Positions 1-64,000 of a DNA stretch of 64,000 nucleotides are shown here, one piece after another. The notes below the pieces were generated by a model that had not been told where the DNA came from, searched no databases, and worked only from the letters and a program-made list of their open reading frames with translations. How positions within the stretch are numbered: the first letter of the stretch is position 1; each line of letters opens with the position of its first letter. Source of the stretch: Flammeovirgaceae bacterium 311 (GTDB taxonomy: Bacteria; Bacteroidota; Bacteroidia; Cytophagales; Cyclobacteriaceae); NCBI GenBank assembly GCA_000597885.1, contig CP004371.1, positions 3,240,501 through 3,304,500 of the forward strand, written 5' to 3'. The translations under genes and the position numbers were made by a program.

Positions 1-3000
1 AGTAAGCTGATTATCGGAATCTTTCAGATCCACAATGTTGATGATCACATCTTCAGGAAAATCTTCCGGACGTACAATAGCGGTCTGGCTTAAGGAGAAG
101 GAAGGCCCATCGTTTACCGGCAGTACGGTCACGATCAGCTCTTCGGTTTCGCTTTCGGCCTGGCTGCCATTAGAGCCTTCCTTACTGGTAGCCCTGATGC
201 CCAAGGGAAACTTGCCTACAAAATCAAGCGGAGGCAGTATGCTAAGGCTGGCCAGCTGAGCTGGTGTTAGTTGCCAGAGTCCGTTGCCCAGGTCGGTGCC
301 CGCAGAAAGCCTGGCGCCTACAGGAACACTTTCTACCAGGTAGTGTGTGATTGTTTCTGAACCGTCTGTGTCTACAAGCGCTGCAGAGAATTCAAGGCCA
401 ATCCAGGTATCTTCCGGTCCAAAGGCATCTTCTGTAGTAACCAGTGGCTTGTCGGCCACGGCTTCTACTGTTAGGGTAAACTGCTTGCTACTTTCCTGGC
501 CCAGGTTATCTTTTACCTTCACGGTAATCACAGTGCTGCCATGGCGGTGCAGGGCTGGCGTAATTACCAGGCTTCTGTTCTGGCCAGAGCCGGTAATACT
601 GAATGAAGCTTCTGGCGCAAGTGCTGCATCATCAGCGCTAACCCTTACCTGAAGCTCTGTGGCAGGCGTACCGGCATCAGAAATGGTAATGGTAATGGGT
701 GCTGTAGGCACATCTTCCAGGGTATGCACACTGCTGCTGCCTATGGCAATAGAAGGCGCTAAGTTATCTACGATAAAGGTTTCGCTGGGACCGGCACCGG
801 GAGCAGGGTTGTTCACCAGGTCGGTTGCTGTGCCAGGCTTAATGCTGATGCCTATGGTACCATTGCCACTGATGTCGCTAATGGTTACCAAAAGCTCATT
901 TGCTTTATCAGTAGGGGTAACTGTTACGGTAGTTGCAGTAGCGGTTTCCGTTTTGTTCAGGATGATATCGGCAGGCGTTAAATTGATATTGGTAGCGCCG
1001 TAATAAGTTACAGTATAAGTAACAGGTCCATTTTGTGTAATAGGCACAGAAGGAGCGCTGATCACAATAATAGGAGCTTCATCATCTACTACCGTTACTG
1101 CAAAGGAGCACACAGATACATTTCCGGCTGCATCAACTGCTTCGTACACCACATTGGTGGTACCAGACGGGAAGAAGCTTCCGGAAGCCAGGCCTGATTT
1201 CAGCAGTGGCGTTACACTGCCGCTGCAGTTATCCTGAGCTGTTATGGCTGCATACGTAACCGTTGCGCCATTCTTACCAGGTTCAATATCCACAATGATA
1301 TCGGCAGGGCAGGCTATTACCGGGCCTTTATCATCTACTACAGTCACTTTAAAGCTGCACTCGGTAGCATTACCTTTTGCATCGGTAATGGTAAACTTAT
1401 TAAGTGTTTCGCCGAGGGGGTAAGATGCTCCGGAAGGCAAACCGGCAGTTTGTACAATGGTAGCACCGGAACAGTTGTCAGAGAAAGGAATGCTATAAGT
1501 TACCACAGCACTGCAGGCAGTTGCACTGGCACTCTGTATGATATCTGAAGGGCAGCTCACAACAGGAGGAGCAACGTCTTTAACAAGAACGTTGGTAGTA
1601 CATTTAGACCAGTTTCCAGATCTGTCCTTAAACTCCCAGGTAACAGCGGTGGTACCGGCAGGGAAGGTTCCGGAAGGATTTGCGGTTCCGGTGCGGTCGT
1701 TTGTAATGTAAACCACACCACCCCATTTGTTATCCGTATTGTCTGTGAAGGTTGGATAAGGTATGGTTACATAGGCCTCACAATTGCTGGTGCTGTTTTC
1801 GAAAACAATATCTCCGGGGCAATACCCAACCGGTGCAATGTTATCTACTACAACATAATGACTTGGGCCGGCAGCAGCAGCTTCGTTACCGGCTTCATCT
1901 GTTGCTGTACCAGCTGCAACGCTGATTCTCAGCACACCGTTGCCGGATATATTTTCTATGGAAACGATGCGCTGGGTATTAGAAGTACCTGTAACGATCA
2001 CTGTTCCCTCAGCTGTGCTTGGGCTGCCATCTACACTGCTGGATTCATGGATCAGCGTAATGTCAGCAGGCGATAGTGTAATGTTGCTGGACTCGCTGTA
2101 GGTGATAATGTAGGTAACAGGACCTATTTGGGTAAACTCGCTGGTGGGGCCGGCAATTGATATAACAGGCGCAGTAAAATCCAGCTGGTAGGTTTCACCA
2201 TTGCTGAAATCACCAGCGCCAGCAACACTGCCACCTACCGTAACACTGTTGCTGTTTTTTACTGATTTATTGTCTTTAAAATTCAGCTTTAAAGAACCAT
2301 TGCCATTGATACTTCCCAGGTTTACATCATACTCTCCGGCGGCAACTTCAGTAACAGAAACAATTGCAGCAGAAACACCCGCGCCTTTTACCAGGGTAAA
2401 ATCGTCTGCATCTACTCCGCTAACTGCTTCACTGAATTTTACCCTAAAACTAACATTCTTCTTATTAGAAGGGCTTGGGCTGTTTCTTTTGATAGACAGA
2501 ACTTCAGGGATGCTGTGCGTGGTGAAAGACGCTGTTTCGCCATAGAAGATGCCTGTACTGTTTTTACCTACCAGACGGTAGTAATAAGTAGTATTGGCCA
2601 ATAGGTTATTAACTCCATGGCTCAGGGCAGCTGCTGGTGCACCGGCAGCCAGGGTCTGGGCTCCCGCCAGGCTGGAAGGGTCTGCCGCAGGAAGCGACGA
2701 ATCAGTTCCCAGCTGAAAGGCAACCGTTGTGGCCGAACCATTGCTTCTTGCAATACCGCTGATTGTGGCGCCTTTCTCCGAAAGTGCTGCCGCTGCTCCT
2801 GTTTGCACAGAGGCTGCTTCGGCTACATCGTTCAGATCAATGTCTACTTTAACATCTGTAGCTGCTTCTGTTTCAGTCCCTCTTCCAGCTGTTACCCTAA
2901 CGGTAAGTCTAAAAGACGGAGTGGTTTCGAAGTCCAGTGCAGCTGTGTTAAGCACACTAAGTGCGCCATCCTCAGAAAGGCTAAAGGCATTGCTGGTGTT

Positions 3001-3228
3001 TCCACCAACCAGCTCAAAATGCAGTGCATCGCCTTCACTGTCGGTTTTTGGCAGTATCTGGCCCACAAATTCGCCTGCTGTTTTGTTCTCATCCACATTG
3101 AATGCATGAGTAGAAAAAGCAGGCAACAGGGCCGGAGCTGCAGCAATAATAAAGAGGCTAAGAGCCAAAAGCGCGTACCGCTTTGGTGATAACCGTAAGG
3201 ATTTAATAACAGGGTATAATGGGATCAT
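1..3228 (-). CDS. Giant secreted mosaic adhesin, N-terminal part (runs off the window)
   Basis: An uninterrupted minus-strand frame runs from an ATG at 3228 to the window edge (1076 codons, no stop), so the C-terminus is not seen. Residues 1-37 form a basic then hydrophobic signal peptide. There follow a cadherin-like repeat (about 38-137, ending in VDIDLND), an Fn3-like module (about 146-232), two Ig-like 'SxxxTLSPADITL' modules, three HYR domains (about 466-717, each with paired Cys and a VxDxxxP boundary), another Ig-like module and two Calx-beta/tandem-95-like modules. Such mosaics are surface or secreted adhesins, in this phylum usually exported by the type IX system. The sorting domain would lie beyond the window, so the export route is inference. 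A TACCTTTG element lies 42 bases upstream of the start. Confidence 0.85.
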   Translation of the reverse strand, partial: MIPLYPVIKSLRLSPKRYALLALSLFIIAAAPALLPAFSTHAFNVDENKTAGEFVGQILPKTDSEGDALHFELVGGNTSNAFSLSEDGALSVLNTAALDFETTPSFRLTVRVTAGRGTETEAATDVKVDIDLNDVAEAASVQTGAAAALSEKGATISGIARSNGSATTVAFQLGTDSSLPAADPSSLAGAQTLAAGAPAAALSHGVNNLLANTTYYYRLVGKNSTGIFYGETASFTTHSIPEVLSIKRNSPSPSNKKNVSFRVKFSEAVSGVDADDFTLVKGAGVSAAIVSVTEVAAGEYDVNLGSINGNGSLKLNFKDNKSVKNSNSVTVGGSVAGAGDFSNGETYQLDFTAPVISIAGPTSEFTQIGPVTYIITYSESSNITLSPADITLIHESSSVDGSPSTAEGTVIVTGTSNTQRIVSIENISGNGVLRISVAAGTATDEAGNEAAAAGPSHYVVVDNIAPVGYCPGDIVFENSTSNCEAYVTIPYPTFTDNTDNKWGGVVYITNDRTGTANPSGTFPAGTTAVTWEFKDRSGNWSKCTTNVLVKDVAPPVVSCPSDIIQSASATACSAVVTYSIPFSDNCSGATIVQTAGLPSGASYPLGETLNKFTITDAKGNATECSFKVTVVDDKGPVIACPADIIVDIEPGKNGATVTYAAITAQDNCSGSVTPLLKSGLASGSFFPSGTTNVVYEAVDAAGNVSVCSFAVTVVDDEAPIIVISAPSVPITQNGPVTYTVTYYGATNINLTPADIILNKTETATATTVTVTPTDKANELLVTISDISGNGTIGISIKPGTATDLVNNPAPGAGPSETFIVDNLAPSIAIGSSSVHTLEDVPTAPITITISDAGTPATELQVRVSADDAALAPEASFSITGSGQNRSLVITPALHRHGSTVITVKVKDNLGQESSKQFTLTVEAVADKPLVTTEDAFGPEDTWIGLEFSAALVDTDGSETITHYLVESVPVGARLSAGTDLGNGLWQLTPAQLASLSILPPLDFVGKFPLGIRATSKEGSNGSQAESETEELIVTVLPVNDGPSFSLSQTAIVRPEDFPEDVIINIVDLKDSDNQLT

Positions 3229-3696
3229 ATCGTCCAGCTTTTGCTGATGTGGATAAGAATAGTTCGTTACAAAGGTAATATCTAGACTTAAAAAAGAAAC
3301 ATTTTTAGAAAAAAAATTTTATCTATCTTATTAAAAATAGGACTTTACCAATTTAATTAAATTTAAGCCTGACTACCCAACAGATATACCATACCATTAG
3401 GTGCTGTAGGGGCCTATTTTATAATCTTTAGCTAACGGACCTGCTACATACGTAAGAATGCAGCATAAATGGTATACTTTTATACTACAGACATTATCTT
3501 TTTTGATGAAATAATTTAACACTCACAGCCCTTATGAAGATCTGACTATTGTTTAAAAAAATCAGAGTATTAAACGGTGCGAATACAATGAGGATAAAGC
3601 GAACAGTTAAACAGTCTCCATCAGCGAGAACCTAAGTAATTTACAATCCTTACATTAAAGCAATGATCAAACAGTTGCAACTCAAGTGACTATATT
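3229..3696. other. AT-rich intergenic region between recQ and the adhesin gene
   Basis: These 468 bases are very AT-rich with long A and T runs. I see no open frame with a plausible protein, no tRNA and no strong hairpin. The only element I can support is the candidate adhesin promoter near 3270-3299. The region is long enough to hold extra regulatory sites for the adhesin gene. Confidence 0.5.
3270..3299 (-). promoter_or_regulatory. Candidate Bacteroidetes-type promoter for the adhesin gene
   Basis: On the minus strand TACCTTTG (3277-3270) matches the -7 consensus TAnnTTTG exactly. A GTTTC at the -33 position, about 18 bases upstream, is only a partial match to TTTG. The implied leader of about 35 bases fits the ATG at 3228. 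This is a consensus match only. Confidence 0.38.
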
Positions 3697-5823
3697 TCAA
3701 TTATTTATACCTGATTTTTTATAATAACTCATGGCAAGCCGGATCTTGTGATAAGGATATCTTCCTTCCAGGCTGTCGTATACTGATTTTAGGGGGCTGT
3801 TCACCCCATGTACATAGAGCGCATCTCCAATAACAGAACGTTCTTCTTTGGATAAAAAACGGTCCAGAAACGGCATACGGCCCTGTTCGTAGAGGGCGGC
3901 AATATGAGAATAAACTGTTTCCTCGCGCATACCCCTCCTTGCTGCTACCTCTTGGGGAGAAAGCTGCTGCTGCAGCAGCTCCAGGGTAACCAAATGGCTA
4001 GATCCTTCCACCTTTTGCTTCTTATCCTGCTGAAGCTGTCGGTATTGTAGTATTTCGTTAATAAAATCTTGACCATACCTGTCGAGTTTCTGCCGGCCAA
4101 CACCTCCGATACGTAAAAGTGCTGCCTCAGTAACCGGTTGCCGCTCCGCCATCTCCCGTAAAGTTTTATCACTGAAGATAATATAGGGCGGTAGGGCTTC
4201 TTCGTCGGCCAGGCGCTTACGCAGGTTGCGCAACTGCAGGAACAGTCCATCTTCAGCAGCTTCACTTGCTTTGGGCTGTGGCCGCTGGGCCTGAACAGGC
4301 TGTGCCGGCTTGTTCAACGCTACTTTTTTGCCCTCAAACAATACGGCGCGGCTACCGTCATTCAGCTTTAACTTTCCGCCATCTTCATAGGCAATATCCA
4401 TCAGCCCGGAGTTTAGCATTTGCTGCAGGTAATTACGCCAGTCGGCGGCACCTATGTCTTTTCCTGCTCCATAGGTTTTTATCCTGAAAAGGCCTTTCTG
4501 GCGCACCTCCTCATTATCGGCGCCGCGCAGCACATCAATCAGCAGGCTCAGGGAAAGCATTTCACCAGAGCGGGCAATGGCAGAAAGTGCCTTTTGGGTA
4601 AGCAGCGTACCATCGAAAGACTGGCGCGGATTATCACATACATCACAATTATTACAGTTTCCTTCTGCCTGCTCGCCAAAGTAGGAGAGCAGGATGCGGC
4701 GGCGGCAGATCTGGGCTTCGGCATACTGCTGCAGGCGCTCCAGTTTGGCCTCCTGCATGCGGCGGCGGTCAGGGGGCAGCTCTTCCAGCATGCTCCGCTG
4801 CTTCATCACATCGGCAAATGAATAGAACAGCAGGGTATCGGCGGGGGCACCATCGCGTCCGGCACGGCCAATTTCCTGGTAATAGCTTTCAATGTTTTTG
4901 GGCAGGTTATAGTGCACCACCCAGCGCACATTGCTTTTATCGATGCCCATGCCAAAGGCAATGGTAGCACAAACAATCTGTACGTTATCCCGCAAAAAAT
5001 CTTCCTGCGTTTTCTGGCGCTGGTAATGTGGAAGCGCTGCATGATAAGCCTCCGCCCGGTAACCGGCATCGCTTAGCTTTTCTGCCAGCCCCTCACAGCC
5101 TTTGCGGCTCAGGCAGTAAACGATTCCCGGCTGAAAAGGCCGCTCTTCCAGGAACTCAAGGATGCGCTGCAGCCGCTGCTGTGCCGGCAGCACCGCCAGG
5201 CTTAGGTTTGGCCTGTCGAAAGAAGCTACAAATACCTGCGGCTGCCTTAGCTTAAGCTGTTGCAGTATATCGCTGCGGGTGAGCTTATCGGCAGTGGCGG
5301 TAAGGGCAATAATGGGCACCTGCGGAAACTGCTCCTTGAGGCGGCCCAGCTGTGTATATTCCGGCCTGAAATCGTGCCCCCAAAAGCTTATGCAGTGGGC
5401 TTCGTCGATGGCAAAAAGGGAAACCGGCAGCTGGCTTAGCAATGAAGTAAAGGCAGGCGTCTGTAGTTTCTCAGGCGATACATACAGGAGCTTTAGCTGG
5501 CCGCGGCTTGCCTGCTGCTCTATTTGCACCTGCTCCTGCCATTCCTGCGTACTGTTTAAAAATGCTGCAGCCACACCACTGGCCTTCAGAGCAGCTACCT
5601 GGTCCTGCATCAGGGCAATCAGGGGAGAGACTACTACAGCCAGCCCCGGCAGGTGCAGGGCAGGCACCTGGTAGCAAAGCGATTTACCGCCCCCGGTAGG
5701 CATAAGCACCAGCGCATCCTGACCGGCAGCTACAGCCTTTATAATATCGGCCTGCATAGGCCTGAACTGGGCATACCCAAAGTACTTCTTGAGAATGCTA
5801 TGTAATGGGGAGTTATCTGCCAC
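3697..5823 (-). CDS. recQ: ATP-dependent DNA helicase RecQ
   Basis: This 708-residue superfamily 2 helicase unwinds DNA 3'-5' in recombination and fork repair. Visible are motif 0 (FGYAQFRPMQ, 15-24), Walker A (MPTGGGKS, 41-48), the DEAH box (140-143), motif VI (QEIGRAGRDG, 316-325), a zinc site with four Cys (373, 390, 393, 396), a winged-helix region, an HRDC domain (about 524-600) and a C-terminal helix-turn-helix extension (about 610-700). This is the usual long Bacteroidetes architecture. The loop after the DEAH box reads CISFWGHDFRP, with Phe147 where most RecQ proteins have Gln. It is divergent from the small membrane protein gene at 6085. Confidence 0.97.
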   Translation of the reverse strand: MADNSPLHSILKKYFGYAQFRPMQADIIKAVAAGQDALVLMPTGGGKSLCYQVPALHLPGLAVVVSPLIALMQDQVAALKASGVAAAFLNSTQEWQEQVQIEQQASRGQLKLLYVSPEKLQTPAFTSLLSQLPVSLFAIDEAHCISFWGHDFRPEYTQLGRLKEQFPQVPIIALTATADKLTRSDILQQLKLRQPQVFVASFDRPNLSLAVLPAQQRLQRILEFLEERPFQPGIVYCLSRKGCEGLAEKLSDAGYRAEAYHAALPHYQRQKTQEDFLRDNVQIVCATIAFGMGIDKSNVRWVVHYNLPKNIESYYQEIGRAGRDGAPADTLLFYSFADVMKQRSMLEELPPDRRRMQEAKLERLQQYAEAQICRRRILLSYFGEQAEGNCNNCDVCDNPRQSFDGTLLTQKALSAIARSGEMLSLSLLIDVLRGADNEEVRQKGLFRIKTYGAGKDIGAADWRNYLQQMLNSGLMDIAYEDGGKLKLNDGSRAVLFEGKKVALNKPAQPVQAQRPQPKASEAAEDGLFLQLRNLRKRLADEEALPPYIIFSDKTLREMAERQPVTEAALLRIGGVGRQKLDRYGQDFINEILQYRQLQQDKKQKVEGSSHLVTLELLQQQLSPQEVAARRGMREETVYSHIAALYEQGRMPFLDRFLSKEERSVIGDALYVHGVNSPLKSVYDSLEGRYPYHKIRLAMSYYKKSGINN

Positions 5824-6084
5824 TTTTTCTCTACTCTTCTTCTACTACAACAAAGAAAAATGTACTACCTGTTCAGCTACCGTAAAATCTGTTACAAATT
5901 TCCATATCCTTTTTATTTGTAGCTCGTTGAATATAAAACAGGCAGCTTCTGATAGTACGCTCATTTTGACGCCTTTATCTTTTCAGCAGAAGCTAAAAAT
6001 AAGAAATAATAGCCTGGCAGCCAAAACTTTGCATTTAACGAATGGTTGAATCTATATAAGAGAACTTTTATTTTTTTAAACTGT

Positions 6085-6309
6085 ATGATTGATTTAATAC
6101 TCTGCGGAATAGCCTACGTCATCATGATATATTTTATGGTCATGCTTATGAAACAGAAGATAAATCCTTTCCGGAACGGAGGGGACGACGATGGCGGAAT
6201 AAGTGTTAGTAACTTACCAGACCTGGATGATCTGCCACCTGGTATCAGCCTGCCCGATGGCAGCCTGCCAAAAAGAAGATTTAAGAAAGAGCCCGAAGAA
6301 ATAAATTAG
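6085..6309 (+). CDS. Small membrane protein of unknown function
   Basis: A 74-residue protein starts at ATG 6085; an upstream in-frame TTG at 6046 would add 13 residues but weakens the membrane segment start. Residues 3-24 form one hydrophobic helix (LILCGIAYVIMIYFMVMLM), followed by a Lys/Asn-rich turn, an acidic GGDDDGG stretch and a Pro/Asp/Leu-rich tail ending in charged residues. The topology suggests a single-pass inner-membrane protein with a soluble tail. I do not recognise the family. It sits between recQ (divergent) and yraN (convergent), with no operon partner. Confidence 0.6.
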   Translation: MIDLILCGIAYVIMIYFMVMLMKQKINPFRNGGDDDGGISVSNLPDLDDLPPGISLPDGSLPKRRFKKEPEEIN

Positions 6310-6392
6310 AAAGCATTATCGAAGTCTAAGCAGCCTTCAGGTAGCTTATGTATTTTTACTAACCTGTTTACTGCCGATAAACCTGTAGCCTT

Positions 6393-6758
6393 TTAATAAA
6401 AAGCATCTTCGAAGTGATAGATCTGTGGATTTTTATTCGAGCTTAATGGCAGTTGTATGGCAATTATGTCAAAACGGATATCACCCTTCCAATCGATCTT
6501 CTTTATATAGTAACTGGCAGCATTTATGATGAGTGCTGCTTTTTTATGATTCACGGCTTCTTCAGGGTAACCAAAACTGTTTCCTCCCCTTCGGGTTTTA
6601 ACTTCGATAAACAGCAGCAGCTTACCACTTATGGCAATAATGTCTATTTCGGAGCGTCCTTTACGATAATTACGCTCCAGGATACGGGCACCATTTTGCT
6701 GCAAAAAATCTGCAGCCAGCTTTTCGCCTAATATTCCGGTGAGCTGTTTATCGTGCAA
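6393..6758 (-). CDS. YraN/UPF0102 family protein, predicted nuclease fold
   Basis: The 121-residue protein shows the UPF0102 signature: GILGEKLAADFL near the N-terminus, ILERNYR at about 26-32, then EIDIIA, LLFIEVKTR and FGYPEEAVNHKK. The E-x-D ... E-V-K arrangement is the restriction-endonuclease-like core, and the family is thought to act on DNA, although its exact role is not established. Length is normal for the family. It stands alone, converging with the small membrane protein gene and divergent from the phosphosugar isomerase gene 60 bases away. Confidence 0.9.
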   Translation of the reverse strand: MHDKQLTGILGEKLAADFLQQNGARILERNYRKGRSEIDIIAISGKLLLFIEVKTRRGGNSFGYPEEAVNHKKAALIINAASYYIKKIDWKGDIRFDIIAIQLPLSSNKNPQIYHFEDAFY

Positions 6759-6818
6759 GCGATTTTCTGTTAATTTTACCCTACATACTTTTGGAACAAG
6801 CTAAACACCTGCTTTGTC

Positions 6819-7826
6819 ATGGACAAAATGAGAAAACTGATTGAAGATTTTTCGCGGCAGCTACGCGATGCTGTAGAGATAGGACAAAACGCAAGCTTAA
6901 GAGCGGCCACAACAGAGGTTCGCAACGTAGTAATTGCAGGTATGGGAGGCTCTGGTATTGGCGGCAACCTTGTTTATACGCTGGTGCAGGATGAACTGAA
7001 GGTGCCGCTACTCGTGCTTAAAAACTATCATCTGCCTGCATTTGTAGATGCACACACCCTTTTTATTGCTTCTTCCTTTAGTGGTGATACTGAAGAAACC
7101 ATTGGCAGCCTGGAGCAGGCCCTGCAGGCCGGTGCCCGCTGCGTTGTTGTTACCAGCGGTGGCACTATCGCTAAATCTGCCCGGAAACATCAACTGGATA
7201 TGATTCTGATACCCGGGGAGAGCAACAGTCCACGGGCAAATATTGGCTATTCTGTTGTTGCCTTGCTCTTTGTACTACACAGGCTGGGCTTAATTGGCAA
7301 TAGTTTTGTGCAGGAAACTGCGCGCACAGCAGCCCTGATCGATGAAGAAGAACAATCGCTGCGCACGCGCGGCGAAAAGCTTGCCAATTCCATGAAAGGA
7401 TACCTGCCGGTACTATATGCCGATAGCCGCATACTGCCGGTTGCCATCCGCATTCAGCAGCAAATAAATGAAAATGGCAAACACCTCTGCCACGTAAATG
7501 AACTGCCCGAGATGAACCACAACGAGCTGGTGGGCTGGGAGCACCCCGAGCAGGTAATGAACGACAGCAAGGTATACTTTCTGCTTACCGCCTACGACCA
7601 TCCCCGGGTACGGGAGCGCGTTCGGGTAACCCGCGAGCTGCTGAAAGGAAAAGCCGCCAATGTAAGCGATATAGAAGCAAAGGGAGACAGCCTGCTGGAG
7701 CAATGCTTTTACCTGATCCATTTTACCGACTGGGTAAGCTACTTCCTGGCAAAGGCCAACCAGGCCGATCCTTTTGCCATAGAAGCCATAGATTATCTCA
7801 AAAGCGAGCTTGCGAAGGTGAAATAA
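6819..7826 (+). CDS. Bifunctional phosphoglucose/phosphomannose isomerase
   Basis: This 335-residue cytoplasmic enzyme is a SIS-domain isomerase interconverting glucose-6-P or mannose-6-P with fructose-6-P. The phosphosugar-binding loop GMGGSGIGG lies at 41-49, the second SIS segment SSFSGDTEET follows near residue 85, and the C-terminal half carries the family motif NELPEMNHNELVGWE with the catalytic Glu/His. Length fits the bacterial and archaeal PGI/PMI family. The ATG at 6819 gives the expected N-terminus. It precedes a repeat-rich leader and lipB. Confidence 0.92.
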   Translation: MDKMRKLIEDFSRQLRDAVEIGQNASLRAATTEVRNVVIAGMGGSGIGGNLVYTLVQDELKVPLLVLKNYHLPAFVDAHTLFIASSFSGDTEETIGSLEQALQAGARCVVVTSGGTIAKSARKHQLDMILIPGESNSPRANIGYSVVALLFVLHRLGLIGNSFVQETARTAALIDEEEQSLRTRGEKLANSMKGYLPVLYADSRILPVAIRIQQQINENGKHLCHVNELPEMNHNELVGWEHPEQVMNDSKVYFLLTAYDHPRVRERVRVTRELLKGKAANVSDIEAKGDSLLEQCFYLIHFTDWVSYFLAKANQADPFAIEAIDYLKSELAKVK

Positions 7827-8017
7827 TGAGGTATGGGGTTTGAGGTATGGGGTTTGAGGTATGGGGCGGTCCGCCGCTGCGGTATGAGCTGGGACAATGC
7901 TGTATAGCAGGAGCCTTATTCTTTTAAACTCATACTATATACAAAACAATGCATTTTGAAGGGGGCACGGCAATCAGCTAATGCACCGACAAGCTCATAC
8001 CTCATACCTCATACCTC
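7827..8017. repeat. Repeat-rich intergenic element with direct and inverted GAGGTATG repeats
   Basis: Right after the isomerase stop come three direct copies of TGAGGTATGGGGTT (7827, 7841, 7855; 14-base period). At the other end three and a half copies of CTCATAC run from 7994 to 8017, the reverse complement of the same core. GGTATGAGCT (7881-7890) is exactly complementary to AGCTCATACC (7992-8001), so the element could fold into a long hairpin. The -7 element for lipB follows immediately. This looks like a dispersed intergenic repeat rather than a gene. Confidence 0.65.
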
Positions 8018-8026
8018 TAAATTCCC

Positions 8027-8034
8027 TACCTTTG
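8027..8034 (+). promoter_or_regulatory. -7 promoter element upstream of lipB
   Basis: TACCTTTG is an exact match to the Bacteroidetes -7 consensus. No TTTG is seen at the -33 position, where the CTCATAC repeat lies. Transcription would start near 8041, leaving a leader of about 17 bases before the GTG at 8058. It would also exclude the ATG at 7956 as a start. Confidence 0.45.
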
Positions 8035-8057
8035 CATCCAACAAGCTGACTCAACGC

Positions 8058-8798
8058 GTGAACGAGCATATCAACAAACAGGTAATTTTCAGGCATCTGG
8101 GCGAAATGGACTATCAGCAGGCCTGGGATTTACAGGAAGAAATTTTTGCCGGTATTGTAGCTACCAAAATTGCAAACCGTAAGCTGCCTGCACAGGAGCA
8201 AAAGCCCAGTACAAACTACCTGCTGTTTGTAGAGCACCCACACGTGTACACCCTGGGCAAGAGCGGCAAGCCGGAACATCTTTTACTCGATGAGGCCGGG
8301 CTCCGCCAGGCTAAGGCCAGCTACTACAAAATAAACCGTGGCGGTGATATTACCTACCACGGCCCCGGCCAGCTGGTGGCTTACCCCCTGCTCGACCTGG
8401 AAAACTTCTTTACAGACATTCATCAATACCTGCGCCTGCTGGAAGAGGCCATTATCTACACCCTGGCTGATTATGGGCTGGAGGCTGGCCGTATTCCCGG
8501 GCTTACCGGTGTATGGCTGGATCATATAGAACAGGTAAATCCGCGTAAGATCTGTGCCATGGGCGTAAAATGCAGCCGCTGGGTAACCATGCACGGACTT
8601 GCGCTTAATGTAAATACAAATCTGTCTTATTTTGGCAATATTGTGCCCTGCGGAATAGATGATAAAGCTGTTACTTCCCTGCAGCAGGAGCTTGGCCGGG
8701 AAGTGCCGCTTACGGAGGTTGAGGATAAATTAAAAGTACATTTAGCAAGGCTGTTCGGCATGGATATTGTTGTTGAACATGGTACTTTTATACCATAA
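8058..8798 (+). CDS. lipB: Octanoyltransferase LipB
   Basis: This enzyme transfers octanoate from acyl carrier protein to lipoyl domains, the first step of lipoate synthesis. From the GTG at 8058 it has 246 residues. Visible are the substrate motif RGGDITYHGPG (94-104), the catalytic Lys171 in MGVKCSRW and the catalytic Cys198 in IVPCGI. An in-frame ATG at 7956 would add 34 residues, but that extension is translated from the CTCATAC repeat and lies upstream of the -7 element at 8027, so I chose the GTG. A lipoprotein gene follows 10 bases later. Confidence 0.95.
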   Translation: MNEHINKQVIFRHLGEMDYQQAWDLQEEIFAGIVATKIANRKLPAQEQKPSTNYLLFVEHPHVYTLGKSGKPEHLLLDEAGLRQAKASYYKINRGGDITYHGPGQLVAYPLLDLENFFTDIHQYLRLLEEAIIYTLADYGLEAGRIPGLTGVWLDHIEQVNPRKICAMGVKCSRWVTMHGLALNVNTNLSYFGNIVPCGIDDKAVTSLQQELGREVPLTEVEDKLKVHLARLFGMDIVVEHGTFIP

Positions 8799-8808
8799 CC
8801 AAAGCCAT

Positions 8809-9321
8809 ATGTACCACTTTTTAAGATCCATGTTACTGGGCCTGCTGCTTACAGGATTTTTAGCCAGCTGCGCCAGCATTTTCAGCAAATCCACTTACCC
8901 TGTTACCATCAGCACCAATCCCCAGAATGTTAACATCACAATTACCAATGAACTGGGCGGTGTTATATACCAGGGTGTGACGCCTACCACACTTCCCCTG
9001 GATGCCAGCAGTGGTTACTTTAAACCTGCCTTCTATGAAGTATCTCTTAGCCAGCCAGGATTTAAACCACAAACCTTCCATATCGAAGCAAAAATTGATG
9101 GCTGGTATTTTGGAAACATTGCCATTGGCGGCTTCCTGGGCATGCTGGTGATAGATCCCCTCACCGGCGCCATGTGGCGTATTCCTTCACAGTATTACAG
9201 CTTCAACCTATCGCCCGATGACGAAGCCTCTACCAAAGGCATGGGTATCATGCTGATTGATGAGGTGCCTTCGCATTTGCGTGATAAATTGGAACCTATA
9301 CAGGAAAAGAGCAACAAGTAA
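8809..9321 (+). CDS. Predicted lipoprotein with PEGA-like domain
   Basis: The 170-residue product begins with a hydrophobic signal ending in the lipobox LASC (Cys21). Earlier in-frame starts (from 8767) overlap the end of lipB and would spoil the signal peptide, so ATG 8809 was chosen. The N-terminal half (STNPQNVNITITNELGGVIYQGVTP) resembles a PEGA-type beta domain; a glycine-rich hydrophobic stretch (FGNIAIGGFLGMLVIDPLTGAMW) follows and may be membrane-associated. The function is unknown. It probably shares a transcript with lipB, ended by the hairpin at 9329. Confidence 0.75.
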   Translation: MYHFLRSMLLGLLLTGFLASCASIFSKSTYPVTISTNPQNVNITITNELGGVIYQGVTPTTLPLDASSGYFKPAFYEVSLSQPGFKPQTFHIEAKIDGWYFGNIAIGGFLGMLVIDPLTGAMWRIPSQYYSFNLSPDDEASTKGMGIMLIDEVPSHLRDKLEPIQEKSNK

Positions 9322-9328
9322 TCCGTTG

Positions 9329-9355
9329 AACCCAGCCCAAAAGCTGGGTTTTCTA
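9329..9355 (+). terminator. Intrinsic terminator after the lipB-lipoprotein unit
   Basis: An 8-base-pair perfect stem AACCCAGC/GCTGGGTT with a six-base loop is followed by TTTTCT. It begins 8 bases after the lipoprotein stop codon. Confidence 0.75.
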
Positions 9356-9438
9356 TTGCCGTGCTTAACAGATACTGTATTTAGCTATTTTTTATATATT
9401 GTTGCGTTACTATCCGTAGATCCAAAAAAACTGTCGCC

Positions 9439-9936
9439 ATGAAAAAACTTATACTATTATTCACGCTCCTGTTCACAGCTTTCTGCACCTACGCCCAAGA
9501 CTTCAGTGCACTGCAAAAGGTAGAGTATAAAGAAAAGAGTGAGTACAAGGCTTACGAAGGTCAGATACTGGAGTGCGCAAATTACCTTCTTTCAGTTCCT
9601 GCCGATGACAATAACACTAACCGGCAGGACGCCCTTAAAGTGCTGATCACCTGGATGTCTGGCACGCCGGATTATAAATTCATGGTAGATGAAACGGCCA
9701 CAAAGCTAATGCACAAAAATGAAGCGGTGCTGGGCATCTATTTTGCCGCCATGACCAAATATGTTTTGGAAAACACTGAAAAAGCCTCAGATAGCCATGA
9801 GGTAAAATACAATACTGTTAGCCTGCTGCTGGACTACTGCGAGACTAAAACAAATAAAATGAAGCTCAATAAAGAGCTAAAAAAAGCAATTGCCGCCAGG
9901 AAGGATGGAAAGCTGAAGGAGTACCTGAATATATAG
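9439..9936 (+). CDS. Secreted protein of unknown function
   Basis: A 165-residue protein starts with a clear signal peptide (MKKLILLFTLLFTAFCTYAQ, cleavage likely after Ala-Gln). The mature part is mostly charged and helical, with two Cys (near residues 52 and 134) and a very basic C-terminus (LKKAIAARKDGKLKEYL). I do not recognise the family. It is a single gene between the terminator at 9329 and the long hairpin at 9961. Confidence 0.65.
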   Translation: MKKLILLFTLLFTAFCTYAQDFSALQKVEYKEKSEYKAYEGQILECANYLLSVPADDNNTNRQDALKVLITWMSGTPDYKFMVDETATKLMHKNEAVLGIYFAAMTKYVLENTEKASDSHEVKYNTVSLLLDYCETKTNKMKLNKELKKAIAARKDGKLKEYLNI

Positions 9937-9960
9937 CATTACACCCCGGCGGGAATAACG

Positions 9961-10016
9961 TAAAGCCTGAACTTTCATAGCATAGCTACCGCTATGCTAT
10001 GAAAGTTCAGGCTTTA
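9961..10016. terminator. Perfect 26-bp inverted repeat, likely bidirectional terminator
   Basis: Arms 9961-9986 and 9991-10016 are exactly complementary over 26 bases around a TACC loop. It lies between the convergent secreted-protein gene and psd. The plus-strand side runs into TTTATTTATCT; the minus-strand side is not T-rich. The stem is far longer than a terminator needs. Confidence 0.7.
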
Positions 10017-10039
10017 TTTATCTATGGATATTTTGATGT

Positions 10040-10699
10040 CTACTTCAGCTCTGCAATAATAGAGCGGCCGCCTTTGGTTTTATCGCCTACGGCAACTTTC
10101 ACTTCTGCATCCAGCGGCAGCAGTATGTCTACCCGGGAGCCAAATTTGATGAAACCAAACTCGCCACCCTGCTCAATAGGCTGGCCCTCCTGCACATACC
10201 ATTTAATACGGCGTGCCAGGGCACCTGCAATCTGACGGAACAGTACCTGAACACCATCTGCCATTTCTACTACCACGGTAGTACGCTCATTATCGGTACT
10301 GCTTTTTGGGTGCCAGGCCACCAGGTACTGGCCCGGGTGGTATTTAAAGTACTTTACCACGCCACTTACCGGGCTGCGGTTCACATGCACATTTACCGGA
10401 GACATAAAGATGGATATCTGGCGGCGGGGCTGGTTAAAGTATTCTTTGTCGATTACTTCTTCTATCACTACCACCTTACCATCAGCAGGTGCAAGTACAT
10501 GTTTATCATTGGTGGGTACCAGAAAACGTGGATTCCGGAAAAATTGCAGAATCAGCAGATACAGCACAATGCTGGCAATGATGAATATAGTATGAAGTTC
10601 CGGCTGCTCTGGCGCCAGGTATATAACCAGCAGGTTAACAGCTACCAGAATCAGTAACAGAAAAAATAGTAATCTACGTCCTTCCTTATGTATGGTCAT
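10040..10699 (-). CDS. psd: Phosphatidylserine decarboxylase, short form
   Basis: The enzyme makes phosphatidylethanolamine from phosphatidylserine at the inner membrane. With the ATG at 10699 it has 219 residues, the usual length of the short family; an upstream in-frame TTG at 10741 would add an unneeded 14. Two hydrophobic segments occupy about residues 10-55. Conserved motifs include FFRNPRF, LAPADGKVV, IFMSPVNVHVNRSP and the self-cleavage site FGSRVD, whose Ser becomes the pyruvoyl group after cleavage at Gly-Ser. The gene lies downstream of gdh, from which a terminator separates it. Confidence 0.93.
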   Translation of the reverse strand: MTIHKEGRRLLFFLLLILVAVNLLVIYLAPEQPELHTIFIIASIVLYLLILQFFRNPRFLVPTNDKHVLAPADGKVVVIEEVIDKEYFNQPRRQISIFMSPVNVHVNRSPVSGVVKYFKYHPGQYLVAWHPKSSTDNERTTVVVEMADGVQVLFRQIAGALARRIKWYVQEGQPIEQGGEFGFIKFGSRVDILLPLDAEVKVAVGDKTKGGRSIIAELK

Positions 10700-10748
10700 A
10701 TGTGGCTTTATTTCGCGGCGCAATATACGGTAAAAGGCCAAAAACAGA

Positions 10749-10790
10749 AAAGGCTGGCCGGCACCTGCATGCTTACGACCAGCCCTTTTT
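10749..10790 (-). terminator. Intrinsic terminator downstream of the glutamate dehydrogenase gene
   Basis: On the minus strand GGGCTGG pairs with CCAGCC and the 3' arm runs into TTTTCTGTTTTT. It lies between the gdh stop and the psd start, suggesting psd has its own promoter or depends on read-through. Confidence 0.6.
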
Positions 10791-10819
10791 ATACTATACT
10801 TGTGCTTTGGCTTAAATGT

Positions 10820-12097
10820 TTAGAAGCCACCGCGGAATTTATAGGTTTTGGCCACTTTATCGATGGCTACAATGTAGGCAGCAATACGCATGGGTACTTT
10901 ATATTCCAGTGAAGTTTTATATACTCGGTCAAAGGCATCTTTCATGATCCTGTCGCTGCGGCGGTTAACACGCTCGGCAGTCCACTTATAACCCAGACGG
11001 TTCTGTACCCACTCAAAGTAACTTACCGTTACACCACCGGCATTTGCCAGGATATCAGGCACTACCATTACTCCTTTTTCATTAATAATCTTATCGGCAC
11101 GGAATGAGGTAGGACCGTTAGCACCCTCCACAATCAGTTTTGCCTTGATGTTATTGGCATTGGTGATGGTAATTACATCTTCCATCGCAGCCGGCACCAG
11201 TACATCTACTTCAAGCTCCAGCAGCTGATTGGCTTCCTCCAGTTTATCGCCACCGGCAAAACCCTCCAGGCTGCCCCGGTTGTTATTGCGGTGCTGCATG
11301 GCTGCGTTAATATCAATGCCGTTTGGATTATGATACGCGCCGCTAAGGTCGGATATAGCCACTATTTTAACCCCGCGCTCTTCCAGCAGCAGGGCTGCAA
11401 AAGAGCCAACATTACCAAAGCCCTGCACGGCGCAGGTTGCCTGATAAGGGTTAATCTTTAACTTTTCCATAGCTGCCAGTGCGCTCACCATTACGCCACG
11501 GCCTGTTGCTTCGGTACGTCCCAGAGAGCCTCCCAGTACCAGTGGCTTGCCAGTTACCACTGCATTGGTGGTCTGGCCCACAGAGCGTGAAAATTCGTCC
11601 ATCAGCCAGGCCATTTCCTGGGGGCCTGTACCCATATCCGGAGCCGGAATGTCACGGTCGGGGCCAAAGATTTCCAGCATGGATTTGGTGTAAGCACGGG
11701 TGAGGCGCTCTATTTCGCCGGTCGACATCTGGCGGGGGTTGCAGCGGATACCGCCTTTTGCACCGCCATAGGGAATATCAACCACCGCACACTTCCAGGT
11801 CATCCAGGCAGCCAGGGCCTTTACTTCATCCAGGTTCACGTGCATATCGTAGCGGATGCCGCCTTTTGAAGGCCCCAGGATACTTGAATGTATAACCCGA
11901 TACCCCTCAAACACCTTGATTGTACCATCGTCCATGGTAACGGGCAGGTTAACAATTACCTGCTTTACCGGAGCTTTAAGTACATTATACACTGATTCAT
12001 CGAGGCCCAGGTGCTGTGCAGCTGTTTCAAACCTCGACATCATAGATTCAAACGGGTTCTCCTTGTCTTTTATAGGAGCTGGTTCGATGTACGCCAT
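10820..12097 (-). CDS. Glutamate dehydrogenase (Glu/Leu/Phe/Val dehydrogenase family)
   Basis: The 425-residue enzyme catalyses reversible oxidative deamination of glutamate to 2-oxoglutarate. Visible are GPSKGGIR (75-82), WKCAVVDIPYGGAKGG with the catalytic Lys114, APDMGTG, and a Rossmann segment (VQGFGNVGSFAA) in the C-terminal half. Length and motifs fit the about 420-residue hexameric family; coenzyme preference cannot be read. It lies alone between cdsA and psd, with an AT-rich 215-base upstream region. Confidence 0.93.
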   Translation of the reverse strand: MAYIEPAPIKDKENPFESMMSRFETAAQHLGLDESVYNVLKAPVKQVIVNLPVTMDDGTIKVFEGYRVIHSSILGPSKGGIRYDMHVNLDEVKALAAWMTWKCAVVDIPYGGAKGGIRCNPRQMSTGEIERLTRAYTKSMLEIFGPDRDIPAPDMGTGPQEMAWLMDEFSRSVGQTTNAVVTGKPLVLGGSLGRTEATGRGVMVSALAAMEKLKINPYQATCAVQGFGNVGSFAALLLEERGVKIVAISDLSGAYHNPNGIDINAAMQHRNNNRGSLEGFAGGDKLEEANQLLELEVDVLVPAAMEDVITITNANNIKAKLIVEGANGPTSFRADKIINEKGVMVVPDILANAGGVTVSYFEWVQNRLGYKWTAERVNRRSDRIMKDAFDRVYKTSLEYKVPMRIAAYIVAIDKVAKTYKFRGGF

Positions 12098-12312
12098 AGT
12101 ATCTGTTGTCTAATAGCCCGCACAGCCAAACTTGTATAGTTAAAAATAGGTTACACAGGTTTTGCCAGAGGCAAATTCATGAAGTAAAATTAGAAAGAAG
12201 TACAAGATTATAAAACGTTTTACCCTAAACGATTTAATGCAAAAATTTAAAAATAGTTACCTCTATTTTACGTAAGCTTTCAGGCTACGTTGTATTTCAA
12301 ACGGTTGCATTG

Positions 12313-13149
12313 TTAATAATGAAAAAGAGCTAAATAAGTCAGGATAAAAGGTACTGACAGCAGGAGCCCGTCAAACCTGTCTAAAAATCCGCCATGCCCC
12401 GGTATGCTGCTGCCCGAGTCTTTAATGGCTATACTTCTCTTAAAAAGACTTTCCACCAAATCGCCATAGGTAGCTGTTACAATGGCAATACCTGCCAGGG
12501 TAAGCCACTCCCAGGTGCCCAGGTCATCATAAAAAAGGGAGATTGCCAGCGCCATGATAAAGGCTGTGGCAGCTCCGCCTATACTTCCCTCCCAGGACTT
12601 CTTAGGTGATACGCGCTCAAAGAGTTTATGTTTTCCGAATTTGGTGCCGGCAAAGTATGCCCCCGTATCACTGGCCCAGATAATGAGCATTAACCCTAAA
12701 ATAATCTGATAACTGTACTCACCGAGAATAAACACAATGCCATGTAAGAGGGCAAAAGGTACTGCCACGTATATAATCCCTAAAAAAGTAAAGGCAATGT
12801 TGGTAAAAGGCTTCTTATCATCCCGCTTATAGAGCTTGATGAAGAAAGCGAGCGAACCCAGGGGAAAGAGCATAAAGTAATACTGCACAGGTAAAATGCC
12901 TTTCTCTACAAAAAAGGCCATGGTGTACACCATCAGGCCGGTAAAGGTACCCCAGAATTTGAGTGGAAAATGCCCGTCCAGGCCCACCAACTTGTAGAAC
13001 TCCAGCAGGGTAAAGGCACAGATTACAGAAAAGGCCAGGAAGTAAGTCCAGGAACTGAACCAGATGGCAAAAATAATGGCAGCTGCTCCGATGACGCCAG
13101 CGATTACACGCTGCCACAGATTGCTGTACCTATTCAAACGAGATATCAT
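12313..13149 (-). CDS. cdsA: Phosphatidate cytidylyltransferase
   Basis: CdsA makes CDP-diacylglycerol from phosphatidic acid and CTP, the branch point of phospholipid synthesis. The 278-residue protein has about eight hydrophobic segments and the C-terminal family signature KDSGSSIPGHGGFLDRFD (about 243-260), plus SPKKSWEGSIGG earlier. Its start overlaps the DUF2007 gene by 20 bases, so it is translated from the CPBP-DUF2007-cdsA transcript. psd, another phospholipid gene, lies 1.6 kb further along the same strand. Confidence 0.95.
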   Translation of the reverse strand: MISRLNRYSNLWQRVIAGVIGAAAIIFAIWFSSWTYFLAFSVICAFTLLEFYKLVGLDGHFPLKFWGTFTGLMVYTMAFFVEKGILPVQYYFMLFPLGSLAFFIKLYKRDDKKPFTNIAFTFLGIIYVAVPFALLHGIVFILGEYSYQIILGLMLIIWASDTGAYFAGTKFGKHKLFERVSPKKSWEGSIGGAATAFIMALAISLFYDDLGTWEWLTLAGIAIVTATYGDLVESLFKRSIAIKDSGSSIPGHGGFLDRFDGLLLSVPFILTYLALFHY

Positions 13150-13336
13150 CCTGTATAATTTTAATTGCTTTCAGTACACCATCAGCTGCCACGTGTACTT
13201 CGTAATATCCGAATCCGTAATTACTGTCTTTCTTATCAACTACCACTGCAGGCAAATCGTTATCCTGCAACACAGCCTTTACAATTTCGGCCTGGTATTG
13301 CAAATGCGTTTTAAATACTTTAGACCAGCCTTTCAT
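13130..13336 (-). CDS. DUF2007-type small protein
   Basis: The 68-residue soluble protein (MKGWSKVFKTHLQYQAEIVK...) resembles the 'putative signal transducing protein' family DUF2007, a small ferredoxin-like fold that often lies next to envelope genes in Bacteroidetes. The signature visible here is the pattern of a helix followed by DLPAVVVDKKDS and YEVHV. It overlaps the CPBP gene by 4 bases (ATGA type) and cdsA by 20 bases, which supports it as a real coupled gene. Its role is not known. Confidence 0.75.
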   Translation of the reverse strand: MKGWSKVFKTHLQYQAEIVKAVLQDNDLPAVVVDKKDSNYGFGYYEVHVAADGVLKAIKIIQDDISFE

Positions 13337-14265
13337 GTTGCTTCCTCTCTGCTAAAGTACCCGCTAAAGCCGGCAATTGCCACAATCCCTACTAACAGGC
13401 ATATCACAAGGGTGGTACCCCCCAGCGACTGTGTTCCGCTGCTATCAAACTCAATTAACTCTAACTGGTACAGATAGCGCATGGCTAAAGTAAACCCATT
13501 ATTAATGAAATGCCCCAGTATAGGCATGAGCAAATTTCCCGACCAGTAATAAAGATAGCCAAAAAGTGCGCCCAGAAACAAGCGCGGCAGCAGTCCATAG
13601 AACTGAAAATGAAAAACACTAAAAATGAAAGCAGTTACCCAAATGGCTGCATGGGCATTCCGGAGCTTGAGCCTGATGAGTGGCTGCATCAGGCCACGAA
13701 AAAAAAGCTCTTCTCCAAAAGCCGGTAAAAGCGCAATAATGATAAACGCCACCCCAAAATCCAGCCCTGAAGTAAAGGTAGTCAGGTAATCGGTGAGCCG
13801 CTGCAGATATAGCTCCTTGTTCTTCATCCAGCTCTCCAGGGTCTTAAAAGTCTCGGGCAGGGTTACATTGGCATTCCATTCAATGAGCAGGGAGTTCACC
13901 ATCATAAAAGCCAGCGTTAGCACAATGGCCAGCAGAATGGGAATTATTGCCAGACCCTTCCTGTTAATAAGGCTTGATAAGCGCCGGCGCTCGTACTGGT
14001 ACAGGTACAGGAGCGGACCCGCTATAAAGCCCCCCACCGCCGAAAATAACTGGAGAACAAACAGAATGGCGCGTGCGTTAGGGTGGTTTAAGCTGCCGGC
14101 AATCTGGGATGTTTCGTTAAAGCCGGTGCCAAAAATGGCCATGGCAATAACCACAGCCACAAACTGGCCTACAAACAGCCCAACAAAAAAATAGATGAGG
14201 AGCAGGATAAGCGAGCGCCCCGGGGGCAAATCTCTTTTATCGGGCTCTGGTTGCCGAAATACCAT
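13333..14265 (-). CDS. CPBP family intramembrane metalloprotease
   Basis: The 310-residue integral membrane protein carries the CPBP/ABI catalytic motifs: EELFFRG (motif 1, near 200), FHFQFYG (motif 2) and HFINNGF (motif 3), whose Glu and His residues bind the metal. About eight hydrophobic helices are visible. The family includes CAAX proteases and bacteriocin-immunity proteins; the substrate cannot be inferred. It is the first gene of the CPBP-DUF2007-cdsA overlapping set and is divergent from dus. Confidence 0.9.
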   Translation of the reverse strand: MVFRQPEPDKRDLPPGRSLILLLIYFFVGLFVGQFVAVVIAMAIFGTGFNETSQIAGSLNHPNARAILFVLQLFSAVGGFIAGPLLYLYQYERRRLSSLINRKGLAIIPILLAIVLTLAFMMVNSLLIEWNANVTLPETFKTLESWMKNKELYLQRLTDYLTTFTSGLDFGVAFIIIALLPAFGEELFFRGLMQPLIRLKLRNAHAAIWVTAFIFSVFHFQFYGLLPRLFLGALFGYLYYWSGNLLMPILGHFINNGFTLAMRYLYQLELIEFDSSGTQSLGGTTLVICLLVGIVAIAGFSGYFSREEAT

Positions 14266-14305
14266 AATTAAGGCATAAATTTACGCTAAAATACGGATTT
14301 GTAAA

Positions 14306-15301
14306 TTGGTAAAGATAGGAAACCTTGAGTTGGGCGATTTTCCGCTGCTGCTGGCGCCCATGGAAGATGTAAGTGATCCTCCGTTCAGAGCGGTTTGCAA
14401 GGCAAACGGAGCAGACCTGATGTACACCGAATTTATTGCTGCTGAAGGACTTATCCGCTATGCCGACAAATCGGTGCAGAAGCTGGATATATACGATTAT
14501 GAGCGCCCCATTGGCATCCAGATTTTTGGCGCCGAAATAGAAAGCATGCGCCAGGCAGCAGCCATTGCCGAAGAAGCAAATCCTGAATTAATTGATATTA
14601 ACTACGGCTGCCCTGTTAAAAAAGTGGCCTGTAAAGGGGCTGGTGCCGGCATTCTGCTGGATATTCCCAAAATGCAGACCATGACAGCCGAAATTGTAAA
14701 ACGGGTAAATAAACCTGTAACGGTAAAAACACGCCTGGGCTGGGACCACGATACTATTAAGATAATAGAAGTAGCGCAGCGCCTGCAGGATGCCGGCATC
14801 CAGGCCCTGACCATTCACGGCCGCACCCGCCAGCAGATGTATAAAGGCGAAGCCGACTGGAGCTGGATTGAAGAGGTGAAAAGTCATCCTTCCATTCAAA
14901 TCCCTGTTTTTGGCAATGGCGATATCGACTCGCCACAGAAAGCAGTAGATTACTGGAAGCGCTATGGCGTTGATGGGGTGATGATTGGCCGTGCTGCCAT
15001 TGGCTACCCCTGGATTTTCAGAGAGATTAAGCACTACAATGCTACCGGCGAGCTGCTGCCCCCACCCACCCTGCAGGAAAGAATCGATACGGTGAAAGAA
15101 CACCTGCGCTTTTCAGTAGAATGGAAAGGCGAAAAACAGGGTATTTATGAAATGAGGCCCCATTTCACCAATTACTTCCGCGGTCTTCAGAACTTTAAAC
15201 CCTACCGGGTACGGCTGGTCACCAGCGAATCGTACGACGAGCTGCTGGTGATTCTGGAAGAAATTGCCAACGAATTTTCTAATGCCTACAGCTTTGCCTA
15301 G
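14306..15301 (+). CDS. tRNA-dihydrouridine synthase, DusB-like
   Basis: The FMN enzyme reduces uridine to dihydrouridine in the tRNA D-loop. The 331-residue protein shows LLLAPMEDVSDPPFR at the N-terminus, the catalytic Cys102 in NYGCPVKK, TVKTRLGW, IHGRTRQQMYKG and IGRAAIGYPWIF, all in normal order for the DusB branch. The best start is the TTG at 14306, which gives the usual VKIGN start just ahead of the first beta strand; no ATG is available there. The downstream transporter gene overlaps or abuts its end. Confidence 0.93.
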   Translation: MVKIGNLELGDFPLLLAPMEDVSDPPFRAVCKANGADLMYTEFIAAEGLIRYADKSVQKLDIYDYERPIGIQIFGAEIESMRQAAAIAEEANPELIDINYGCPVKKVACKGAGAGILLDIPKMQTMTAEIVKRVNKPVTVKTRLGWDHDTIKIIEVAQRLQDAGIQALTIHGRTRQQMYKGEADWSWIEEVKSHPSIQIPVFGNGDIDSPQKAVDYWKRYGVDGVMIGRAAIGYPWIFREIKHYNATGELLPPPTLQERIDTVKEHLRFSVEWKGEKQGIYEMRPHFTNYFRGLQNFKPYRVRLVTSESYDELLVILEEIANEFSNAYSFA

Positions 15302-16307
15302 CAAAAGTCGGCCTGCCCCCACAACAGAAATGCAGACGAAAGAAACCGGCGCTGGAGAGGTACGTTCTGCTGAGATCCAGCCTAAGCAGACACGTTTTGG
15401 CAGTTTTCGCTCCAACAAACAACTTGTTGCCTGGGCCCTGCTGATACTCCTGGCTATTATCTGGGGTAATTCATTTATTCTGATAAAGAAATCTTTGCTG
15501 GCCTACAGCGCCGGCGAGGTGGGTGCACTGCGCATTATTGCAGCCGGCCTTGCCCTGCTGCCCATTGCCATTAAACATGTGGGGGCGCTCAGCGGGCGCA
15601 ACCGCATGCTGCTGCTGGTCATTGGTCTGGTAGGTTCTTTTATTCCTGCCTTTTTGTTTGCAAAGGCCCAAACCCAGCTATCCTCCAGCGTTACCGGAAT
15701 TCTGAATGCCCTTACACCCCTGTTTGTGGTGGTTATTGGTGCCATCTTCTTTGGGCACCGGTTTACCGTGCGCAATGCTATAGGCCTTGCTATTAGCTTT
15801 GGGGGATCTATTATACTTGCCCTGGCCAAAGCCGGTGGCGAATTAGGTAGCATTAACCTCTATGCATTTCTGGTTATTCTGGCAACCCTTTGCTATGGCC
15901 TTAACCTTAATATTATCAAAGCCTTTCTAGGAGGCCTGCGCCCGGTAGTCATTACCGCTGTTTCGCTTGCACTGGTACTGCCCGGGGCTGTTGTATACCT
16001 CTTTGGCTTTACCGATTTTACCCACCACCTGCAAACACAGCCAACCGCTGGCTGGTCGCTTTTGGCAGTAGTTACCCTGGGGGTAGTGGGCACCGCCATA
16101 GCGCTTATTCTGTTCAACCACCTGGTGCAGATCACCACCCCCATGTTTACCTCTTTTACTACTTACCTGATCCCGATAGTAGCAGTAATTGTAGGAGTGC
16201 TGGATGGCGAAGTGCTGCTCACCATGCACTTTGTTGGAATGGCAGCAGTAATTGCAGGTGTTTATATTGCTAATCAGCGCCCTAAGCTCCTAAAAGTAAA
16301 ACTATGA
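15282..16307 (+). CDS. EamA/DMT-superfamily transporter
   Basis: The protein has ten hydrophobic helices in two five-helix EamA repeats (motif WALLILLAIIWGNSFILIK in the first, LRIIAAGLALLP, then a second half beginning YAFLVILATLCYG). Substrates of this family range from amino acids to nucleosides and cannot be told here. Starts at 15264, 15282 and 15330 are possible; 15282 overlaps dus by 20 bases and 15330 avoids the overlap. The N-terminal 50 or so residues are hydrophilic and low in complexity whichever is used. Confidence 0.88.
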   Translation: MPTALPSKSRPAPTTEMQTKETGAGEVRSAEIQPKQTRFGSFRSNKQLVAWALLILLAIIWGNSFILIKKSLLAYSAGEVGALRIIAAGLALLPIAIKHVGALSGRNRMLLLVIGLVGSFIPAFLFAKAQTQLSSSVTGILNALTPLFVVVIGAIFFGHRFTVRNAIGLAISFGGSIILALAKAGGELGSINLYAFLVILATLCYGLNLNIIKAFLGGLRPVVITAVSLALVLPGAVVYLFGFTDFTHHLQTQPTAGWSLLAVVTLGVVGTAIALILFNHLVQITTPMFTSFTTYLIPIVAVIVGVLDGEVLLTMHFVGMAAVIAGVYIANQRPKLLKVKL

Positions 16308-16348
16308 GCTGCTGATGCTGGTTTAATGGTGAATCAAACAAGCAGCAT

Positions 16349-16966
16349 ATGGCGCAGGAGCCCATCAAAGTAGCCGTTTTCGATCTCAACAAAACGGTTT
16401 ATCGCAAATCTTCTAAAGACGAGTTCTTTAAGTTTATTTGCTATAAGAAGAATTACAAACTGCTGAACATCTTACAGATTTCTCTTTACGGCCTGATGAG
16501 CAAACTAAAGCTCCTTAATAAGACCGACTTCAAAGAGAACTTTTTTAAGTACCTGAACGGGCTTCCGCCGGAGCAGGTGCAGAAATATGCCCGCCAGTTC
16601 TGGGAAATAGAATGGGATGATCATTTTAATGAGCCCCTGCTGCAGCGCATCAAAGAACTACGGGAGCAGGGTGTACAGATTATCTTTATCACAGGCGGGT
16701 ACGATGTGTACGTGGCTCCACTGTTTAAAAAACACCTGAAGGTAGATGCCTGGATGGCAACCCAGACCCGCTACGAAAACGGTCACTATAAAATTAATGG
16801 CAAAGCGCTGAAAGACCAGGAAAAGGTGCGCCGGCTGGAAGAACACTTTAACGGTAAACCCTTCAGGTTGATAGAAACCTACTCCGATTCTGAAGAAGAC
16901 CTGTTCCATATTGCCGATAAAGCATACCTGATGAAAGATGGTAAGCCGGTACCCTATCAAGAGTAG
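16349..16966 (+). CDS. HAD-superfamily protein, IB-like, with altered DxD motif
   Basis: The 205-residue cytoplasmic protein has the HAD-IB arrangement: motif I FDLNKT (11-16), motif II FITGG, a Lys in the cap-distal region (KALKDQEK) and motif IV DSEED. The helical cap between motifs I and II fits phosphoserine-phosphatase-type members. The second acidic residue of the DxDxT motif, the general acid/base in phosphatases, is Asn14. The nucleophile Asp12 is present. It may be a weak phosphatase, a transferase, or a non-hydrolytic member. It follows the EamA gene by 41 bases. Confidence 0.8.
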   Translation: MAQEPIKVAVFDLNKTVYRKSSKDEFFKFICYKKNYKLLNILQISLYGLMSKLKLLNKTDFKENFFKYLNGLPPEQVQKYARQFWEIEWDDHFNEPLLQRIKELREQGVQIIFITGGYDVYVAPLFKKHLKVDAWMATQTRYENGHYKINGKALKDQEKVRRLEEHFNGKPFRLIETYSDSEEDLFHIADKAYLMKDGKPVPYQE

Positions 16967-17049
16967 CAGAGGTTAAGTTGCAAAAGACAATTGCCTGCAA
17001 ACCATCTCATCAATTTTATCTATATCCCTATAAGAAAGCCTGATGTTTA

Positions 17050-17081
17050 TTTGGAATAATTCTAAACAGCGTATAGCTTTG
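17050..17081 (+). promoter_or_regulatory. Strong Bacteroidetes promoter for the DUF4856-imelysin operon
   Basis: TTTG at 17050-17053 and TAGCTTTG at 17074-17081 match the -33 and -7 consensus exactly with a 20-base spacer, the preferred distance. The implied leader is about 28 bases before the ATG at 17116. Confidence 0.7.
17051..17065. promoter_or_regulatory. Putative Fur-family operator (7-1-7 palindrome)
   Basis: TTGGAAT-A-ATTCTAA is a 7-1-7 inverted repeat with six of seven pairs complementary, the architecture of Fur/PerR/Zur boxes. It overlaps the -33 element, where a bound repressor would block transcription. That the genes behind it look iron-related is consistent with Fur. No binding data. 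Confidence 0.45.
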
Positions 17082-17115
17082 CCATCGCTATTTAAATTAA
17101 ATCTAAATAAAGATT

Positions 17116-18195
17116 ATGCTTCGCTTTCTGAACCGCTATACTTTTTTAGCCCTTACTGCCGGATTTTTAGCAGTAGCCTGTGAAGATGATGATACCATCA
17201 CTACCACCACGGAAGACCCTGCTACCTATAATTTCCAGAACGTAGACCGTAGCGGTCAGCTGCAGCGCATACAGATGTTGGATACATTAATCAGGAAAGT
17301 GCGTGAAGCCAATGATGGCGAAACCAAGGTAACTGCTGCCGAGCTTACTGCTCTTTATGAGAACAGTGCAAAAATGTTTGGTACCGATAAAAATCTGGCA
17401 TCTAAAACATACGATAAGGACGGAGGCGCTACCAAAAATGCAATATATGCCCTGTTCAACCAGGTAGAGGCATTAAGCGGCAATCCGGCAAATGTAGAGG
17501 GTGGTTACCTGGTAACACCGGAAGGCCTGGAGCCTGCACAATTACTTGCTAAAGGTCTGATGGGTTCCGTACTCTACTGGCAGGCAACAGATGTTTATTT
17601 AGGCCAGGAAAAAATGAATGCTGATAATAGCAAGGTTACCGAAGGCCAGGGCACTGCCATGCAGCACCACTGGGACGAAGCCTTTGGTTATTTCGGCGTT
17701 CCAACTGATTTCCCTGCCAATGAAGGTAAGGACAATACCAAATCGGCAGAGGAAAGAGCCTGGTTCTGGGGCAGCTATTCTAACCAGCGTGCCGATCAGC
17801 TTGATCTGCGCCAGGATATCATGAAGGCTTTCATCAAAGGACGTGCTGCCATTGGCCGTAACGATATGATTGCCCGCGACGAAGCCATTGCTACCATCCG
17901 CGAAAAATGGGACTTGCTGGTTGCTGCCAACGTGGTGCATTACCTGAATTCTGCCATGAAGGCAAATAATGAACAAAGAACCGGTGCTTATTACCACAAC
18001 TGGTCAGAGGGCCTGGCATTTGCATATGCACTGCAGTACAATCCGGAACGCGCAATCACGAATGAAGAGTTTGCACACCTGATTCACCTGTTCGGGGCCA
18101 ATCCCAAGGAAGCTACAGAAGAAAATCTTCAGGAAGCAAACCTGTTACTGAAAGAGGTATATGGGTTCACAGATGCACAACTGCTGAACTTATAA
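17116..18195 (+). CDS. DUF4856 lipoprotein, likely surface-exposed, iron-related
   Basis: The 359-residue protein starts with a signal ending in LAVAC (lipid-bearing Cys22), immediately followed by EDDDT, which resembles the acidic lipoprotein export signal for surface display in Bacteroidetes. The mature part is helical with long stretches such as HHWDEAFGYFGVP and LAFAYALQYNP, matching the DUF4856 family as I recall it. Function is unknown, but such genes often accompany imelysins and TonB receptors. It is the first gene of the operon, and an intrinsic terminator lies between it and the imelysin gene. Confidence 0.8.
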   Translation: MLRFLNRYTFLALTAGFLAVACEDDDTITTTTEDPATYNFQNVDRSGQLQRIQMLDTLIRKVREANDGETKVTAAELTALYENSAKMFGTDKNLASKTYDKDGGATKNAIYALFNQVEALSGNPANVEGGYLVTPEGLEPAQLLAKGLMGSVLYWQATDVYLGQEKMNADNSKVTEGQGTAMQHHWDEAFGYFGVPTDFPANEGKDNTKSAEERAWFWGSYSNQRADQLDLRQDIMKAFIKGRAAIGRNDMIARDEAIATIREKWDLLVAANVVHYLNSAMKANNEQRTGAYYHNWSEGLAFAYALQYNPERAITNEEFAHLIHLFGANPKEATEENLQEANLLLKEVYGFTDAQLLNL

Positions 18196-18218
18196 CAGAT
18201 AGAATATAGATGTTTTAT

Positions 18219-18243
18219 AGCGCCGGCAAAACCGGCGCTTTTT
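18219..18243 (+). terminator. Intrinsic terminator inside the DUF4856-imelysin operon
   Basis: An 8-bp GC-rich stem AGCGCCGG/CCGGCGCT with a CAAAA loop runs directly into TTTTT. It lies 24 bases after the DUF4856 stop and 12 bases before the imelysin ATG. Partial read-through would set the ratio of the first gene product to the rest. Confidence 0.75.
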
Positions 18244-18254
18244 AAGCTTAAAAA

Positions 18255-19379
18255 ATGGTAAGTAAAATATTTCCCTTTAGCTGCCTGATAGCACTCCTGC
18301 TGTTTGCCACCGCCTGTAAGGACGATGAGGGCAGCACATCAGGTGTAGACTTTAACGAACGGGAAATGCTGGAGAACTATGGCAAAAATGTAATTTACCC
18401 CGCCTATGCCTCTTTTGAGCAAAAGGCTCAGGTACTCCAAACCCGTGTAGATGCCTTTGCCGATGCTCCTTCCGAAGCCAACTTAACCGAAGCACAAAAT
18501 GCCCTGAAGGAAACCTGGATCTCCTGGCAGGGCATTAGCCTGTTTGAGTTCGGGCCTGCCGCAGACCTGGGCCTGAGCATGAGCATCAATAACTTTCCTA
18601 CCCGCTACCCTAAAATAGACAATGCTGTGCAAAGCGGCACCTGGGATATTAACGGCCTCTACGCCGGTGATATGCGTGGTATGCCAGCCCTGGACTATCT
18701 GCTCTTTTCAGAAAGCGGCGATAATGCCGAAGTACTAAGCCGCTACACCAGCAGCGAACAAGCCGACAACCGTAAGCGCTTTGCCAAAGAAGTGGCGGCG
18801 CACCTGCACACACAGGCCACCGCCGTACGTACCGCCTGGGCTCCGGAAAGTGGTAACTACCTGGGCAGTTTTATTACTAATACCGGTAACAGCGCCAGCA
18901 GTGCACTAAGCCTGCTGGTCAATAATTTTGTGCAGGGTTTCGAGGTGATCAAAAACCAGAAAATACGCACACCCCTGGGTCTGCTCTCACAGGATGGGCA
19001 GCCTATACCACGTGCTGTAGAAGCCTACTACAGCAGCTACTCCCTCCCACTGATCCAGGCTAACCTGGAGTCTGTAACGCGGGTGTTCAATGGCACCTAC
19101 GCATCGGGCGATGGCCCGGGACTGGCCGATTACCTGAAGGCCCACCATGCCGCCGGTAATACCGAAGAAGACCTGGCCGCTGCCATCAACGCACAGCTAC
19201 AAAGCATTAACAGCGCTGTAGATGCCATCTCCGGCCCGCTGCGCCAGGCAGTTACGGCACAGCCGCAGGTGGTGGAAGCTGCCTATATGGAAATGGCAAA
19301 TATCATGGCGCTGCTAAAGGCTGATATGCCCTCTGCCCTTAGCGTGCAAATCACTTATATAGATAATGACGGCGACTAA
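18255..19379 (+). CDS. Imelysin-family (M75-like) lipoprotein, putative iron acquisition protein
   Basis: The 374-residue protein has a signal peptide with lipobox FATAC (Cys21) followed by KDDEG, matching the QKDDE-like surface export signal. The mature part has the imelysin start (LENYGKNVIYPAYASFEQK) and helical bundle (KETWISWQGISLFEFGPA). The canonical GxHxxE motif is replaced by GMPALDYLL (near 142), so peptidase activity is unlikely. Cyanobacterial IrpA-type imelysins are needed for growth under iron limitation; heme or iron binding here is inference. The HTTM gene follows after 6 bases. Confidence 0.88.
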   Translation: MVSKIFPFSCLIALLLFATACKDDEGSTSGVDFNEREMLENYGKNVIYPAYASFEQKAQVLQTRVDAFADAPSEANLTEAQNALKETWISWQGISLFEFGPAADLGLSMSINNFPTRYPKIDNAVQSGTWDINGLYAGDMRGMPALDYLLFSESGDNAEVLSRYTSSEQADNRKRFAKEVAAHLHTQATAVRTAWAPESGNYLGSFITNTGNSASSALSLLVNNFVQGFEVIKNQKIRTPLGLLSQDGQPIPRAVEAYYSSYSLPLIQANLESVTRVFNGTYASGDGPGLADYLKAHHAAGNTEEDLAAAINAQLQSINSAVDAISGPLRQAVTAQPQVVEAAYMEMANIMALLKADMPSALSVQITYIDNDGD

Positions 19380-19385
19380 TAGCCA

Positions 19386-20780
19386 ATGAAGCTGAGGCTG
19401 CAAAACATATACAACGCCAGTACGGCACCAACGTCTATTGCTCCGCTGGTGATGTTCCGCATCATCTTTGGATTAATGATGCTGGTAAGTGTTTTGCGCT
19501 TTATGCTGAAGGGCTGGGTGGATCAGCTCTACATACAGCCACAGTATTTCTTCCATTATTATGGCTTCAGCTGGATTAAGCATCCGGTTGCCCTGGGCCT
19601 GCCCGGCTGGAGCATGTACGGGGTTTTTGGCCTGATGGCAGTAGCAGCAGCAGGCATTATGCTGGGCTGGCGCTACCGCCTTTCAGCGCTACTGTTTTTT
19701 CTCCTGTTCAGCTATGTAGAGCTGCTGGATCTTACCAACTACCTCAACCACTACTACTTTGTAAGCCTGATGAGCGGGCTAATGATCCTGCTCCCTGCAC
19801 ACCGCTCCTTTTCGCTGGATGTGCTGCGCAAGCCTGCTCTTGCCGTTACCGAGGTACCGGCCTGGACCATCAACATCCTGCGCTTTCAGCTGGGGCTCGT
19901 ATACTTTTATGCTGGTGTAGCCAAGCTGCATGCCGATTGGCTGCTGGAAGCACAGCCGCTGCGCCTTTGGCTGCCCGCTAAAGCTGATATGCCCCTCATC
20001 GGCCCCTGGCTTAAAGAAGTGTGGGTAGCCTACCTGTTCAGCTGGTTCGGCTGCCTCTACGACCTTAGCATCCCCTTCCTGCTAAGCTGGCGCAAAAGCC
20101 GCCCGCTGGCGTATGTAGCGGTTGTGTTGTTTCATGTACTTACCTGGTTACTCTTCCCAATTGGCATGTTCCCCTGGATCATGATCTTAAGCACCCTTAT
20201 CTTCTTCAGCAGCCGTTTTCATCAGCAGGTGCTTGAGGGGCTGCAGAAACTGCTCCGCCGGCGCCCCACACTCCGGCAGGCCAAAAGCTATGCCTATCCT
20301 GCTGCACTCTACAAGCCCCTAACCGCTTTTCTTTCCCTCTACATTGTTTTTCAGCTGCTGTTTCCCTGGCGTTTTGCCCTCTACCCCGACTCCCTGTTTT
20401 GGACCGAACAGGGCTTTCGTTTTTCGTGGCGGGTAATGCTGATGGAAAAAAGCGGGAGCATCAGCTTTGTGGTACAGGATGGTGAAACTGGCAGCAGAAC
20501 AGCCGTGAATACCCGGGAGTACCTAAACCCGCAGCAGGAGAAAATGATGGCTACACAGCCAGACATGATCCTGCAGTTTGCCCATTTCCTCAGAGATGAA
20601 TACAAGAACAGGGGCATTGAAAGCCCGCAGGTATATGCCGACAGCTGGGTGAGCCTGAACGGCCGCCGTAGCCGCCCCTATGTACGACCCGATGTAAACC
20701 TGGCCAGCCTGCAGGATGGCTGGATGCCCAAAAACTGGATTTTACCCTTTGATCAAGACTACCTCCGTGCCCAACGCTAA
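19386..20780 (+). CDS. HTTM-domain membrane protein, vitamin K-dependent gamma-carboxylase-like
   Basis: The 464-residue protein has about eight hydrophobic helices in the first 330 residues, then a hydrophilic C-terminal domain. The motif LTNYLNHYYFVSLMSGLMILLPAH, and later YFYAGVAKLHADWL, are typical of the HTTM family that includes the human gamma-glutamyl carboxylase. The bacterial role is not established; neither the substrate nor a cofactor can be read. In this operon it stands between the imelysin and the TonB receptor, suggesting a role at the inner membrane in handling whatever they import. The receptor gene overlaps its end by about 14 bases. Confidence 0.85.
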   Translation: MKLRLQNIYNASTAPTSIAPLVMFRIIFGLMMLVSVLRFMLKGWVDQLYIQPQYFFHYYGFSWIKHPVALGLPGWSMYGVFGLMAVAAAGIMLGWRYRLSALLFFLLFSYVELLDLTNYLNHYYFVSLMSGLMILLPAHRSFSLDVLRKPALAVTEVPAWTINILRFQLGLVYFYAGVAKLHADWLLEAQPLRLWLPAKADMPLIGPWLKEVWVAYLFSWFGCLYDLSIPFLLSWRKSRPLAYVAVVLFHVLTWLLFPIGMFPWIMILSTLIFFSSRFHQQVLEGLQKLLRRRPTLRQAKSYAYPAALYKPLTAFLSLYIVFQLLFPWRFALYPDSLFWTEQGFRFSWRVMLMEKSGSISFVVQDGETGSRTAVNTREYLNPQQEKMMATQPDMILQFAHFLRDEYKNRGIESPQVYADSWVSLNGRRSRPYVRPDVNLASLQDGWMPKNWILPFDQDYLRAQR

Positions 20781-23205
20781 ATTATATATAGCCCACCTGC
20801 TGCTGGCAATACTCCTGTTGCTTGGCAGCCCTGTGCTTTTGCAGGCACAGCAAACTGTTGTTATTTCGGGCAGGGTAACAGAGGCCACCAGCGGCAGGGG
20901 CCTGGCAGGCGCCGATGTGTTTGTGCAGGGTACTTCAGTTGTTGCTGCTACAGATTCAAAAGGTTACTACACACTACCCTCCATTCCTTATGGCACCTAT
21001 GCCATAGCGGTATTCCACGAAGGCCTTCGGTCTGTTGCAAAATCTGTAGAGGCACAGGCTGCTGCCATTACTGTAAATTTTGCCCTGGAGCAAATGGAAG
21101 AAACCCTTAAAGAGGTAGTAGTAGAGCGTAAAACAGAGGGTATGGGTGGCATTACACGCTTACAGGCCGTAGAGGGCACGGCCATTTACGAGGCCAAAAA
21201 AAGTGAAGTGATCCTGATAGAAGGTCTTACTGCCAACCTGGCGACCAATAACAGCCGCCAGATCTACAGCAAGGTACCCGGCCTGAACATCTGGGAAAGC
21301 GATGGCGCCGGTATTCAACTGGGCATTGGCGGCAGGGGACTTAGCCCAAACCGCACCGCCAACTTCAATACCCGCCAAAATGGCTACGACATTAGCGCCG
21401 ATGCCCTGGGCTATCCCGAAAGCTACTATACCCCGCCGGTGGAGGGCGTAGAAAAAATACAGATTGTACGCGGCGCCGCCTCCCTGCAGTATGGTACCCA
21501 GTTTGGCGGCATGCTCAACTTTGTCATGAAAAAGGGGCCTTCTGACAAACCTTTTGAATTTACCTCCCGTCAAACGCTGGGCTCCTTTGGCCTGTTCAAC
21601 TCCTTTAACAGTGTGGGCGGCACCAAAGGCAAAATAAACTACTATGGCTTTTACCAGTACAAACACGGCGATGGCTGGCGCCCCAATTCAGGCTTTGAGG
21701 TAAATACAGCTTTTGCCGACCTGAACATGCAGCTGACAGATAAATTCTTTCTCTGCCTGGAGTACACCCACATGGATTACCTGGCCCAGCAACCCGGCGG
21801 TCTCACCGATGCGCAGTTTGCACAGGATCCGCGGCAATCCTTCCGCGACCGTAACTGGTTTAAGGTAGACTGGAACCTGATGGCGGTGCTGATGGAATAT
21901 AAGTTTAACCAGCACACCCGGCTGGAGATGAAGAACTTTGGTCTCTACGCCAGCCGTGATGCCCTGGGCGACCTGGGCAGGATAGACCGCCCGGCAGACC
22001 CCAACAGAACCCTGATCAGTGACCAGTTCCGGAACATTGGCAGTGAGCTGCGCCTGCTGCACCGCTACAACCTGGGCAAACAAACCTCTGTATTTCTTGC
22101 GGGTGCCAGGGCATATAAAGGGCTTACTTACAAAAAGCAGGGGGTTTCTACTGAGGGCTCAGGTCCTGACTTTCGTTTTGAAGATCCTTCTAATCTGAAA
22201 TCTGACCACCAATTTCCTAACTGGAATGTAGCCCTGTTTGCAGAAAACATCTTTAATTTAAGCGACCGCCTTAGCCTTACCCCCGGCATCCGCTGGGAGT
22301 GGATCAATACCAGGGCTGATGGATACTACCAGGAACTACCACTGCAGCTGCAGGATGAGTTTGGCCTGCCCTATACCGTTTGGGAAAAAGGAACCGATAT
22401 CAAGAATCTGTCTCGTCCGGTTTTGCTGGGTGGCCTTGGCCTCAGCTATAAACTAAAAGATTTGAGTGAGCTATATACTAATTTCTCTCAAAACTACCGC
22501 GCAGTAACCTTTACCGACATACGTACTATAAACCCTAACATCATTGTAGATCCTAACCTAAGCGATGAGCGGGGCTATAGTGCAGATCTGGGCTGGAGGG
22601 GCAGCAACGAATTACTTAACTGGGATGTAAGCCTGTTTATGCTGGCCTACCTGGATAAGATAGGCCGTATTCCTTTCAAGGAAAAGTTATTAACTACAAA
22701 TGTAGGCAGGGCTTATATTACCGGGGTTGAGAGTTTTGCAGAAGTTAGTATTTTGCCCTTGGTGGGCATTACCTCTCAATGGCAGATAAGAACGTTTGGA
22801 AATCTGGCACTTATCCAAGGGCAATATGCAGAATCAGGAGAAAAAACCATTGCCGGAAATGATGTAGAGCTGGTGCCTGATATTAATGCGAAGGCCGGCA
22901 TACGAGTAGAGAAAAACAGATTTTCCTTAAGTGGTCAGTATACCTACCTGAGCGATCAGTTTACAGATGCCACTAACTCAGAAAAAGGTTTGAGTAGTGG
23001 CGGTGTAATAGGCCCAATACCTGCTTATTATGTAGCAGACCTCTCTGCCAGTTATGAAATTGGTAAGTACTTTAAAGTAGAGAGCGGCATTAATAACCTT
23101 ACCAATAACATGTATTTTACCCGCCGTGCCGAAGGTTATCCGGGTCCGGGCATAATTCCTTCCGACGGACGTAACTTCTACCTCAGCTTACAGTTTAAGT
23201 ACTAG
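20767..23205 (+). CDS. TonB-dependent outer membrane receptor
   Basis: The receptor imports a large ligand, here probably a ferric chelate, across the outer membrane. A signal peptide (LLLAILLLLGSPVLLQAQ) is followed by a carboxypeptidase-regulatory-like domain (VVISGRVTEATSGRGLAGA...), a plug domain (about 120-250, with VEKIQIVRGAASLQYG) and a beta-barrel ending in LSLQFKY, an aromatic terminal strand. It lacks an STN signalling domain. The start is unclear: GTG 20767 (overlap 14 bases with the HTTM gene) gives 812 residues; TTG 20749 is an alternative. It is the last gene of the operon. Confidence 0.92.
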   Translation: MPNAKLYIAHLLLAILLLLGSPVLLQAQQTVVISGRVTEATSGRGLAGADVFVQGTSVVAATDSKGYYTLPSIPYGTYAIAVFHEGLRSVAKSVEAQAAAITVNFALEQMEETLKEVVVERKTEGMGGITRLQAVEGTAIYEAKKSEVILIEGLTANLATNNSRQIYSKVPGLNIWESDGAGIQLGIGGRGLSPNRTANFNTRQNGYDISADALGYPESYYTPPVEGVEKIQIVRGAASLQYGTQFGGMLNFVMKKGPSDKPFEFTSRQTLGSFGLFNSFNSVGGTKGKINYYGFYQYKHGDGWRPNSGFEVNTAFADLNMQLTDKFFLCLEYTHMDYLAQQPGGLTDAQFAQDPRQSFRDRNWFKVDWNLMAVLMEYKFNQHTRLEMKNFGLYASRDALGDLGRIDRPADPNRTLISDQFRNIGSELRLLHRYNLGKQTSVFLAGARAYKGLTYKKQGVSTEGSGPDFRFEDPSNLKSDHQFPNWNVALFAENIFNLSDRLSLTPGIRWEWINTRADGYYQELPLQLQDEFGLPYTVWEKGTDIKNLSRPVLLGGLGLSYKLKDLSELYTNFSQNYRAVTFTDIRTINPNIIVDPNLSDERGYSADLGWRGSNELLNWDVSLFMLAYLDKIGRIPFKEKLLTTNVGRAYITGVESFAEVSILPLVGITSQWQIRTFGNLALIQGQYAESGEKTIAGNDVELVPDINAKAGIRVEKNRFSLSGQYTYLSDQFTDATNSEKGLSSGGVIGPIPAYYVADLSASYEIGKYFKVESGINNLTNNMYFTRRAEGYPGPGIIPSDGRNFYLSLQFKY

Positions 23206-23235
23206 AGGATTTCTCCTTATATGAGATAATTCAAT

Positions 23236-23243
23236 TATATTTG
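23236..23243 (+). promoter_or_regulatory. Candidate -7 promoter element for the ECF41-like gene
   Basis: TATATTTG matches TAnnTTTG exactly; TTTC, 22 bases upstream, is a partial -33. The transcript leader would be about 43 bases. This is weaker than the iron operon promoter. Confidence 0.35.
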
Positions 23244-23292
23244 TTTACTGTGAACTGTCTATCTGCTTTTAGGGGAAGAGAAAGTTGCTGAC

Positions 23293-23910
23293 ATGACGTA
23301 CGAAGCCGCCATTATTCAATACCAGCCATTATTGATCTCCATTGCTCAGCGCATGGTTAAAAACATGATGGATGCTGAGGATATCGTACAGGATACCTTC
23401 CTTAAATTTTTGAGCCAGCCCCCAAAGGCTATCGATAACCTGAAGGCCTACCTGGTACGGGCTGTCATTAACAACTGCCTGAACCACCTGAAGCGGCTGC
23501 GCCACAGTGCCGAAGAATTACTGGACCCACTCTTACATGCCGAATGGCTGGCCCATTTTGACATCAACATCAATTTTGTAGAGCGTGAGGGAGAAGTATC
23601 CGAAGCATTAAAAGTGCTGCTGCAGAAGCTGGAACCTTCTGAGCGTGCCGTATACCTGTTCAGGGAGGTATTTAATTATGATTATGCAGAAATTGCTGAA
23701 ATCGTAGAAAAGAAGAAAGACAACTGCCGCCAACTTTTTTGCCGGGCACAGGCTAAGCTGCAGCAGGAAAAAGTGCGATTCTCTTTTAATATAGACCAGC
23801 ACAAACAAACACTGCATACGTTTCTTGATTCCTGCCGCAATGGTTCCTTCCTAGAGCTTGTCGATAATCTCAAAGAAGACCTAAGGCTTAAAATGCCGTT
23901 TACAGAATAG
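23293..23910 (+). CDS. ECF41/SigJ-like sigma factor with shortened C-terminal extension
   Basis: The 205-residue protein has sigma region 2 (about 10-75, MMDAEDIVQDTFLKFL), a linker, and region 4 (about 115-165, LEPSERAVYLFREVFNYDYAEIAEIVEKKKDNCRQLFCRAQ), whose wording is that of the ECF41 (SigJ) group. ECF41 factors normally continue into a SnoaL-like domain to about 290 residues; here only the first helix of it (HTFLDSCRNGSFLELVDNLKEDL) remains and a terminator follows. No anti-sigma gene is adjacent. The next gene encodes a nitroreductase, and ECF41 genes are commonly paired with an oxidoreductase or similar enzyme. Confidence 0.8.
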   Translation: MTYEAAIIQYQPLLISIAQRMVKNMMDAEDIVQDTFLKFLSQPPKAIDNLKAYLVRAVINNCLNHLKRLRHSAEELLDPLLHAEWLAHFDININFVEREGEVSEALKVLLQKLEPSERAVYLFREVFNYDYAEIAEIVEKKKDNCRQLFCRAQAKLQQEKVRFSFNIDQHKQTLHTFLDSCRNGSFLELVDNLKEDLRLKMPFTE

Positions 23911-23938
23911 CGTTCTCCAAAACGCTGATTTTAATTTT
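23909..23938 (+). terminator. Intrinsic terminator after the ECF41-like gene
   Basis: Stem AGCGTT/AACGCT with a six-base loop starts at the stop codon and is followed by GATTTTAATTTT. A 6-bp stem is modest, so termination may be partial. Confidence 0.45.
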
Positions 23939-23969
23939 CTATCATCCATTTTTTGGTTCTGCTTTAGGC

Positions 23970-24563
23970 ATGAAAAAATTTGATACCCAAGAGATAAACC
24001 ATCTCATTAGTTACCGCCGTGCTGTTTATCCTGTAAGCTATTCCGGCGAACGTATAGATGATGCCATAATAGAACAGCTGCTGGAGAACGCCAACTGGGC
24101 TCCCACGCATGCACTTACTGAACCCTGGCGGTTTACAGTATTTTCAAATAAAGGACTCCAGAAACTGGCCAATTTTCAGGCAGACCTTTACACGCAGTTC
24201 GCTATGGAGGAGGGCACCTACGCTGAAAACAAACATCAGAAGCTGCTGGATACCCCTTTACTTTGCTCGCACATCATCAGCATTGGCATGAAGCGCGATC
24301 CAAAAGGCAAGGTACCGGAAATAGAAGAAGTAGAAGCCGTAGCCTGCGCCGTTCAGAACATGTGGCTTACGGCTGCTGCCTATGGAATAGGTTGCTACTG
24401 GGGCAGTGGCGGCATTACGTACCGGCAGGAAGCATTGTCCTTCTTCGGGCTCGAGCCCAATGATAAATTACTTGGCTTTCTGTACCTGGGTATTCCCAAA
24501 AGCGACTGGCCTGCAGGACGGCGTAAACCCATAGCCGATAAAGTGAAGTGGGTAAACGAGTAA
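23970..24563 (+). CDS. Nitroreductase-family FMN oxidoreductase
   Basis: The 197-residue protein shows the nitroreductase pattern: ISYRRAVYPVSY (phosphate-binding Arg), ANWAPTHALTEPWRF (FMN-binding, 43-57), AVQNMWLTAAAYGIGCYWGSGG and FGLEPNDKLLGFLYLGIP. It would reduce a nitro, quinone or enone substrate with NAD(P)H; the natural substrate is unknown. Length is normal. It lies 60 bases downstream of the ECF41-like sigma gene, with a weak terminator between, and may belong to its regulon. Confidence 0.9.
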   Translation: MKKFDTQEINHLISYRRAVYPVSYSGERIDDAIIEQLLENANWAPTHALTEPWRFTVFSNKGLQKLANFQADLYTQFAMEEGTYAENKHQKLLDTPLLCSHIISIGMKRDPKGKVPEIEEVEAVACAVQNMWLTAAAYGIGCYWGSGGITYRQEALSFFGLEPNDKLLGFLYLGIPKSDWPAGRRKPIADKVKWVNE

Positions 24564-24659
24564 GCCAACCTTGCATGCCGGCACGCGTATCATTGCAAGA
24601 GTAGCCGTCAAATAATTTAATTTTTTAGTGTGCGTACCAGCTGGTACAGCAACCCTAAT

Positions 24660-27590
24660 ATGGAGCAGGGTTTACAACTTCATGTCTATACCAAACTGTT
24701 AGATCAGTTACCTGGCCTGCATTGGTGGCAGAGCCTGGGGGGTGATAGCTATGCCTTTGCTCCGGCCTGCAGAAACCTGGCAGGTTTTGAAGATTCGTTA
24801 ACACCGCGGCAGTGGCAGTCACTGGTTCATCCTAACGATCAGCGCCGCCGCAAATCTGTACTGCAGCTGGCACCTGATCAGGAAAAAAATATCACCTACC
24901 GTTTTTTAACCAAAAGTGGCACCTACGAATGGGTGCAGGAGAGTATCAGGCACATCCAGTCTGCCGATGCCGGCGCTGTGTTACTTAGCACCGCCGCTAT
25001 CTGTAAGGAACCCGTATATCGTGCATTCTTCGATAATACTTCCCTGTTCATGGTCCTGCTGGATCCGGCAGGAAACATACGGGAGCTCAACAAAATCAGC
25101 AAGAAGTTTCTGGGGCATGAAGAACAGGAGGTATGGGACAAGCCTCTTTGGGAAAGTGCTTGCTTTAAAGAGGAAAACCAGAATACGGCCCGGATCAGGA
25201 ATGCTGTGATGAAGGCCGCTACCGGAGAGCAGGTAGATCTCCAGGAATGGATCATTAATTACAATGGACTCTACTTTCGGGGCAGATTCAGCATAAAACC
25301 TGTTTTTGATCAGCAGGGGCAGCTGGAATACCTGTTTATTGAAGGGAGTGATATTTCCCATAAAAGAACCCTGGACCAGGAGTGGTTTACCCTGGCCGAA
25401 AATATCCCCGATGTTATTACACGCTTCGATCAGGAGTACCGCTATCTGTTTGCCAACCCTGCCATAGAGAATTTTACGGGTAAAAAATCTTCTGAATACC
25501 TGGGCAAACGTATTGGAGAAACAAACTTTCCTGACCCTAGCTGGGATGGCTTTGAAACCAAGCTGCAGAAAGCCATGCTGACCGGGCAAATGCAAACCTA
25601 TGCCGGCAAGGTAAAGTCGCCAAAACAGGAAATAAAGGATATTTACAGCCTGCTGGTACCCGAATTGGACGAAAGGGGTAAAGTAGCCAGTGTACTGGTT
25701 ATTACGCGTGATATTACAGAGCTGGCGCAAAAAGAGAAAGATCTTGAACAAATCAACGCCAGGCTACGTGCCATTATAGAAGGCACCAAAGATATTATTT
25801 GTGCTTTAGATACAGATAAAAAGCTGATTGCCTACAATGCGGCTTATGCAGAAGAAATGCAGCAGCTTTTTGGGGTAGAGGTAAAGCCAAAGCAAAGTAT
25901 AGAAGAATTGCTGTCCGGGCACCCCGAAGAATTAAAAAACGCCCTGGACCTCTGGAAAAGGGCGCTAAAGGGCGAGGAGTTTGCCATTCAGCAGGAATTT
26001 GGCCTGCAGGATCGCGAGCGTAATTATTATGAAATAAATTTTTCTTCTATCCGGGATGAAGAAGGAAAGCTGATTGGAGCCTCCTCCAGAACCATCAATA
26101 TAAGCCGGGAACGCCAGATTGAAAAAGAACTGAAGGATGCGCATGAGTTTCTGGTACTGGCAGAAAACCTGCCGCAGGTTATTTTTACAGCACGCCCCGA
26201 CGGGCAAATTGACTACCTTAACAATGCTTTTTTCAAATATACAAACCTGCCCCAAATACACGCAGTAGAGGTTGACTGGAAAAAGATACTGCATCCTGAA
26301 GACTATGCCGGCACCATGGAGCAATGGTTTGATGCCATCAAATACAGAGCCCCTGGGCTGCAGCTGGAGCTACGGCTGCGCAACAGGCATGGTCTCTACC
26401 GCTGGCATATTGCGCGTGCAGTACCCCTCTACAATAATCAGAAAGCAACTATTAAGTGGGTTGGTATTATCAGCGATGTACATGAGGCTAAAATTGCCGG
26501 CGAACTGGAGCGAATGGCTGCAGAAGAGTTCAAAACTATTTCTGAAAGCCTTCCCCACATTGTATGGACTACCCATGCCGACGGCCGTGCCACCTATTTT
26601 AACCAAAAATGGTACGACTATACCGGCGAAGATGAGGTGGTTACTAATGAGTGGGACTGGCTGAAATTTGTTCATCCGGAAGACAAAAGCCGTACACAAA
26701 AAACCTGGAAGAAGGCCATTACTTCACGCACCTACTACCAGGTAGAATACAGACTGTTCCACAAAAGCGGCCGCTACCGCTGGTTTTTAGCCAGGGGCGT
26801 ACCTGTGACCGATGCGGCCGGAAACGTGATTAAATGGTTTGGCACCTGCACCGATATACATGAAAACAAGCTGCAGCGTAAGCGGCTGCAAACGCAAAAC
26901 GAACGCTTAAACCAGATTAACCAGTACCTGGATAATTTTGTACATGCTGCTGCCCATGACCTGCGCTCGCCGGTAGCCAATATGAAAGGGCTGCTACAGT
27001 TACTGAGTGGTAACAGCAAAGAAAAGCGCAGCAAGATAATAGAATCTATGGAGACAAGCCTGTACCGGCTGGATAATACCCTGCAGGCCATGATCCATTC
27101 CATTGAGCTGCAGAGCCTGAAACAAAGCCCTGCTAAAAAGCTCAGCTTCAGAGATGCTTTTACCATGGTGCACCAGGAGCTTCAGGAGCGGCTGCAACCA
27201 GTACCCCACGAGATACAGGCAAACTTTGAAAATTGCCCCGACATAGTATTCATACCCTTTTACCTGGAGAGCCTTTTCAGAAACCTGCTGAGCAATGCCA
27301 TCAAGTATAGAAAAGAAGATGAAAAACTGGTGATCAGGATCAGTTGCCGCACCTTCCGCAATTACAAGCTCCTGGAGTTTTCAGACAATGGCATTGGCAT
27401 AGATGTGGAGAAGTATAAAAACAAGCTGTTCCGCCCCTTTCAGCGCTTTACAGCCCAGGCAGGCGGAAAAGGCATTGGCCTGCACCTGATCAATAATATT
27501 GTAACCAAAACCGGAGGCAAAGTTGAGGTCATCAGCCAGCCTGGCAAGGGTACAACCTTCCGCTTATTCCTGAAAAACCTGGAGGGTTAA
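24660..27590 (+). CDS. Multi-PAS sensor histidine kinase
   Basis: The 976-residue protein has no signal peptide or membrane helix and consists of about six consecutive PAS/PAC-like modules (roughly 1-760), a HisKA domain with phosphoacceptor His766 (HAAAHDLRSPV), and a HATPase_c domain with N box (LLSNAIKYRKED), G1 DNGIGID, and G2 GKGIGLHLINN. The kinase is therefore cytoplasmic and probably senses small molecules or redox. It carries no receiver domain and no response regulator gene is adjacent. An in-frame GTG at 24630 would add 10 residues; ATG 24660 is preferred. Confidence 0.92.
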   Translation: MEQGLQLHVYTKLLDQLPGLHWWQSLGGDSYAFAPACRNLAGFEDSLTPRQWQSLVHPNDQRRRKSVLQLAPDQEKNITYRFLTKSGTYEWVQESIRHIQSADAGAVLLSTAAICKEPVYRAFFDNTSLFMVLLDPAGNIRELNKISKKFLGHEEQEVWDKPLWESACFKEENQNTARIRNAVMKAATGEQVDLQEWIINYNGLYFRGRFSIKPVFDQQGQLEYLFIEGSDISHKRTLDQEWFTLAENIPDVITRFDQEYRYLFANPAIENFTGKKSSEYLGKRIGETNFPDPSWDGFETKLQKAMLTGQMQTYAGKVKSPKQEIKDIYSLLVPELDERGKVASVLVITRDITELAQKEKDLEQINARLRAIIEGTKDIICALDTDKKLIAYNAAYAEEMQQLFGVEVKPKQSIEELLSGHPEELKNALDLWKRALKGEEFAIQQEFGLQDRERNYYEINFSSIRDEEGKLIGASSRTINISRERQIEKELKDAHEFLVLAENLPQVIFTARPDGQIDYLNNAFFKYTNLPQIHAVEVDWKKILHPEDYAGTMEQWFDAIKYRAPGLQLELRLRNRHGLYRWHIARAVPLYNNQKATIKWVGIISDVHEAKIAGELERMAAEEFKTISESLPHIVWTTHADGRATYFNQKWYDYTGEDEVVTNEWDWLKFVHPEDKSRTQKTWKKAITSRTYYQVEYRLFHKSGRYRWFLARGVPVTDAAGNVIKWFGTCTDIHENKLQRKRLQTQNERLNQINQYLDNFVHAAAHDLRSPVANMKGLLQLLSGNSKEKRSKIIESMETSLYRLDNTLQAMIHSIELQSLKQSPAKKLSFRDAFTMVHQELQERLQPVPHEIQANFENCPDIVFIPFYLESLFRNLLSNAIKYRKEDEKLVIRISCRTFRNYKLLEFSDNGIGIDVEKYKNKLFRPFQRFTAQAGGKGIGLHLINNIVTKTGGKVEVISQPGKGTTFRLFLKNLEG

Positions 27591-27633
27591 GGAGTACCAA
27601 ATTATCCTGCCCTAACCCATTACTCACCTTAGC

Positions 27634-28875
27634 TTAGCTCTTAACAACTCTCAGGAGCATACTCTCCAGGGTCAGGCCCGGACCAAAGGCAAAGCTAATG
27701 ATAGGGCGCCCCTCAAGGCTGTTACTCTCCGCTGATGGTATATCTCCATGAAGGTTTTCACCTTGTCGTTCAGCTTTCCCATTGCCTTCCGGACTTAGGT
27801 TAGTTTCTGCTTTGCCCAGCATATAGGAAGAAGAAAAAACTTCAGGGATCTCCAGGCCAGCCTCATCAAATATCTCTTTCAGCACAAACAATACAGTGGC
27901 CGACGACATATTTCCATACTCCTGTAGTACAGCATAAGAATAGCGATTATCCTTTCTTTCCAGGCCCAGCGCTTCTTCGGTTACTTCCAGAATACGTCTG
28001 CCTCCGGGGTGAACAGCAAAGATGGGATCCTCTTTTTCTACATGCGGAATTTTTCTAAGAAGTCCCTTCAGCAGCTTCTCTACCCCGCCTTTAATAAATG
28101 CCGGTATATAGGAGGATAATCTCATCTCAAATCCGGTATCGCCAATGTGCCAGGCCATATCCTCAAGGCCATCCAAGGCCAGGTCGCAATAAAATTGCTC
28201 CAGGGCCAGCTGTATTCCGGGGCGCCTGATACCTTCTACCAGCACTGCAGCGGCACCATCGCCAAAAAGGGCATTCGCCAACAGGTTATCATCATCATGT
28301 TTCTTCTGAAAATGCAGCGTACACAGCTCTACCGATACCACCAGTACCTTGCTGCTGGCATCTGCCTGGCAAATGCTGGCTGCTAATTTCAGGCCATTGA
28401 TGGCGGCATAACACCCCATGAAATAGACACAGGTACGATTAACAGAACTTCGGAGCCCCAAAGCCTGAACCAGCGAAATATCCAGCCCCGGCGCCTGCAT
28501 GCCAGTGCAGCTTACGGTGATCAGGTGTGTTATATCTCCCAGTTCCACATCTGGCAGTTGCTCCAGGCACTTTTTTGAGGCGGCTGCTGCCAGTGCCGGC
28601 GCTTCAGTATTGTACACAGCCATTCTGTTCTGGGTAGTGGGGAATGGCTCCAGGTTTTCGGTATTGGGGAAAAAGCTGTAATAGCCATAAGGCTTTTTAT
28701 AATCCTCCAGCACAGAATAGCGTTGCCTGATGCCACTGGCCCGGTAAACAGCCTGTAATCTACGTTTGTCAGCAGGGCCTAGTGCCATGGCTTCTGCCAT
28801 AAAGCGGGCTGCATCGGCCTGTGGTATTATATGCGGAGGTGTTGCTGTACCTAATGCCGAGATGTATGCGGTCAT
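27634..28875 (-). CDS. Type III polyketide synthase (chalcone-synthase family)
   Basis: The 413-residue enzyme condenses malonyl-CoA on an acyl starter. The catalytic triad is intact: Cys155 (YFMGCYAA), His289 (FAVHPGG) and Asn322 (EYGNMSSAT). GFGPG-type closure appears as FAFGPGLTLE (396-405). Between Asn322 and that motif is an extra hydrophilic segment of about 45 residues (343-390, rich in Glu, Gly, Asn and Ser) that most family members lack. In Bacteroidetes these enzymes make alkylresorcinol/pyrone-type lipids. It is divergent from a UbiA prenyltransferase gene 45 bases away, so the two may share a regulatory region. Confidence 0.92.
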   Translation of the reverse strand: MTAYISALGTATPPHIIPQADAARFMAEAMALGPADKRRLQAVYRASGIRQRYSVLEDYKKPYGYYSFFPNTENLEPFPTTQNRMAVYNTEAPALAAAASKKCLEQLPDVELGDITHLITVSCTGMQAPGLDISLVQALGLRSSVNRTCVYFMGCYAAINGLKLAASICQADASSKVLVVSVELCTLHFQKKHDDDNLLANALFGDGAAAVLVEGIRRPGIQLALEQFYCDLALDGLEDMAWHIGDTGFEMRLSSYIPAFIKGGVEKLLKGLLRKIPHVEKEDPIFAVHPGGRRILEVTEEALGLERKDNRYSYAVLQEYGNMSSATVLFVLKEIFDEAGLEIPEVFSSSYMLGKAETNLSPEGNGKAERQGENLHGDIPSAESNSLEGRPIISFAFGPGLTLESMLLRVVKS

Positions 28876-28919
28876 ATTTTGAAAATTCCTTAACTTATGA
28901 TTTTAAAACCGGTGGGGCC

Positions 28920-29798
28920 ATGCTAAAGAAATCTACCTTGCTGCATTTGCGCATTCCCTTTTCCTTTTACCTGATGCCCGTTTATCTGTTTGCTCTTGCG
29001 GTGGCAGAAGCTGTACATATAATACCAGCAATAGGGGTATTTGTTAGCCTGCACCTGTTATTATATCCGGCAAGCAATGGCTACAACAGTTATTTTGATA
29101 AGGATGAAGAAAGTATAGGCGGGCTGGAAAAGCCACCTCCTGTTAGCCGGGAGCTTTATTTTACAGCTAATATGCTGGATCTGCTGGCCCTGATCATTGG
29201 CTGGTGGCTGGCCGGCCCTGTTTTTGCCCTTATGGCTGCCATTTACAGTGCAGTATCACGCGCATACAGCCATCCCATGATTCGCCTGAAGAAGCACCCC
29301 TTTACCAGCTGGTGGGTAGCCGGCTTTTTTCAGGGCTTTTTTACATTTGCCATGGCTTATGTTGGCATAACCGGCAGTAGTCTGGCAGAATTTTGGGAAG
29401 TGAAAACCGTACTGGCCGGCTGCCTTACTACACTGCTGCTCTGGGGTTCTTACCCCATGACACAAATTTACCAGCACCACGAAGATGCCCGCCGAGGCGA
29501 CCATACCCTAAGCCTGATGCTGGGCGTTAAAGGCACTTTCTTTTTTACGGCAGCGGCTTTTACAATTGCCAACATTGCCTTCTGGATTTATTTCCTGGAG
29601 TTTCACACCTTCTGGCGGGGAGTGGCCTTTCAGCTGGTACTACTGCCGGTGTTTATTTATTTTTTCCACTGGCTGCTGCTTGCTTACCGCAACGAAAATG
29701 CCGTGAGTTTTAAAAAAGCGATGTTTTTGAATACTCTTTCGGCGGCTTGTCTAAATATCTTTTTTGCGAGTATGCTTATTTGGCCTGACCGTTTTTAA
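28920..29798 (+). CDS. UbiA-family prenyltransferase
   Basis: The 292-residue protein has about nine hydrophobic helices and both Asp-rich motifs of the family: NSYFDKDEE (first motif, near 59-67) and EDARRGDHTLS (second motif). Such enzymes attach isoprenoids to aromatic rings. Start ATG 28920 is chosen because earlier in-frame starts at 28821 or 28866 lie inside the divergent polyketide synthase gene. A UbiA gene next to a type III PKS suggests prenylation of its product. Its last 48 bases overlap the 3' end of the convergent kinase gene. Confidence 0.9.
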   Translation: MLKKSTLLHLRIPFSFYLMPVYLFALAVAEAVHIIPAIGVFVSLHLLLYPASNGYNSYFDKDEESIGGLEKPPPVSRELYFTANMLDLLALIIGWWLAGPVFALMAAIYSAVSRAYSHPMIRLKKHPFTSWWVAGFFQGFFTFAMAYVGITGSSLAEFWEVKTVLAGCLTTLLLWGSYPMTQIYQHHEDARRGDHTLSLMLGVKGTFFFTAAAFTIANIAFWIYFLEFHTFWRGVAFQLVLLPVFIYFFHWLLLAYRNENAVSFKKAMFLNTLSAACLNIFFASMLIWPDRF

Positions 29799-31406
29799 GC
29801 GTTGCTGCCTGGTGAGGTGTGGTAAAAAAACAACCACTGAGGTGCCTTGGCCTTCCTGGCTTTCAATATGAAATTTTCCCTGCATACGTTCCACCGTCTG
29901 TTTTACAATATACAGCCCCAAGCCTGATCCCTCAGATCGGTCGGTTGCCCTGAAAAACATATCCCAGACTTTATCTATATACTCCTGCGGAATACCGATA
30001 CCGTTGTCTTCCACCTCTATACTGGCACCTTTGGCAGTATTATGAATCGTTACTTTAACAAAGGGTTCCGGCTTTCTTAAATCAGCGTACTTTACAGCAT
30101 TGCCAATAAGGTTGTTCAGGATCATGCTTATTCTTACCTGATCGCTCTGGAAGGTATACAGCTCATTATTGATACTGGTTTGAATATGTATTTTACTGAA
30201 GTGCTCCAGGTAATGTACATGTTCCAGCGCATCTTTCAGCAGCGGCTCCCACTCTATACTTTCCAGAGATATTTCGGTACGGCTGCTCTTTGCATACGAA
30301 AGCATGGCTTTTACAAAATCATCCAGCTTGTGTACCCTGTTTTCAATATAGTTGTGGTATTCGTGGATTTTAGCTGTATCTGCTTCCTGCTTGGCCAGCA
30401 GCAACAAACCCAAAATAGAAGTTAACGGTGATCTTAGGTCATGAGAAGTTTTATACATGATCTGGTCGAGCTCATAGTTGCGGTCAGAAAGCTCCTCTAC
30501 CAGATGCTGCAAATCTTCTTTCTGCTCATGCAGCATTTTATTGGTGTTATCAAGTTCTGTTTTATGCTGCTGCAGTTCCTGATTCTGGAAGTTCAGCTTT
30601 TCATTGAGGCGCAGGGTTTCCTGCAGCAAAAGCTGGTTCTGCTCCTGTTGCTCCACTTCTTTGGTAAGATCAATAATGTATCCGCCTATGGAATTAATCT
30701 TACCATGCCTGTTCTGAACCGGGAAAAAGATGGTGTAAAAAAATCTTCGGCCTGAGGGCAATTTATATTCTTCCGTAAGCATAAGAGGTTCTCCACTTTC
30801 AATGACTCCCTCAACATGCACCCTGAAGTGATCATATAAATCAGCAGACTCAAAGTCCTTTACACTGTAGATCTTCTTTGATTTTGCATCAGAAAACTTA
30901 TAGAATGCTTTATTTGCCAGCTTGATGTTGAGCTCTGCATCTACAATAAAAACCGGAATAGGAGCAAATTTTAAAAAATCATTGAAAGTTTTAAGGGTGG
31001 TATGCATCAGGTCGCCAGGTTGCGTATTGCCTGACAGAAAATCAGCACAAAAAGCAAACACCATTACCTGTTCTATCTCTTTGTCTCCATCCAGGGGAAT
31101 AAAATGAAGCTCAAATATCTTGGTTCCCTCCCCGGCAGCCTGGAGGCTTACAAGTACCTCATCCAATGTGAAAGACTCTCCTGCTAGTGCTCTACGGTAT
31201 TGCTTTGCATCTAAATAATTAACTGGTACTAATACCTCCTCTAACCTTCTGCCAACACATTCTTTTTTCTTAATGCGGGTACAGGCCTCCATATATTTAT
31301 TCCACTCTAAAACGATCAGGTCTTTATCATAAATGAACATGCCTAATCCGGTGCCCTGGCCAAGGCGCCGAATTAATTTTCTTCCGTCGGGGGTCCTGTC
31401 ATCCAT
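29751..31406 (-). CDS. PAS sensor histidine kinase
   Basis: The 551-residue cytoplasmic kinase has two PAS modules (about 15-130 and 145-255), a coiled-coil of about 60 residues (LLQETLRLNEKLNFQNQELQQHK...), a HisKA domain with phosphoacceptor His322 (YKTSHDLRSPL), and HATPase_c with LIGNAVKYADL, VEDNGIGIP and GSGLGLYIVKQ. The basic C-terminal tail (about 20 residues, from LTRQQRL to the end) is encoded in the bases that overlap the UbiA gene. There is no adjacent response regulator. Confidence 0.9.
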   Translation of the reverse strand: MDDRTPDGRKLIRRLGQGTGLGMFIYDKDLIVLEWNKYMEACTRIKKKECVGRRLEEVLVPVNYLDAKQYRRALAGESFTLDEVLVSLQAAGEGTKIFELHFIPLDGDKEIEQVMVFAFCADFLSGNTQPGDLMHTTLKTFNDFLKFAPIPVFIVDAELNIKLANKAFYKFSDAKSKKIYSVKDFESADLYDHFRVHVEGVIESGEPLMLTEEYKLPSGRRFFYTIFFPVQNRHGKINSIGGYIIDLTKEVEQQEQNQLLLQETLRLNEKLNFQNQELQQHKTELDNTNKMLHEQKEDLQHLVEELSDRNYELDQIMYKTSHDLRSPLTSILGLLLLAKQEADTAKIHEYHNYIENRVHKLDDFVKAMLSYAKSSRTEISLESIEWEPLLKDALEHVHYLEHFSKIHIQTSINNELYTFQSDQVRISMILNNLIGNAVKYADLRKPEPFVKVTIHNTAKGASIEVEDNGIGIPQEYIDKVWDMFFRATDRSEGSGLGLYIVKQTVERMQGKFHIESQEGQGTSVVVFLPHLTRQQRLKTVRPNKHTRKKDI

Positions 31407-31538
31407 GCTACGGTGGCAATGAAAAAATAGCTGTTAGAGAGCAAGTCAATGAAGATATCAATAAATATTACATTAAAATCAACATAATATTAAAAATATT
31501 CATCATTAGAACCGGAGCAAAAAGGAATTGTTTAAACA

Positions 31539-31572
31539 CAGAAGCCTATGCTTTTACTGGCATAGGCTTCTG
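31539..31572. terminator. Hairpin between the DUF4097 module and the kinase gene
   Basis: A perfect 12-bp stem CAGAAGCCTATG/CATAGGCTTCTG encloses a ten-base loop. It sits after the last DUF4097 stop on the minus strand and upstream of the kinase start. The flanking T-run is weak (TGTTTAAAC), so it may be a terminator or a stabilising hairpin. Confidence 0.5.
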
Positions 31573-31600
31573 CTTGTTAAAATAAAGAATGCTGATCCTG

Positions 31601-32296
31601 CTACTCTTTGCGCAGGTATATATTGCTGCTGATGGTCTCTAGACGAACAGGCGTTCCACCCTTTCCCAGCATGCCTTTCATTTCATAGCCAACAATGGGT
31701 ATCTCATCTTTTTTATTGAGAATCTGCATTTCCAGATCGGTATAAAGCTCTCCTGTAACAGATTTTAGCGATAGCTCTGCCTGCTGTGCTGCCGGCAGGC
31801 TTACATCAATAAAGCCGCTGATGCTCTTCAGATCGAGGCTTCCCTTTAAGTTTGTAGCTATTACATCTCCGCTGATGGTTTCAAGCTTGAGCGCGGCCTC
31901 CTGGGGCAGCCAAACCTCAAAGGTGATTTCCATACAAATGATTCGCTGCTTGTTATCGGAGTTATAATTCCAGATTGCCTGGCTGCCGTTACAATCATCG
32001 GGAGAGGAACCTGTTACTTTCTCCTCCCTGAAAAGAGAGGTGATCTGCAGCCCGTTACCCTGATCGGCAGAGGTTAATTGAAAAGCATCGTTGTGCCGGC
32101 CACCGTTTATTTGTACCACCGCCCGTACCTCAACTTCCGGCTTATCCCAGCCCTTTAGTTGAATAGTTCTGGCATGGTCAAATTTTAGGATAAGTGATTT
32201 GTTAGCAGGCAGTGGCCAACGCTCGTTTATTACCTTTTGTGCCTGCAGGCACAGGGGCATCAGCGCCAGCAGCAGCATGATAAGTTTCTTCTTCAT
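31601..32296 (-). CDS. Secreted DUF4097 beta-repeat protein (module B, fourth gene)
   Basis: The 231-residue protein has a signal peptide (MKKKLIMLLLALMPLCLQAQ) and an extended series of short beta-strand repeats of the type LKLETISGDVIATNLKG, DLKSISGFIDVSLP and LSLKSVTGELYTDLE. This is DUF4097, a putative adhesin forming a right-handed beta structure. The last residues, ISSNIYLRKE, match the ends of the other three copies. The gene is 4 bases downstream of its paralogue at 32301 and closes the sigma-HEAT-DUF4097-DUF4097 module. Probable location is periplasm or surface. Confidence 0.85.
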   Translation of the reverse strand: MKKKLIMLLLALMPLCLQAQKVINERWPLPANKSLILKFDHARTIQLKGWDKPEVEVRAVVQINGGRHNDAFQLTSADQGNGLQITSLFREEKVTGSSPDDCNGSQAIWNYNSDNKQRIICMEITFEVWLPQEAALKLETISGDVIATNLKGSLDLKSISGFIDVSLPAAQQAELSLKSVTGELYTDLEMQILNKKDEIPIVGYEMKGMLGKGGTPVRLETISSNIYLRKE

Positions 32297-32300
32297 GGCG

Positions 32301-33074
32301 TTAGCGTTTACGCAGGTAAATATTACTACTGGTGCTTCTGATGGTTAAGGCTGCGCCTCCCCCATTCAGGGTGGCTCTTATGGTGCTGTTGCCGCCGCCC
32401 ACATGCTGCATATTCTCCTCCTGTCCCTTTCTGTTCTGCATCTTCAGGTCCAGATCGGTAAATATTTCGCCCACTACCGAGCTTAGCACCAGGTCTGCCC
32501 TGGCAGCTGCTGGCATGCTAACATCAACCTCGCTTGCAACACTGCTGATCATACTGGGGCCATTCTGGCTGTACTCACTAAATGTTATATTAATATCGCC
32601 GCTGGTGCTGTTGGCTATTACCGGACCCGAAACATCTGTAAGCCGTACCTGGGCATCGAGCGATTTTACCTCCAGCTCAGCCCGCATCCCCTTTACAGTT
32701 ACATCTCCGCCACCCCAGTTCATATCTTCTATGCTCAGGCGGGCGTTTTCAGGTACTCTGATCACATACGTTCCGGGATGTTGCGTAGCCTCGCGAACCA
32801 GCAGGGCACCTTCTTTCGCTTCTACAGCCAGGCCTATGCCTGTATTATCTACAGAGGTATTATAGAGAGAGCGTAAACCTTTGGCACGTTCTGGTGGTGC
32901 CTGGTAATCAGAAGCCTGTATCACTATTTCGCTGCCACTGTAGCCTTCAATGCGAATGTCGGCCTTATGGTACTGTATTTTCACCTGCTGATTTGCGGCT
33001 ACTTTCTGTTTGAACTCCTGGGCCAGCCCCGGCAGGGCCGCGGAAAGCAGGAGTAGTAGAATCTTATATTTCAT
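32301..33074 (-). CDS. Secreted DUF4097 beta-repeat protein (module B, third gene)
   Basis: The 257-residue protein has a signal peptide (MKYKILLLLLSAALPGLAQ) and DUF4097 repeats (ITFSEYSQNGP, VDVSMPAAARADLVLSSVVGEIFTDLDLK). The mature chain is rich in Val, Ser, Gly and Asn with alternating hydrophobic residues. It ends in RSTSSNIYLRKR. It lies 62 bases downstream of the HEAT-repeat membrane protein gene and 4 bases before the next DUF4097 gene, so the set is co-transcribed. The ligand is unknown. Confidence 0.87.
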   Translation of the reverse strand: MKYKILLLLLSAALPGLAQEFKQKVAANQQVKIQYHKADIRIEGYSGSEIVIQASDYQAPPERAKGLRSLYNTSVDNTGIGLAVEAKEGALLVREATQHPGTYVIRVPENARLSIEDMNWGGGDVTVKGMRAELEVKSLDAQVRLTDVSGPVIANSTSGDINITFSEYSQNGPSMISSVASEVDVSMPAAARADLVLSSVVGEIFTDLDLKMQNRKGQEENMQHVGGGNSTIRATLNGGGAALTIRSTSSNIYLRKR

Positions 33075-33136
33075 GTAATGGTCCGTTTTAATTTGAAGAA
33101 ATTGATTGTATATGTGAAAGGGATCGATCCAAAATT

Positions 33137-33913
33137 CTATAGCAGTATGGAGATGCTTTTTTGTAGCTGCTGCCGTACTACCTGTTGTAGATCAGCCTGG
33201 CGCAGCATATCCTGCATTTGAGGTACTGCCTCCTTCTCCTGCATGGCAGTAAGCCCCTGGATGAGCATAATCTGCACGTTAGGGTCTTTTTGTATACCCA
33301 GCGAGTGAATGAGTGCCTGACGCACCTGCGGGTGCTCCCGGTAATGCATCAGGGCTTCCACAGCGGCCATGCGTACATTTACATTATCATCAAAGTGCAT
33401 GGTTTCTATGAGTGCCAGCAGCAGTTCGGCATCGGCCCGGGGGGCTTCTGAAGCCACACTCACTGCCTGCAGCCGCTGGCTGGTAGTGGCTCCGTTTTGC
33501 AGCATTTCCTTCAGAGAGCTTAGCTCCTGCCGCATGGCAGTAAGCTCGGTAGCTGTTTCTGCAGCAAGGGGCGCATCGGGCTGGCTGCCGGTAAATTTAC
33601 CTGCCGCAAAACCAAGCACCAGCAGGCTAACGGCTGCTGCTATCTGCCACACCGCCAGCCAGTAGCTATGCGTTTTTTGCAGGGCAGGTCTATCTGCGTC
33701 CTGAGGTAATATGGCTAATATTTCCTGATCACTAATAGGCGCTTTAATGGATTGCTCCTGCTGTTGCCACCCCAGCAGCTTAGCCTCCAGTACTAAATCC
33801 TGTGGCAGAGTTGCCTCCTGCAGTGCTTCTTTCAATGCTTTTTCTTCGGCAATAGTAGTTTCGCCCTCGTAGTAGCGGCTAAGCAATTCGCGTACACTAT
33901 CCCAGTTTTTCAT
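33137..33913 (-). CDS. Single-TM HEAT-repeat protein, putative anti-sigma factor (module B)
   Basis: The 258-residue protein has a short helical N-terminus (LLSRYYEGETTIAEEKAL) of the type seen in anti-sigma factors, one membrane helix (about 85-107, LAVWQIAAAVSLLVLGFAAG), then a helical C-terminal half with HEAT-like repeats (NVNVRMAAVEALMHY, DPNVQIMLIQGL). It ends in QLQKSISILL. It overlaps the sigma gene by 17 bases. An N-inside topology with an extracytoplasmic HEAT domain would be typical for a membrane anti-sigma sensor. The anti-sigma role is inference from context. Confidence 0.75.
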   Translation of the reverse strand: MKNWDSVRELLSRYYEGETTIAEEKALKEALQEATLPQDLVLEAKLLGWQQQEQSIKAPISDQEILAILPQDADRPALQKTHSYWLAVWQIAAAVSLLVLGFAAGKFTGSQPDAPLAAETATELTAMRQELSSLKEMLQNGATTSQRLQAVSVASEAPRADAELLLALIETMHFDDNVNVRMAAVEALMHYREHPQVRQALIHSLGIQKDPNVQIMLIQGLTAMQEKEAVPQMQDMLRQADLQQVVRQQLQKSISILL

Positions 33914-34427
33914 AGCTGCTTACTTTTATAAATTGTTCTCTCAATGTTTTTCTGGCTCTGGAGAGGGCTACCCGTATGGCATTGATCTGCATACCGGTAA
34001 CCTCTTCTATTTCTTCGTAGGACAGTTCCTCTACCTCGCGCAACCGTAAGAGCCATTGTTGCTGCTCGGGCAGGGTCTGCATCAGCCGCATCAGCACATC
34101 GTTGTGGTTGGCCGCTTCTGTTTGCTGGTGCGGGCTGGCTGCCCCACTCTCAGAATACTCCAGCCCCTCCAGGCCCTGTCTGTTTTTATAGGCTTTTGAC
34201 TTGAGCCGGTCGAGGCAAAGATTGCGAACGGTACGAATAGCAAAAGCCTCCACGTTATGGCACAGCAAAAGCTTTTGCCGGTAGAGCCACAGGCGCAGCA
34301 TGCCCTCCTGCAGTACATCTTCGGCTTCGGCGCTGTCTTTCAGCATCCAGTAAGCCACTCTGTAGAGCCGGTCTTTGGCGGGTAATACTTTGCTGTGGAA
34401 ATTCTCTTGCTCCATATCTGCTAACAT
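33897..34427 (-). CDS. ECF-type sigma-70 factor (module B)
   Basis: The 176-residue protein has region 2 (RLYRVAYWMLKDSAEAEDVLQEGMLRLW, about 20-47) and region 4 (LPEQQQWLLRLREVEELSYEEIEEVTGMQINAIRVALSRARKTL) with a helix-turn-helix. There is no C-terminal extension, so it is a plain ECF factor. The start may be Met1 or the internal Met5 (34415). It overlaps the HEAT-TM gene by 17 bases, the usual layout of sigma and anti-sigma pairs. It lies just downstream of the terminator that closes module A, so it should have its own promoter. Confidence 0.9.
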   Translation of the reverse strand: MLADMEQENFHSKVLPAKDRLYRVAYWMLKDSAEAEDVLQEGMLRLWLYRQKLLLCHNVEAFAIRTVRNLCLDRLKSKAYKNRQGLEGLEYSESGAASPHQQTEAANHNDVLMRLMQTLPEQQQWLLRLREVEELSYEEIEEVTGMQINAIRVALSRARKTLREQFIKVSSYEKLG

Positions 34428-34452
34428 GACGAGCGAGTGGCCCGGGCATTAC

Positions 34453-34481
34453 AAAAAAAAGCGAAGGAATTTTCCTTCGCT
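34453..34481 (-). terminator. Intrinsic terminator separating the two sigma/HEAT/DUF4097 modules
   Basis: A perfect 10-bp stem AGCGAAGGAA/TTCCTTCGCT with a two-base loop is followed on the minus strand by eight T residues. It is the strongest terminator in the window and shows the modules are separate transcription units. Confidence 0.85.
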
Positions 34482-34503
34482 CTAAAAATAGGCCAATGCC
34501 TGC

Positions 34504-35316
34504 TTAATTCTTCCTGATGTAGATGGCTCCGTTAAGGCTTTTTACATAAATCTCCGGGCCACCTCCATTCACCTCTCCCTGTACCCAGTTATCGATCTTT
34601 ACCCGGTAAGTGCCTCCGGTATTGGTAGTTTCTGCACGGGCAGCTTCCTGCTTCATCTTCATATCGAAATTGGTGTATACATCGCCAAATTGCGATTTAG
34701 CCTTTACATTAAACCTGGCAGCAGCAGGTAGCTTTATTTCTATTTGCCCGTTTACATTGGTGAAAGACATGGGCGCATTGGGTGGGCTATCAGCAAAAAA
34801 CGCCTCAATTTCTCCATTAACTGTATTTACCACTGCTGCTCCGGATATGTTATGCAGCAGCACCGAACCATTTACATTGCTGATGTCCAGCTCGCCCTGT
34901 ACATCTTTCACTTCAATAAGGCCATCGTTAACGGTGCGCAGGTGCAGGCTAAAATTACGGGGCACTAAAATGGTAAGGTCTGCCCTTTTCGTCCAGCTGT
35001 TTACCTTTACATCCACTTCGTTGCGCTCTTCTCTTATCTCGAGCCCCATTTGATTATCAGAAACACGGCGCATGCCATTTTCCATTTCCGGCTTATCGTT
35101 TCTGCGGTTGCTCTCAGAGGTATAGCGCACTACTACTTCTTTGCCATTATAGCCCTCAACACTAATCCCGCCATGCAGCGACTGCACCCTAAGTCTGCCT
35201 GCTTTACCAGGATCTGTAAGCGGTACGGCTATCTGATCGGAACCTTGCTGAGCAGCTGCCGGCAGGTAGAGGAGGAGTAAAGCCAGCAGTACATTGCATA
35301 TAATACGCTTTTTCAT
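34504..35316 (-). CDS. Secreted DUF4097 beta-repeat protein (module A, fourth gene)
   Basis: The 270-residue protein has a signal peptide (MKKRIICNVLLALLLLYLPAAAQ) and DUF4097 repeats such as ISVEGYNGKEVVVRY, LHLRTVNDGLIEVKDVQG, ELDISNVNGSVLLHNISG and FTNVNGQIEIKLP. The 'VNG' motif recurs about every 17-20 residues, as expected for one turn of a beta solenoid. The C-terminus is KSLNGAIYIRKN. It lies 2 bases downstream of the third gene and is followed by the strong terminator at 34453. Confidence 0.87.
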   Translation of the reverse strand: MKKRIICNVLLALLLLYLPAAAQQGSDQIAVPLTDPGKAGRLRVQSLHGGISVEGYNGKEVVVRYTSESNRRNDKPEMENGMRRVSDNQMGLEIREERNEVDVKVNSWTKRADLTILVPRNFSLHLRTVNDGLIEVKDVQGELDISNVNGSVLLHNISGAAVVNTVNGEIEAFFADSPPNAPMSFTNVNGQIEIKLPAAARFNVKAKSQFGDVYTNFDMKMKQEAARAETTNTGGTYRVKIDNWVQGEVNGGGPEIYVKSLNGAIYIRKN

Positions 35317-35318
35317 TT

Positions 35319-36167
35319 TTAATTATCTCCTTTCTTGAGGAACATATCTCCGTTTACGGTTGTGACCTGAATTTTAGGACCGCCCTGACCAACCTGTAGT
35401 GCACTTTTACCGCCTACTTTGTAGTAAGTACCGCCGCCATTCCTTTTTTCTTCTTTCAGGGGCGATGTAGTTACATCAAAATCAGTATAAAAATCGCCTG
35501 AAACAGAGGTATATTGAATATTAGCTGCCAGCTGTGGCGGGTAGGTAAGCCGAATTGCACCATTTACAGTTGTGAATTTAGTATCGGTGCTGGGTACGGT
35601 TTTGCTTTGTATTTCCACATCGCCGTTTACGGTAGTGGCTTTTACGTTGCCGCTCATGTTGGTGAGCCTAACGGCGCCGTTCACATTGGCAGCTTCTGCA
35701 TCGCTTCGCAGGTCCTGTATGGTTAAATCTCCGGCGTTAATGGTAGATGCCTTCACCACGGCGGCATCGGGCACCTGCAGTTCAATATCAAACTTCACCA
35801 TCCCGTCTTTGGAGTCGTTGTTTACACTATAGCTCCATTCGCCACGGCTGTTTTGTTTTACGGTTACACCAGGCCCATCGGCATATATCAGAACGGTGTT
35901 TCCTTCCTGGCGGAACACAAGATTCCATTCCTGCTCCAGGCGTTCGGCATTGCGGCGGGCTTCTACTGTTTTGCGGGCCTGCATATCAACAGTTGTGCTA
36001 CTATGACCTTTTACTGCCACCTTACCATTCAGGTTCATTACCTTTATGGTGTACTGATTGCTGTTTTGGGGCAGTGTTAGTGATTCTTTGATGGTACCAG
36101 CGCCCTGAGCAAAGGCAGATGCCATGCCCATTGCCAGCAGGAAAAAAGTGAATAAGATATTTTTCAT
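35319..36167 (-). CDS. Secreted DUF4097 beta-repeat protein (module A, third gene)
   Basis: The 282-residue protein has a signal peptide (MKNILFTFFLLAMGMASAFAQG) and DUF4097 repeats with recurring VNG/ING turns (KVMNLNGKVAVKG, ASTINAGDLTIQDL, AANVNGAVRLTNMSG, ATTVNGDVEIQSK). Its C-terminus reads TTVNGDMFLKKGDN. It lies 4 bases downstream of the HEAT-TM gene. It and the 34504 gene are clearly paralogous, and both match the module B pair in layout. Confidence 0.87.
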   Translation of the reverse strand: MKNILFTFFLLAMGMASAFAQGAGTIKESLTLPQNSNQYTIKVMNLNGKVAVKGHSSTTVDMQARKTVEARRNAERLEQEWNLVFRQEGNTVLIYADGPGVTVKQNSRGEWSYSVNNDSKDGMVKFDIELQVPDAAVVKASTINAGDLTIQDLRSDAEAANVNGAVRLTNMSGNVKATTVNGDVEIQSKTVPSTDTKFTTVNGAIRLTYPPQLAANIQYTSVSGDFYTDFDVTTSPLKEEKRNGGGTYYKVGGKSALQVGQGGPKIQVTTVNGDMFLKKGDN

Positions 36168-36171
36168 GATG

Positions 36172-36981
36172 TTAAAGTAAAATTTGAATGCTTCGATTTA
36201 TTTGTTGTTCTACAGTACTGTCAAGTTCTTTTTCTGCCAGCAGCTTTTGCATGGGGGCAACGGCACTTTTTTCCTGCAGGGCGGCCACTTCTTCGGCCAG
36301 CGCAATAAGTACCAGCGGCGACTCCTGATGCTCAAATGAGCGTACTAGCCCCTCGCGCACCAGCGGATGCCCGGCATGTGCATGCAGTGCCTCTATGGCG
36401 GCCACGCGGACGTTAATGCTGGGGTCACTGTTCAAGGTATTAAGCAGGGCCTTGATTACCTGCTGATCGGCCTGTGGCAGCTCCTGGCTAAGGTTTACCG
36501 CTTTTAACCGTTCTGTGGCAGAGCTTTGCTCCAGCTGACTAAGCAGGGCTACCTGCTGCATTTCCAGTAACTGGTGCTGGAGCTGGCCAATCTGCTGCTC
36601 GTATACCTGTACCGGCCGCAGCCAGTAACCTACACCAATGCCTAAGATCAGCAGCAGGGCACCTGCAAGCACACTGCCTGCCTGTACATTTCCCGACCAA
36701 AAGAACCGTCCCAGGCGCTGCTGCACCCGCTCAAAAAAGCGGGGAGTTTTCTCTTCGGCTTCTGCAGCCGCCAGCATGGTGTAGAAGTTATTGCGCAGTT
36801 GCGGACCTGGTTCCGGCCGGGGCAGGTGCTCCATTTGCAGCAGCATATTACTGTACTCCCTGAGCTCCTGTTCCTGCAGAATGCCTTTTTCAAGCAGCTC
36901 CTTTAGTTCCTGCTCCTGCGCCTTGCTTAGCTGCCCCTCCAGATAATCCATCACCAGGGGTATGTATTTATCGTCAATCAT
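36172..36981 (-). CDS. Single-TM HEAT-repeat protein, putative anti-sigma factor (module A)
   Basis: The 269-residue protein begins MIDDKYIPLVMDYLEGQLSKAQEQELKELL, a helical N-terminus of the anti-sigma kind, has one membrane helix (about 98-118, AGSVLAGALLLILGIGVGYWL), a helical linker and HEAT-like repeats (INVRVAAIEALHAH, PLVLIALAEEVAAL). It ends QINRSIQILL, echoing QLQKSISILL in module B. It overlaps the sigma gene by 8 bases. The N-terminal part may sequester the sigma factor at the membrane while the C-terminal domain senses a signal; this role is inferred from gene order. Confidence 0.75.
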   Translation of the reverse strand: MIDDKYIPLVMDYLEGQLSKAQEQELKELLEKGILQEQELREYSNMLLQMEHLPRPEPGPQLRNNFYTMLAAAEAEEKTPRFFERVQQRLGRFFWSGNVQAGSVLAGALLLILGIGVGYWLRPVQVYEQQIGQLQHQLLEMQQVALLSQLEQSSATERLKAVNLSQELPQADQQVIKALLNTLNSDPSINVRVAAIEALHAHAGHPLVREGLVRSFEHQESPLVLIALAEEVAALQEKSAVAPMQKLLAEKELDSTVEQQINRSIQILL

Positions 36982-37540
36982 GTTTCACCTCCTCGTCTAG
37001 CTGCGCGTAAATGGTTTTAAGCTCCTGTATGGCCCTGAAAACCTTTACCCGCACATTGTTTTCCGTACTATTTGTCATGTCTGCAATTTCTTTATACTTA
37101 AGCCCCTGAAACTTGCTAAGCTCCAGCAGCTCCTGCTTTTCCAGGCTCATTTTTTTCAGGGCCTTTTGCAGCAGGCTTACCTCCTCTTCCCGGTCTGTCA
37201 CAGGTCCATAGCTGCTTTCTGCGGTATCTTCAATCTTAGCTAAATCATCGCGTTGTCCCTCCCGCTTGTGCTTGCGCCAGTGATCTGCCAGAATGTTGCG
37301 AGCCATATGGAACATCCAGGCAGTAAATGCACCCTTACCCATAAAGGTATGCTTGTATTTGAGGATGCGGTAAAACACAGTCTGGGTAAGGTCTTCGCTG
37401 AGGTCGCTATCTTGCGTAAGCCTGTAAAAAAAGGCATACAGCGGTTTATGATGCCGCTCAAACAGCAAGCCCAGACAGGATGTTCTGCCCTCTTTTACCT
37501 GCAACATCAGGTGGTTATCGCTAAGGGTATTGTGTTCCAT
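36974..37540 (-). CDS. ECF-type sigma-70 factor (module A)
   Basis: From ATG 37540 the protein has 188 residues; an upstream in-frame GTG (37567) would add nine. Region 2 (LYAFFYRLTQDSDLSEDLTQTVFYRILKYKHTFMG) and region 4 (MSLEKQELLELSKFQGLKYKEIADMTNSTENNVRVKVFRAIQEL) are clear. It has the ordinary ECF length and overlaps the HEAT-TM gene by 8 bases. It is the first gene of module A and divergent from the quinone oxidoreductase gene 254 bases away. Confidence 0.92.
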   Translation of the reverse strand: MEHNTLSDNHLMLQVKEGRTSCLGLLFERHHKPLYAFFYRLTQDSDLSEDLTQTVFYRILKYKHTFMGKGAFTAWMFHMARNILADHWRKHKREGQRDDLAKIEDTAESSYGPVTDREEEVSLLQKALKKMSLEKQELLELSKFQGLKYKEIADMTNSTENNVRVKVFRAIQELKTIYAQLDEEVKHD

Positions 37541-37794
37541 TTGGTTTCGCGTTAGGGTAAACTCCACCTTTGTCTAAACATTACAGCCCCTAGCTATATT
37601 TTTTTTATAAAAGCAGCAATTCTATCTTGACGGACGGCCCTCAACAGGTATAACTGGCTGGCCTGTAACCAAAATCACAGCGCATAGTAGCGCACGATGC
37701 TGGCAATCAGAAAAATGGCGGCAGCACTTTTCAGCGGCAAAAATCTTCCGTCCTCTTTGTTCAATATAAAAATCAGAATTACATGAATCACAGT

Positions 37795-38757
37795 ATGCAA
37801 GCTATTATAGTAAAGGAAGGAAAGCTGGAGGTAGGTGAGTTGCCCAGACCACAACCCGCCGGGGGAGAACTGCTGGTGGAAGTAAAAGCCGCCGGGGTGA
37901 ACAGGGCCGACCTGCTGCAAAAACAGGGTAAATACCCGCCACCGGCCGGTGCCAGCGAGCTGCTGGGCCTTGAGGTTGCTGGTACAGTAGCAGCTGTTGG
38001 TGCTGGTGTAAAAGACTGGCAGCCCGGCGACCGGGTATTTGGCCTGATGGGAGGTGGGGGTTATGCGCAATATGCAGTGCTACACAGCCATCTAGCCATG
38101 CGCATACCCGGCAACCTGGACTTTGCCCAGGCTGCCGCTGTACCTGAAGTATTTCTAACTGCCTGGCAGGCCCTTGTGTGGCTGGCCAGGCTACAACCAG
38201 CTGAAAAGGTGCTGATTCATGCAGGAGCCAGTGGCGTTGGTACGGCCGCCATACAGCTTGCCATAGCTTTGGGTGCAGAAGCCTGGGTTACCGCATCGGC
38301 GCCTAAACATACCAACTGCAGAGCCCTTGGGGCAAGCGTTGCCATTGATTACAAGGAGGAAGATTTTGCGGAAGTGGTAGCGGAAAAGACAGGGGGGAAA
38401 GGTGTAAATGTGATTATAGACTTTATTGGTGCCGATTACTGGCAGCAAAACCTAAAGAGCCTGGCAGTAGATGGACGCCTGGTCATGCTGGCATTTCTGG
38501 GAGGGGCAACAGCAGAGGTAAACCTGGCGCCTCTTTTGAGAAAGCGCCTTTCTGTTTATGGCTCTACACTCCGTTCCCGCTCTTTAAGCTACCAGGCAGC
38601 ACTCACCAAAGACCTTTCTGCCTTTTTACTGCCCAGACTGGAGAGCAGTGAGCTAAAACCTGTTGTTCACCAAACATTTGGCTGGCAGCAGGCAACAGAA
38701 GCCCATCAGGAAATGGAGCAAAACAAAAACATCGGGAAAATCGTAATCCTATTCTAA
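37795..38757 (+). CDS. NAD(P)H-quinone oxidoreductase, PIG3-like zinc-less MDR
   Basis: The 320-residue enzyme is a medium-chain reductase without zinc ligands. Visible are AAGVNRADLLQKQGKYPPP, the ELLGLEVAGTVAAVG segment, the Rossmann motif GASGVGTAAIQLA (NADPH) and a LRSRSLSYQAAL segment typical of PIG3-like members. It reduces quinones or enones. ATG 37795 gives the usual MQAIIVKEG start; ATG 37783 is an alternative. It lies alone between module A and DUF4142. Confidence 0.88.
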   Translation: MQAIIVKEGKLEVGELPRPQPAGGELLVEVKAAGVNRADLLQKQGKYPPPAGASELLGLEVAGTVAAVGAGVKDWQPGDRVFGLMGGGGYAQYAVLHSHLAMRIPGNLDFAQAAAVPEVFLTAWQALVWLARLQPAEKVLIHAGASGVGTAAIQLAIALGAEAWVTASAPKHTNCRALGASVAIDYKEEDFAEVVAEKTGGKGVNVIIDFIGADYWQQNLKSLAVDGRLVMLAFLGGATAEVNLAPLLRKRLSVYGSTLRSRSLSYQAALTKDLSAFLLPRLESSELKPVVHQTFGWQQATEAHQEMEQNKNIGKIVILF

Positions 38758-38820
38758 CTGGATTTTTAATCCCCTGCTTTTCAGCAGGTATATTGATTTT
38801 TTTAACCAAGCATTAAAATC

Positions 38821-39414
38821 ATGAAAATGAATATGATCATTGCAGGCATTTTTTGCCTAAGTATTGCTGCTGCCTGCGACACAGACCGCAGAACAGCCCA
38901 GAATGAGGGCTACCAGGATACCACCGCCACCGACCAGGAGACAGTTGCTATTGGTGAGGGCGGCCGCATAGATAGTGATACCAGAGAATTTGTAAATGAA
39001 GCAGCCAGTGGTGGCATGATGGAAGTAGAACTGGGCAAACTTGCGCAGGAGAAAGCCACCAACCAGCAGGTAAAGGATTTTGGAGGTATGATGGTAAAAG
39101 ACCATGGCCAGGCCAACGACCGGCTGAAAAGCATTGCCCAGAATAAAAACATTCAGCTCCCTACTGCCATGAACGAAGAACACCAGGAGCACGTAAACAG
39201 GCTCCGCAACCTTTCGGGGCAGGAGTTCGACAGAGAATATGTAAACCTGATGGTAGAAGACCATGAGGAAGACATCAGCAAGTTTGAAAGTATGCAGGGG
39301 GATGTACAGGACCAGGAGCTAAAACAGTGGATTGACAGCACTCTGCCTACCCTGCGTACGCACAAGGAGCGTATTGATCAGATCAAGAATACGATAGATA
39401 ACAAACGCAGCTAA
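38821..39414 (+). CDS. DUF4142 lipoprotein
   Basis: The 197-residue protein has a lipobox AAAC (Cys19) followed by DTDRR, then a DUF4142 helical domain: DTREFVNEAASGGMMEVELGKLAQEKA, GGMMVKDHGQAND and VNLMVEDHEEDISKFE. The family is a four-helix bundle resembling ferritin-like and DUF305 folds. It is found in many envelope stress or metal contexts; no exact function is known. Its stop overlaps the convergent FAD oxidoreductase stop by 4 bases, and its terminator seems to lie inside that gene at 39538-39572. Confidence 0.9.
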   Translation: MKMNMIIAGIFCLSIAAACDTDRRTAQNEGYQDTTATDQETVAIGEGGRIDSDTREFVNEAASGGMMEVELGKLAQEKATNQQVKDFGGMMVKDHGQANDRLKSIAQNKNIQLPTAMNEEHQEHVNRLRNLSGQEFDREYVNLMVEDHEEDISKFESMQGDVQDQELKQWIDSTLPTLRTHKERIDQIKNTIDNKRS

Positions 39415-40526
39415 AAGACTTTACCATGTGTTTGCCTTACCAGCAAACGACCTAAAGGCTTTACGCGCAGCAGCTGCAGGGCAGCCACAGAAAACAAAGG
39501 ATGCCCAAAAAGTAGCTGGAACTGGCGGCCTATCCATAAACGCCTGGCAAACTGATTTTGCCAGGCGTTTTTATATGCCTGTTCCAGCTGCTCCTGATGT
39601 CCTGCAGCTGCAGGATTATAATGCGCCACAATCAATTCTGATAGTATCTTGCCGGCATGAATTGCCATAGCCATGCCGTTTCCACAAAGGGGCGTTATCA
39701 GGCCAGAAGCATCGCCAGCCATCAGCACACCACCTTCCACAGCTTGTTTGGCACTAAAGTTTACCTCATTAATAACCAGCGGCTTTTGGTAAAGAAATTC
39801 TGCTTCCTTGAAAATATTTTTCAGATGAGGATTTTGCTGAAGATCTTTTTCCTCCATTGCTTCTATACTTCCCCAGTGGCGCAGACGGTTACGGCTGCCC
39901 AGGTAGCACAGGTTCCATGTGTTATTTTCAACTTTACTAACACCACAGTAGCCTCCGGGGAAATTATGCAGAGCTACCTCATGATGCGGCAGTTCTCCCC
40001 TGATATGGTATTTTACACCAATAAAATCGGAGCGCTGTTCCATAAAGGGTCGGCTAAGCTGTTTATCCAGGCGGCTTCGTTTGCCCCATGCACCAACTAC
40101 CAGCCTGCTGTTTACTTTTTCGCCTCCCTTCAGGCTTACAGAAAAACTGTTATCCTGCCTGGAAACATCCAGTACATGAGCCCCCTGCTGTATTTCGGCT
40201 CCAGCCTCAAGGGCTTTCTTGCTAAGAAATTCATCGAGGCAGTACCGGCTAATGCCAAAGCCGCCTAAGCTTAGAGGCAATGTAACGGCTGCCCCACCCA
40301 CACTGCTTAGCCTGAAGCTAGTAATTTGTGCAGGCCCAAACGCTTCCGGAAAGGCTCCAATAGATTGCAGGAAAGGAGTTACTTCATGGGAGACATACTC
40401 ACCACAGACTTTATGAAAGGGGTAATGGTGCTTTTCCAGCAGTAAAACACTCAGGCCAGCTTTGGCTAACTGCAGGGAAGTAATCAACCCTGCTAATCCG
40501 CCACCAATAATAATTACGTCTTTCAC
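39411..40526 (-). CDS. FAD-dependent oxidoreductase, geranylgeranyl-reductase-like
   Basis: The 371-residue flavoprotein has the N-terminal FAD fold (VIIIGGGLAGLITSLQLAKAG), a PFHKVCGEYVSHEV segment after it, and the second FAD motif GDASGLITPLCGNGMAMA near 275-290. This wording is that of geranylgeranyl-reductase/FixC-like enzymes, which reduce isoprenoid double bonds or hydroxylate aromatics. In other Bacteroidetes genomes a relative sits in the type III PKS/UbiA cluster; here it is 10 kb away. Substrate unknown. Confidence 0.87.
   Translation of the reverse strand: MKDVIIIGGGLAGLITSLQLAKAGLSVLLLEKHHYPFHKVCGEYVSHEVTPFLQSIGAFPEAFGPAQITSFRLSSVGGAAVTLPLSLGGFGISRYCLDEFLSKKALEAGAEIQQGAHVLDVSRQDNSFSVSLKGGEKVNSRLVVGAWGKRSRLDKQLSRPFMEQRSDFIGVKYHIRGELPHHEVALHNFPGGYCGVSKVENNTWNLCYLGSRNRLRHWGSIEAMEEKDLQQNPHLKNIFKEAEFLYQKPLVINEVNFSAKQAVEGGVLMAGDASGLITPLCGNGMAMAIHAGKILSELIVAHYNPAAAGHQEQLEQAYKNAWQNQFARRLWIGRQFQLLFGHPLFSVAALQLLRVKPLGRLLVRQTHGKVF
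39538..39572 (+). terminator. Intrinsic terminator for DUF4142 embedded in the convergent oxidoreductase gene
   Basis: Arms AAACGCCTGGCAAA (39538-39551) and TTTGCCAGGCGTTT (39557-39570) are perfectly complementary over 14 bases, loop CTGAT, and end in five T residues on the plus strand. It lies within the coding sequence for the C-terminal part of the FAD oxidoreductase. Confidence 0.7.
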
Positions 40527-40671
40527 CTTATCTTAAAAATATCCTGTGCAGTGCAGCTCCAAAAATACAGAAGACCAGATCAGCCAGGTTGCCAGAGAAA
40601 ACTTAAATGGTATTGATACTAACAGCGCCGGGAGCATCTGGTTAGGGTGAGCAGGTAAAAGAAATTATTTT

Positions 40672-41940
40672 TCAGATTGCATCACGCAGCCTGAAATGGA
40701 TCCGGATTTTTTTATCGTTCCTTAGCACTACTACCCTCATTTTTTTACCCTCTCTTTTACGCAAATGTTCTGCTATCAGCGGAAGTCCTGCACCCTGGGC
40801 ACGCATTCCATTCACTTTGAATATAATATCTCCCCGCAGGATTCCTGCATTGGCTGCAGGGCTGTCTTTGCGAACCTCCGTTACTACCAGGGTATCCAGT
40901 GCACGGCCATAGGCCGAAATTGTAAGGCCGGTTTTATTGAAAATAAACGGCCGCTTAAAATTGTCACCCTTTGCAAAGTACATGGCCTTATGCGGGTAAT
41001 CCAGAATAACAGTAAACCTGCTTAGCACATCGCCCCCCAGGGTACCATCACGTTCCTGATCATGACTGGACAACGAATAACTCTCCGAATCCGGAAAGGA
41101 AGACAGTACATGTTCAAATGTATAATCAGCAATGTTTAATTCCGGAAGCCTTCCGATATGGCCTTCTATATTACCAAGCAGACCACGACCAAGGTTCCCG
41201 TAGAGGGTTTTCAGGGGTAAGGGAACCTCTGCTCTGTCGGAATGCAGTAAAAGCGCATGGCTGGCGCCGGTATCCACCAACAGCTTCAGCGTGTGCTTTT
41301 CGCCGTTTCGGTCTGTTACATCTGCATGAATGAATGGCTTTGTATTTTCAAGCGTGAGATCATACTTTTTGTAGGAGCGCGGTGCCTTGAACTGCTCCGG
41401 CTCATAGAGGGTAATTATATTTTGTGCATAGTCTATCTTCACCACAAATCTCGCAAAGAGTTCATAGCCGATAATGCCATGCACCGGCACACCTAGCTGG
41501 CTGCCTAGTTCAAGATAATCTTCTTCCAGCACCAGTATTGGCAGATTGGTTACCTGTACGTTCGGGAGCATCATCCTGACATTAGAGGCTACATACGCCT
41601 GCACATCATTACCATAACCTGCTCCCCGGAGGCTTAGGCTACGATCATAGTTGATGTTTAGAATATCGCTGTAAACACGATCGGTCAGGATAGGAGTTCG
41701 TACACCGGTATCCAGCAAAAACTCCAGGGGAATCATATTATCCAGCAGTACCGGTATGAGTATAAGATTATTGATGTTCCGGAAGGGGATCTGAGCACTT
41801 GGCTTATTATCAAGGAAGTTTATGGTCTGAACCTGCGCCTCAGCCCTTTGAACAACAGCAGACAGCAAGTGCAGGCAGGCTAACATTGTTAGTGTCAGCA
41901 TGCACCTGATACTCTTCCATCTTATAGCAAGGTTTGCCAT
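40672..41940 (-). CDS. Secreted tandem retropepsin-like aspartic protease with PDZ domain
   Basis: The 422-residue protein starts with a signal peptide (Met1, or Met14 at 41901) ending near AEAQVQ. Two retropepsin-like active-site motifs are present: FLLDTGVRTPIL (about 73-84) and LLVDTGASHALLL (about 225-237), each with an Asp-Thr-Gly. A PDZ domain occupies the last 90 residues (VVTEVRKDSPAANAGILRGDIIFKVNG). Retropepsins normally need two DTG motifs in a dimer; here one chain supplies both. Predicted periplasmic or surface protease. It is divergent from the iron ABC transporter gene. Confidence 0.87.
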   Translation of the reverse strand: MANLAIRWKSIRCMLTLTMLACLHLLSAVVQRAEAQVQTINFLDNKPSAQIPFRNINNLILIPVLLDNMIPLEFLLDTGVRTPILTDRVYSDILNINYDRSLSLRGAGYGNDVQAYVASNVRMMLPNVQVTNLPILVLEEDYLELGSQLGVPVHGIIGYELFARFVVKIDYAQNIITLYEPEQFKAPRSYKKYDLTLENTKPFIHADVTDRNGEKHTLKLLVDTGASHALLLHSDRAEVPLPLKTLYGNLGRGLLGNIEGHIGRLPELNIADYTFEHVLSSFPDSESYSLSSHDQERDGTLGGDVLSRFTVILDYPHKAMYFAKGDNFKRPFIFNKTGLTISAYGRALDTLVVTEVRKDSPAANAGILRGDIIFKVNGMRAQGAGLPLIAEHLRKREGKKMRVVVLRNDKKIRIHFRLRDAI

Positions 41941-42059
41941 GCGCTAACTGCCTATTGTTTTGCCGTTTACTTAAAAGATACAACTTTATTCTGTTATATC
42001 CTTCTTTCTTAGAATACATTATCGATACAAGTGGTTCCGTTCAAGGAAAGAGATTTGTG

Positions 42060-42092
42060 TTTAGAATTAATATAAATTATTAGGTAGTTTTG
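42060..42092 (+). promoter_or_regulatory. Promoter for the ferric iron ABC transporter
   Basis: TAGTTTTG (42085-42092) matches TAnnTTTG exactly; TTTA (42060-42063), 21 bases upstream, is a three-of-four match to -33. The leader is about 11 bases before ATG 42110. Confidence 0.55.
42061..42075. promoter_or_regulatory. Putative Fur-type operator, imperfect second half
   Basis: TTAGAAT-T-AATATAA has one half-site identical to that of the 17051 palindrome (as its reverse complement) and a second half that matches at five of seven positions. It overlaps the -33 region. Another TTAGAAT lies at 42009-42015. Confidence 0.3.
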
Positions 42093-42109
42093 CGCGTAAC
42101 CGAAAAACC

Positions 42110-43180
42110 ATGAAGAACTTACGCCTTTTTCTTTTTTGCTTTTCTTTTATCGGGCTTGCTGCCTGTAATAGCGGAGACCGTACTACAGAACAGACCGGTG
42201 TTGATTCTGCAGCAGTAGCAGAAAATGCTGGAGAGGTAAATGTTTATACGCACCGACACTACGAGGCAGATCAGCAGCTATTCAGACAGTTTGAAGAACA
42301 AACTGGCATTAAAGTAAATGTAGTGAGCGCCAATGCCGACGAACTGATTCAGCGCCTGGAAATGGAAGGCTCCAATTCTCCGGCCGATGTGCTGATTACG
42401 GTTGACGGCGGCCGCCTGTGGAGGGCCAAAGACCAGGGCTTGCTCAGCCCGGTACAATCACAGACACTCAACAGCAATATACCTGCTAAATTCAGGGATG
42501 CAGATGGCAACTGGTACGGACTTACCTACCGGGCCCGCATTATTGCTATTGACTCAACAAAGGTAAATGCCAGCCAGCTGCAAACTTACCAGGACCTGGC
42601 CAGCAATAACTTAAGAAATCAGGTGCTGGTACGTTCTTCTGAAAATCTTTACAACCAGTCGTTACTGGCGGCCATTATTGCCAACGAAGGACCACAGGCC
42701 GCACAGCAATGGGCCCGGGGGGTTGTTCAGAATATGGCCCGTGCGCCTAAAGGCGGCGATCGTGACCAGGTAAAAGCCATTGCGGCCGGCCAGGGAAGTG
42801 TAGCACTGGTAAACAGCTACTACATCGGCAATATGCTAGCATCTGATGACGCAGCCGAGGCAGAGGCTGGCAGGCGCGTAAAAGTAATATTCCCCAACCA
42901 GCAGGGACGTGGCACCCATATAAACATCAGTGGTGGTGGTGTTACCCGCTACGCTCCTAACCGCGAAAATGCCATTCGCTTTCTGGAATATCTATCATCT
43001 GCAGAAGCACAGGAAATTTTTGCACAGGCCAATTATGAGTACCCGGTTAAAGAAGGGGTGGAATGGTCTCCAATCCTTAAAAAGTGGGGAACCTTTAAAA
43101 CCGATGATTTAAGCCTGGAGGAACTAGGCAAGCGAAATACAGAGGCTGTTACCATATTTGATAAAGCAGGCTGGAAATAA
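42110..43180 (+). CDS. Ferric iron ABC transporter substrate-binding lipoprotein
   Basis: The 356-residue protein is an FbpA/FutA-type periplasmic binding lipoprotein with a lipobox LAAC (Cys19). The start VNVYTHRHYEADQQLFRQFEEQTGIKVNVV and the later GSVALVNSYYIGNM segment are typical of iron-binding members, where paired Tyr residues bind the metal. It lies before a permease and an ATPase of the same class, from which an intrinsic terminator separates it. The fold, context and putative Fur operator together support iron, not other substrates. Confidence 0.93.
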   Translation: MKNLRLFLFCFSFIGLAACNSGDRTTEQTGVDSAAVAENAGEVNVYTHRHYEADQQLFRQFEEQTGIKVNVVSANADELIQRLEMEGSNSPADVLITVDGGRLWRAKDQGLLSPVQSQTLNSNIPAKFRDADGNWYGLTYRARIIAIDSTKVNASQLQTYQDLASNNLRNQVLVRSSENLYNQSLLAAIIANEGPQAAQQWARGVVQNMARAPKGGDRDQVKAIAAGQGSVALVNSYYIGNMLASDDAAEAEAGRRVKVIFPNQQGRGTHINISGGGVTRYAPNRENAIRFLEYLSSAEAQEIFAQANYEYPVKEGVEWSPILKKWGTFKTDDLSLEELGKRNTEAVTIFDKAGWK

Positions 43181-43204
43181 GCAACAAACAATTTTAATAG
43201 CAAG

Positions 43205-43230
43205 AACAGGGCCTCACACCCTGTTTTTTT
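43205..43230 (+). terminator. Intrinsic terminator between binding protein and permease genes
   Basis: Stem AACAGGG/CCCTGTT with a seven-base loop is followed by TTTTTTT. It starts 24 bases after the binding-protein stop. It would make the binding protein more abundant than the permease and ATPase. Confidence 0.7.
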
Positions 43231-43239
43231 TAATCCTAA

Positions 43240-44949
43240 ATGGTTACAGGGCAAAAAGGCAATCGAGCGTCCTTTATCACCAGGCTCAGGCAGCATTACA
43301 ATCACTGGGCGCTTCTGGCAAGTATACCAGCCCTGCTGGTATCTGTGCCCTTTGTAACTATTCTGACAGGGCTGGTAGCGGGGCCCGGGCGTAACTGGCA
43401 GCACCTGATGCAAACCGTGCTGCCGGATTATATATTTAACTCATTACTGTTACTGTTACTGGTAGGCACCCTTACACTAGCTACCGGCACTGCCTGTGCC
43501 TGGCTAGTTTCCACCTGCCAGTTTCCGGGCCAGCGCTTTTTTAGCAGTGCCCTGGTGCTGCCCCTGGCCCTGCCCACTTACATAGTTGCAATTGTGTATG
43601 CCGGCTTAACAGGCTATACAGGGCTGCTCCAGACCTTTCTGCGCGATGTGGCAGGTTTAACTGCAGAACAGGCCGCTTTGGATATGATGAATATGAAAGG
43701 TGCTGTATTCGTGCTTTCTGCAGTATTATACCCCTATGTATATGTATTAGCCCGCTCTGCTTTTCAGCTACAGTCGCGCAGCCTGCTGGAGGCCGCCCGT
43801 ATGCTGGGCAGCAGCTCCTGGCGCATGTTCTACAGAGTAGCCCTGCCGGTTGCACGCCCTGCACTGGCCGGTGGTTTACTGCTGGTGATCATGGAGCTGC
43901 TCAATGATTATGGTGCTGTAAAATACTACGGCATCTCTACCTTCACCACAGGCATTTTCAGGGCCTGGTTTTCATTAGGCGACCTGCAGGCTGCCATCTA
44001 TCTTTCTGCGCTTTTACTGCTCCTGATAGGCCTGGTAATGGTACTGGAGCGATGGCAAAGAGGCAGAGCCCGCTACCACAGCAGCCACGCAGCTTCTCAC
44101 CATCCCATAAAACCCATAAAACTAAAAGGTCTGCAGGCTTTTGCCGCTTTTATGGTTTGCCTGATTCCTTTTTTAGCCGGCTTTGCCATACCAGTGGCGC
44201 AACTCCTTTACTGGGCCAGCATTACCGTACCCAAGGTAGTAGATGATCGCTTTTGGCGCCTGATGAGCAATAGCTTTATGGTTGCTGCCGCCGCTGCCCT
44301 GTTATGTGTACTGCTATCGCTGGTGCTGGTATATGCCAGACAGCTAAACAGGGGCAGGGCGCTGCAGGCAATTGCCCGCCTTTCAACGCTGGGCTATGCC
44401 ATACCAGGTGCCGTTATAGCCGTTGGGGTACTTAGTCCCCTGCTGGGTATAGATAAGCAGCTGGCAGCGGCTGTATATTCTTTTACCGGGCAGCGGAGCG
44501 GCTTACTGATCACCGGTTCCATAGCCGGCCTGCTTACGGCTTATGTGGTTCGCTTTTTAGCAGTTGCTTATAATCCTGCCGATGCAGGCATGCTGCGTAT
44601 CAGTCCTTTTATGCTGGATGCCGCCCGTTCCTTAGGGTACAGGCCTTTTAAAGCCCTGATACATGTTTACCTGCCCCTGCTAAAGGGTCCGCTGCTGAGT
44701 GCGGCACTGCTGGTGTTTGTGGACGTTATGAAAGAGCTACCGCTCACCCTTATTCTGCGCCCTTTCAATTTTCATACACTTGCCACCAAGGCCTTCGAGC
44801 TGGCCTCCGACGAAATGGTAGCCGAATCGGCAAGTCCGGCCCTGGTGATTGTGTTAACCGGCCTTTTACCTGTATTATTGTTGAACAAGCTAATTACCCA
44901 TAAACCCCGTGCTGGAGCTAAAAAATCTGTACAAGAAATACCAGCGTAA
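43240..44949 (+). CDS. Ferric iron ABC transporter permease, fused two-domain type
   Basis: The 569-residue protein has about twelve membrane helices in two homologous halves, each with a binding-protein-dependent transport (EAA-like) loop: LLEAARMLGSSSWRMFYRVALP in the first and MLDAARSLGYRPFKALIHVYLP in the second. This is the usual FbpB layout. The C-terminal hydrophilic tail overlaps the ATPase start by 41 bases. ATG 43240 is chosen because it directly follows the terminator. Confidence 0.93.
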   Translation: MVTGQKGNRASFITRLRQHYNHWALLASIPALLVSVPFVTILTGLVAGPGRNWQHLMQTVLPDYIFNSLLLLLLVGTLTLATGTACAWLVSTCQFPGQRFFSSALVLPLALPTYIVAIVYAGLTGYTGLLQTFLRDVAGLTAEQAALDMMNMKGAVFVLSAVLYPYVYVLARSAFQLQSRSLLEAARMLGSSSWRMFYRVALPVARPALAGGLLLVIMELLNDYGAVKYYGISTFTTGIFRAWFSLGDLQAAIYLSALLLLLIGLVMVLERWQRGRARYHSSHAASHHPIKPIKLKGLQAFAAFMVCLIPFLAGFAIPVAQLLYWASITVPKVVDDRFWRLMSNSFMVAAAAALLCVLLSLVLVYARQLNRGRALQAIARLSTLGYAIPGAVIAVGVLSPLLGIDKQLAAAVYSFTGQRSGLLITGSIAGLLTAYVVRFLAVAYNPADAGMLRISPFMLDAARSLGYRPFKALIHVYLPLLKGPLLSAALLVFVDVMKELPLTLILRPFNFHTLATKAFELASDEMVAESASPALVIVLTGLLPVLLLNKLITHKPRAGAKKSVQEIPA

Positions 44950-45952
44950 AGATACCTGGGCGGTTAATAATGTAAACCTGCACGTTTCCAAAGGAGAGCT
45001 GCTGGCACTGGTAGGCGAAAGCGGCAGTGGTAAAACAACCCTTCTTAGGCTGATTGCCGGTTTTGAAATACCTGAACAGGGCTTTATAGCCATAAGCGGC
45101 AACACGGTATTTGATCAGGGTATTTATGTGCAGCCTGAAAAAAGACGTATCGGAATGGTTTTTCAGGACTATGCTCTTTTTCCGCACCTAAGCATAAAAG
45201 ACAACATCCTTTTTGGCCTGAAAGGAACAGATAAAAAACAGAAGAATTTAAGGTTACAAGAGCTATTAAAACTGGTGGGGCTGGAAACTCAAACCCATAA
45301 ATATCCACATGAACTCTCAGGCGGACAACAGCAGCGTGTAGCACTGGCCAGAGCCCTTGCTCCCGGACCCGACATACTGCTGCTTGATGAACCCTTTAGC
45401 AGCCTGGATGAGGTGTTGAAAGAACAAATGCGGCGTGAGATGCGGCGTATCATCAAGGTGAGCGGTATTACCGCTGTTTTTGTTACCCACGACACCCGGG
45501 ATGCGCTGACTACCGCCGATCGCATTGTTATTCTGAAAGAGGGCATTATACACCAGGCTGGCAGCCCGGAAGAGCTTTATGAACAACCGGCCAATCCCTA
45601 TGTTGCTAATTTTTTCGGACAGGTAAACCTGTTGCCGGCTACCCGCCGGGCCTCAGCCTACCATACAGCCATTGGCTCTATTCCTGCCCCTGCAGAAGCT
45701 CCTGATAGTGAAACCGTGCAGCTATGCATCAGGCCCGAACATATAGAAGTATGTTCGGAGCGTGAAGCCCATTTTTCCGGTAATATAACAGAAATGATGT
45801 ACCTGGGAAGTTATCTGAGGGTGCGCCTTCGTGTAAAAGATGAAATTCTGCTCTTGCACCTGCCTGTTGATCTGCAGTTTAATACCAGCAAACCCCTGTA
45901 TTGTAGGGTAAACATCAAACTTGTAAGAGTTTTACCCCTAAACAAAGCATAA
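44909..45952 (+). CDS. Ferric iron ABC transporter ATP-binding protein
   Basis: The 347-residue ATPase carries Walker A (GESGSGKTT, 36-44), the signature LSGGQQQR, Walker B plus D-loop (LLLDEPFSSLDE) and H-loop THD. The C-terminal third (FFGQVNLLPATRR onward, with LCIRPEHIEV) is a TOBE-like OB domain as in FbpC. The start is GTG 44909, inside the end of the permease gene. Coupled translation is likely. Confidence 0.94.
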   Translation: MLELKNLYKKYQRKDTWAVNNVNLHVSKGELLALVGESGSGKTTLLRLIAGFEIPEQGFIAISGNTVFDQGIYVQPEKRRIGMVFQDYALFPHLSIKDNILFGLKGTDKKQKNLRLQELLKLVGLETQTHKYPHELSGGQQQRVALARALAPGPDILLLDEPFSSLDEVLKEQMRREMRRIIKVSGITAVFVTHDTRDALTTADRIVILKEGIIHQAGSPEELYEQPANPYVANFFGQVNLLPATRRASAYHTAIGSIPAPAEAPDSETVQLCIRPEHIEVCSEREAHFSGNITEMMYLGSYLRVRLRVKDEILLLHLPVDLQFNTSKPLYCRVNIKLVRVLPLNKA

Positions 45953-46122
45953 AGCTCAAAATATTACACCTACCCTTTAACTACTCCAGACCTGAAAATG
46001 AGAGTCTTAGCTTGAAAAAGCTATACTTTATCATTATAAAAGAAAAAAATTAACAGATTATTGTACTTATTGATTTTGTTTTGATACTTTTAAAGTAAAT
46101 ATTACACAAGTAATTTTTAGTC

Positions 46123-46557
46123 ATGGACTCACCTGTATCCATCAACATGCTCAAAAGTCTTAAGAGCAGCTACAACAACGTTCTCGCTTTTTTTACCAAG
46201 GAAGAAAACAGCTGTGCCTATAAGCTGCAATGTCTGGTTAAGTGGGGTTTCCAGCTTGGTATTCATAAAGCCGAACTGCACCGCTATATGAAAGACCCTG
46301 CCCTGCTACGTTTTGAATATCCCGCTTCGCACATAGATGCCCTTTCCCAGGTTTACGACCTGGTCTATATGGTATATATGGATGGTGTTGTGGAAGATAT
46401 TGAACTGGAGGTGGTATCGGAGTATGCTTCCAGCATTGGACTGGAAGCCTATGTAGTAAACAACCTCCTGAAAGCTATGGTAGCAGCTCAAATGGATGGC
46501 ACATCTGATGAGGTACTCCGCACAGACATTACAGAACACCCGGAGGTATATGTATAG
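46123..46557 (+). CDS. TerB-like protein of unknown function
   Basis: The 144-residue soluble protein is mostly helical. The segment LSQVYDLVYMVYMDGVVEDIELEVVSEYASSIGL resembles the TerB-type helical domain (two repeats with an acidic metal-site-like turn), though the match is weak. A small N-terminal part (MDSPVSINMLKSLKSS) is variable. It stands alone, between the iron transporter and the DUF493 gene. I am not sure of the family. Confidence 0.5.
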   Translation: MDSPVSINMLKSLKSSYNNVLAFFTKEENSCAYKLQCLVKWGFQLGIHKAELHRYMKDPALLRFEYPASHIDALSQVYDLVYMVYMDGVVEDIELEVVSEYASSIGLEAYVVNNLLKAMVAAQMDGTSDEVLRTDITEHPEVYV

Positions 46558-46702
46558 TCACTGAAATCTGGTGGTTTAGAATGGGGTAGTCTAGCAGAAA
46601 TATGGACAAGCAGAAGACACTGCACGCAGATCTGCTATGGGCAGCTATACCTATATCCTGCCTAAACAGGTGAACGGGAAGAAAAGAACGCTCCAGGCAA
46701 TG

Positions 46703-46972
46703 CTAGAGGGCAATAAGGCCTTCGATATGATGTGCTTTTAAATAGACTGCTATAATAGCATCGCTGGATTCAGCCATGAACCGGGCGGTAAGGCTTATGT
46801 AATTGCCTTTTCTGGATTTCTTCTCTAATACCTCGATGCCGGGAAACAGTTCCCTGACCTGGGTTTCATTTCCCTGAGGTACAATAAACTTGAATGTGTA
46901 CAGACTGGGCCAGTCGTACTCCTGGTCAAGTTTTTCGCGAAACGAATCGTAACTCCTTCCTTTATCCTTCAT
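46703..46972 (-). CDS. DUF493 (YbeD-like) family protein
   Basis: The 89-residue protein reads YDSFREKLDQEYDWPSLYTFKFIVPQG, ELFPGIEVLEKKSRKGNYISLTARFMAESSDAIIAVY and ends in EGLIAL, the DUF493 pattern. The family is a small alpha-beta fold regarded as an allosteric-type regulator domain. Function unknown. It lies downstream of ppiD, from which a strong terminator at 47069 separates it. Confidence 0.88.
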   Translation of the reverse strand: MKDKGRSYDSFREKLDQEYDWPSLYTFKFIVPQGNETQVRELFPGIEVLEKKSRKGNYISLTARFMAESSDAIIAVYLKAHHIEGLIAL

Positions 46973-47068
46973 GTAGCGTTAACTTATCTTTCTTTTTTTT
47001 CTCCAAGAAAAACAAACCGACTGTTACAATAATTCCCGTCCAAACAGGGATGCACGCTCTACTTTTAT

Positions 47069-47103
47069 AACAAAAAAGCTGCCTTTAGGGCAGCTTTTTT
47101 GTT
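47069..47103 (-). terminator. Strong terminator after ppiD
   Basis: Perfect 15-bp arms AACAAAAAAGCTGCC and GGCAGCTTTTTTGTT with a five-base loop; each end is T-rich on one strand, so it can act in both directions. It lies 12 bases after the ppiD stop. Confidence 0.85.
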
Positions 47104-47114
47104 AAGAATTTATC

Positions 47115-49226
47115 TTAGAAATACTTATAACGCTCGTCTTCGATTTCAGCTTTTTCCTTGATTGCCTCTGAAATGAGGTAAGGTGTTCTGGAAGATCTGC
47201 GCTGCAGAAGCTGCTCTTTAACACTACCATAATCAGCAACTTCGGCTGGCTGGGTCTTGTTAACGGTTTCTACAATTACCACGCCCTGCTGGGTTTCCAG
47301 CGGCTTGGAGCGCGCACCTTCGTTCAGGCCAAAAGCAGCACCTACAACCTCCGGAGCATAACCTACTGCAGAAAGGGTATATACATTAGGCTTAACATCG
47401 CTGGCAGTATACACATTTGCATCTGAACCATACTTCTGTGCCATTTCGTCAAGAGAACCATTCAGAGAAGCAAGTTTATCTTTGATCTGCTTGGCCTTCT
47501 TTTCATTTTTCACCTGTGCCAGCACTTCGTCACGTACATCGGCCAGCTGTGCTGTTCCTTTTTTGCCCTGGCCGGTCAAAACTGCCACAACGTACTGATC
47601 GTCCAGCTCAAATACCTTCGATACCTCACCCTGGTCTGTGTCGTTGGCAAATGCCCACATTACCAGTTGGCGTGCATTGAATATATTATCAACGCGGCGG
47701 TCGTTCTGGCCTATGCCACGAGCTTCCTGTACATTGAGTGACTGTTCTTTTGCAAGTCTTTCGAAATCTTCCGGACCATTTGCTTCGGCTGCAAAAATCT
47801 CAGCTCTGCGATATGCCTCATTACGCGTTTGGTCGCCAGGAGTCATATCGGCCTGCACACGGGCAATTTTATAAACTGTATTAGTTTTTGGTTCTGTAAC
47901 CTGAATGATATGGTAGCCATAGTTGGTTTCTACCACCCGGTTTACAAGGCCAGCTTCATTTTTTTCAAAAACTGCATTCTCAAAAGGCTCCACCATGCGG
48001 CCCTGCGCAAACCAGCCCAGGTCACCACCACGAGAAGCAGAAGGGTCATCACTATTCTCACGCGCAAGCTGGGCAAAGTCGGCTCCGCCGCGTAGCTGGC
48101 TCAACAGGCCTTCTGCTCTTTTACGGGCTTCCGCTTTCTGCTCCGGAGTGGTACCTTCGCCGGCACGCAGCAGAATATGGCTTGCGCGGGCACGGAACAC
48201 TGTATCGCTTGTAATGCTGCTTACTTTATAAAGTACGGTCGATCCGTTTTCATCAAATGGGCCATATACCTGCCCTTCCTGAAGCTGACCTGCATTAGAC
48301 TGCAGCTGAGCCGGCAGCTGATCCAGGCCGTAACGTGCAAAAGCAGGACCTGCTTCTGTATTCCTTACAGCAAAGGTAGAATCATTGTTTGCAGCAGCGA
48401 AGTCATTTCTCAGCTGCTCAAGCTCCTGGTTAAAAGTTTCACGATCAGACTCAGATGCCTGAACAGGAAACACTACGTACTTAATGCTGCGGCTGGCTTC
48501 TGCCTGGTAGCGGCTCTTATTATTTTCCAGGTACTGGCTAAGCTCTGAATCAGATACCTGAACAGCTGAGTCGCCAATAGAATAGTAAGGAATATAGAGG
48601 TATCTGACTTCTGCTACAGCATTCTGGCTGTTATGCTCACGCTGAGCCTCTGCCGTGGTGATGTATTCGCTTTTCAGCAGCAGGTTATCATATTTCATGC
48701 GGGCACGTGCCGGACGCAGTGTCTGCTCAAACATGTACCACTGCATCTGCTGCTGTGGCGGCATGCTTTTAATATTTTGCAGGTAAGAAAGCAACTGGTT
48801 GCGGTCAAACTCGCCTGTTTCAGGGTTTGTGAATGCCTGCTGAATTTCAGGGCTGATGTTGTTGCCCTGTACCATATCAACAATCTCATCGTCGGTTACC
48901 ACAATTCCCAGCCTGTTAAACTGCTGACGGAATGCTTTTTCGGCAATGAGTGCCTCCCAGGCCTGATTACGGATTGCTGCACGCTGTGCTTCTGTGATGG
49001 GAGCACCTGTACGCATCTGGTACTGATTTTCCAGTTCTTCTACCTTGAGGTTAAACTCATCTATGCTAACCTCCTGCCCTGCGATCTCACCCACGGTGCG
49101 GTCTGGTGCATTGAAGGATGAACCCGGCCCGAACATATCGGCCAGAATAAACGCCCCAATAGCCAGTCCTATGAACACCAGCACAAGTACGCCAAGTTTC
49201 TCTCTAATTGTATTGATCACTGCCAT
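47115..49226 (-). CDS. ppiD: Peptidyl-prolyl isomerase D (PpiD/SurA-like)
   Basis: The 703-residue protein has an N-terminal membrane anchor (about 12-29), a SurA_N-like helical domain, one parvulin domain (about 345-446, ARASHILLRAGEGTTPE ... GGDLGWFAQGRMVEPFENAVF) and a second degenerate isomerase segment near the C-terminus. It is a periplasmic folding factor for outer membrane proteins. It follows a hemolysin-like gene and belongs to the lptC envelope block. Motifs and length fit Bacteroidetes PpiD. Confidence 0.92.
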   Translation of the reverse strand: MAVINTIREKLGVLVLVFIGLAIGAFILADMFGPGSSFNAPDRTVGEIAGQEVSIDEFNLKVEELENQYQMRTGAPITEAQRAAIRNQAWEALIAEKAFRQQFNRLGIVVTDDEIVDMVQGNNISPEIQQAFTNPETGEFDRNQLLSYLQNIKSMPPQQQMQWYMFEQTLRPARARMKYDNLLLKSEYITTAEAQREHNSQNAVAEVRYLYIPYYSIGDSAVQVSDSELSQYLENNKSRYQAEASRSIKYVVFPVQASESDRETFNQELEQLRNDFAAANNDSTFAVRNTEAGPAFARYGLDQLPAQLQSNAGQLQEGQVYGPFDENGSTVLYKVSSITSDTVFRARASHILLRAGEGTTPEQKAEARKRAEGLLSQLRGGADFAQLARENSDDPSASRGGDLGWFAQGRMVEPFENAVFEKNEAGLVNRVVETNYGYHIIQVTEPKTNTVYKIARVQADMTPGDQTRNEAYRRAEIFAAEANGPEDFERLAKEQSLNVQEARGIGQNDRRVDNIFNARQLVMWAFANDTDQGEVSKVFELDDQYVVAVLTGQGKKGTAQLADVRDEVLAQVKNEKKAKQIKDKLASLNGSLDEMAQKYGSDANVYTASDVKPNVYTLSAVGYAPEVVGAAFGLNEGARSKPLETQQGVVIVETVNKTQPAEVADYGSVKEQLLQRRSSRTPYLISEAIKEKAEIEDERYKYF

Positions 49227-49318
49227 TATATTGACTTTGAAAGAATCGCAAAATAAGAGTATAAATGCTTAATTTCAAAATATTAACGCTATGTATACCT
49301 GCTTTCGTACAAGTATTA

Positions 49319-50614
49319 TTAGTGATCTGCATCTGTGTGAAGCAGATGCAGTTTTACGGTGTTGATCCGGTTGCCCTGCAGCGACTGAATGCTGAAAAGA
49401 TAGGGGCCAATTCTTACCTCCTGGTTGAGTACAGGGATATCTTCGTTTTCGGAAAGTATAAGACCACTCAGTGTATCGTAATCGCCCTCTGGCAGATTCC
49501 AGCCATATTCGTCATTAAGATAGTCGATTTCGTGCCGGGCACTTAACAACCAGGTGTTGCTGTCTAACTGTTGCTCTATCAGATCTTCCTCGTCATGCTC
49601 ATCATGAATTTCGCCAAAGATCTGCTCAATGATGTCTTCCATGCTCACAATTCCGGAGGTGCCTCCAAATTCATCAACCACCAGGGCCAGGCTTTTATGC
49701 TCAGTAATAAACTGGATGAGCAATTCATTGGCCAGCATAGTTTCCGGAACTATAATGATGGGTGTTAAGATAGACTGGATGTCTTTGGGCTTTTTGAACA
49801 GCTCCAGCATATGGCAGTAGCCAATCACATCATCAATAGAATCACGATACACCAGGATTTTTGAGTGGCCGGTTTCTATAAATTCCTGCTTAAGCGCCTC
49901 TATGCCCTCTTCTACATCCACAGAAACCATTTCTGTTCGTGGTATCATACAATCGCGGATCTTAATGGTTTTAAACTCCAGCGCATTGTTAAAGATACGG
50001 GCATCTACAAGTTCATCTTCGGCACTCTTGAGCGGTCTGGCTACATAACGCTGTATAAAATTATTAAGGTCCGTGAGTTGAAAAACAGGCCGGTCTTCCG
50101 ACATATTTTGCCGCAGCACATGTTTGATGATCCATTTGCTGGCACCTATAATAACGATCACCAGCGGCCACATAATCCAGTAAATAAGCAGCATTGGCAG
50201 TGCCAGCAGGTGCAGCAACCAGTTAGGATTGATCAAAAATATGCTCTTGGGCGTAAACTCTGCCGTTACCAGCACGATCAAGGTAGATACCACCGTTTGA
50301 ATAACAAGCCCCAGTGTATCCTGCACTTCCGGACCCAGACTATCGGGCAAAAGATTTGCAATGACCGGATCCAGCAGCAGCGCCATAAAGTAACCATACA
50401 CTACCAGGGCAATGGTATTGCCTATGAGTGTGGTGCCGATAAAGCCGGAAGGGTTATTGATAAATTTTGAAAGAATACGGCCACTGAGCTGCCCCTGCTT
50501 GCTTTCAAGCTCTACCTGCAGCCTGTCTGCTGAGACAAAAGCAATTTCCATTCCGGAGAAAAAAGCCGAAAATACCAGAGAACCCAGAATGACATAGACC
50601 ATTGACCAATCCAT
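49319..50614 (-). CDS. CNNM/CBS/CorC-type membrane protein
   Basis: The 431-residue protein has a CNNM-like transmembrane domain (about 1-175), a pair of CBS domains (starting at IRDCMIPRTEMVSVDVEEGIEAL) with SLALVVDEFGGTSGIVSMEDIIEQIFGEI, and a C-terminal CorC_HlyC domain. These are the 'hemolysin family' proteins, probably Mg2+ or Co2+ efflux related, sometimes gliding-associated (GldE). The gene lies between ppiD and a small basic membrane protein gene. Exact ion is not known. Confidence 0.9.
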   Translation of the reverse strand: MDWSMVYVILGSLVFSAFFSGMEIAFVSADRLQVELESKQGQLSGRILSKFINNPSGFIGTTLIGNTIALVVYGYFMALLLDPVIANLLPDSLGPEVQDTLGLVIQTVVSTLIVLVTAEFTPKSIFLINPNWLLHLLALPMLLIYWIMWPLVIVIIGASKWIIKHVLRQNMSEDRPVFQLTDLNNFIQRYVARPLKSAEDELVDARIFNNALEFKTIKIRDCMIPRTEMVSVDVEEGIEALKQEFIETGHSKILVYRDSIDDVIGYCHMLELFKKPKDIQSILTPIIIVPETMLANELLIQFITEHKSLALVVDEFGGTSGIVSMEDIIEQIFGEIHDEHDEEDLIEQQLDSNTWLLSARHEIDYLNDEYGWNLPEGDYDTLSGLILSENEDIPVLNQEVRIGPYLFSIQSLQGNRINTVKLHLLHTDADH

Positions 50615-50964
50615 TACTGCTCGTTATTACGATTTTGTCCCCTTTTGGATACGGGTGATTGTTTTTTAGATGAACCAGCCTCAGCAGACCGGGATCGCCT
50701 GCCTCCAAAACGGACCTTCTTAGACCTATCCTGCAAAGCTGTTTTATTCGCTGGTCTTTTATCTCCCGTTTTGCCGGATTCTTTACCACCATTAGCTGTA
50801 GTACGGTTTCGTTTCCGAACCATATAGGCCAGCCAAAGCAGCACACTGAACATGAGCCACAGATATCCAAAGCTTATCCCTCGTGTAACAGTTTCTACAA
50901 TGGTAATTGCCAGGCAGCCTGCACTAAGATAAATCAATGCTGTGTCTATGGTTTTACTGTTCAT
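50614..50964 (-). CDS. Small membrane protein with basic C-terminal tail
   Basis: The 116-residue protein has two hydrophobic helices (about 10-26 and 33-48), then a strongly basic, Lys/Arg/Gly/Ser-rich tail of about 65 residues (NRTTANGGKESGKTGDK ... QSPVSKRGQNRNNEQ) that is probably disordered and cytoplasmic. The family is not recognised. It overlaps lptC by 11 bases and shares one base with the CNNM gene end (ATGA-type spacing), so it is coupled to envelope biogenesis genes. Confidence 0.7.
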   Translation of the reverse strand: MNSKTIDTALIYLSAGCLAITIVETVTRGISFGYLWLMFSVLLWLAYMVRKRNRTTANGGKESGKTGDKRPANKTALQDRSKKVRFGGRRSRSAEAGSSKKQSPVSKRGQNRNNEQ

Positions 50965-51493
50965 TATCGTCTTTTAGCAAGGTGCTGCCTTCTGGATTTA
51001 GTATGGTATAAGAGGAAAAGTCCTGGTTTGCTTCAAGCCCCAATCCTCTAAGCGTATCCTGCTGTTCTGTTATTCTAACGCGTGCTTTGGTATAAATCCT
51101 TGCAGTTGGGGGAGACCAGTGAAGGGTATCTGTATCAAGCCGGTTATCTTCTTTTTTTCCTTCAATCACCACATTTCCAACTGCCGTATAGCGATCCTTA
51201 TCCTTAAAATAATAGCCTTTATCGGCCAGGAGGGTGGAAGACACACTCCCGTCAGGATCAAAAAATTCTACATACAGGCCCGCCGGAAACTCCCGGTTTC
51301 CATTTTCAAATTCATACTGCTTAGGTGCCTTAACCTGCACCCGCACAACTGCAGAGTCGCTGTAAAGCGTTTGCACACTGTCTAACTCCACCAGAGGTCC
51401 CTCATAGACGGTAACGTCTGTTACATCTTCCTTGCCGTTACAGCTCCAGAAAAGTACACTAAAGAGGATAAAACTGATGATCGATTCTTTCAT
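50954..51493 (-). CDS. lptC: LPS export periplasmic protein LptC
   Basis: The 179-residue protein has a signal ending in a lipobox-like FWSC (Cys18), then beta strands of the LptC/OstA type: VEFFDPDGSVSSTLLADKGYYFKDKDRYTAVGNVVIEGKKEDNRLDTDTLHW. In the Lpt system LptC bridges the ABC transporter to LptA. Lipoprotein LptC variants occur in Bacteroidetes. It is followed by two envelope genes in an overlapping arrangement. Confidence 0.85.
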   Translation of the reverse strand: MKESIISFILFSVLFWSCNGKEDVTDVTVYEGPLVELDSVQTLYSDSAVVRVQVKAPKQYEFENGNREFPAGLYVEFFDPDGSVSSTLLADKGYYFKDKDRYTAVGNVVIEGKKEDNRLDTDTLHWSPPTARIYTKARVRITEQQDTLRGLGLEANQDFSSYTILNPEGSTLLKDDNEQ

Positions 51494-51507
51494 TTTTCAA
51501 AATTAAA

Positions 51508-51533
51508 AAAAGCGGCCTATATAAGCCGCTTTT
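51508..51533 (-). terminator. Intrinsic terminator after the TPR-protein gene
   Basis: Arms AAAAGCGGC (51508-51516) and GCCGCTTTT (51525-51533), loop CTATATAA; on the minus strand the 3' side is T-rich. It precedes lptC, so lptC probably has its own promoter. Confidence 0.65.
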
Positions 51534-51557
51534 CTTTTAGCTATCTATCGTTATTGA

Positions 51558-52898
51558 TTAGTCGCGTGTGCGCAGGGTTACTGTTTCATTGATCCAGCAT
51601 CCTACCTTCATTTCAGTACCCGCAGCTATGTTTTTGTCGAAAAGCTCTCCTTTGGAAGGAAACTGAGCTTTAGCCCTGTTCATATTGCTGCTGTCGCCGG
51701 CTCTCTGAAACATTTCGTAAGCCGCAATGTATATGGCACGGTCAGCAACAACATCCTGGTTACCATAGCACTCCTGGCTTTCCATATACAAATTACCAAT
51801 CAGGGTGTAAGCCTTAGAAGCTGAACTTGGATCTGCTTCTGCCGCTTTATAAGCTAGTGAACGGGCCTCAGATTTAGCACCACGCTGCCTGGCCAGTTGT
51901 GCCTGCAGCAGGAAAAGCTCACCTTTATCTTTGGTAGTAGTAGCCATGCTGATGGCTTCATTCATATAGGTGTTTGCTTCGCTGTAGTTCTTATCACTAA
52001 TCTGCTTCAGAGCCAGGTATTTGGCCAGCTCAAAAGTAGGCTCAGACTTATAAACTGTTTTGATGGAATTCATGTACAAAGGCCTGTCGGTACAGTTACC
52101 GATGCGCAGCAGCTTAAATACTTTTTTAGCTGTTTGCACATCATCCGGGTTCTGATTCATTTTAGGCCCAAAGTTCTTCTCTACAAAGTCACAGTCTACA
52201 TTTACAGTCTTGATCAGGATGTCGTCTACAATACCTTTGTATTTATCGATGGTTTCTGCCTGTTCCGGCTGTGCTGCCACAGCGTTATCCAGAGACCTCA
52301 TGATAATATCGTACTGATCCAGCACCTGCTCATCTGTAAGTTCATTGGGGTTGGCTGCTTTATATCGTTGTATGGCTACCATGTAGCCTACTGCATTGGC
52401 AAACGACATTTTTTCCTGGTTCAGCTCGGCCGTACGCTTAAGGGTATTATACAGTACCGGCAGGCGCTCTTTGTCTGAAGCAAAGTATTTGTACGCATAA
52501 TATGCCTTCCGCTCAACGTTCTCTGGCTCACTATTGAAATGCTTAATACGCAAATCGTAGAGGGTCAGCACTGAGTCCTGGTATACCCGCTGTTTTTTAG
52601 GATCTTTTTCAGCAGTGGCTAACTCATCATAGATGGTAACACCATTGATGTAAATTGCAGGGTTAAAGTTTGGTGCATTTACCAGTAGCCAGTTTAGTGC
52701 ACTGGCAGCAGCACGGAAATTGCCGAGTTTCATCTCGTCGTTATACCGGGCATTTTTTTCCTGTGCAGTCTTTTTATCTTCAGGAAAATTCCAGGTTCCC
52801 ATTGGGTCACCTGTTTGTTGGGCGGCTTGCTGAGCGTTTACGGCACCTAAAGCACCTACGAAGAACGCTAATACCAAAAGTGCATTTTTCATCTTCAT
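51558..52898 (-). CDS. Secreted TPR-containing protein of unknown function
   Basis: The 446-residue protein has a signal peptide (MKNALLVLAFFVGALGAVNAQ) and helical repeats of the tetratricopeptide type in its middle and C-terminal parts (AKYLALKQISDKNYSEANTYMNEAISMATTTKDKGELFLLQAQLARQRGAKSEARSLAYKAAE). Three Cys residues occur near the end of the chain. A beta-barrel protein gene and coaX lie upstream, lptC downstream; such a set is common in Bacteroidetes and suggests an envelope role. The exact function is unknown. Confidence 0.75.
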   Translation of the reverse strand: MKMKNALLVLAFFVGALGAVNAQQAAQQTGDPMGTWNFPEDKKTAQEKNARYNDEMKLGNFRAAASALNWLLVNAPNFNPAIYINGVTIYDELATAEKDPKKQRVYQDSVLTLYDLRIKHFNSEPENVERKAYYAYKYFASDKERLPVLYNTLKRTAELNQEKMSFANAVGYMVAIQRYKAANPNELTDEQVLDQYDIIMRSLDNAVAAQPEQAETIDKYKGIVDDILIKTVNVDCDFVEKNFGPKMNQNPDDVQTAKKVFKLLRIGNCTDRPLYMNSIKTVYKSEPTFELAKYLALKQISDKNYSEANTYMNEAISMATTTKDKGELFLLQAQLARQRGAKSEARSLAYKAAEADPSSASKAYTLIGNLYMESQECYGNQDVVADRAIYIAAYEMFQRAGDSSNMNRAKAQFPSKGELFDKNIAAGTEMKVGCWINETVTLRTRD

Positions 52899-52912
52899 CT
52901 TTCTAAATTTTC

Positions 52913-54199
52913 TTAATCGTACCTATACCTTTCGAACCAACGTTCATTTAGGGTTACCCCTAAACCAATCCGAAAAAAGCGTTCCCGAATCAGATCGTTG
53001 TCAGTCTTGCCTCGCTGGCCCAGCGAAAAGCTGGTATGAACACCTGAAGCACCGACTGGTAAGGTTAAGCCAAAATTTATGCCAAACTCGTTTATTTCCT
53101 CGCCATTTACTAAAAAAGGTGTTTTTTCTACCTGAACACCCGTACGATACGTCACCCTACTAAAATAGTTTCTTGAAACATAATTAGGGGTCCATTCACC
53201 TCCGGCAGCTATTCTGTAGCTATTTCCCAAACCGCTATCGGCTCCGGATTCAAAGTCACGATAACGCTCCCAGTTCTGCATTCGTATGTCGGCACCTACT
53301 GCAAAGCTGTATAAACGGCCAAAAGAAGCGCCAAAGCCTATGGCAGCTGGTAAAAGTAATGATCCGTTATAATTTTTAGCAAGGGTATCGCTCACAAGAA
53401 AAGAGCCACCAGTCACATTTTGCTGGCGCCATTTACTAAAAGTCAGATTTGCGTCGATATCGGTTTCCAGCTCATAAGTGAAACCTGCCATTAAATAAGT
53501 TTGTTTTTCTTTATTTAACTCTTTTCGATATCCTAAGCCCCCGCTAAACAAAATATCTGAATAATTGCTTCTCTGGGAGAAATTAGCAGCATAGCCGGCG
53601 GCACTAACCGAATCGCTCGAAAAAGTAGTGGAAATCTGTTCGGAGATGTTACCAAACAGGTAAGAAACCCTCACGCCTGCTGTTAAACCTTTGTAAATAT
53701 TAACACCGGTTGCGGCATAGGCCTGGGTTAAACCACCGCTGCCTTCATACAGGGCGGTAGATCTGCTGTTAGGCAAGCCCTGAACCGGGTCGGTGGCTAA
53801 AAGCCTGTAGCTAACAGTGCTATAAGGCGCAAGTCCGATGTTAAACCCAATTTTATACTTGAGCAGTGGAAAGGCTACCGCTAAATAATCGAAACCTCCG
53901 CTGCTAAGCCTATCCTGGGTTTCGGTGGTGGCTAAACGTCTCGACTCTACACTCAGGCCTGCAATGGCGGTGGTGTAATAAGCATTGTACGCCAGTAAGG
54001 CGGGGTTCTGGATTGAAATAAAAAGTGGATGGGTATTCCCAATGCCAACACCACCCATACCTGCGTTACGTACGTTGGCTAAACTATTAATACTTCCAAT
54101 ACCACGAACGGTGTATGGTGACTGCCCTACCTGTGCTGATGCGCCAGTGGCGGCTATCAGGCTAAATAGCAGGAGCAGAACTTTTCTTCTGCAAAACAT
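52913..54199 (-). CDS. Outer membrane beta-barrel protein
   Basis: The 428-residue protein begins with a typical signal peptide (MFCRRKVLLLLFSLIAATGASAQ) and continues with alternating strands typical of FadL/OmpP1-like barrels: VRGIGSINSLANVRNAGMGGVGIGNTHPLF, GGFDYLAVAFPLLKYKIGFNIGLAPYS, and a terminal strand with Tyr-Arg-Tyr-Asp at the end. Upstream starts (54217, 54250) overlap coaX more deeply; ATG 54199 gives the best signal peptide, with 38 bases of overlap with coaX. Ligand unknown. Confidence 0.8.
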   Translation of the reverse strand: MFCRRKVLLLLFSLIAATGASAQVGQSPYTVRGIGSINSLANVRNAGMGGVGIGNTHPLFISIQNPALLAYNAYYTTAIAGLSVESRRLATTETQDRLSSGGFDYLAVAFPLLKYKIGFNIGLAPYSTVSYRLLATDPVQGLPNSRSTALYEGSGGLTQAYAATGVNIYKGLTAGVRVSYLFGNISEQISTTFSSDSVSAAGYAANFSQRSNYSDILFSGGLGYRKELNKEKQTYLMAGFTYELETDIDANLTFSKWRQQNVTGGSFLVSDTLAKNYNGSLLLPAAIGFGASFGRLYSFAVGADIRMQNWERYRDFESGADSGLGNSYRIAAGGEWTPNYVSRNYFSRVTYRTGVQVEKTPFLVNGEEINEFGINFGLTLPVGASGVHTSFSLGQRGKTDNDLIRERFFRIGLGVTLNERWFERYRYD

Positions 54200-54914
54200 T
54201 GTATCGTAAAATCTCATTGAGCCCGTATAGCACCAATTCTGAAACCACAAAGATGGTTTCTTTTAATTTGTTTTCAAAAATTTTAGCATCTCCCCCACAA
54301 AGAATTACCTGTAGTTGCGGATAGATTGCTTTATAACGCAGTATGGTGCTTTCTATTTCACCCAGCATGCCCCAATAAGCTCCGCTTTGTAAACATTCCT
54401 GTGTGCTCTGCCCTGTTAAAGCTGGCACCTCCCCAGGCAAAAGTGCTGCCAGTGGCAATCGGGCCGTAAAATGCTGCATTGCCCTAAGCCTCATGTGTAA
54501 GCCGGGAGATATGGCTCCTCCAAGATAATTACCATTATGACTCACAAATTCATGGGTAAGACAGGTACCGGCATCAAATACCAGTACTGGCTTACCTGCA
54601 CAACAGGCAGCGCCCCCCACGGCAGCGGCTATTCTGTCGGCACCCAGGGTATGGGGTGTTTTATATTGTATGCCAATTGGCAGGGGCAAATGGGGCTGCA
54701 ACAGGAGAGTAGGCAAAATAGGCCTGAGCAAGGCAGCTACCGGTTCTGCAGGAGCCCCTACAGAAGCTACAATTGCATGTTGTGCCTGCTGCCGGCTGCA
54801 CCAATCTGCTATAGCATCTATTTCCAGCCCGGTTTCCAGCAGAACAAGCCTGTTATCCTCAAAAAGGGCCGCCTTTGCCCTTGTATTTCCCATATCGATG
54901 GCTATGCTTCGCAT
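54162..54914 (-). CDS. coaX: Type III pantothenate kinase
   Basis: CoaX phosphorylates pantothenate, the first step of coenzyme A synthesis. The 250-residue protein has the ASKHA phosphate motif IAIDMGNTRAK (4-14), the catalytic Asp93 in LGADRIAAA, DAGTCLTHEF (114-123), GGAISPG and a CGGDA adenosine-type motif. The usual type III sequence at the 114 position is DxGTAxT; here Cys and Leu take the Ala-x place. The gene overlaps the barrel gene downstream. Confidence 0.93.
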   Translation of the reverse strand: MRSIAIDMGNTRAKAALFEDNRLVLLETGLEIDAIADWCSRQQAQHAIVASVGAPAEPVAALLRPILPTLLLQPHLPLPIGIQYKTPHTLGADRIAAAVGGAACCAGKPVLVFDAGTCLTHEFVSHNGNYLGGAISPGLHMRLRAMQHFTARLPLAALLPGEVPALTGQSTQECLQSGAYWGMLGEIESTILRYKAIYPQLQVILCGGDAKIFENKLKETIFVVSELVLYGLNEILRYNVLQKKSSAPAI

Positions 54915-55317
54915 AAAATCCGGTATTAAGTTTTTAGCAATGGCTATGGAGACTGAAGCTTTGAATCCTGATTTATTTTCGGCTTAGCTACTTTGGCCCT
55001 TACGATCAGTTGCTTAATTCTTTAAAGCCTGGAGCATGTTTAAACTTTACCCCTTGCCTTGAAAATCACCACTACAGGGTTATGGCGAATTTATTTTCTC
55101 TCAACATACTACCATTATGCCTTAACAAAAAAGATTCACCATAACCCCATATTGAAGATTTTCGAGTGCAAAAGCAAAATTTAAACAAGCTCTTAAGCCG
55201 GGGTACCCGCTACCCCCGTTGCAAAAGTATAATTTATAACAGCTTTTCTGCTATAGGCCTTAAGCAATAAAATTAGCTTATCTTTGTACATTTCTGTTGC
55301 GTTGCGTTTTATTAGCT
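54915..55317. other. Divergent intergenic region between coaX and purK
   Basis: These 403 AT-rich bases hold no plausible frame. A short GC-rich hairpin (GGGGTA CCCGC TACCCC at 55200-55216) is the only structure seen. The purK -7 element lies at its right end. Confidence 0.5.
55279..55286 (+). promoter_or_regulatory. -7 promoter element for purK
   Basis: TATCTTTG matches TAnnTTTG exactly, with no clear -33. Transcription would begin near 55293, leaving about 25 bases before ATG 55318, which supports that start over the upstream TTG at 55297. Confidence 0.45.
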
Positions 55318-56454
55318 ATGGCGTTTAATCAAGACACTAAAGTGGGCGTACTGGGTGGTGGCCAGTTAGGACGTATGCTCATACAATCGGCAGTAGATTT
55401 TAACCTGGAGCTGCACATGCTCGATCCTGACCCACAGGCTCCCTGCCACCAGCTGGCAAGCTCTTTTACCCCGGGATCTCTTACCGACTACAACACTGTA
55501 CTGGAATGGGGCAGGCAGTTTGAGCTGCTTACCATAGAAATCGAAAATGTAAATGTTGATGCGCTCAAAGCACTGCAGCAGCTGGGCAAGCAGGTGTATC
55601 CGCAGCCCGAGGTAATTGCCCTCATTCAGGACAAACGTACCCAAAAGCAGTTCTTTCAGGATAAAAATATTCCTACAGCTCCTTTTATTCTTACTGAAAA
55701 CCGGCAGGAGGTTAGCCAGCACCTCCAGTTTTTACCAGCCATGCATAAGCTGGGCAGAGAGGGTTATGATGGGCGTGGGGTGCAGCGGATCTCTTCTGCA
55801 CAAGACCTGGAAAAGGCTTTTGACAAACCAGGACTGCTGGAAAAACTAATAGATTTTGAAACAGAGATTTCGGTGATTGTTGCCCGTAACGCCAATGGCG
55901 AGGAAAAAGCCTTTCCGGCCGTGGAGATGGTGTTTCACCCCGAGCACAACCTGGTGGAGTACCTGTTTGCACCTGCCAGATTAGCCCCTAAGGTTATTGA
56001 AGAAGCGGAACAGATCGCTTTAAAGGTAATCCGAGAGCTAAACATGGTTGGCCTGCTGGCAGTAGAAATGTTTGTTACAAAAGAAGGTACTGTTTTGGTG
56101 AACGAAGTGGCGCCACGCCCCCACAACAGCGGGCATCAGACCATTGAAGCAAATGTTACCTCGCAGTACGAGCAGCACCTGCGCTCCATACTAGGCCTGC
56201 CCCTGGGCGATACTGCCGCTAAAATCCCCTCGGCAATGGTTAATTTACTAGGCGAAGCAGAGTACAGCGGCCCCGCACGCTACGAAGGCATGGAGGAAGT
56301 ACTGCAGCTAAGCGGGGTACATGTGCATCTGTATGGCAAAAAACTAACAAAGCCATTTCGTAAAATGGGCCATGTTACCATTGTAGATCTAAACCTGGAC
56401 CGTCTGCGGGAAAAAGCAACTTTTGTAAAAAACACACTAAAGATTAAAGCATGA
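55318..56454 (+). CDS. purK: N5-carboxyaminoimidazole ribonucleotide synthetase
   Basis: PurK carboxylates AIR with ATP and bicarbonate to give N5-CAIR. The 378-residue protein has a KVGVLGGGQLGRML start, an ATP-grasp core (HKLGREGYDGRGVQRI, LLAVEMFVTKEGTVLVNEVAPRPHNSGHQT) and a C-terminal PurK domain (HVHLYGKKLTKPFRKMGH). ATG 55318 is preferred over TTG 55297. It overlaps purE by 4 bases (ATGA), so the pair is translated together. Confidence 0.95.
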   Translation: MAFNQDTKVGVLGGGQLGRMLIQSAVDFNLELHMLDPDPQAPCHQLASSFTPGSLTDYNTVLEWGRQFELLTIEIENVNVDALKALQQLGKQVYPQPEVIALIQDKRTQKQFFQDKNIPTAPFILTENRQEVSQHLQFLPAMHKLGREGYDGRGVQRISSAQDLEKAFDKPGLLEKLIDFETEISVIVARNANGEEKAFPAVEMVFHPEHNLVEYLFAPARLAPKVIEEAEQIALKVIRELNMVGLLAVEMFVTKEGTVLVNEVAPRPHNSGHQTIEANVTSQYEQHLRSILGLPLGDTAAKIPSAMVNLLGEAEYSGPARYEGMEEVLQLSGVHVHLYGKKLTKPFRKMGHVTIVDLNLDRLREKATFVKNTLKIKA

Positions 56455-56987
56455 GCAATAGCAAACCAGTAGTTGGTATCATCATGGGCAGCCAGTCGGA
56501 TATGCCAGTAATGCACGAGGCCGCCCAGATACTGGAGCAGTTCGATATTCCATTTGAAATGAGCATAGTATCGGCTCACCGCACACCTCTGCGTATGGTA
56601 GCGTATGCCCAGCAGGCAAGGGAGCGCGGTATCAGGGTGATTGTAGCCGGAGCCGGTGGTGCTGCCCATTTACCAGGTATGGTAGCCAGTTTAACCTCAC
56701 TGCCCGTTATTGGAGTGCCGGTAAAGAGCAGCAATTCTATTGATGGCTGGGATTCTGTACTAAGTATACTGCAAATGCCTGGTGGCGTGCCTGTAGCAAC
56801 AGTGGCTTTGAACGGTGCAAAAAATGCAGGCATCCTGGCTGCACAAATCATTGGCTGCAGCGATAAGAAAGTAGCCCAGCGCCTGGATGAGTATAAAGAG
56901 GAGCTTCGGGAAAAGGTAGAAGAAATGGCTGCCAAGGTTGAGAGCCAGAATTACAAAGGAGGCAAAATAGGCTTTACCCAAAGCTAA
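56451..56987 (+). CDS. purE: N5-CAIR mutase
   Basis: PurE converts N5-CAIR to CAIR in purine synthesis. The 178-residue protein has GIIMGSQSDMPV (9-20), VSAHRTPLRM (about 40-49) and AGAGGAAHLPGMVA (about 66-79), as in class I PurE. It overlaps purK by 4 bases, the standard gene order. A tandem repeat follows. Confidence 0.95.
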   Translation: MSNSKPVVGIIMGSQSDMPVMHEAAQILEQFDIPFEMSIVSAHRTPLRMVAYAQQARERGIRVIVAGAGGAAHLPGMVASLTSLPVIGVPVKSSNSIDGWDSVLSILQMPGGVPVATVALNGAKNAGILAAQIIGCSDKKVAQRLDEYKEELREKVEEMAAKVESQNYKGGKIGFTQS

Positions 56988-57002
56988 GCCCCAGCCTGCA
57001 GT

Positions 57003-57059
57003 CCCTGGCGGGGCCACCCTGGCGGGGCCACCTTGGCGGGGCCTTCCAGGCGGGGCCTC
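57003..57059 (+). repeat. Tandem repeat, four copies of a 14-base GC-rich unit
   Basis: CCCTGGCGGGGCCA occurs twice exactly (57003, 57017), followed by CCTTGGCGGGGCCTT (57031) and CCAGGCGGGGCCTC (57046). The array starts 16 bases after the purE stop and is followed by CTAAAGG. It is much richer in GC than its flanks, with short complementary GGCCxxxGGCC-like pairs that could fold. Confidence 0.75.
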
Positions 57060-57399
57060 TAAAGGCTACATTTTCTGTTTTCATGCTGGCCGGGCTTAAT
57101 GCGCTATGTTAATTGGTACAGTTTTGCGAAAAATATAACAATTCAATTAGCACGGCCAGTACATTTTTTCAAGCTCCTGATTTCTGCAGTTGTTAGCAGC
57201 TGATAGCATAAACAGCTTATCTGCTAGGTTTTAAGCTCCCGATCTTTATGTATCGCTTTTATAACATTCCTTAATTAACTGTTAATAAACCCCTTAATTT
57301 ACAGCGCTAACTCAGCTATTTTAGCTTTTACCTTACCTCTGCCGCCGGTTTTTCTAAAAAATTAACCTTAAATAGTAATATTGCAGTAAAGTTAAAAAC
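57060..57399. other. AT-rich intergenic region before the hydrolase gene
   Basis: These 340 bases contain no plausible frame or structured RNA that I can see. A TAATATTG at 57376-57383 matches the -7 consensus at seven of eight bases and may drive the hydrolase gene; -33 is not obvious. Confidence 0.4.
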
Positions 57400-58377
57400 A
57401 TGAAAAGCGGCATTAAATACTTAACCTTACTGGCGATAGCAATGGTATGGCATACCCATACCTTTGCAACAGACACCACGCAAGTAGCAGCACAATTTAC
57501 AAGCGGCAAATTAAACCTGCATGGTAAATTAGTGCTACCTGCTGCAGCGGAGAAAGTACCGGTGGTAGTATTTTTGGTTGGCCCCGGGGGTAATGCTTCC
57601 CATCGTACAAACTATAAGGAGTGGGGCGAGGAAAATTTAGAAGCACTGCTGCTGCCCGAGGGTATTGCTGTATTTTATTTTGATAAACGGGGCGTTGGCG
57701 CCTCTGAAGGAAGCTGGTACAAAGCAGACTTTAACGACAGGGCTGCAGATGCAAAGGCTGCCATTGACTACCTGAAGCAGCATTCTGCTATAGACTCCAG
57801 CCGTATCGGTGTGGTTGGTCACAGCCAGGGCGGCTGGATTGCACAGCTGGTGACAAGCCGTTACCCCAATGATGTGGCATTTGGCGTAAGCCTTGCAGGC
57901 CCTACTTTTGGTGTAAAAACACAGCTGCTGAACAGTTTTATGGGCGACTTGATGTGCAAACAGTACGATCCTATTGAGGCACAGCAAACAGCAGAAAGAA
58001 AAACCAAAAATACGCTGATGTTCACGTCCATGTTTCCCATCAAAGAAAACTGGAAGCAGCTTAAGCGTATTAAAAACTTTGAGCCGGCTGCTGATATTCG
58101 AAATATCCAGACGCCTTTTCTGTTCTTATTTGCAGAAAACGATAAAATGCTAAACTCCGAATGGGGCGAGCAGTACCTGCAAGAGATCTTTCCAGAGGGC
58201 ATCCCTGCTCATATACAACAGCAAACAATCCGGGAAGCCAATCATAATTTCAGAAGGCTGCCCTTCTGTTATGACGAAAGTCTGGAGGACATACCATATT
58301 CAGCAGAATATCAGCGCACTTTTAAGCAATGGGTGGTAAATGCCCTTCAGGAAAAGGTGCAAATGGCAGAAGAGTAA
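57400..58377 (+). CDS. Secreted alpha/beta hydrolase
   Basis: The 325-residue protein has a signal peptide (MKSGIKYLTLLAIAMVWHTHTFATDT). The mature part is an alpha/beta hydrolase: an oxyanion-hole segment VFLVGPGGN, a DKRGVGAS, the nucleophile elbow GHSQGG (near 145), an acid-strand FLFAENDKML, and His in REANHNFRR. The nucleophile Ser, catalytic acid and His are all in order. Substrate unknown; a peptidase or esterase is likely. Single gene. Confidence 0.87.
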   Translation: MKSGIKYLTLLAIAMVWHTHTFATDTTQVAAQFTSGKLNLHGKLVLPAAAEKVPVVVFLVGPGGNASHRTNYKEWGEENLEALLLPEGIAVFYFDKRGVGASEGSWYKADFNDRAADAKAAIDYLKQHSAIDSSRIGVVGHSQGGWIAQLVTSRYPNDVAFGVSLAGPTFGVKTQLLNSFMGDLMCKQYDPIEAQQTAERKTKNTLMFTSMFPIKENWKQLKRIKNFEPAADIRNIQTPFLFLFAENDKMLNSEWGEQYLQEIFPEGIPAHIQQQTIREANHNFRRLPFCYDESLEDIPYSAEYQRTFKQWVVNALQEKVQMAEE

Positions 58378-58433
58378 AATTTACCGTAGCCAGATTTACA
58401 TTGTGCTAATGTCAGCACTTTTAACCAAAGCAA

Positions 58434-58478
58434 AAAACAAGAGGCAGTACCCTAACAGGTGCTGCCTCTTGTTTTTTT
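58434..58478. terminator. Bidirectional intrinsic terminator between the hydrolase and radA
   Basis: AAACAAGAGGCAGTACC pairs with GGTGCTGCCTCTTGTTT (one G-U pair), loop CTAACA, with A and T tracts on both sides. It serves both convergent genes. Confidence 0.8.
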
Positions 58479-58493
58479 AAAAGCCACGCTAAA

Positions 58494-59876
58494 CTACACC
58501 AGCATTCGGAATACTTCTTCCAGCTTGCTTACTGCCTGTACCCTGATCTGAAAATCTTTAATGTTCAGGCCTTTCTTATTGAATTTACTGATGTAAATCT
58601 CTTCAAAGCCGAGCTTTTCGGCTTCGCTGATGCGGTTCTCTATGCGGTTTACGGCCCGTACCTCGCCTCCCAGGCCTACTTCTGCTGCAAAAGCAATACG
58701 CCCGCTGATGGATACATCTTTCAGCGAAGAGATCAGCGAGGCACATACAGCCAGATCTATGGCAGGATCTTCTACCTTTAAACCACCGGCAATGTTCAGA
58801 AAAACGTCATGTATGCCCAGGCGAAAGCCTCCCCTTTTCTCCAGCACAGCCAGCAGCATCTGTAACCTCTTGCTATCGTAGCCAGTGCTGCTGCGCTGGG
58901 GAGTACCGTAGGTGGCAGGACTCACCAGGCTTTGAATTTCAATCATCAACGGGCGGTTTCCCTCCAGCATAGCGCCAATGGTAACACCGGCCAGGTCTTC
59001 TTCTCTTTGCGAGATCAGTATTTCCGAGGGGTTGCTTACCTCCCGAAGCCCATCGCCCGTCATCTCATAAATGCCTAGTTCTGAGGTAGAGCCAAAGCGG
59101 TTTTTAATGGTGCGTAAAATGCGGTAGCTCATGTGCCGGTCTCCTTCAAACTGCAGCACCGTATCTACCATATGTTCCAGCACCTTAGGGCCGGCCAGGG
59201 AGCCTTCTTTGGTAATGTGACCTATTAAAAATACAGGTACACTGCTTTCTTTGGCAAAACGCATCAGCTCTCCCGTACACTCACGCACCTGCGATACACT
59301 ACCCGCAGCCGATTCTGCCCTTGCCGTCTGCAGGGTCTGAATGGAATCTATGATCAGCAGATCGGGCTTCATTTCCTCTATCTGCACAAACAGGTTTTCA
59401 AGGTTTGTTTCTGAGAGAATATAGCAGTTTGGGCTGTTGCGCTGCATACGGTCTGCCCGCATCTTAATTTGCTGCTCACTCTCCTCTCCGCTTACATACA
59501 GCACCTTTAGCTGCTTCATGGAGGTAGCAATCTGAAGCATAAGCGTAGACTTACCAATACCTGGTTCGCCACCAATAAGCACAAGCGAGCCCGGTACGAT
59601 GCCACTTCCCAGCACCCGGTTCAGTTCAGCATCGGCTGTTTCAAACCTTTGTTCGGCACGGGGCTCAATAGCCGTAATGGCCATGGGCTGGTTTAAACGC
59701 GCATAACTCCCGCTGCCTTCTTTAACCGGCCGCCAGCTTTTGGTGGCCTTATCTTCTTTCTGTACAATTTCTTCAACGTAGGTATTCCATTGCCCGCAGG
59801 CAGGGCATTTACCCAGCCACTTGGGTGATTGTGCTCCGCAGTTCTGGCAGAAATAGCTCGATTTTAATTTTGCCAC
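58494..59876 (-). CDS. radA: DNA repair protein RadA
   Basis: RadA (Sms) is a RecA-like helicase for branched recombination intermediates. The 460-residue protein has an N-terminal zinc finger (Cys10, 13, 24, 27), Walker A (GGEPGIGKST, 102-111), Walker B LLIIDS, the KNRFGS motif (258-263) and a C-terminal Lon-like domain (GGLKVEDPAIDLAVCASL). Full length and normal. An L,D-transpeptidase gene lies upstream behind a terminator. Confidence 0.97.
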   Translation of the reverse strand: MAKLKSSYFCQNCGAQSPKWLGKCPACGQWNTYVEEIVQKEDKATKSWRPVKEGSGSYARLNQPMAITAIEPRAEQRFETADAELNRVLGSGIVPGSLVLIGGEPGIGKSTLMLQIATSMKQLKVLYVSGEESEQQIKMRADRMQRNSPNCYILSETNLENLFVQIEEMKPDLLIIDSIQTLQTARAESAAGSVSQVRECTGELMRFAKESSVPVFLIGHITKEGSLAGPKVLEHMVDTVLQFEGDRHMSYRILRTIKNRFGSTSELGIYEMTGDGLREVSNPSEILISQREEDLAGVTIGAMLEGNRPLMIEIQSLVSPATYGTPQRSSTGYDSKRLQMLLAVLEKRGGFRLGIHDVFLNIAGGLKVEDPAIDLAVCASLISSLKDVSISGRIAFAAEVGLGGEVRAVNRIENRISEAEKLGFEEIYISKFNKKGLNIKDFQIRVQAVSKLEEVFRMLV

Positions 59877-59946
59877 TGGTTAAAGGTTAAGACTAAAAAC
59901 ATATCGCATTTTCGTTTATAAAACAATATTTGGGCACTATAAGTGC

Positions 59947-59983
59947 AAAAAAGGCACCTTCTGCTACTGCAAAAGGTGCCTTT
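59947..59983 (-). terminator. Intrinsic terminator after the L,D-transpeptidase gene
   Basis: AAAGGCACCTT (left arm at 59950-59960) pairs with AAGGTGCCTTT (59973-59983), and on the minus strand the 3' arm ends in TTTTTT. It lies between the transpeptidase stop and radA. Confidence 0.75.
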
Positions 59984-60001
59984 GTTTGGGCTTATGCTTT
60001 A

Positions 60002-61723
60002 CTAGTTCCTGGCTAGCTGCTCATTGAAACGTTGCATCTGCTTTTTATCGTGGCCATAGATGTCTTTAGCAAAGGTTACGCGCCCGTCATCATCTACCCA
60101 GGCAGTGCGATAATCCAGTATAACTGGTATTTTCTCCTTTAGCTTTACATTTTCCGGTTCGGGAAGTTGCATGGATTCCTCAACCCGAGCCTGGTTCCAG
60201 TTCGGATCATCCAACAGGTAAACTGCCAGATCTACCGGCCGCTCTACCCTGATACAACCATGGCTGAAATCACGTTCTGCTCTTTTAAAAAGATGCTCAG
60301 TGGGTGTATCGTGCAGGTAAATGTCCAGATCATTGGGAAACATAAATTTGATATGTCCCAATGCATTGTGGTCTCCAGGCTGCTGAACAATCCTGTAAGG
60401 GAAGTTATCGGCCGATACTTTATTCCAGTTTACAGATCTTGCATCCAGCTCTGCTGCATTCTCATTCCAACCCTCATATAATCTAAAGTTATTATTTCTG
60501 AGGTAATCCGGGTTCTTTTTAAGCTTAGGCAGCATTTCCTCTGTAGCAATGCTGTTAGGTACCGTCCAGGTTGGGCTAAAGGCAATATATTCCAGAGTGT
60601 CGTTGAACAAAGGCGTACTAGATTTGTAGGCTTCACCTACAATCACCCGCATGTCCATTACCCTTTCATCACCTTCATAAATGTACAGCATGTACTGTGG
60701 AACATTCACCAGCAGGTAACGTCCATCAGGCCTTTCACCACTCCAGCGCATACGTTCCAGATTTAACTGGATCTGATCAATACGCTCTTTTAAAGATGTA
60801 TTGAGCATATCTAAAGTTTTACCTCCTACTACACCATCTGGCTCCAAACCGTTTTTTTCCTGATAAAGCATAATTGATTTTACCAGTGTGCTGTCGTATA
60901 CCTGCATAATGCTGTCTGGCTTTGGAGATCCGGCATATCCGTCGGCAGCCAGTCGCTCCCTTAGGGTAGCTACATACTGAGTACTATCTCCTGCTTTGAT
61001 AGTGAGATCTGCTGGTAGCTTTGGCCACTCGCCTTTTTCTTCAAGTAGATTTTTATAATTATTATAGGCCTTTTTCAAGGCTATATATTGTGGGTCCTGT
61101 GGCTCCAGTTCCTGAAGCGATTCGGCAATTTTGCCTTCCTGCAGTGCATTTTGCAGATGTGCTGCCAGATCCATATCTCGTGGATCAACCTTCCACAGCT
61201 CATCCAGCTGCTCCGGATTTATACGCCCTGTTAGTTTATGGCTGGCAAATTTCAGGTAAGCAGCCGTAAGCTCTTTATCAAGCTTGGTAATTTCCGCTAT
61301 TTCAGTGTCTTTATCTTTTTCTACTTTTTTCTTAAGATGATAAAGGTACTGCAGCTTATAATCCTCACTATTCAAACCATCTTCTGGAGCACGGCTAATG
61401 GCATCCAGTAACTGTTCTCCCTCCGGGGTAACGCCTTTTTTCCTCATCCAGGCAGTCTGATAATCACGCTCACTATAAAAGTTCTTAAAGTCTTCCTGTA
61501 ATTTTTCAGGTAACTCGAGCTCTTTAATGTTCCTAAGCATTTCAGTGCTGTCTGATAGTTCACTAGACATGGCCAGATTGATTTCTTCCACATCTAAACT
61601 ACTACCAAACAGACCGGCAAATATTCCCCTGCGCTCCCCAGAGCTGGAATTGCAGGCTGCCATCATCGTGCTCATTGCAATTAGCAGTAGTGCTACTATA
61701 TTACTTTTCAATCTATTATCCAT
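60002..61723 (-). CDS. L,D-transpeptidase lipoprotein (YcbB/LdtD-like)
   Basis: The 573-residue protein has a lipobox MAAC (Cys24), an N-terminal helical scaffold domain, a peptidoglycan-binding segment (LRERLAADGY ... VKSIMLYQEKNGLEPDGVVGGKTLDMLN) and a YkuD catalytic domain with HDTP and the active-site motif SHGCIRV (Cys490). It should form 3-3 crosslinks in peptidoglycan or attach proteins to it. ATG 61723 is chosen: an upstream in-frame start at 61768 would hide the lipobox. Confidence 0.92.
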   Translation of the reverse strand: MDNRLKSNIVALLLIAMSTMMAACNSSSGERRGIFAGLFGSSLDVEEINLAMSSELSDSTEMLRNIKELELPEKLQEDFKNFYSERDYQTAWMRKKGVTPEGEQLLDAISRAPEDGLNSEDYKLQYLYHLKKKVEKDKDTEIAEITKLDKELTAAYLKFASHKLTGRINPEQLDELWKVDPRDMDLAAHLQNALQEGKIAESLQELEPQDPQYIALKKAYNNYKNLLEEKGEWPKLPADLTIKAGDSTQYVATLRERLAADGYAGSPKPDSIMQVYDSTLVKSIMLYQEKNGLEPDGVVGGKTLDMLNTSLKERIDQIQLNLERMRWSGERPDGRYLLVNVPQYMLYIYEGDERVMDMRVIVGEAYKSSTPLFNDTLEYIAFSPTWTVPNSIATEEMLPKLKKNPDYLRNNNFRLYEGWNENAAELDARSVNWNKVSADNFPYRIVQQPGDHNALGHIKFMFPNDLDIYLHDTPTEHLFKRAERDFSHGCIRVERPVDLAVYLLDDPNWNQARVEESMQLPEPENVKLKEKIPVILDYRTAWVDDDGRVTFAKDIYGHDKKQMQRFNEQLARN

Positions 61724-61861
61724 TTTTTTCTCCTTGTATATCAAATTATTTTGGACATAGCACACCATTAGCCCTTGAAAGGCTGATGCGCATAGTTGAA
61801 ATAAATTTTAGGATTTTGGCTGTAAGGGAGTAAAGGCTTATACGGGAGACCCCGGAAAAAG

Positions 61862-62707
61862 TTATAGAAGAAGAAGCAGCAAACACTGTAAAATGATGAG
61901 GCCATCAATAAGGCCTGTATAATACCAGTAAGGCCTTTTATCATGAGCTTTGAGGAGTAACAGAACGGTAAAGGCGCCCAGCAGCAAAGCTGCTCCTACG
62001 GTTGCTGTAAACCACAGGCCTATTAGCACTATATGGAGCACCATCAGTGCAATGGAGAGCCAGCGGGTATTGCTAATCCCGATCAGGCCCGGAATTGTCA
62101 GCAGGTCCCTTTGTTCGTCTTTCCAGTAATCGCGGATATCAAAGGGCAGGGTGATGGCTGTTATAAAAAGCAGCTGTGCTGTAAAAAGGCGTGCTGCAAC
62201 AGCAAGATCTACCGGCAGCATTAAGGCTGGCAGCCAGCTGCCAATGGCGGCCCATACGTAGGCAATCAGAAAAACCTTGATAAGTGGTATGCTTCTGATG
62301 GAGCGGTAATGTTGATGCAGGTATTGATCGGGCACGTTATACAGCAGCGATACAATACCCAGGTGGGCAAAAAAAACCAGAATTCTGAAGGGGACAAAAA
62401 AGAAGGAAACCAGCAAAATCAGTAATGCACTCACCAGCAGTGGGTACATCACGTAATTCCAGCGCTTGAACCACTGTACCCTGGTGCTGGCGGTGGTTCT
62501 TTTAGTGCGCAGCTCTATCAGAAAAATGCTAAGGTTATAGATTAAAAAAGTAGCACTCCCTACTATGGCCACCACTGCAAGCAGCTGAGCATTTAAGGTA
62601 GTATAGCCATATATGAGATAGCCCGTCACTACAAACGCCATGGCACACAGTGCAATAAAACCATTGCTCCTGATCAGGAATGACATTATGTGCTTTATAA
62701 GCTTCAT
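61862..62707 (-). CDS. UbiA-like integral membrane protein
   Basis: The 281-residue protein has nine hydrophobic helices. LPFDIRDYWKDEQRDLLTIPGLIG resembles the second Asp-rich motif of UbiA prenyltransferases. The place of the first motif (NxxxDxxxD) reads LIYNLSIFLIELRTKR, with Asn but no Asp pair, so catalysis in the usual way is doubtful. It may be a divergent member of the family found in many Bacteroidetes with unknown function. It follows the atp operon, from which a terminator separates it. Confidence 0.65.
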   Translation of the reverse strand: MKLIKHIMSFLIRSNGFIALCAMAFVVTGYLIYGYTTLNAQLLAVVAIVGSATFLIYNLSIFLIELRTKRTTASTRVQWFKRWNYVMYPLLVSALLILLVSFFFVPFRILVFFAHLGIVSLLYNVPDQYLHQHYRSIRSIPLIKVFLIAYVWAAIGSWLPALMLPVDLAVAARLFTAQLLFITAITLPFDIRDYWKDEQRDLLTIPGLIGISNTRWLSIALMVLHIVLIGLWFTATVGAALLLGAFTVLLLLKAHDKRPYWYYTGLIDGLIILQCLLLLLL

Positions 62708-62712
62708 ACATG

Positions 62713-62744
62713 AAAAAAGCCCGCATGAGGTACATACGGGCTTT
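62713..62744 (-). terminator. Intrinsic terminator of the ATP synthase operon
   Basis: AAAGCCCG (62716-62723) pairs with CGGGCTTT (62737-62744), followed on the minus strand by TTTTTT. It lies just after atpG and before the UbiA-like gene. Confidence 0.75.
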
Positions 62745-62770
62745 GTATTATATTAAAGTTTGTGCTGCAA

Positions 62771-63649
62771 TTAGCCGTTGCTCAGGGCCTCTGCACCACC
62801 TACAATTTCAAGAATTTCTTTAGTAATAGCCGCCTGGCGGGTACGGTTATAGGTAAGCTTCAATTCTTTGAGCAGTTCTCCGGCGTTATCAGTAGCCTTA
62901 TCCATGGCTGTCATCCTGGCGCCTTCTTCAGATGCCCTTGACTCCAGCAACATTTTATAAAACTGTATCTTGATAGACTTAGGAATCAGCTCGGTTACAA
63001 TTTCTTCTTTGGTAGGCTCGAAAATGTAATCGATGTTAGAAGCCGTTGTATTTTCAGTTTGTTCTGCAGGCAGCAGGGGTAAAAGCTGTTCTGCTCTTAC
63101 AATTTGTGTGGCTACGTTTTTAAATTCGTTGTACACCACAATCACCTTGTCGTAACGCTTTTCCAGAAAACCATTCATGGCAAATTCTGCGACCCTGCGC
63201 GCTTCATCAAAACTAAGATTGGGCCAGAGACCACTAAACTCGGTATTCGACTTCACTTTACGGCGCTTATAGAACTCAAGGCCCTTCTTACCGATAGGCA
63301 TGATTTCCAGAGTGCCCTGTGTCTGGTAGCTGCGAAGCTCCTCATCAAGCATTATATTAATCCGCCTGAAGATATTGGCATTGAAAGCACCGCTAAGGCC
63401 GCGATCTGAGGTAACAGCAATCAGGAGCACCCGCTGTACGTCCCGCTGCTCTGCATAAGGGGTTTCAACCTGGGCAGTAGATACGTTTTGCAGGATTTCA
63501 TTCAGCTTTTGCGCATAAGGGCGCATTTGCGTAATAGCCTCCTGGGCTCTGCGCAATTTTGCCGCCGCCACCATTTTCATGGCTTTGGTGATCTGCTGCG
63601 TAGAGGTAACAGAAACAATCCGGTTTTTTACTTCCTTTAAATTAGGCAT
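62771..63649 (-). CDS. atpG: ATP synthase F1 gamma subunit
   Basis: The gamma subunit is the rotor shaft of F1. The 292-residue protein begins MPNLKEVKNRIVSVTSTQQITKAMKMVAAAKLRRAQ, has the central LLIAVTSDRGLSGAFNANI segment and ends with the C-terminal coiled-coil helix (LLKELKLTYNRTRQAAITKEILEIVGGAEAL). An upstream in-frame start at 63679 adds ten residues; ATG 63649 gives the standard N-terminus. It follows atpA after a 58-base gap that holds a hairpin. Confidence 0.96.
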   Translation of the reverse strand: MPNLKEVKNRIVSVTSTQQITKAMKMVAAAKLRRAQEAITQMRPYAQKLNEILQNVSTAQVETPYAEQRDVQRVLLIAVTSDRGLSGAFNANIFRRINIMLDEELRSYQTQGTLEIMPIGKKGLEFYKRRKVKSNTEFSGLWPNLSFDEARRVAEFAMNGFLEKRYDKVIVVYNEFKNVATQIVRAEQLLPLLPAEQTENTTASNIDYIFEPTKEEIVTELIPKSIKIQFYKMLLESRASEEGARMTAMDKATDNAGELLKELKLTYNRTRQAAITKEILEIVGGAEALSNG

Positions 63650-63668
63650 GCTTGCAATTTTAAAGAAT

Positions 63669-63690
63669 CCCCTCTGCAAATACAGAGGGG
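63669..63690 (-). other. Intercistronic hairpin between atpA and atpG
   Basis: CCCCTCTG (63669-63676) and CAGAGGGG (63683-63690) form a perfect 8-bp stem with a CAAATA loop. There is no T-run after it on the minus strand, so it is more likely a stabilising or processing hairpin than a terminator. Confidence 0.6.
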
Positions 63691-63707
63691 ACTATCTCAA
63701 GCTATTT

Positions 63708-64000
63708 TTAAGCAGTGTAACGCTTAGTTAATTCACGGGCAACCTTTGTCAGCACATCGGTCTGCTCATCTGTGTAAACACCGGCACGGAGCTTATCCAG
63801 CACGCCGCGGTGTTGTGCGCGCAGCAGCCCTATGTATTCGTTTTCGAACTCTTTTACACGATTTACCGGCACTTTATCCACAAGTCCTTTGGTAGTAGCA
63901 AAAATAATTGCCACCTGCTCCTCTACCGGCACCGGAGAGTACTGGGCCTGCTTCAGGATTTCCAGGTTTGCACGACCACGGTCGATGGTACGCTGAGTGG
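63708..64000 (-). CDS. atpA: ATP synthase F1 alpha subunit, C-terminal end (partial)
   Basis: The frame is open to the window edge. The last about 97 residues are seen: TIDRGRANLEILKQAQYSPVP, EEQVAIIFATTKGLVDKVP and the C-terminal helices ending ELTKRYTA, the normal end of the alpha subunit. This part is the C-terminal helical domain that faces the gamma shaft. It is upstream of atpG in the usual order. The catalytic parts are outside the window. Confidence 0.93.
   Translation of the reverse strand, partial: TQRTIDRGRANLEILKQAQYSPVPVEEQVAIIFATTKGLVDKVPVNRVKEFENEYIGLLRAQHRGVLDKLRAGVYTDEQTDVLTKVARELTKRYTA

Follow-up and report, generated by a model that had tools for sequence, protein, structure and literature searches.

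Why should the gene for an ECF sigma factor overlap one for a HEAT-repeat protein with a membrane helix, followed by genes for two exported DUF4097 (Toastrack) proteins, and why should this set occur twice in succession? The question is raised by a 64,000-nucleotide stretch of the Flammeovirgaceae bacterium 311 genome (contig CP004371.1, positions 3,240,501 to 3,304,500; herein, the window), the ORF list of which contains eight ORFs forming two four-gene modules, A and B, all on the minus strand and each in the order ECF sigma, HEAT-TM, DUF4097, DUF4097. A preliminary description of this DNA had reported this duplicated order, and all eight ORFs were found where it had placed them; the overlaps of 8 bases (module A) and 17 bases (module B) between the sigma and HEAT-TM genes proved exact. 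Its claim of two secreted DUF4097 proteins per module also holds, with the domain above cut-off in three of the four, just below it in B2, and signal-like N-termini present. The genes are:

36974 to 37540, minus strand: sigma A, ECF sigma factor (Pfam Sigma70_r2 and r4_2 above cut-off)
36172 to 36981, minus strand: predicted anti-sigma A, HEAT-TM protein (HEAT_2 above cut-off, 41.5 bits; anti-sigma model NF052375, E 3.7e-6, below its cut-off; structural model, pLDDT 89.9; hydropathy)
35319 to 36167, minus strand: Toastrack (DUF4097) A1 with signal peptide (DUF4097, 34.8 bits; structural model, pLDDT 90.3; signal-like N-terminus)
34504 to 35316, minus strand: Toastrack (DUF4097) A2 with signal peptide (DUF4097, 42.4 bits; signal-like N-terminus)
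33897 to 34427, minus strand: sigma B, ECF sigma factor of the PG0214/GFO_1088 family (NF058625, 193 bits against a cut-off of 130; Pfam Sigma70_r2 and r4_2 above cut-off)
33137 to 33913, minus strand: predicted anti-sigma B, HEAT-TM protein (HEAT_2 above cut-off, 52.6 bits; zf-HC2, E 0.045, below cut-off; hydropathy)
32301 to 33074, minus strand: Toastrack (DUF4097) B1 with signal peptide (DUF4097, 34.9 bits; signal-like N-terminus)
31601 to 32296, minus strand: Toastrack (DUF4097-like) B2 with signal peptide (DUF4097, 20.9 bits, just below the cut-off of 22.9; signal-like N-terminus)

Both sigma factors possess regions 2 and 4 only, and the HEAT-TM proteins are, by sequence, well supported as their anti-sigma factors. 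Anti-sigma A is divisible into a predicted anti-sigma domain (aa 1-80), a membrane helix (approximately aa 97-121), and a C-terminal HEAT domain (approximately aa 150-268); anti-sigma B likewise has an N-terminal anti-sigma domain, a helix at approximately aa 83-104, and C-terminal HEAT repeats at aa 167-253. On their own, the window proteins match anti-sigma models only below the curated cut-offs; among homologues, the N-terminal domain is recognised by zf-HC2 in 19 of 62 and by NCBI anti-sigma models in 33 of 62. A profile of this domain, which combines the two window domains with 26 homologues that carry the zinc motif and is biased towards zinc anti-sigmas, matched the solved structures of 3hug (E 5.5e-7) and RsiW (1.4e-6), as well as DdvA and ChrR, with a weak match to RsrA (0.01). 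The preliminary description had spoken of N-terminal HEAT-TM segments and had held that this is not a standard anti-sigma factor; instead, the HEAT repeats lie C-terminal to the membrane helix, the N-terminal half falls within a common anti-sigma domain family, and the protein departs from the usual only in its outer HEAT domain. Its proposals of a regulated sigma/anti-sigma pair and of an envelope location are supported.

The zinc motif HxxxCxxC is kept in 37 of 149 HEAT-protein homologues, in both clades A and B, and is absent from both window HEAT proteins, which would thus be zinc-free members of the zinc anti-sigma domain family. With the zinc anti-sigma factors RsiW, RslA, and ChrR, the HEAT proteins share the N-terminal anti-sigma domain, the overlap with the sigma gene, and, in those 37 homologues, the zinc motif; they differ in that the window copies are without it and in that the outer part is a HEAT repeat domain. 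A Foldseek search with the anti-sigma A model gave nothing at E <=0.001, with HEAT, armadillo, and designed helical repeats making up the rows listed; VIA-align aligned residues 130-269 only, and no anti-sigma structure appeared in the fold-match lists of the full-length model, such that the anti-sigma identity rests on sequence. By hydropathy, each HEAT protein contains a single hydrophobic segment, around which the charge bias is N-in for 32/47 proteins, reversed for 6/47, and tied for 9/47. The prediction is that the HEAT domain is located beyond the inner membrane; the anti-sigma domain would face the inside.

The module is not peculiar to this genome. Every locus was found through its HEAT protein, on which all order counts are thus conditional; some genomes occur in more than one of the named, relative, and phylum sets, and the relatives scan, i.e., the best 80 of 436 relatives with an A-type query, under-sampled clade B. 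Where there was room around the HEAT gene (6/87 named and 1/31 phylum modules were left out for want of it), a sigma gene lay upstream in 81/81 named, 47/47 relative, and 29/30 phylum loci; in the phylum set, L100 has no recognised sigma. The sigma gene adjoined the HEAT gene in 157 of these 158 loci, with an overlap or a gap of <=20 nt in 75/81, 45/47, and 28/30, respectively, and at least one DUF4097 gene lay downstream in all 158. Trees of the four genes displayed a nearly identical A/B split; six A-clade loci fell on the B side in the tree of the first DUF4097 protein (DUF1), each with a single DUF4097 gene (L085, L100, L119, L132, L180, and L183). Given this wide recurrence and the nearly shared split, the order is not attributable to chance, and by their sequences modules A and B belong to two old paralogous lineages. 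Lack of co-occurrence of the four genes in relatives, the outcome that the preliminary description had named as contrary to its proposal, thus did not appear; its view of two separate systems arising from duplication is supported by the old split, together with the differing -10 elements of the two promoters. The module set, found in many related bacteria, seems to represent a scarcely described means of envelope surveillance.

How the modules are expressed can be read in part from the following candidate elements:

37557 to 37585, minus strand: promoter A, ECF type, TGTAATG-spacer-GTTTAC (pattern match at genome 3278057-3278085; two-box form also present before clade A sigma genes)
34428 to 34453, minus strand: promoter B, ECF type, TGTAATG-spacer-TCGTC (form kept in near relatives)
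34483 to 34458, minus strand: intrinsic terminator of module A, 11-pair stem plus T run (terminator scan; fold)
31573 to 31538, minus strand: probable terminator of module B, 14-pair hairpin plus weak T tract (fold; not in the list of the scan)

Upstream of module sigma genes, TGTAAC was present in 111/147 cases versus 37/705 other genes, and the A-type two-box pattern in 81/147 versus 7/705; before the inner module genes, the latter occurred in 0/149, 0/147, and 0/131. The pattern of promoter B had one match in the 6.67 Mb genome, this being the promoter itself, versus 10 in the reversed control. One ECF-type promoter per module, situated before the sigma gene, is thus well supported, as is, at the level of sequence, autoregulation of the modules, which we infer for the living cell. 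Matches to the A pattern in the same genome showed no real excess (5 versus 4 in the reversed control) and comprised the module promoter, three sites within ORFs, and one site (L189) 179 nt before a called ORF. The order-wide version of the pattern demands TGTAACC, such that the TGTAATG promoters of the window are unmatchable by it; across 98 genomes, it yielded 21 matches versus 24 in the reversed control, a count that is uninformative alone. By site, these 21 were located at 8 module sigma genes (one of which, L207, has the match within the called 5' end of an ORF), 2 DUF4097 genes, 2 genes for a secreted repeat protein, and 9 positions within ORFs or with no gene. The secreted repeat protein was not found in the genome under study and has no Pfam match above cut-off. 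The two DUF4097 genes preceded by the A-type pattern (L196 and L205) are without a sigma or HEAT gene in the 3 kb locus; that of L196 matched our custom profile at 3.3e-55, with Pfam DUF4097 at just 13.2 bits, below cut-off. We propose that the Toastrack pair is the core output of the sigma factor. A divergent TGTAACC upstream of the dehydrogenase gene at 37783 was taken as chance, as it is missing by eye from the matching L036 region.

Separate terminators had been said to close the modules. This is clear for module A, the terminator of which was the strongest in a scan that overall gave 10 sites versus 8.9 expected by chance, and only probable for module B, given its weak T tract and absence from the list of the scan. 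Promoter B starts at the T run of terminator A.

Regarding the exported proteins, a simple rule detected signal-like N-termini in 139/147 DUF1 and 123/131 DUF2 (second DUF4097 protein) homologues of the modules. The model of A1, the sole Toastrack modelled, had 4qrk as its best solved match (E 6.2e-11), with 4opw also matched. Among the 30 best DUF4097 loci of the phylum search, a recognised HEAT anti-sigma gene lay close by in only 9, so the domain has other uses. Sigma B belongs to the family defined by NF058625 (sigma_PG0214), for which sigma A scores 93 bits, i.e., below cut-off. PG0214/GFO_1088-type operons consist of a sigma factor, the putative anti-sigma PG_0215, and a DUF4252 protein, and PG_0214 to PG_0218 are reported to go up together in P. 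gingivalis (PMC10101095). Module B resembles these operons in its sigma factor and in an overlapping single-helix anti-sigma gene with a related N-terminal domain, followed by exported proteins; there, however, the anti-sigma is HEAT-less and DUF4252 follows, whereas module B has HEAT and DUF4097. Among the other PG0214-type loci above cut-off, HEAT was missing in 13/13 and DUF4097 was missing within the locus in 13/13, with DUF4252 as the next exported gene in all nine loci, out of these 13, for which that gene was run through Pfam (a tenth tested protein, L230, adjoins a below-cut-off sigma, and the next gene of L229 looks different by eye). HEAT and DUF4097 would thus jointly replace the HEAT-less anti-sigma/DUF4252 arrangement. 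Across all 29 non-window loci of this sample, HEAT was found in 0/29 and a DUF4097-like gene in 1/29 (L236, on the upstream side).

Covariation points in a similar direction. The weaker of the two HEAT-DUF4097 signals exceeded the links of HEAT with sigma and with its own anti-sigma domain in 190/200 resamplings, and sigma was the strongest partner of the anti-sigma domain in 190/200. Sigma itself covaried most strongly with DUF1 (0.41, versus 0.27 with the anti-sigma domain), so covariation is not a simple tracker of contacts; together with the joint swap, it indirectly favours a HEAT-DUF4097 link.

As the best explanation, though one that we hold at slightly less than an even chance, each module would be an autoregulated envelope switch in which the two exported Toastracks are read by the outer HEAT domain in negative feedback. 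The anti-sigma domain would tether the sigma factor to the inner membrane, with the HEAT repeats outside as the sensor arm and the Toastracks serving as both core product and gauge. While free Toastrack is bound to HEAT, the anti-sigma factor would stay closed; once a damaged or altered envelope draws the Toastracks off, HEAT would be left empty and sigma freed, whether by proteolysis or through a conformational change, whereupon the operon would make more of all four proteins until HEAT is refilled by Toastrack. Direct HEAT-Toastrack contact has, in our estimation, about even odds; an envelope signal as trigger is presumed, and the sign of the feedback is suggested by analogy with LiaX (PMC11601895). 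More tentatively, this could be a widespread homeostat, in which the HEAT anti-sigma factor touches free Toastrack directly on the far side of the inner membrane and so measures an exported product of its own regulon, with the PG0214-type sister following the same logic through DUF4252.

The Toastracks might also be mere effectors that coat or brace the envelope without feedback, with HEAT binding some other signal such as a misfolded protein, peptide, lipid, or protease. This would account for their place in the operon, for the promoter preceding Toastrack genes elsewhere, as for any effector, and for sister operons pairing a HEAT-less anti-sigma with the different exported family DUF4252; we judge it a substantial possibility, of roughly one chance in three, although a plain effector need neither appear and disappear together with HEAT in the PG0214-type sigma family nor covary with it through both DUF4097 proteins. 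If stray or unassembled Toastrack instead freed sigma by binding HEAT, as a positive signal of failed surface assembly, the joint swap and covariation would look the same, being compatible with either feedback sign. This is unlikely, however, as the one studied analogue, LiaX, inhibits LiaFSR via its C-terminal domain (PMC11601895) and a switch induced by a ligand of its own making would be apt to stay on. Very improbable is a HEAT protein that is a scaffold overlapping the sigma gene by chance, with another protein controlling sigma: the missing zinc motif and below-cut-off model matches of both window copies speak for it, but the homology to solved anti-sigma factors and anti-sigma models, the adjacency and tight spacing to sigma across the sampled loci, and the top covariation rank of sigma for the anti-sigma domain all speak against it.

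The modules have parallels in the Lia/phage-shock Toastrack systems (LiaG, LiaX, and LiaF), where a Toastrack domain is likewise linked to envelope-stress transcription; they differ in using an ECF sigma factor and not a two-component system. A Pfam scan that covered the eight module proteins together with seven neighbouring ones detected no PspA, PspC, or LiaFSR genes, and the module DUF4097 proteins matched LiaX and LiaG models weakly, far below those cut-offs. That Toastrack can occur in contexts where a sigma factor is operonically linked is mentioned in PMC11237479, the main text of which contains no mention of HEAT repeats; Toastrack is predicted there to be intracellular, whereas the module Toastracks carry signal-like N-termini. 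We propose that HEAT repeats can serve an anti-sigma factor as its extracytoplasmic arm, of which we found no description in openly licensed PubMed Central full texts, though the 2021 ECF classification may have an entry. DUF4097/Toastrack and DUF4252, for which the libraries searched give no settled function, would both be tied to one switch logic; the promoter form should help to define the regulon, and the HEAT-Toastrack contact is a testable prediction.

The sigma gene starts merit a final remark. That of sigma A is the ATG at 37540, with an open frame reaching back to a GTG at 37567. For sigma B, the ATG at 34427 sits immediately after the -10 of proposed promoter B, and translation more probably starts at the next in-frame ATG, 34415, which gives 172 aa.

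All eight genes of modules A and B agree in gene order, strand and overlaps with the preliminary description. Pfam confirms the two ECF sigma factors, the two HEAT proteins and DUF4097 (Toastrack) in the module proteins, with the second such protein of module B (B2) just under the cut-off. In the single-contig genome (6.67 Mb), the two module copies are the only matches to a B-type HEAT protein query, which also finds matches in 30 of 59 relatives; a profile matches in 152 of 395 phylum genomes, many via the N-terminus alone. A GTDB genome scan confirmed 436 relatives, of which the best 80, retained as loci, include Cytophagales, Flavobacteriaceae, Hymenobacter, Spirosoma and Balneolaceae. Conservation of the sigma–HEAT–DUF4097 order in related genomes had been named as a check, and the order is indeed conserved: among loci with room, the gene immediately before HEAT encodes sigma in 81/81 named, 47/47 relative and 29/30 phylum loci, with exactly two DUF4097 genes downstream in 77/81, 36/47 and 27/30, respectively, and at least one in every locus of all three sets. 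Some genomes occur in more than one set, and every locus was located by its HEAT protein; the counts therefore express co-occurrence given HEAT. Viewed in reverse, with the 30 best DUF4097 loci as the starting point, a recognised HEAT anti-sigma lies within the fetched stretch in nine; DUF4097 thus also occurs in other settings. In a further family of the phylum, L257:44-3686 (minus strand) and L272:2-3635 (plus strand) hold divergent modules whose HEAT anti-sigma (~320 aa) and two DUF4097 proteins (~372-382 aa), encoded along with sigma, are longer. Sigma, HEAT anti-sigma and DUF4097 are also present in L183, a contig named as a Desulfobacteraceae MAG, reflecting either mis-binning or transfer.

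Sequence evidence identifies the HEAT protein as an anti-sigma factor. Over its first 80 residues it aligns with HxxxCxxC-bearing domains, and a profile of this N-terminal domain retrieves the solved structures 3hug (which we take to be RslA), RsiW, DdvA and ChrR, with RsrA retrieved weakly. Matches to zf-HC2 were found for 19 of 62 homologues, and to the NCBI anti-sigma model for 33. Since HxxxCxxC occurs in homologues of both clades (37/149; 29 clade A, 8 clade B), both window copies have probably lost an ancestral site. In the predicted model of anti-sigma A, residues 4-78 form helices, one helix spans 101-121 and a long one 125-150, and HEAT helices then run to 268; residues 139-269 superpose on designed HEAT repeats (Z 14.7, rmsd 2.6, 124 aligned). 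The membrane helix carries GxxxG in 131/149 HEAT proteins, which may serve helix packing or dimer formation. Charge bias places the N-terminus inside in 32/47 proteins (opposite in 6), so the HEAT domain is predicted to lie outside the inner membrane. It is also the best conserved part of the protein: its mean identity is 0.50 in clade A and 0.38 in clade B, against 0.28 and 0.22, respectively, for the anti-sigma domain.

Sigma B belongs to the NCBI PG0214/GFO_1088 family, over-cut-off members of which occur in 14 of 80 phylum genomes. At the 13 such loci besides that of the window, neither HEAT nor DUF4097 was found within the locus; the sigma partner matches an anti-sigma profile in 10, and all nine loci tested have DUF4252 as their next exported gene, as does one more locus whose sigma is below the family cut-off. 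Sigma, hypothetical and DUF4252 genes are listed together in excerpts of transcriptome papers on P. gingivalis (PMC10101095, PMC10434189) and Prevotella bivia (PMC11410844). Whereas module B has HEAT and DUF4097, the other PG0214-type operons sampled thus pair a HEAT-less anti-sigma with DUF4252. One DUF4252 protein tested (L226:2720-3484, plus strand) also contains DUF2807, counted as a Toastrack in an excerpt of PMC11237479; this fusion connects the exported families of the sister operons.

It is mainly because HEAT accompanies DUF4097, and its absence DUF4252, that we propose that HEAT reads Toastrack. Covariation agrees weakly and in part: HEAT tracks both DUF4097 proteins more than it does sigma or its own anti-sigma domain (190/200 resamplings), but sigma itself is linked most strongly to the first DUF4097 protein rather than to the anti-sigma domain. 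By a simple rule, 139/147 first and 123/131 second DUF4097 proteins have a signal peptide. By sequence, each module is an operon of sigma and anti-sigma that has a promoter of its own and encodes signal-peptide Toastracks; the predicted outside HEAT domain would contact exported Toastrack. Free Toastrack would inhibit the switch via HEAT, and an envelope signal would relieve this. The inhibitory sign is suggested by analogy with LiaX, which, according to an excerpt of PMC11601895, inhibits LiaFSR by means of its C-terminal domain.

Most clade A sigma genes are preceded by TGTAACCTTT, ~14 nt and GTTTCC; those of clade B have the same first box with GGTAAC, and the window's group within clade B has TGTAATG with TCGTC. 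TGTAAC occurs at most 140 nt upstream of 111/147 module sigmas versus 37/705 other genes, and the A two-box form upstream of 81/147 versus 7/705; before inner module genes, the latter form was found in 0/149, 0/147 and 0/131 upstream regions. A single ECF-type promoter per module, ahead of sigma, is thereby predicted. Pattern matches in the window are:

37585-37557, minus strand, promoter A
34453-34428, minus strand, promoter B

As the T run of terminator A is where promoter B starts, the modules look to be separate, closely packed transcription units; their differing second boxes fit separate specificities. Strict promoter patterns found little outside the modules in the same genome. When 98 genomes of the order were scanned, matches to the A-type pattern numbered 21, not above the reversed control (24). 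Eight of the 21 lie at module sigma genes and two directly before DUF4097 genes (L196 and L205, 3 kb loci without sigma or HEAT); the Toastracks look to be the core output of the sigma factor. Two more precede, by 54-65 nt, genes for similar secreted proteins (~387 aa) that are rich in "IHGV" repeats and come from two bacterial families (L210:1595-2764, plus strand; L213:286-1446, minus strand). These proteins, a possible further regulon member, had no Pfam match over the cut-off and no counterpart in a search of the window's own genome.

Gene trees from 149 distinct modules separate A from B with support of 1.0 (HEAT), 0.988 (sigma), 0.997 (first DUF4097) and 0.939 (second DUF4097). B-side membership in the HEAT tree is concordant with that in the sigma tree for all 28 shared B modules, the second DUF4097 tree for all 20 and the first DUF4097 tree for all 27; in the last, the B side also takes in six A-clade loci that have just one DUF4097 gene. 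For modules with two DUF4097 genes, a combined tree resolves the first and second proteins of each module type (A1, A2, B1, B2) as one clade each, with A apart from B. Nine loci carry both A and B, namely the window, Cesiribacter L036 and L037, Nafulsella L038, L039 (divergent), L040, and Hymenobacter L155, L156 and L172. This fits an old tandem duplication, then dispersal in many lineages. Two Cesiribacter genomes encode counterparts of anti-sigma A with 89 and 71% identity, and the named relatives place Flammeovirgaceae bacterium 311 near that genus.

In full-text literature of partial coverage, DUF4097 together with sigma factor and HEAT repeat returned nothing; anti-sigma, HEAT repeat and ECF returned a match on Solibacter by title; anti-sigma factor, HEAT repeats and Bacteroidetes a jumbo-phage match; and toastrack with sigma factor, phage-shock systems. 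We class the module as a variant within the ECF sigma/anti-sigma kind and take it as new. Genes on either side of the modules are perhaps parts of one pathway:

27634-28875, minus strand, type III polyketide synthase-like
28821-29798, plus strand, UbiA prenyltransferase-like
39411-40526, minus strand, FAD oxidoreductase

An aspartyl protease with a PDZ domain (40672-41940, minus strand), ~3 kb upstream of module A, may be of interest for anti-sigma release.
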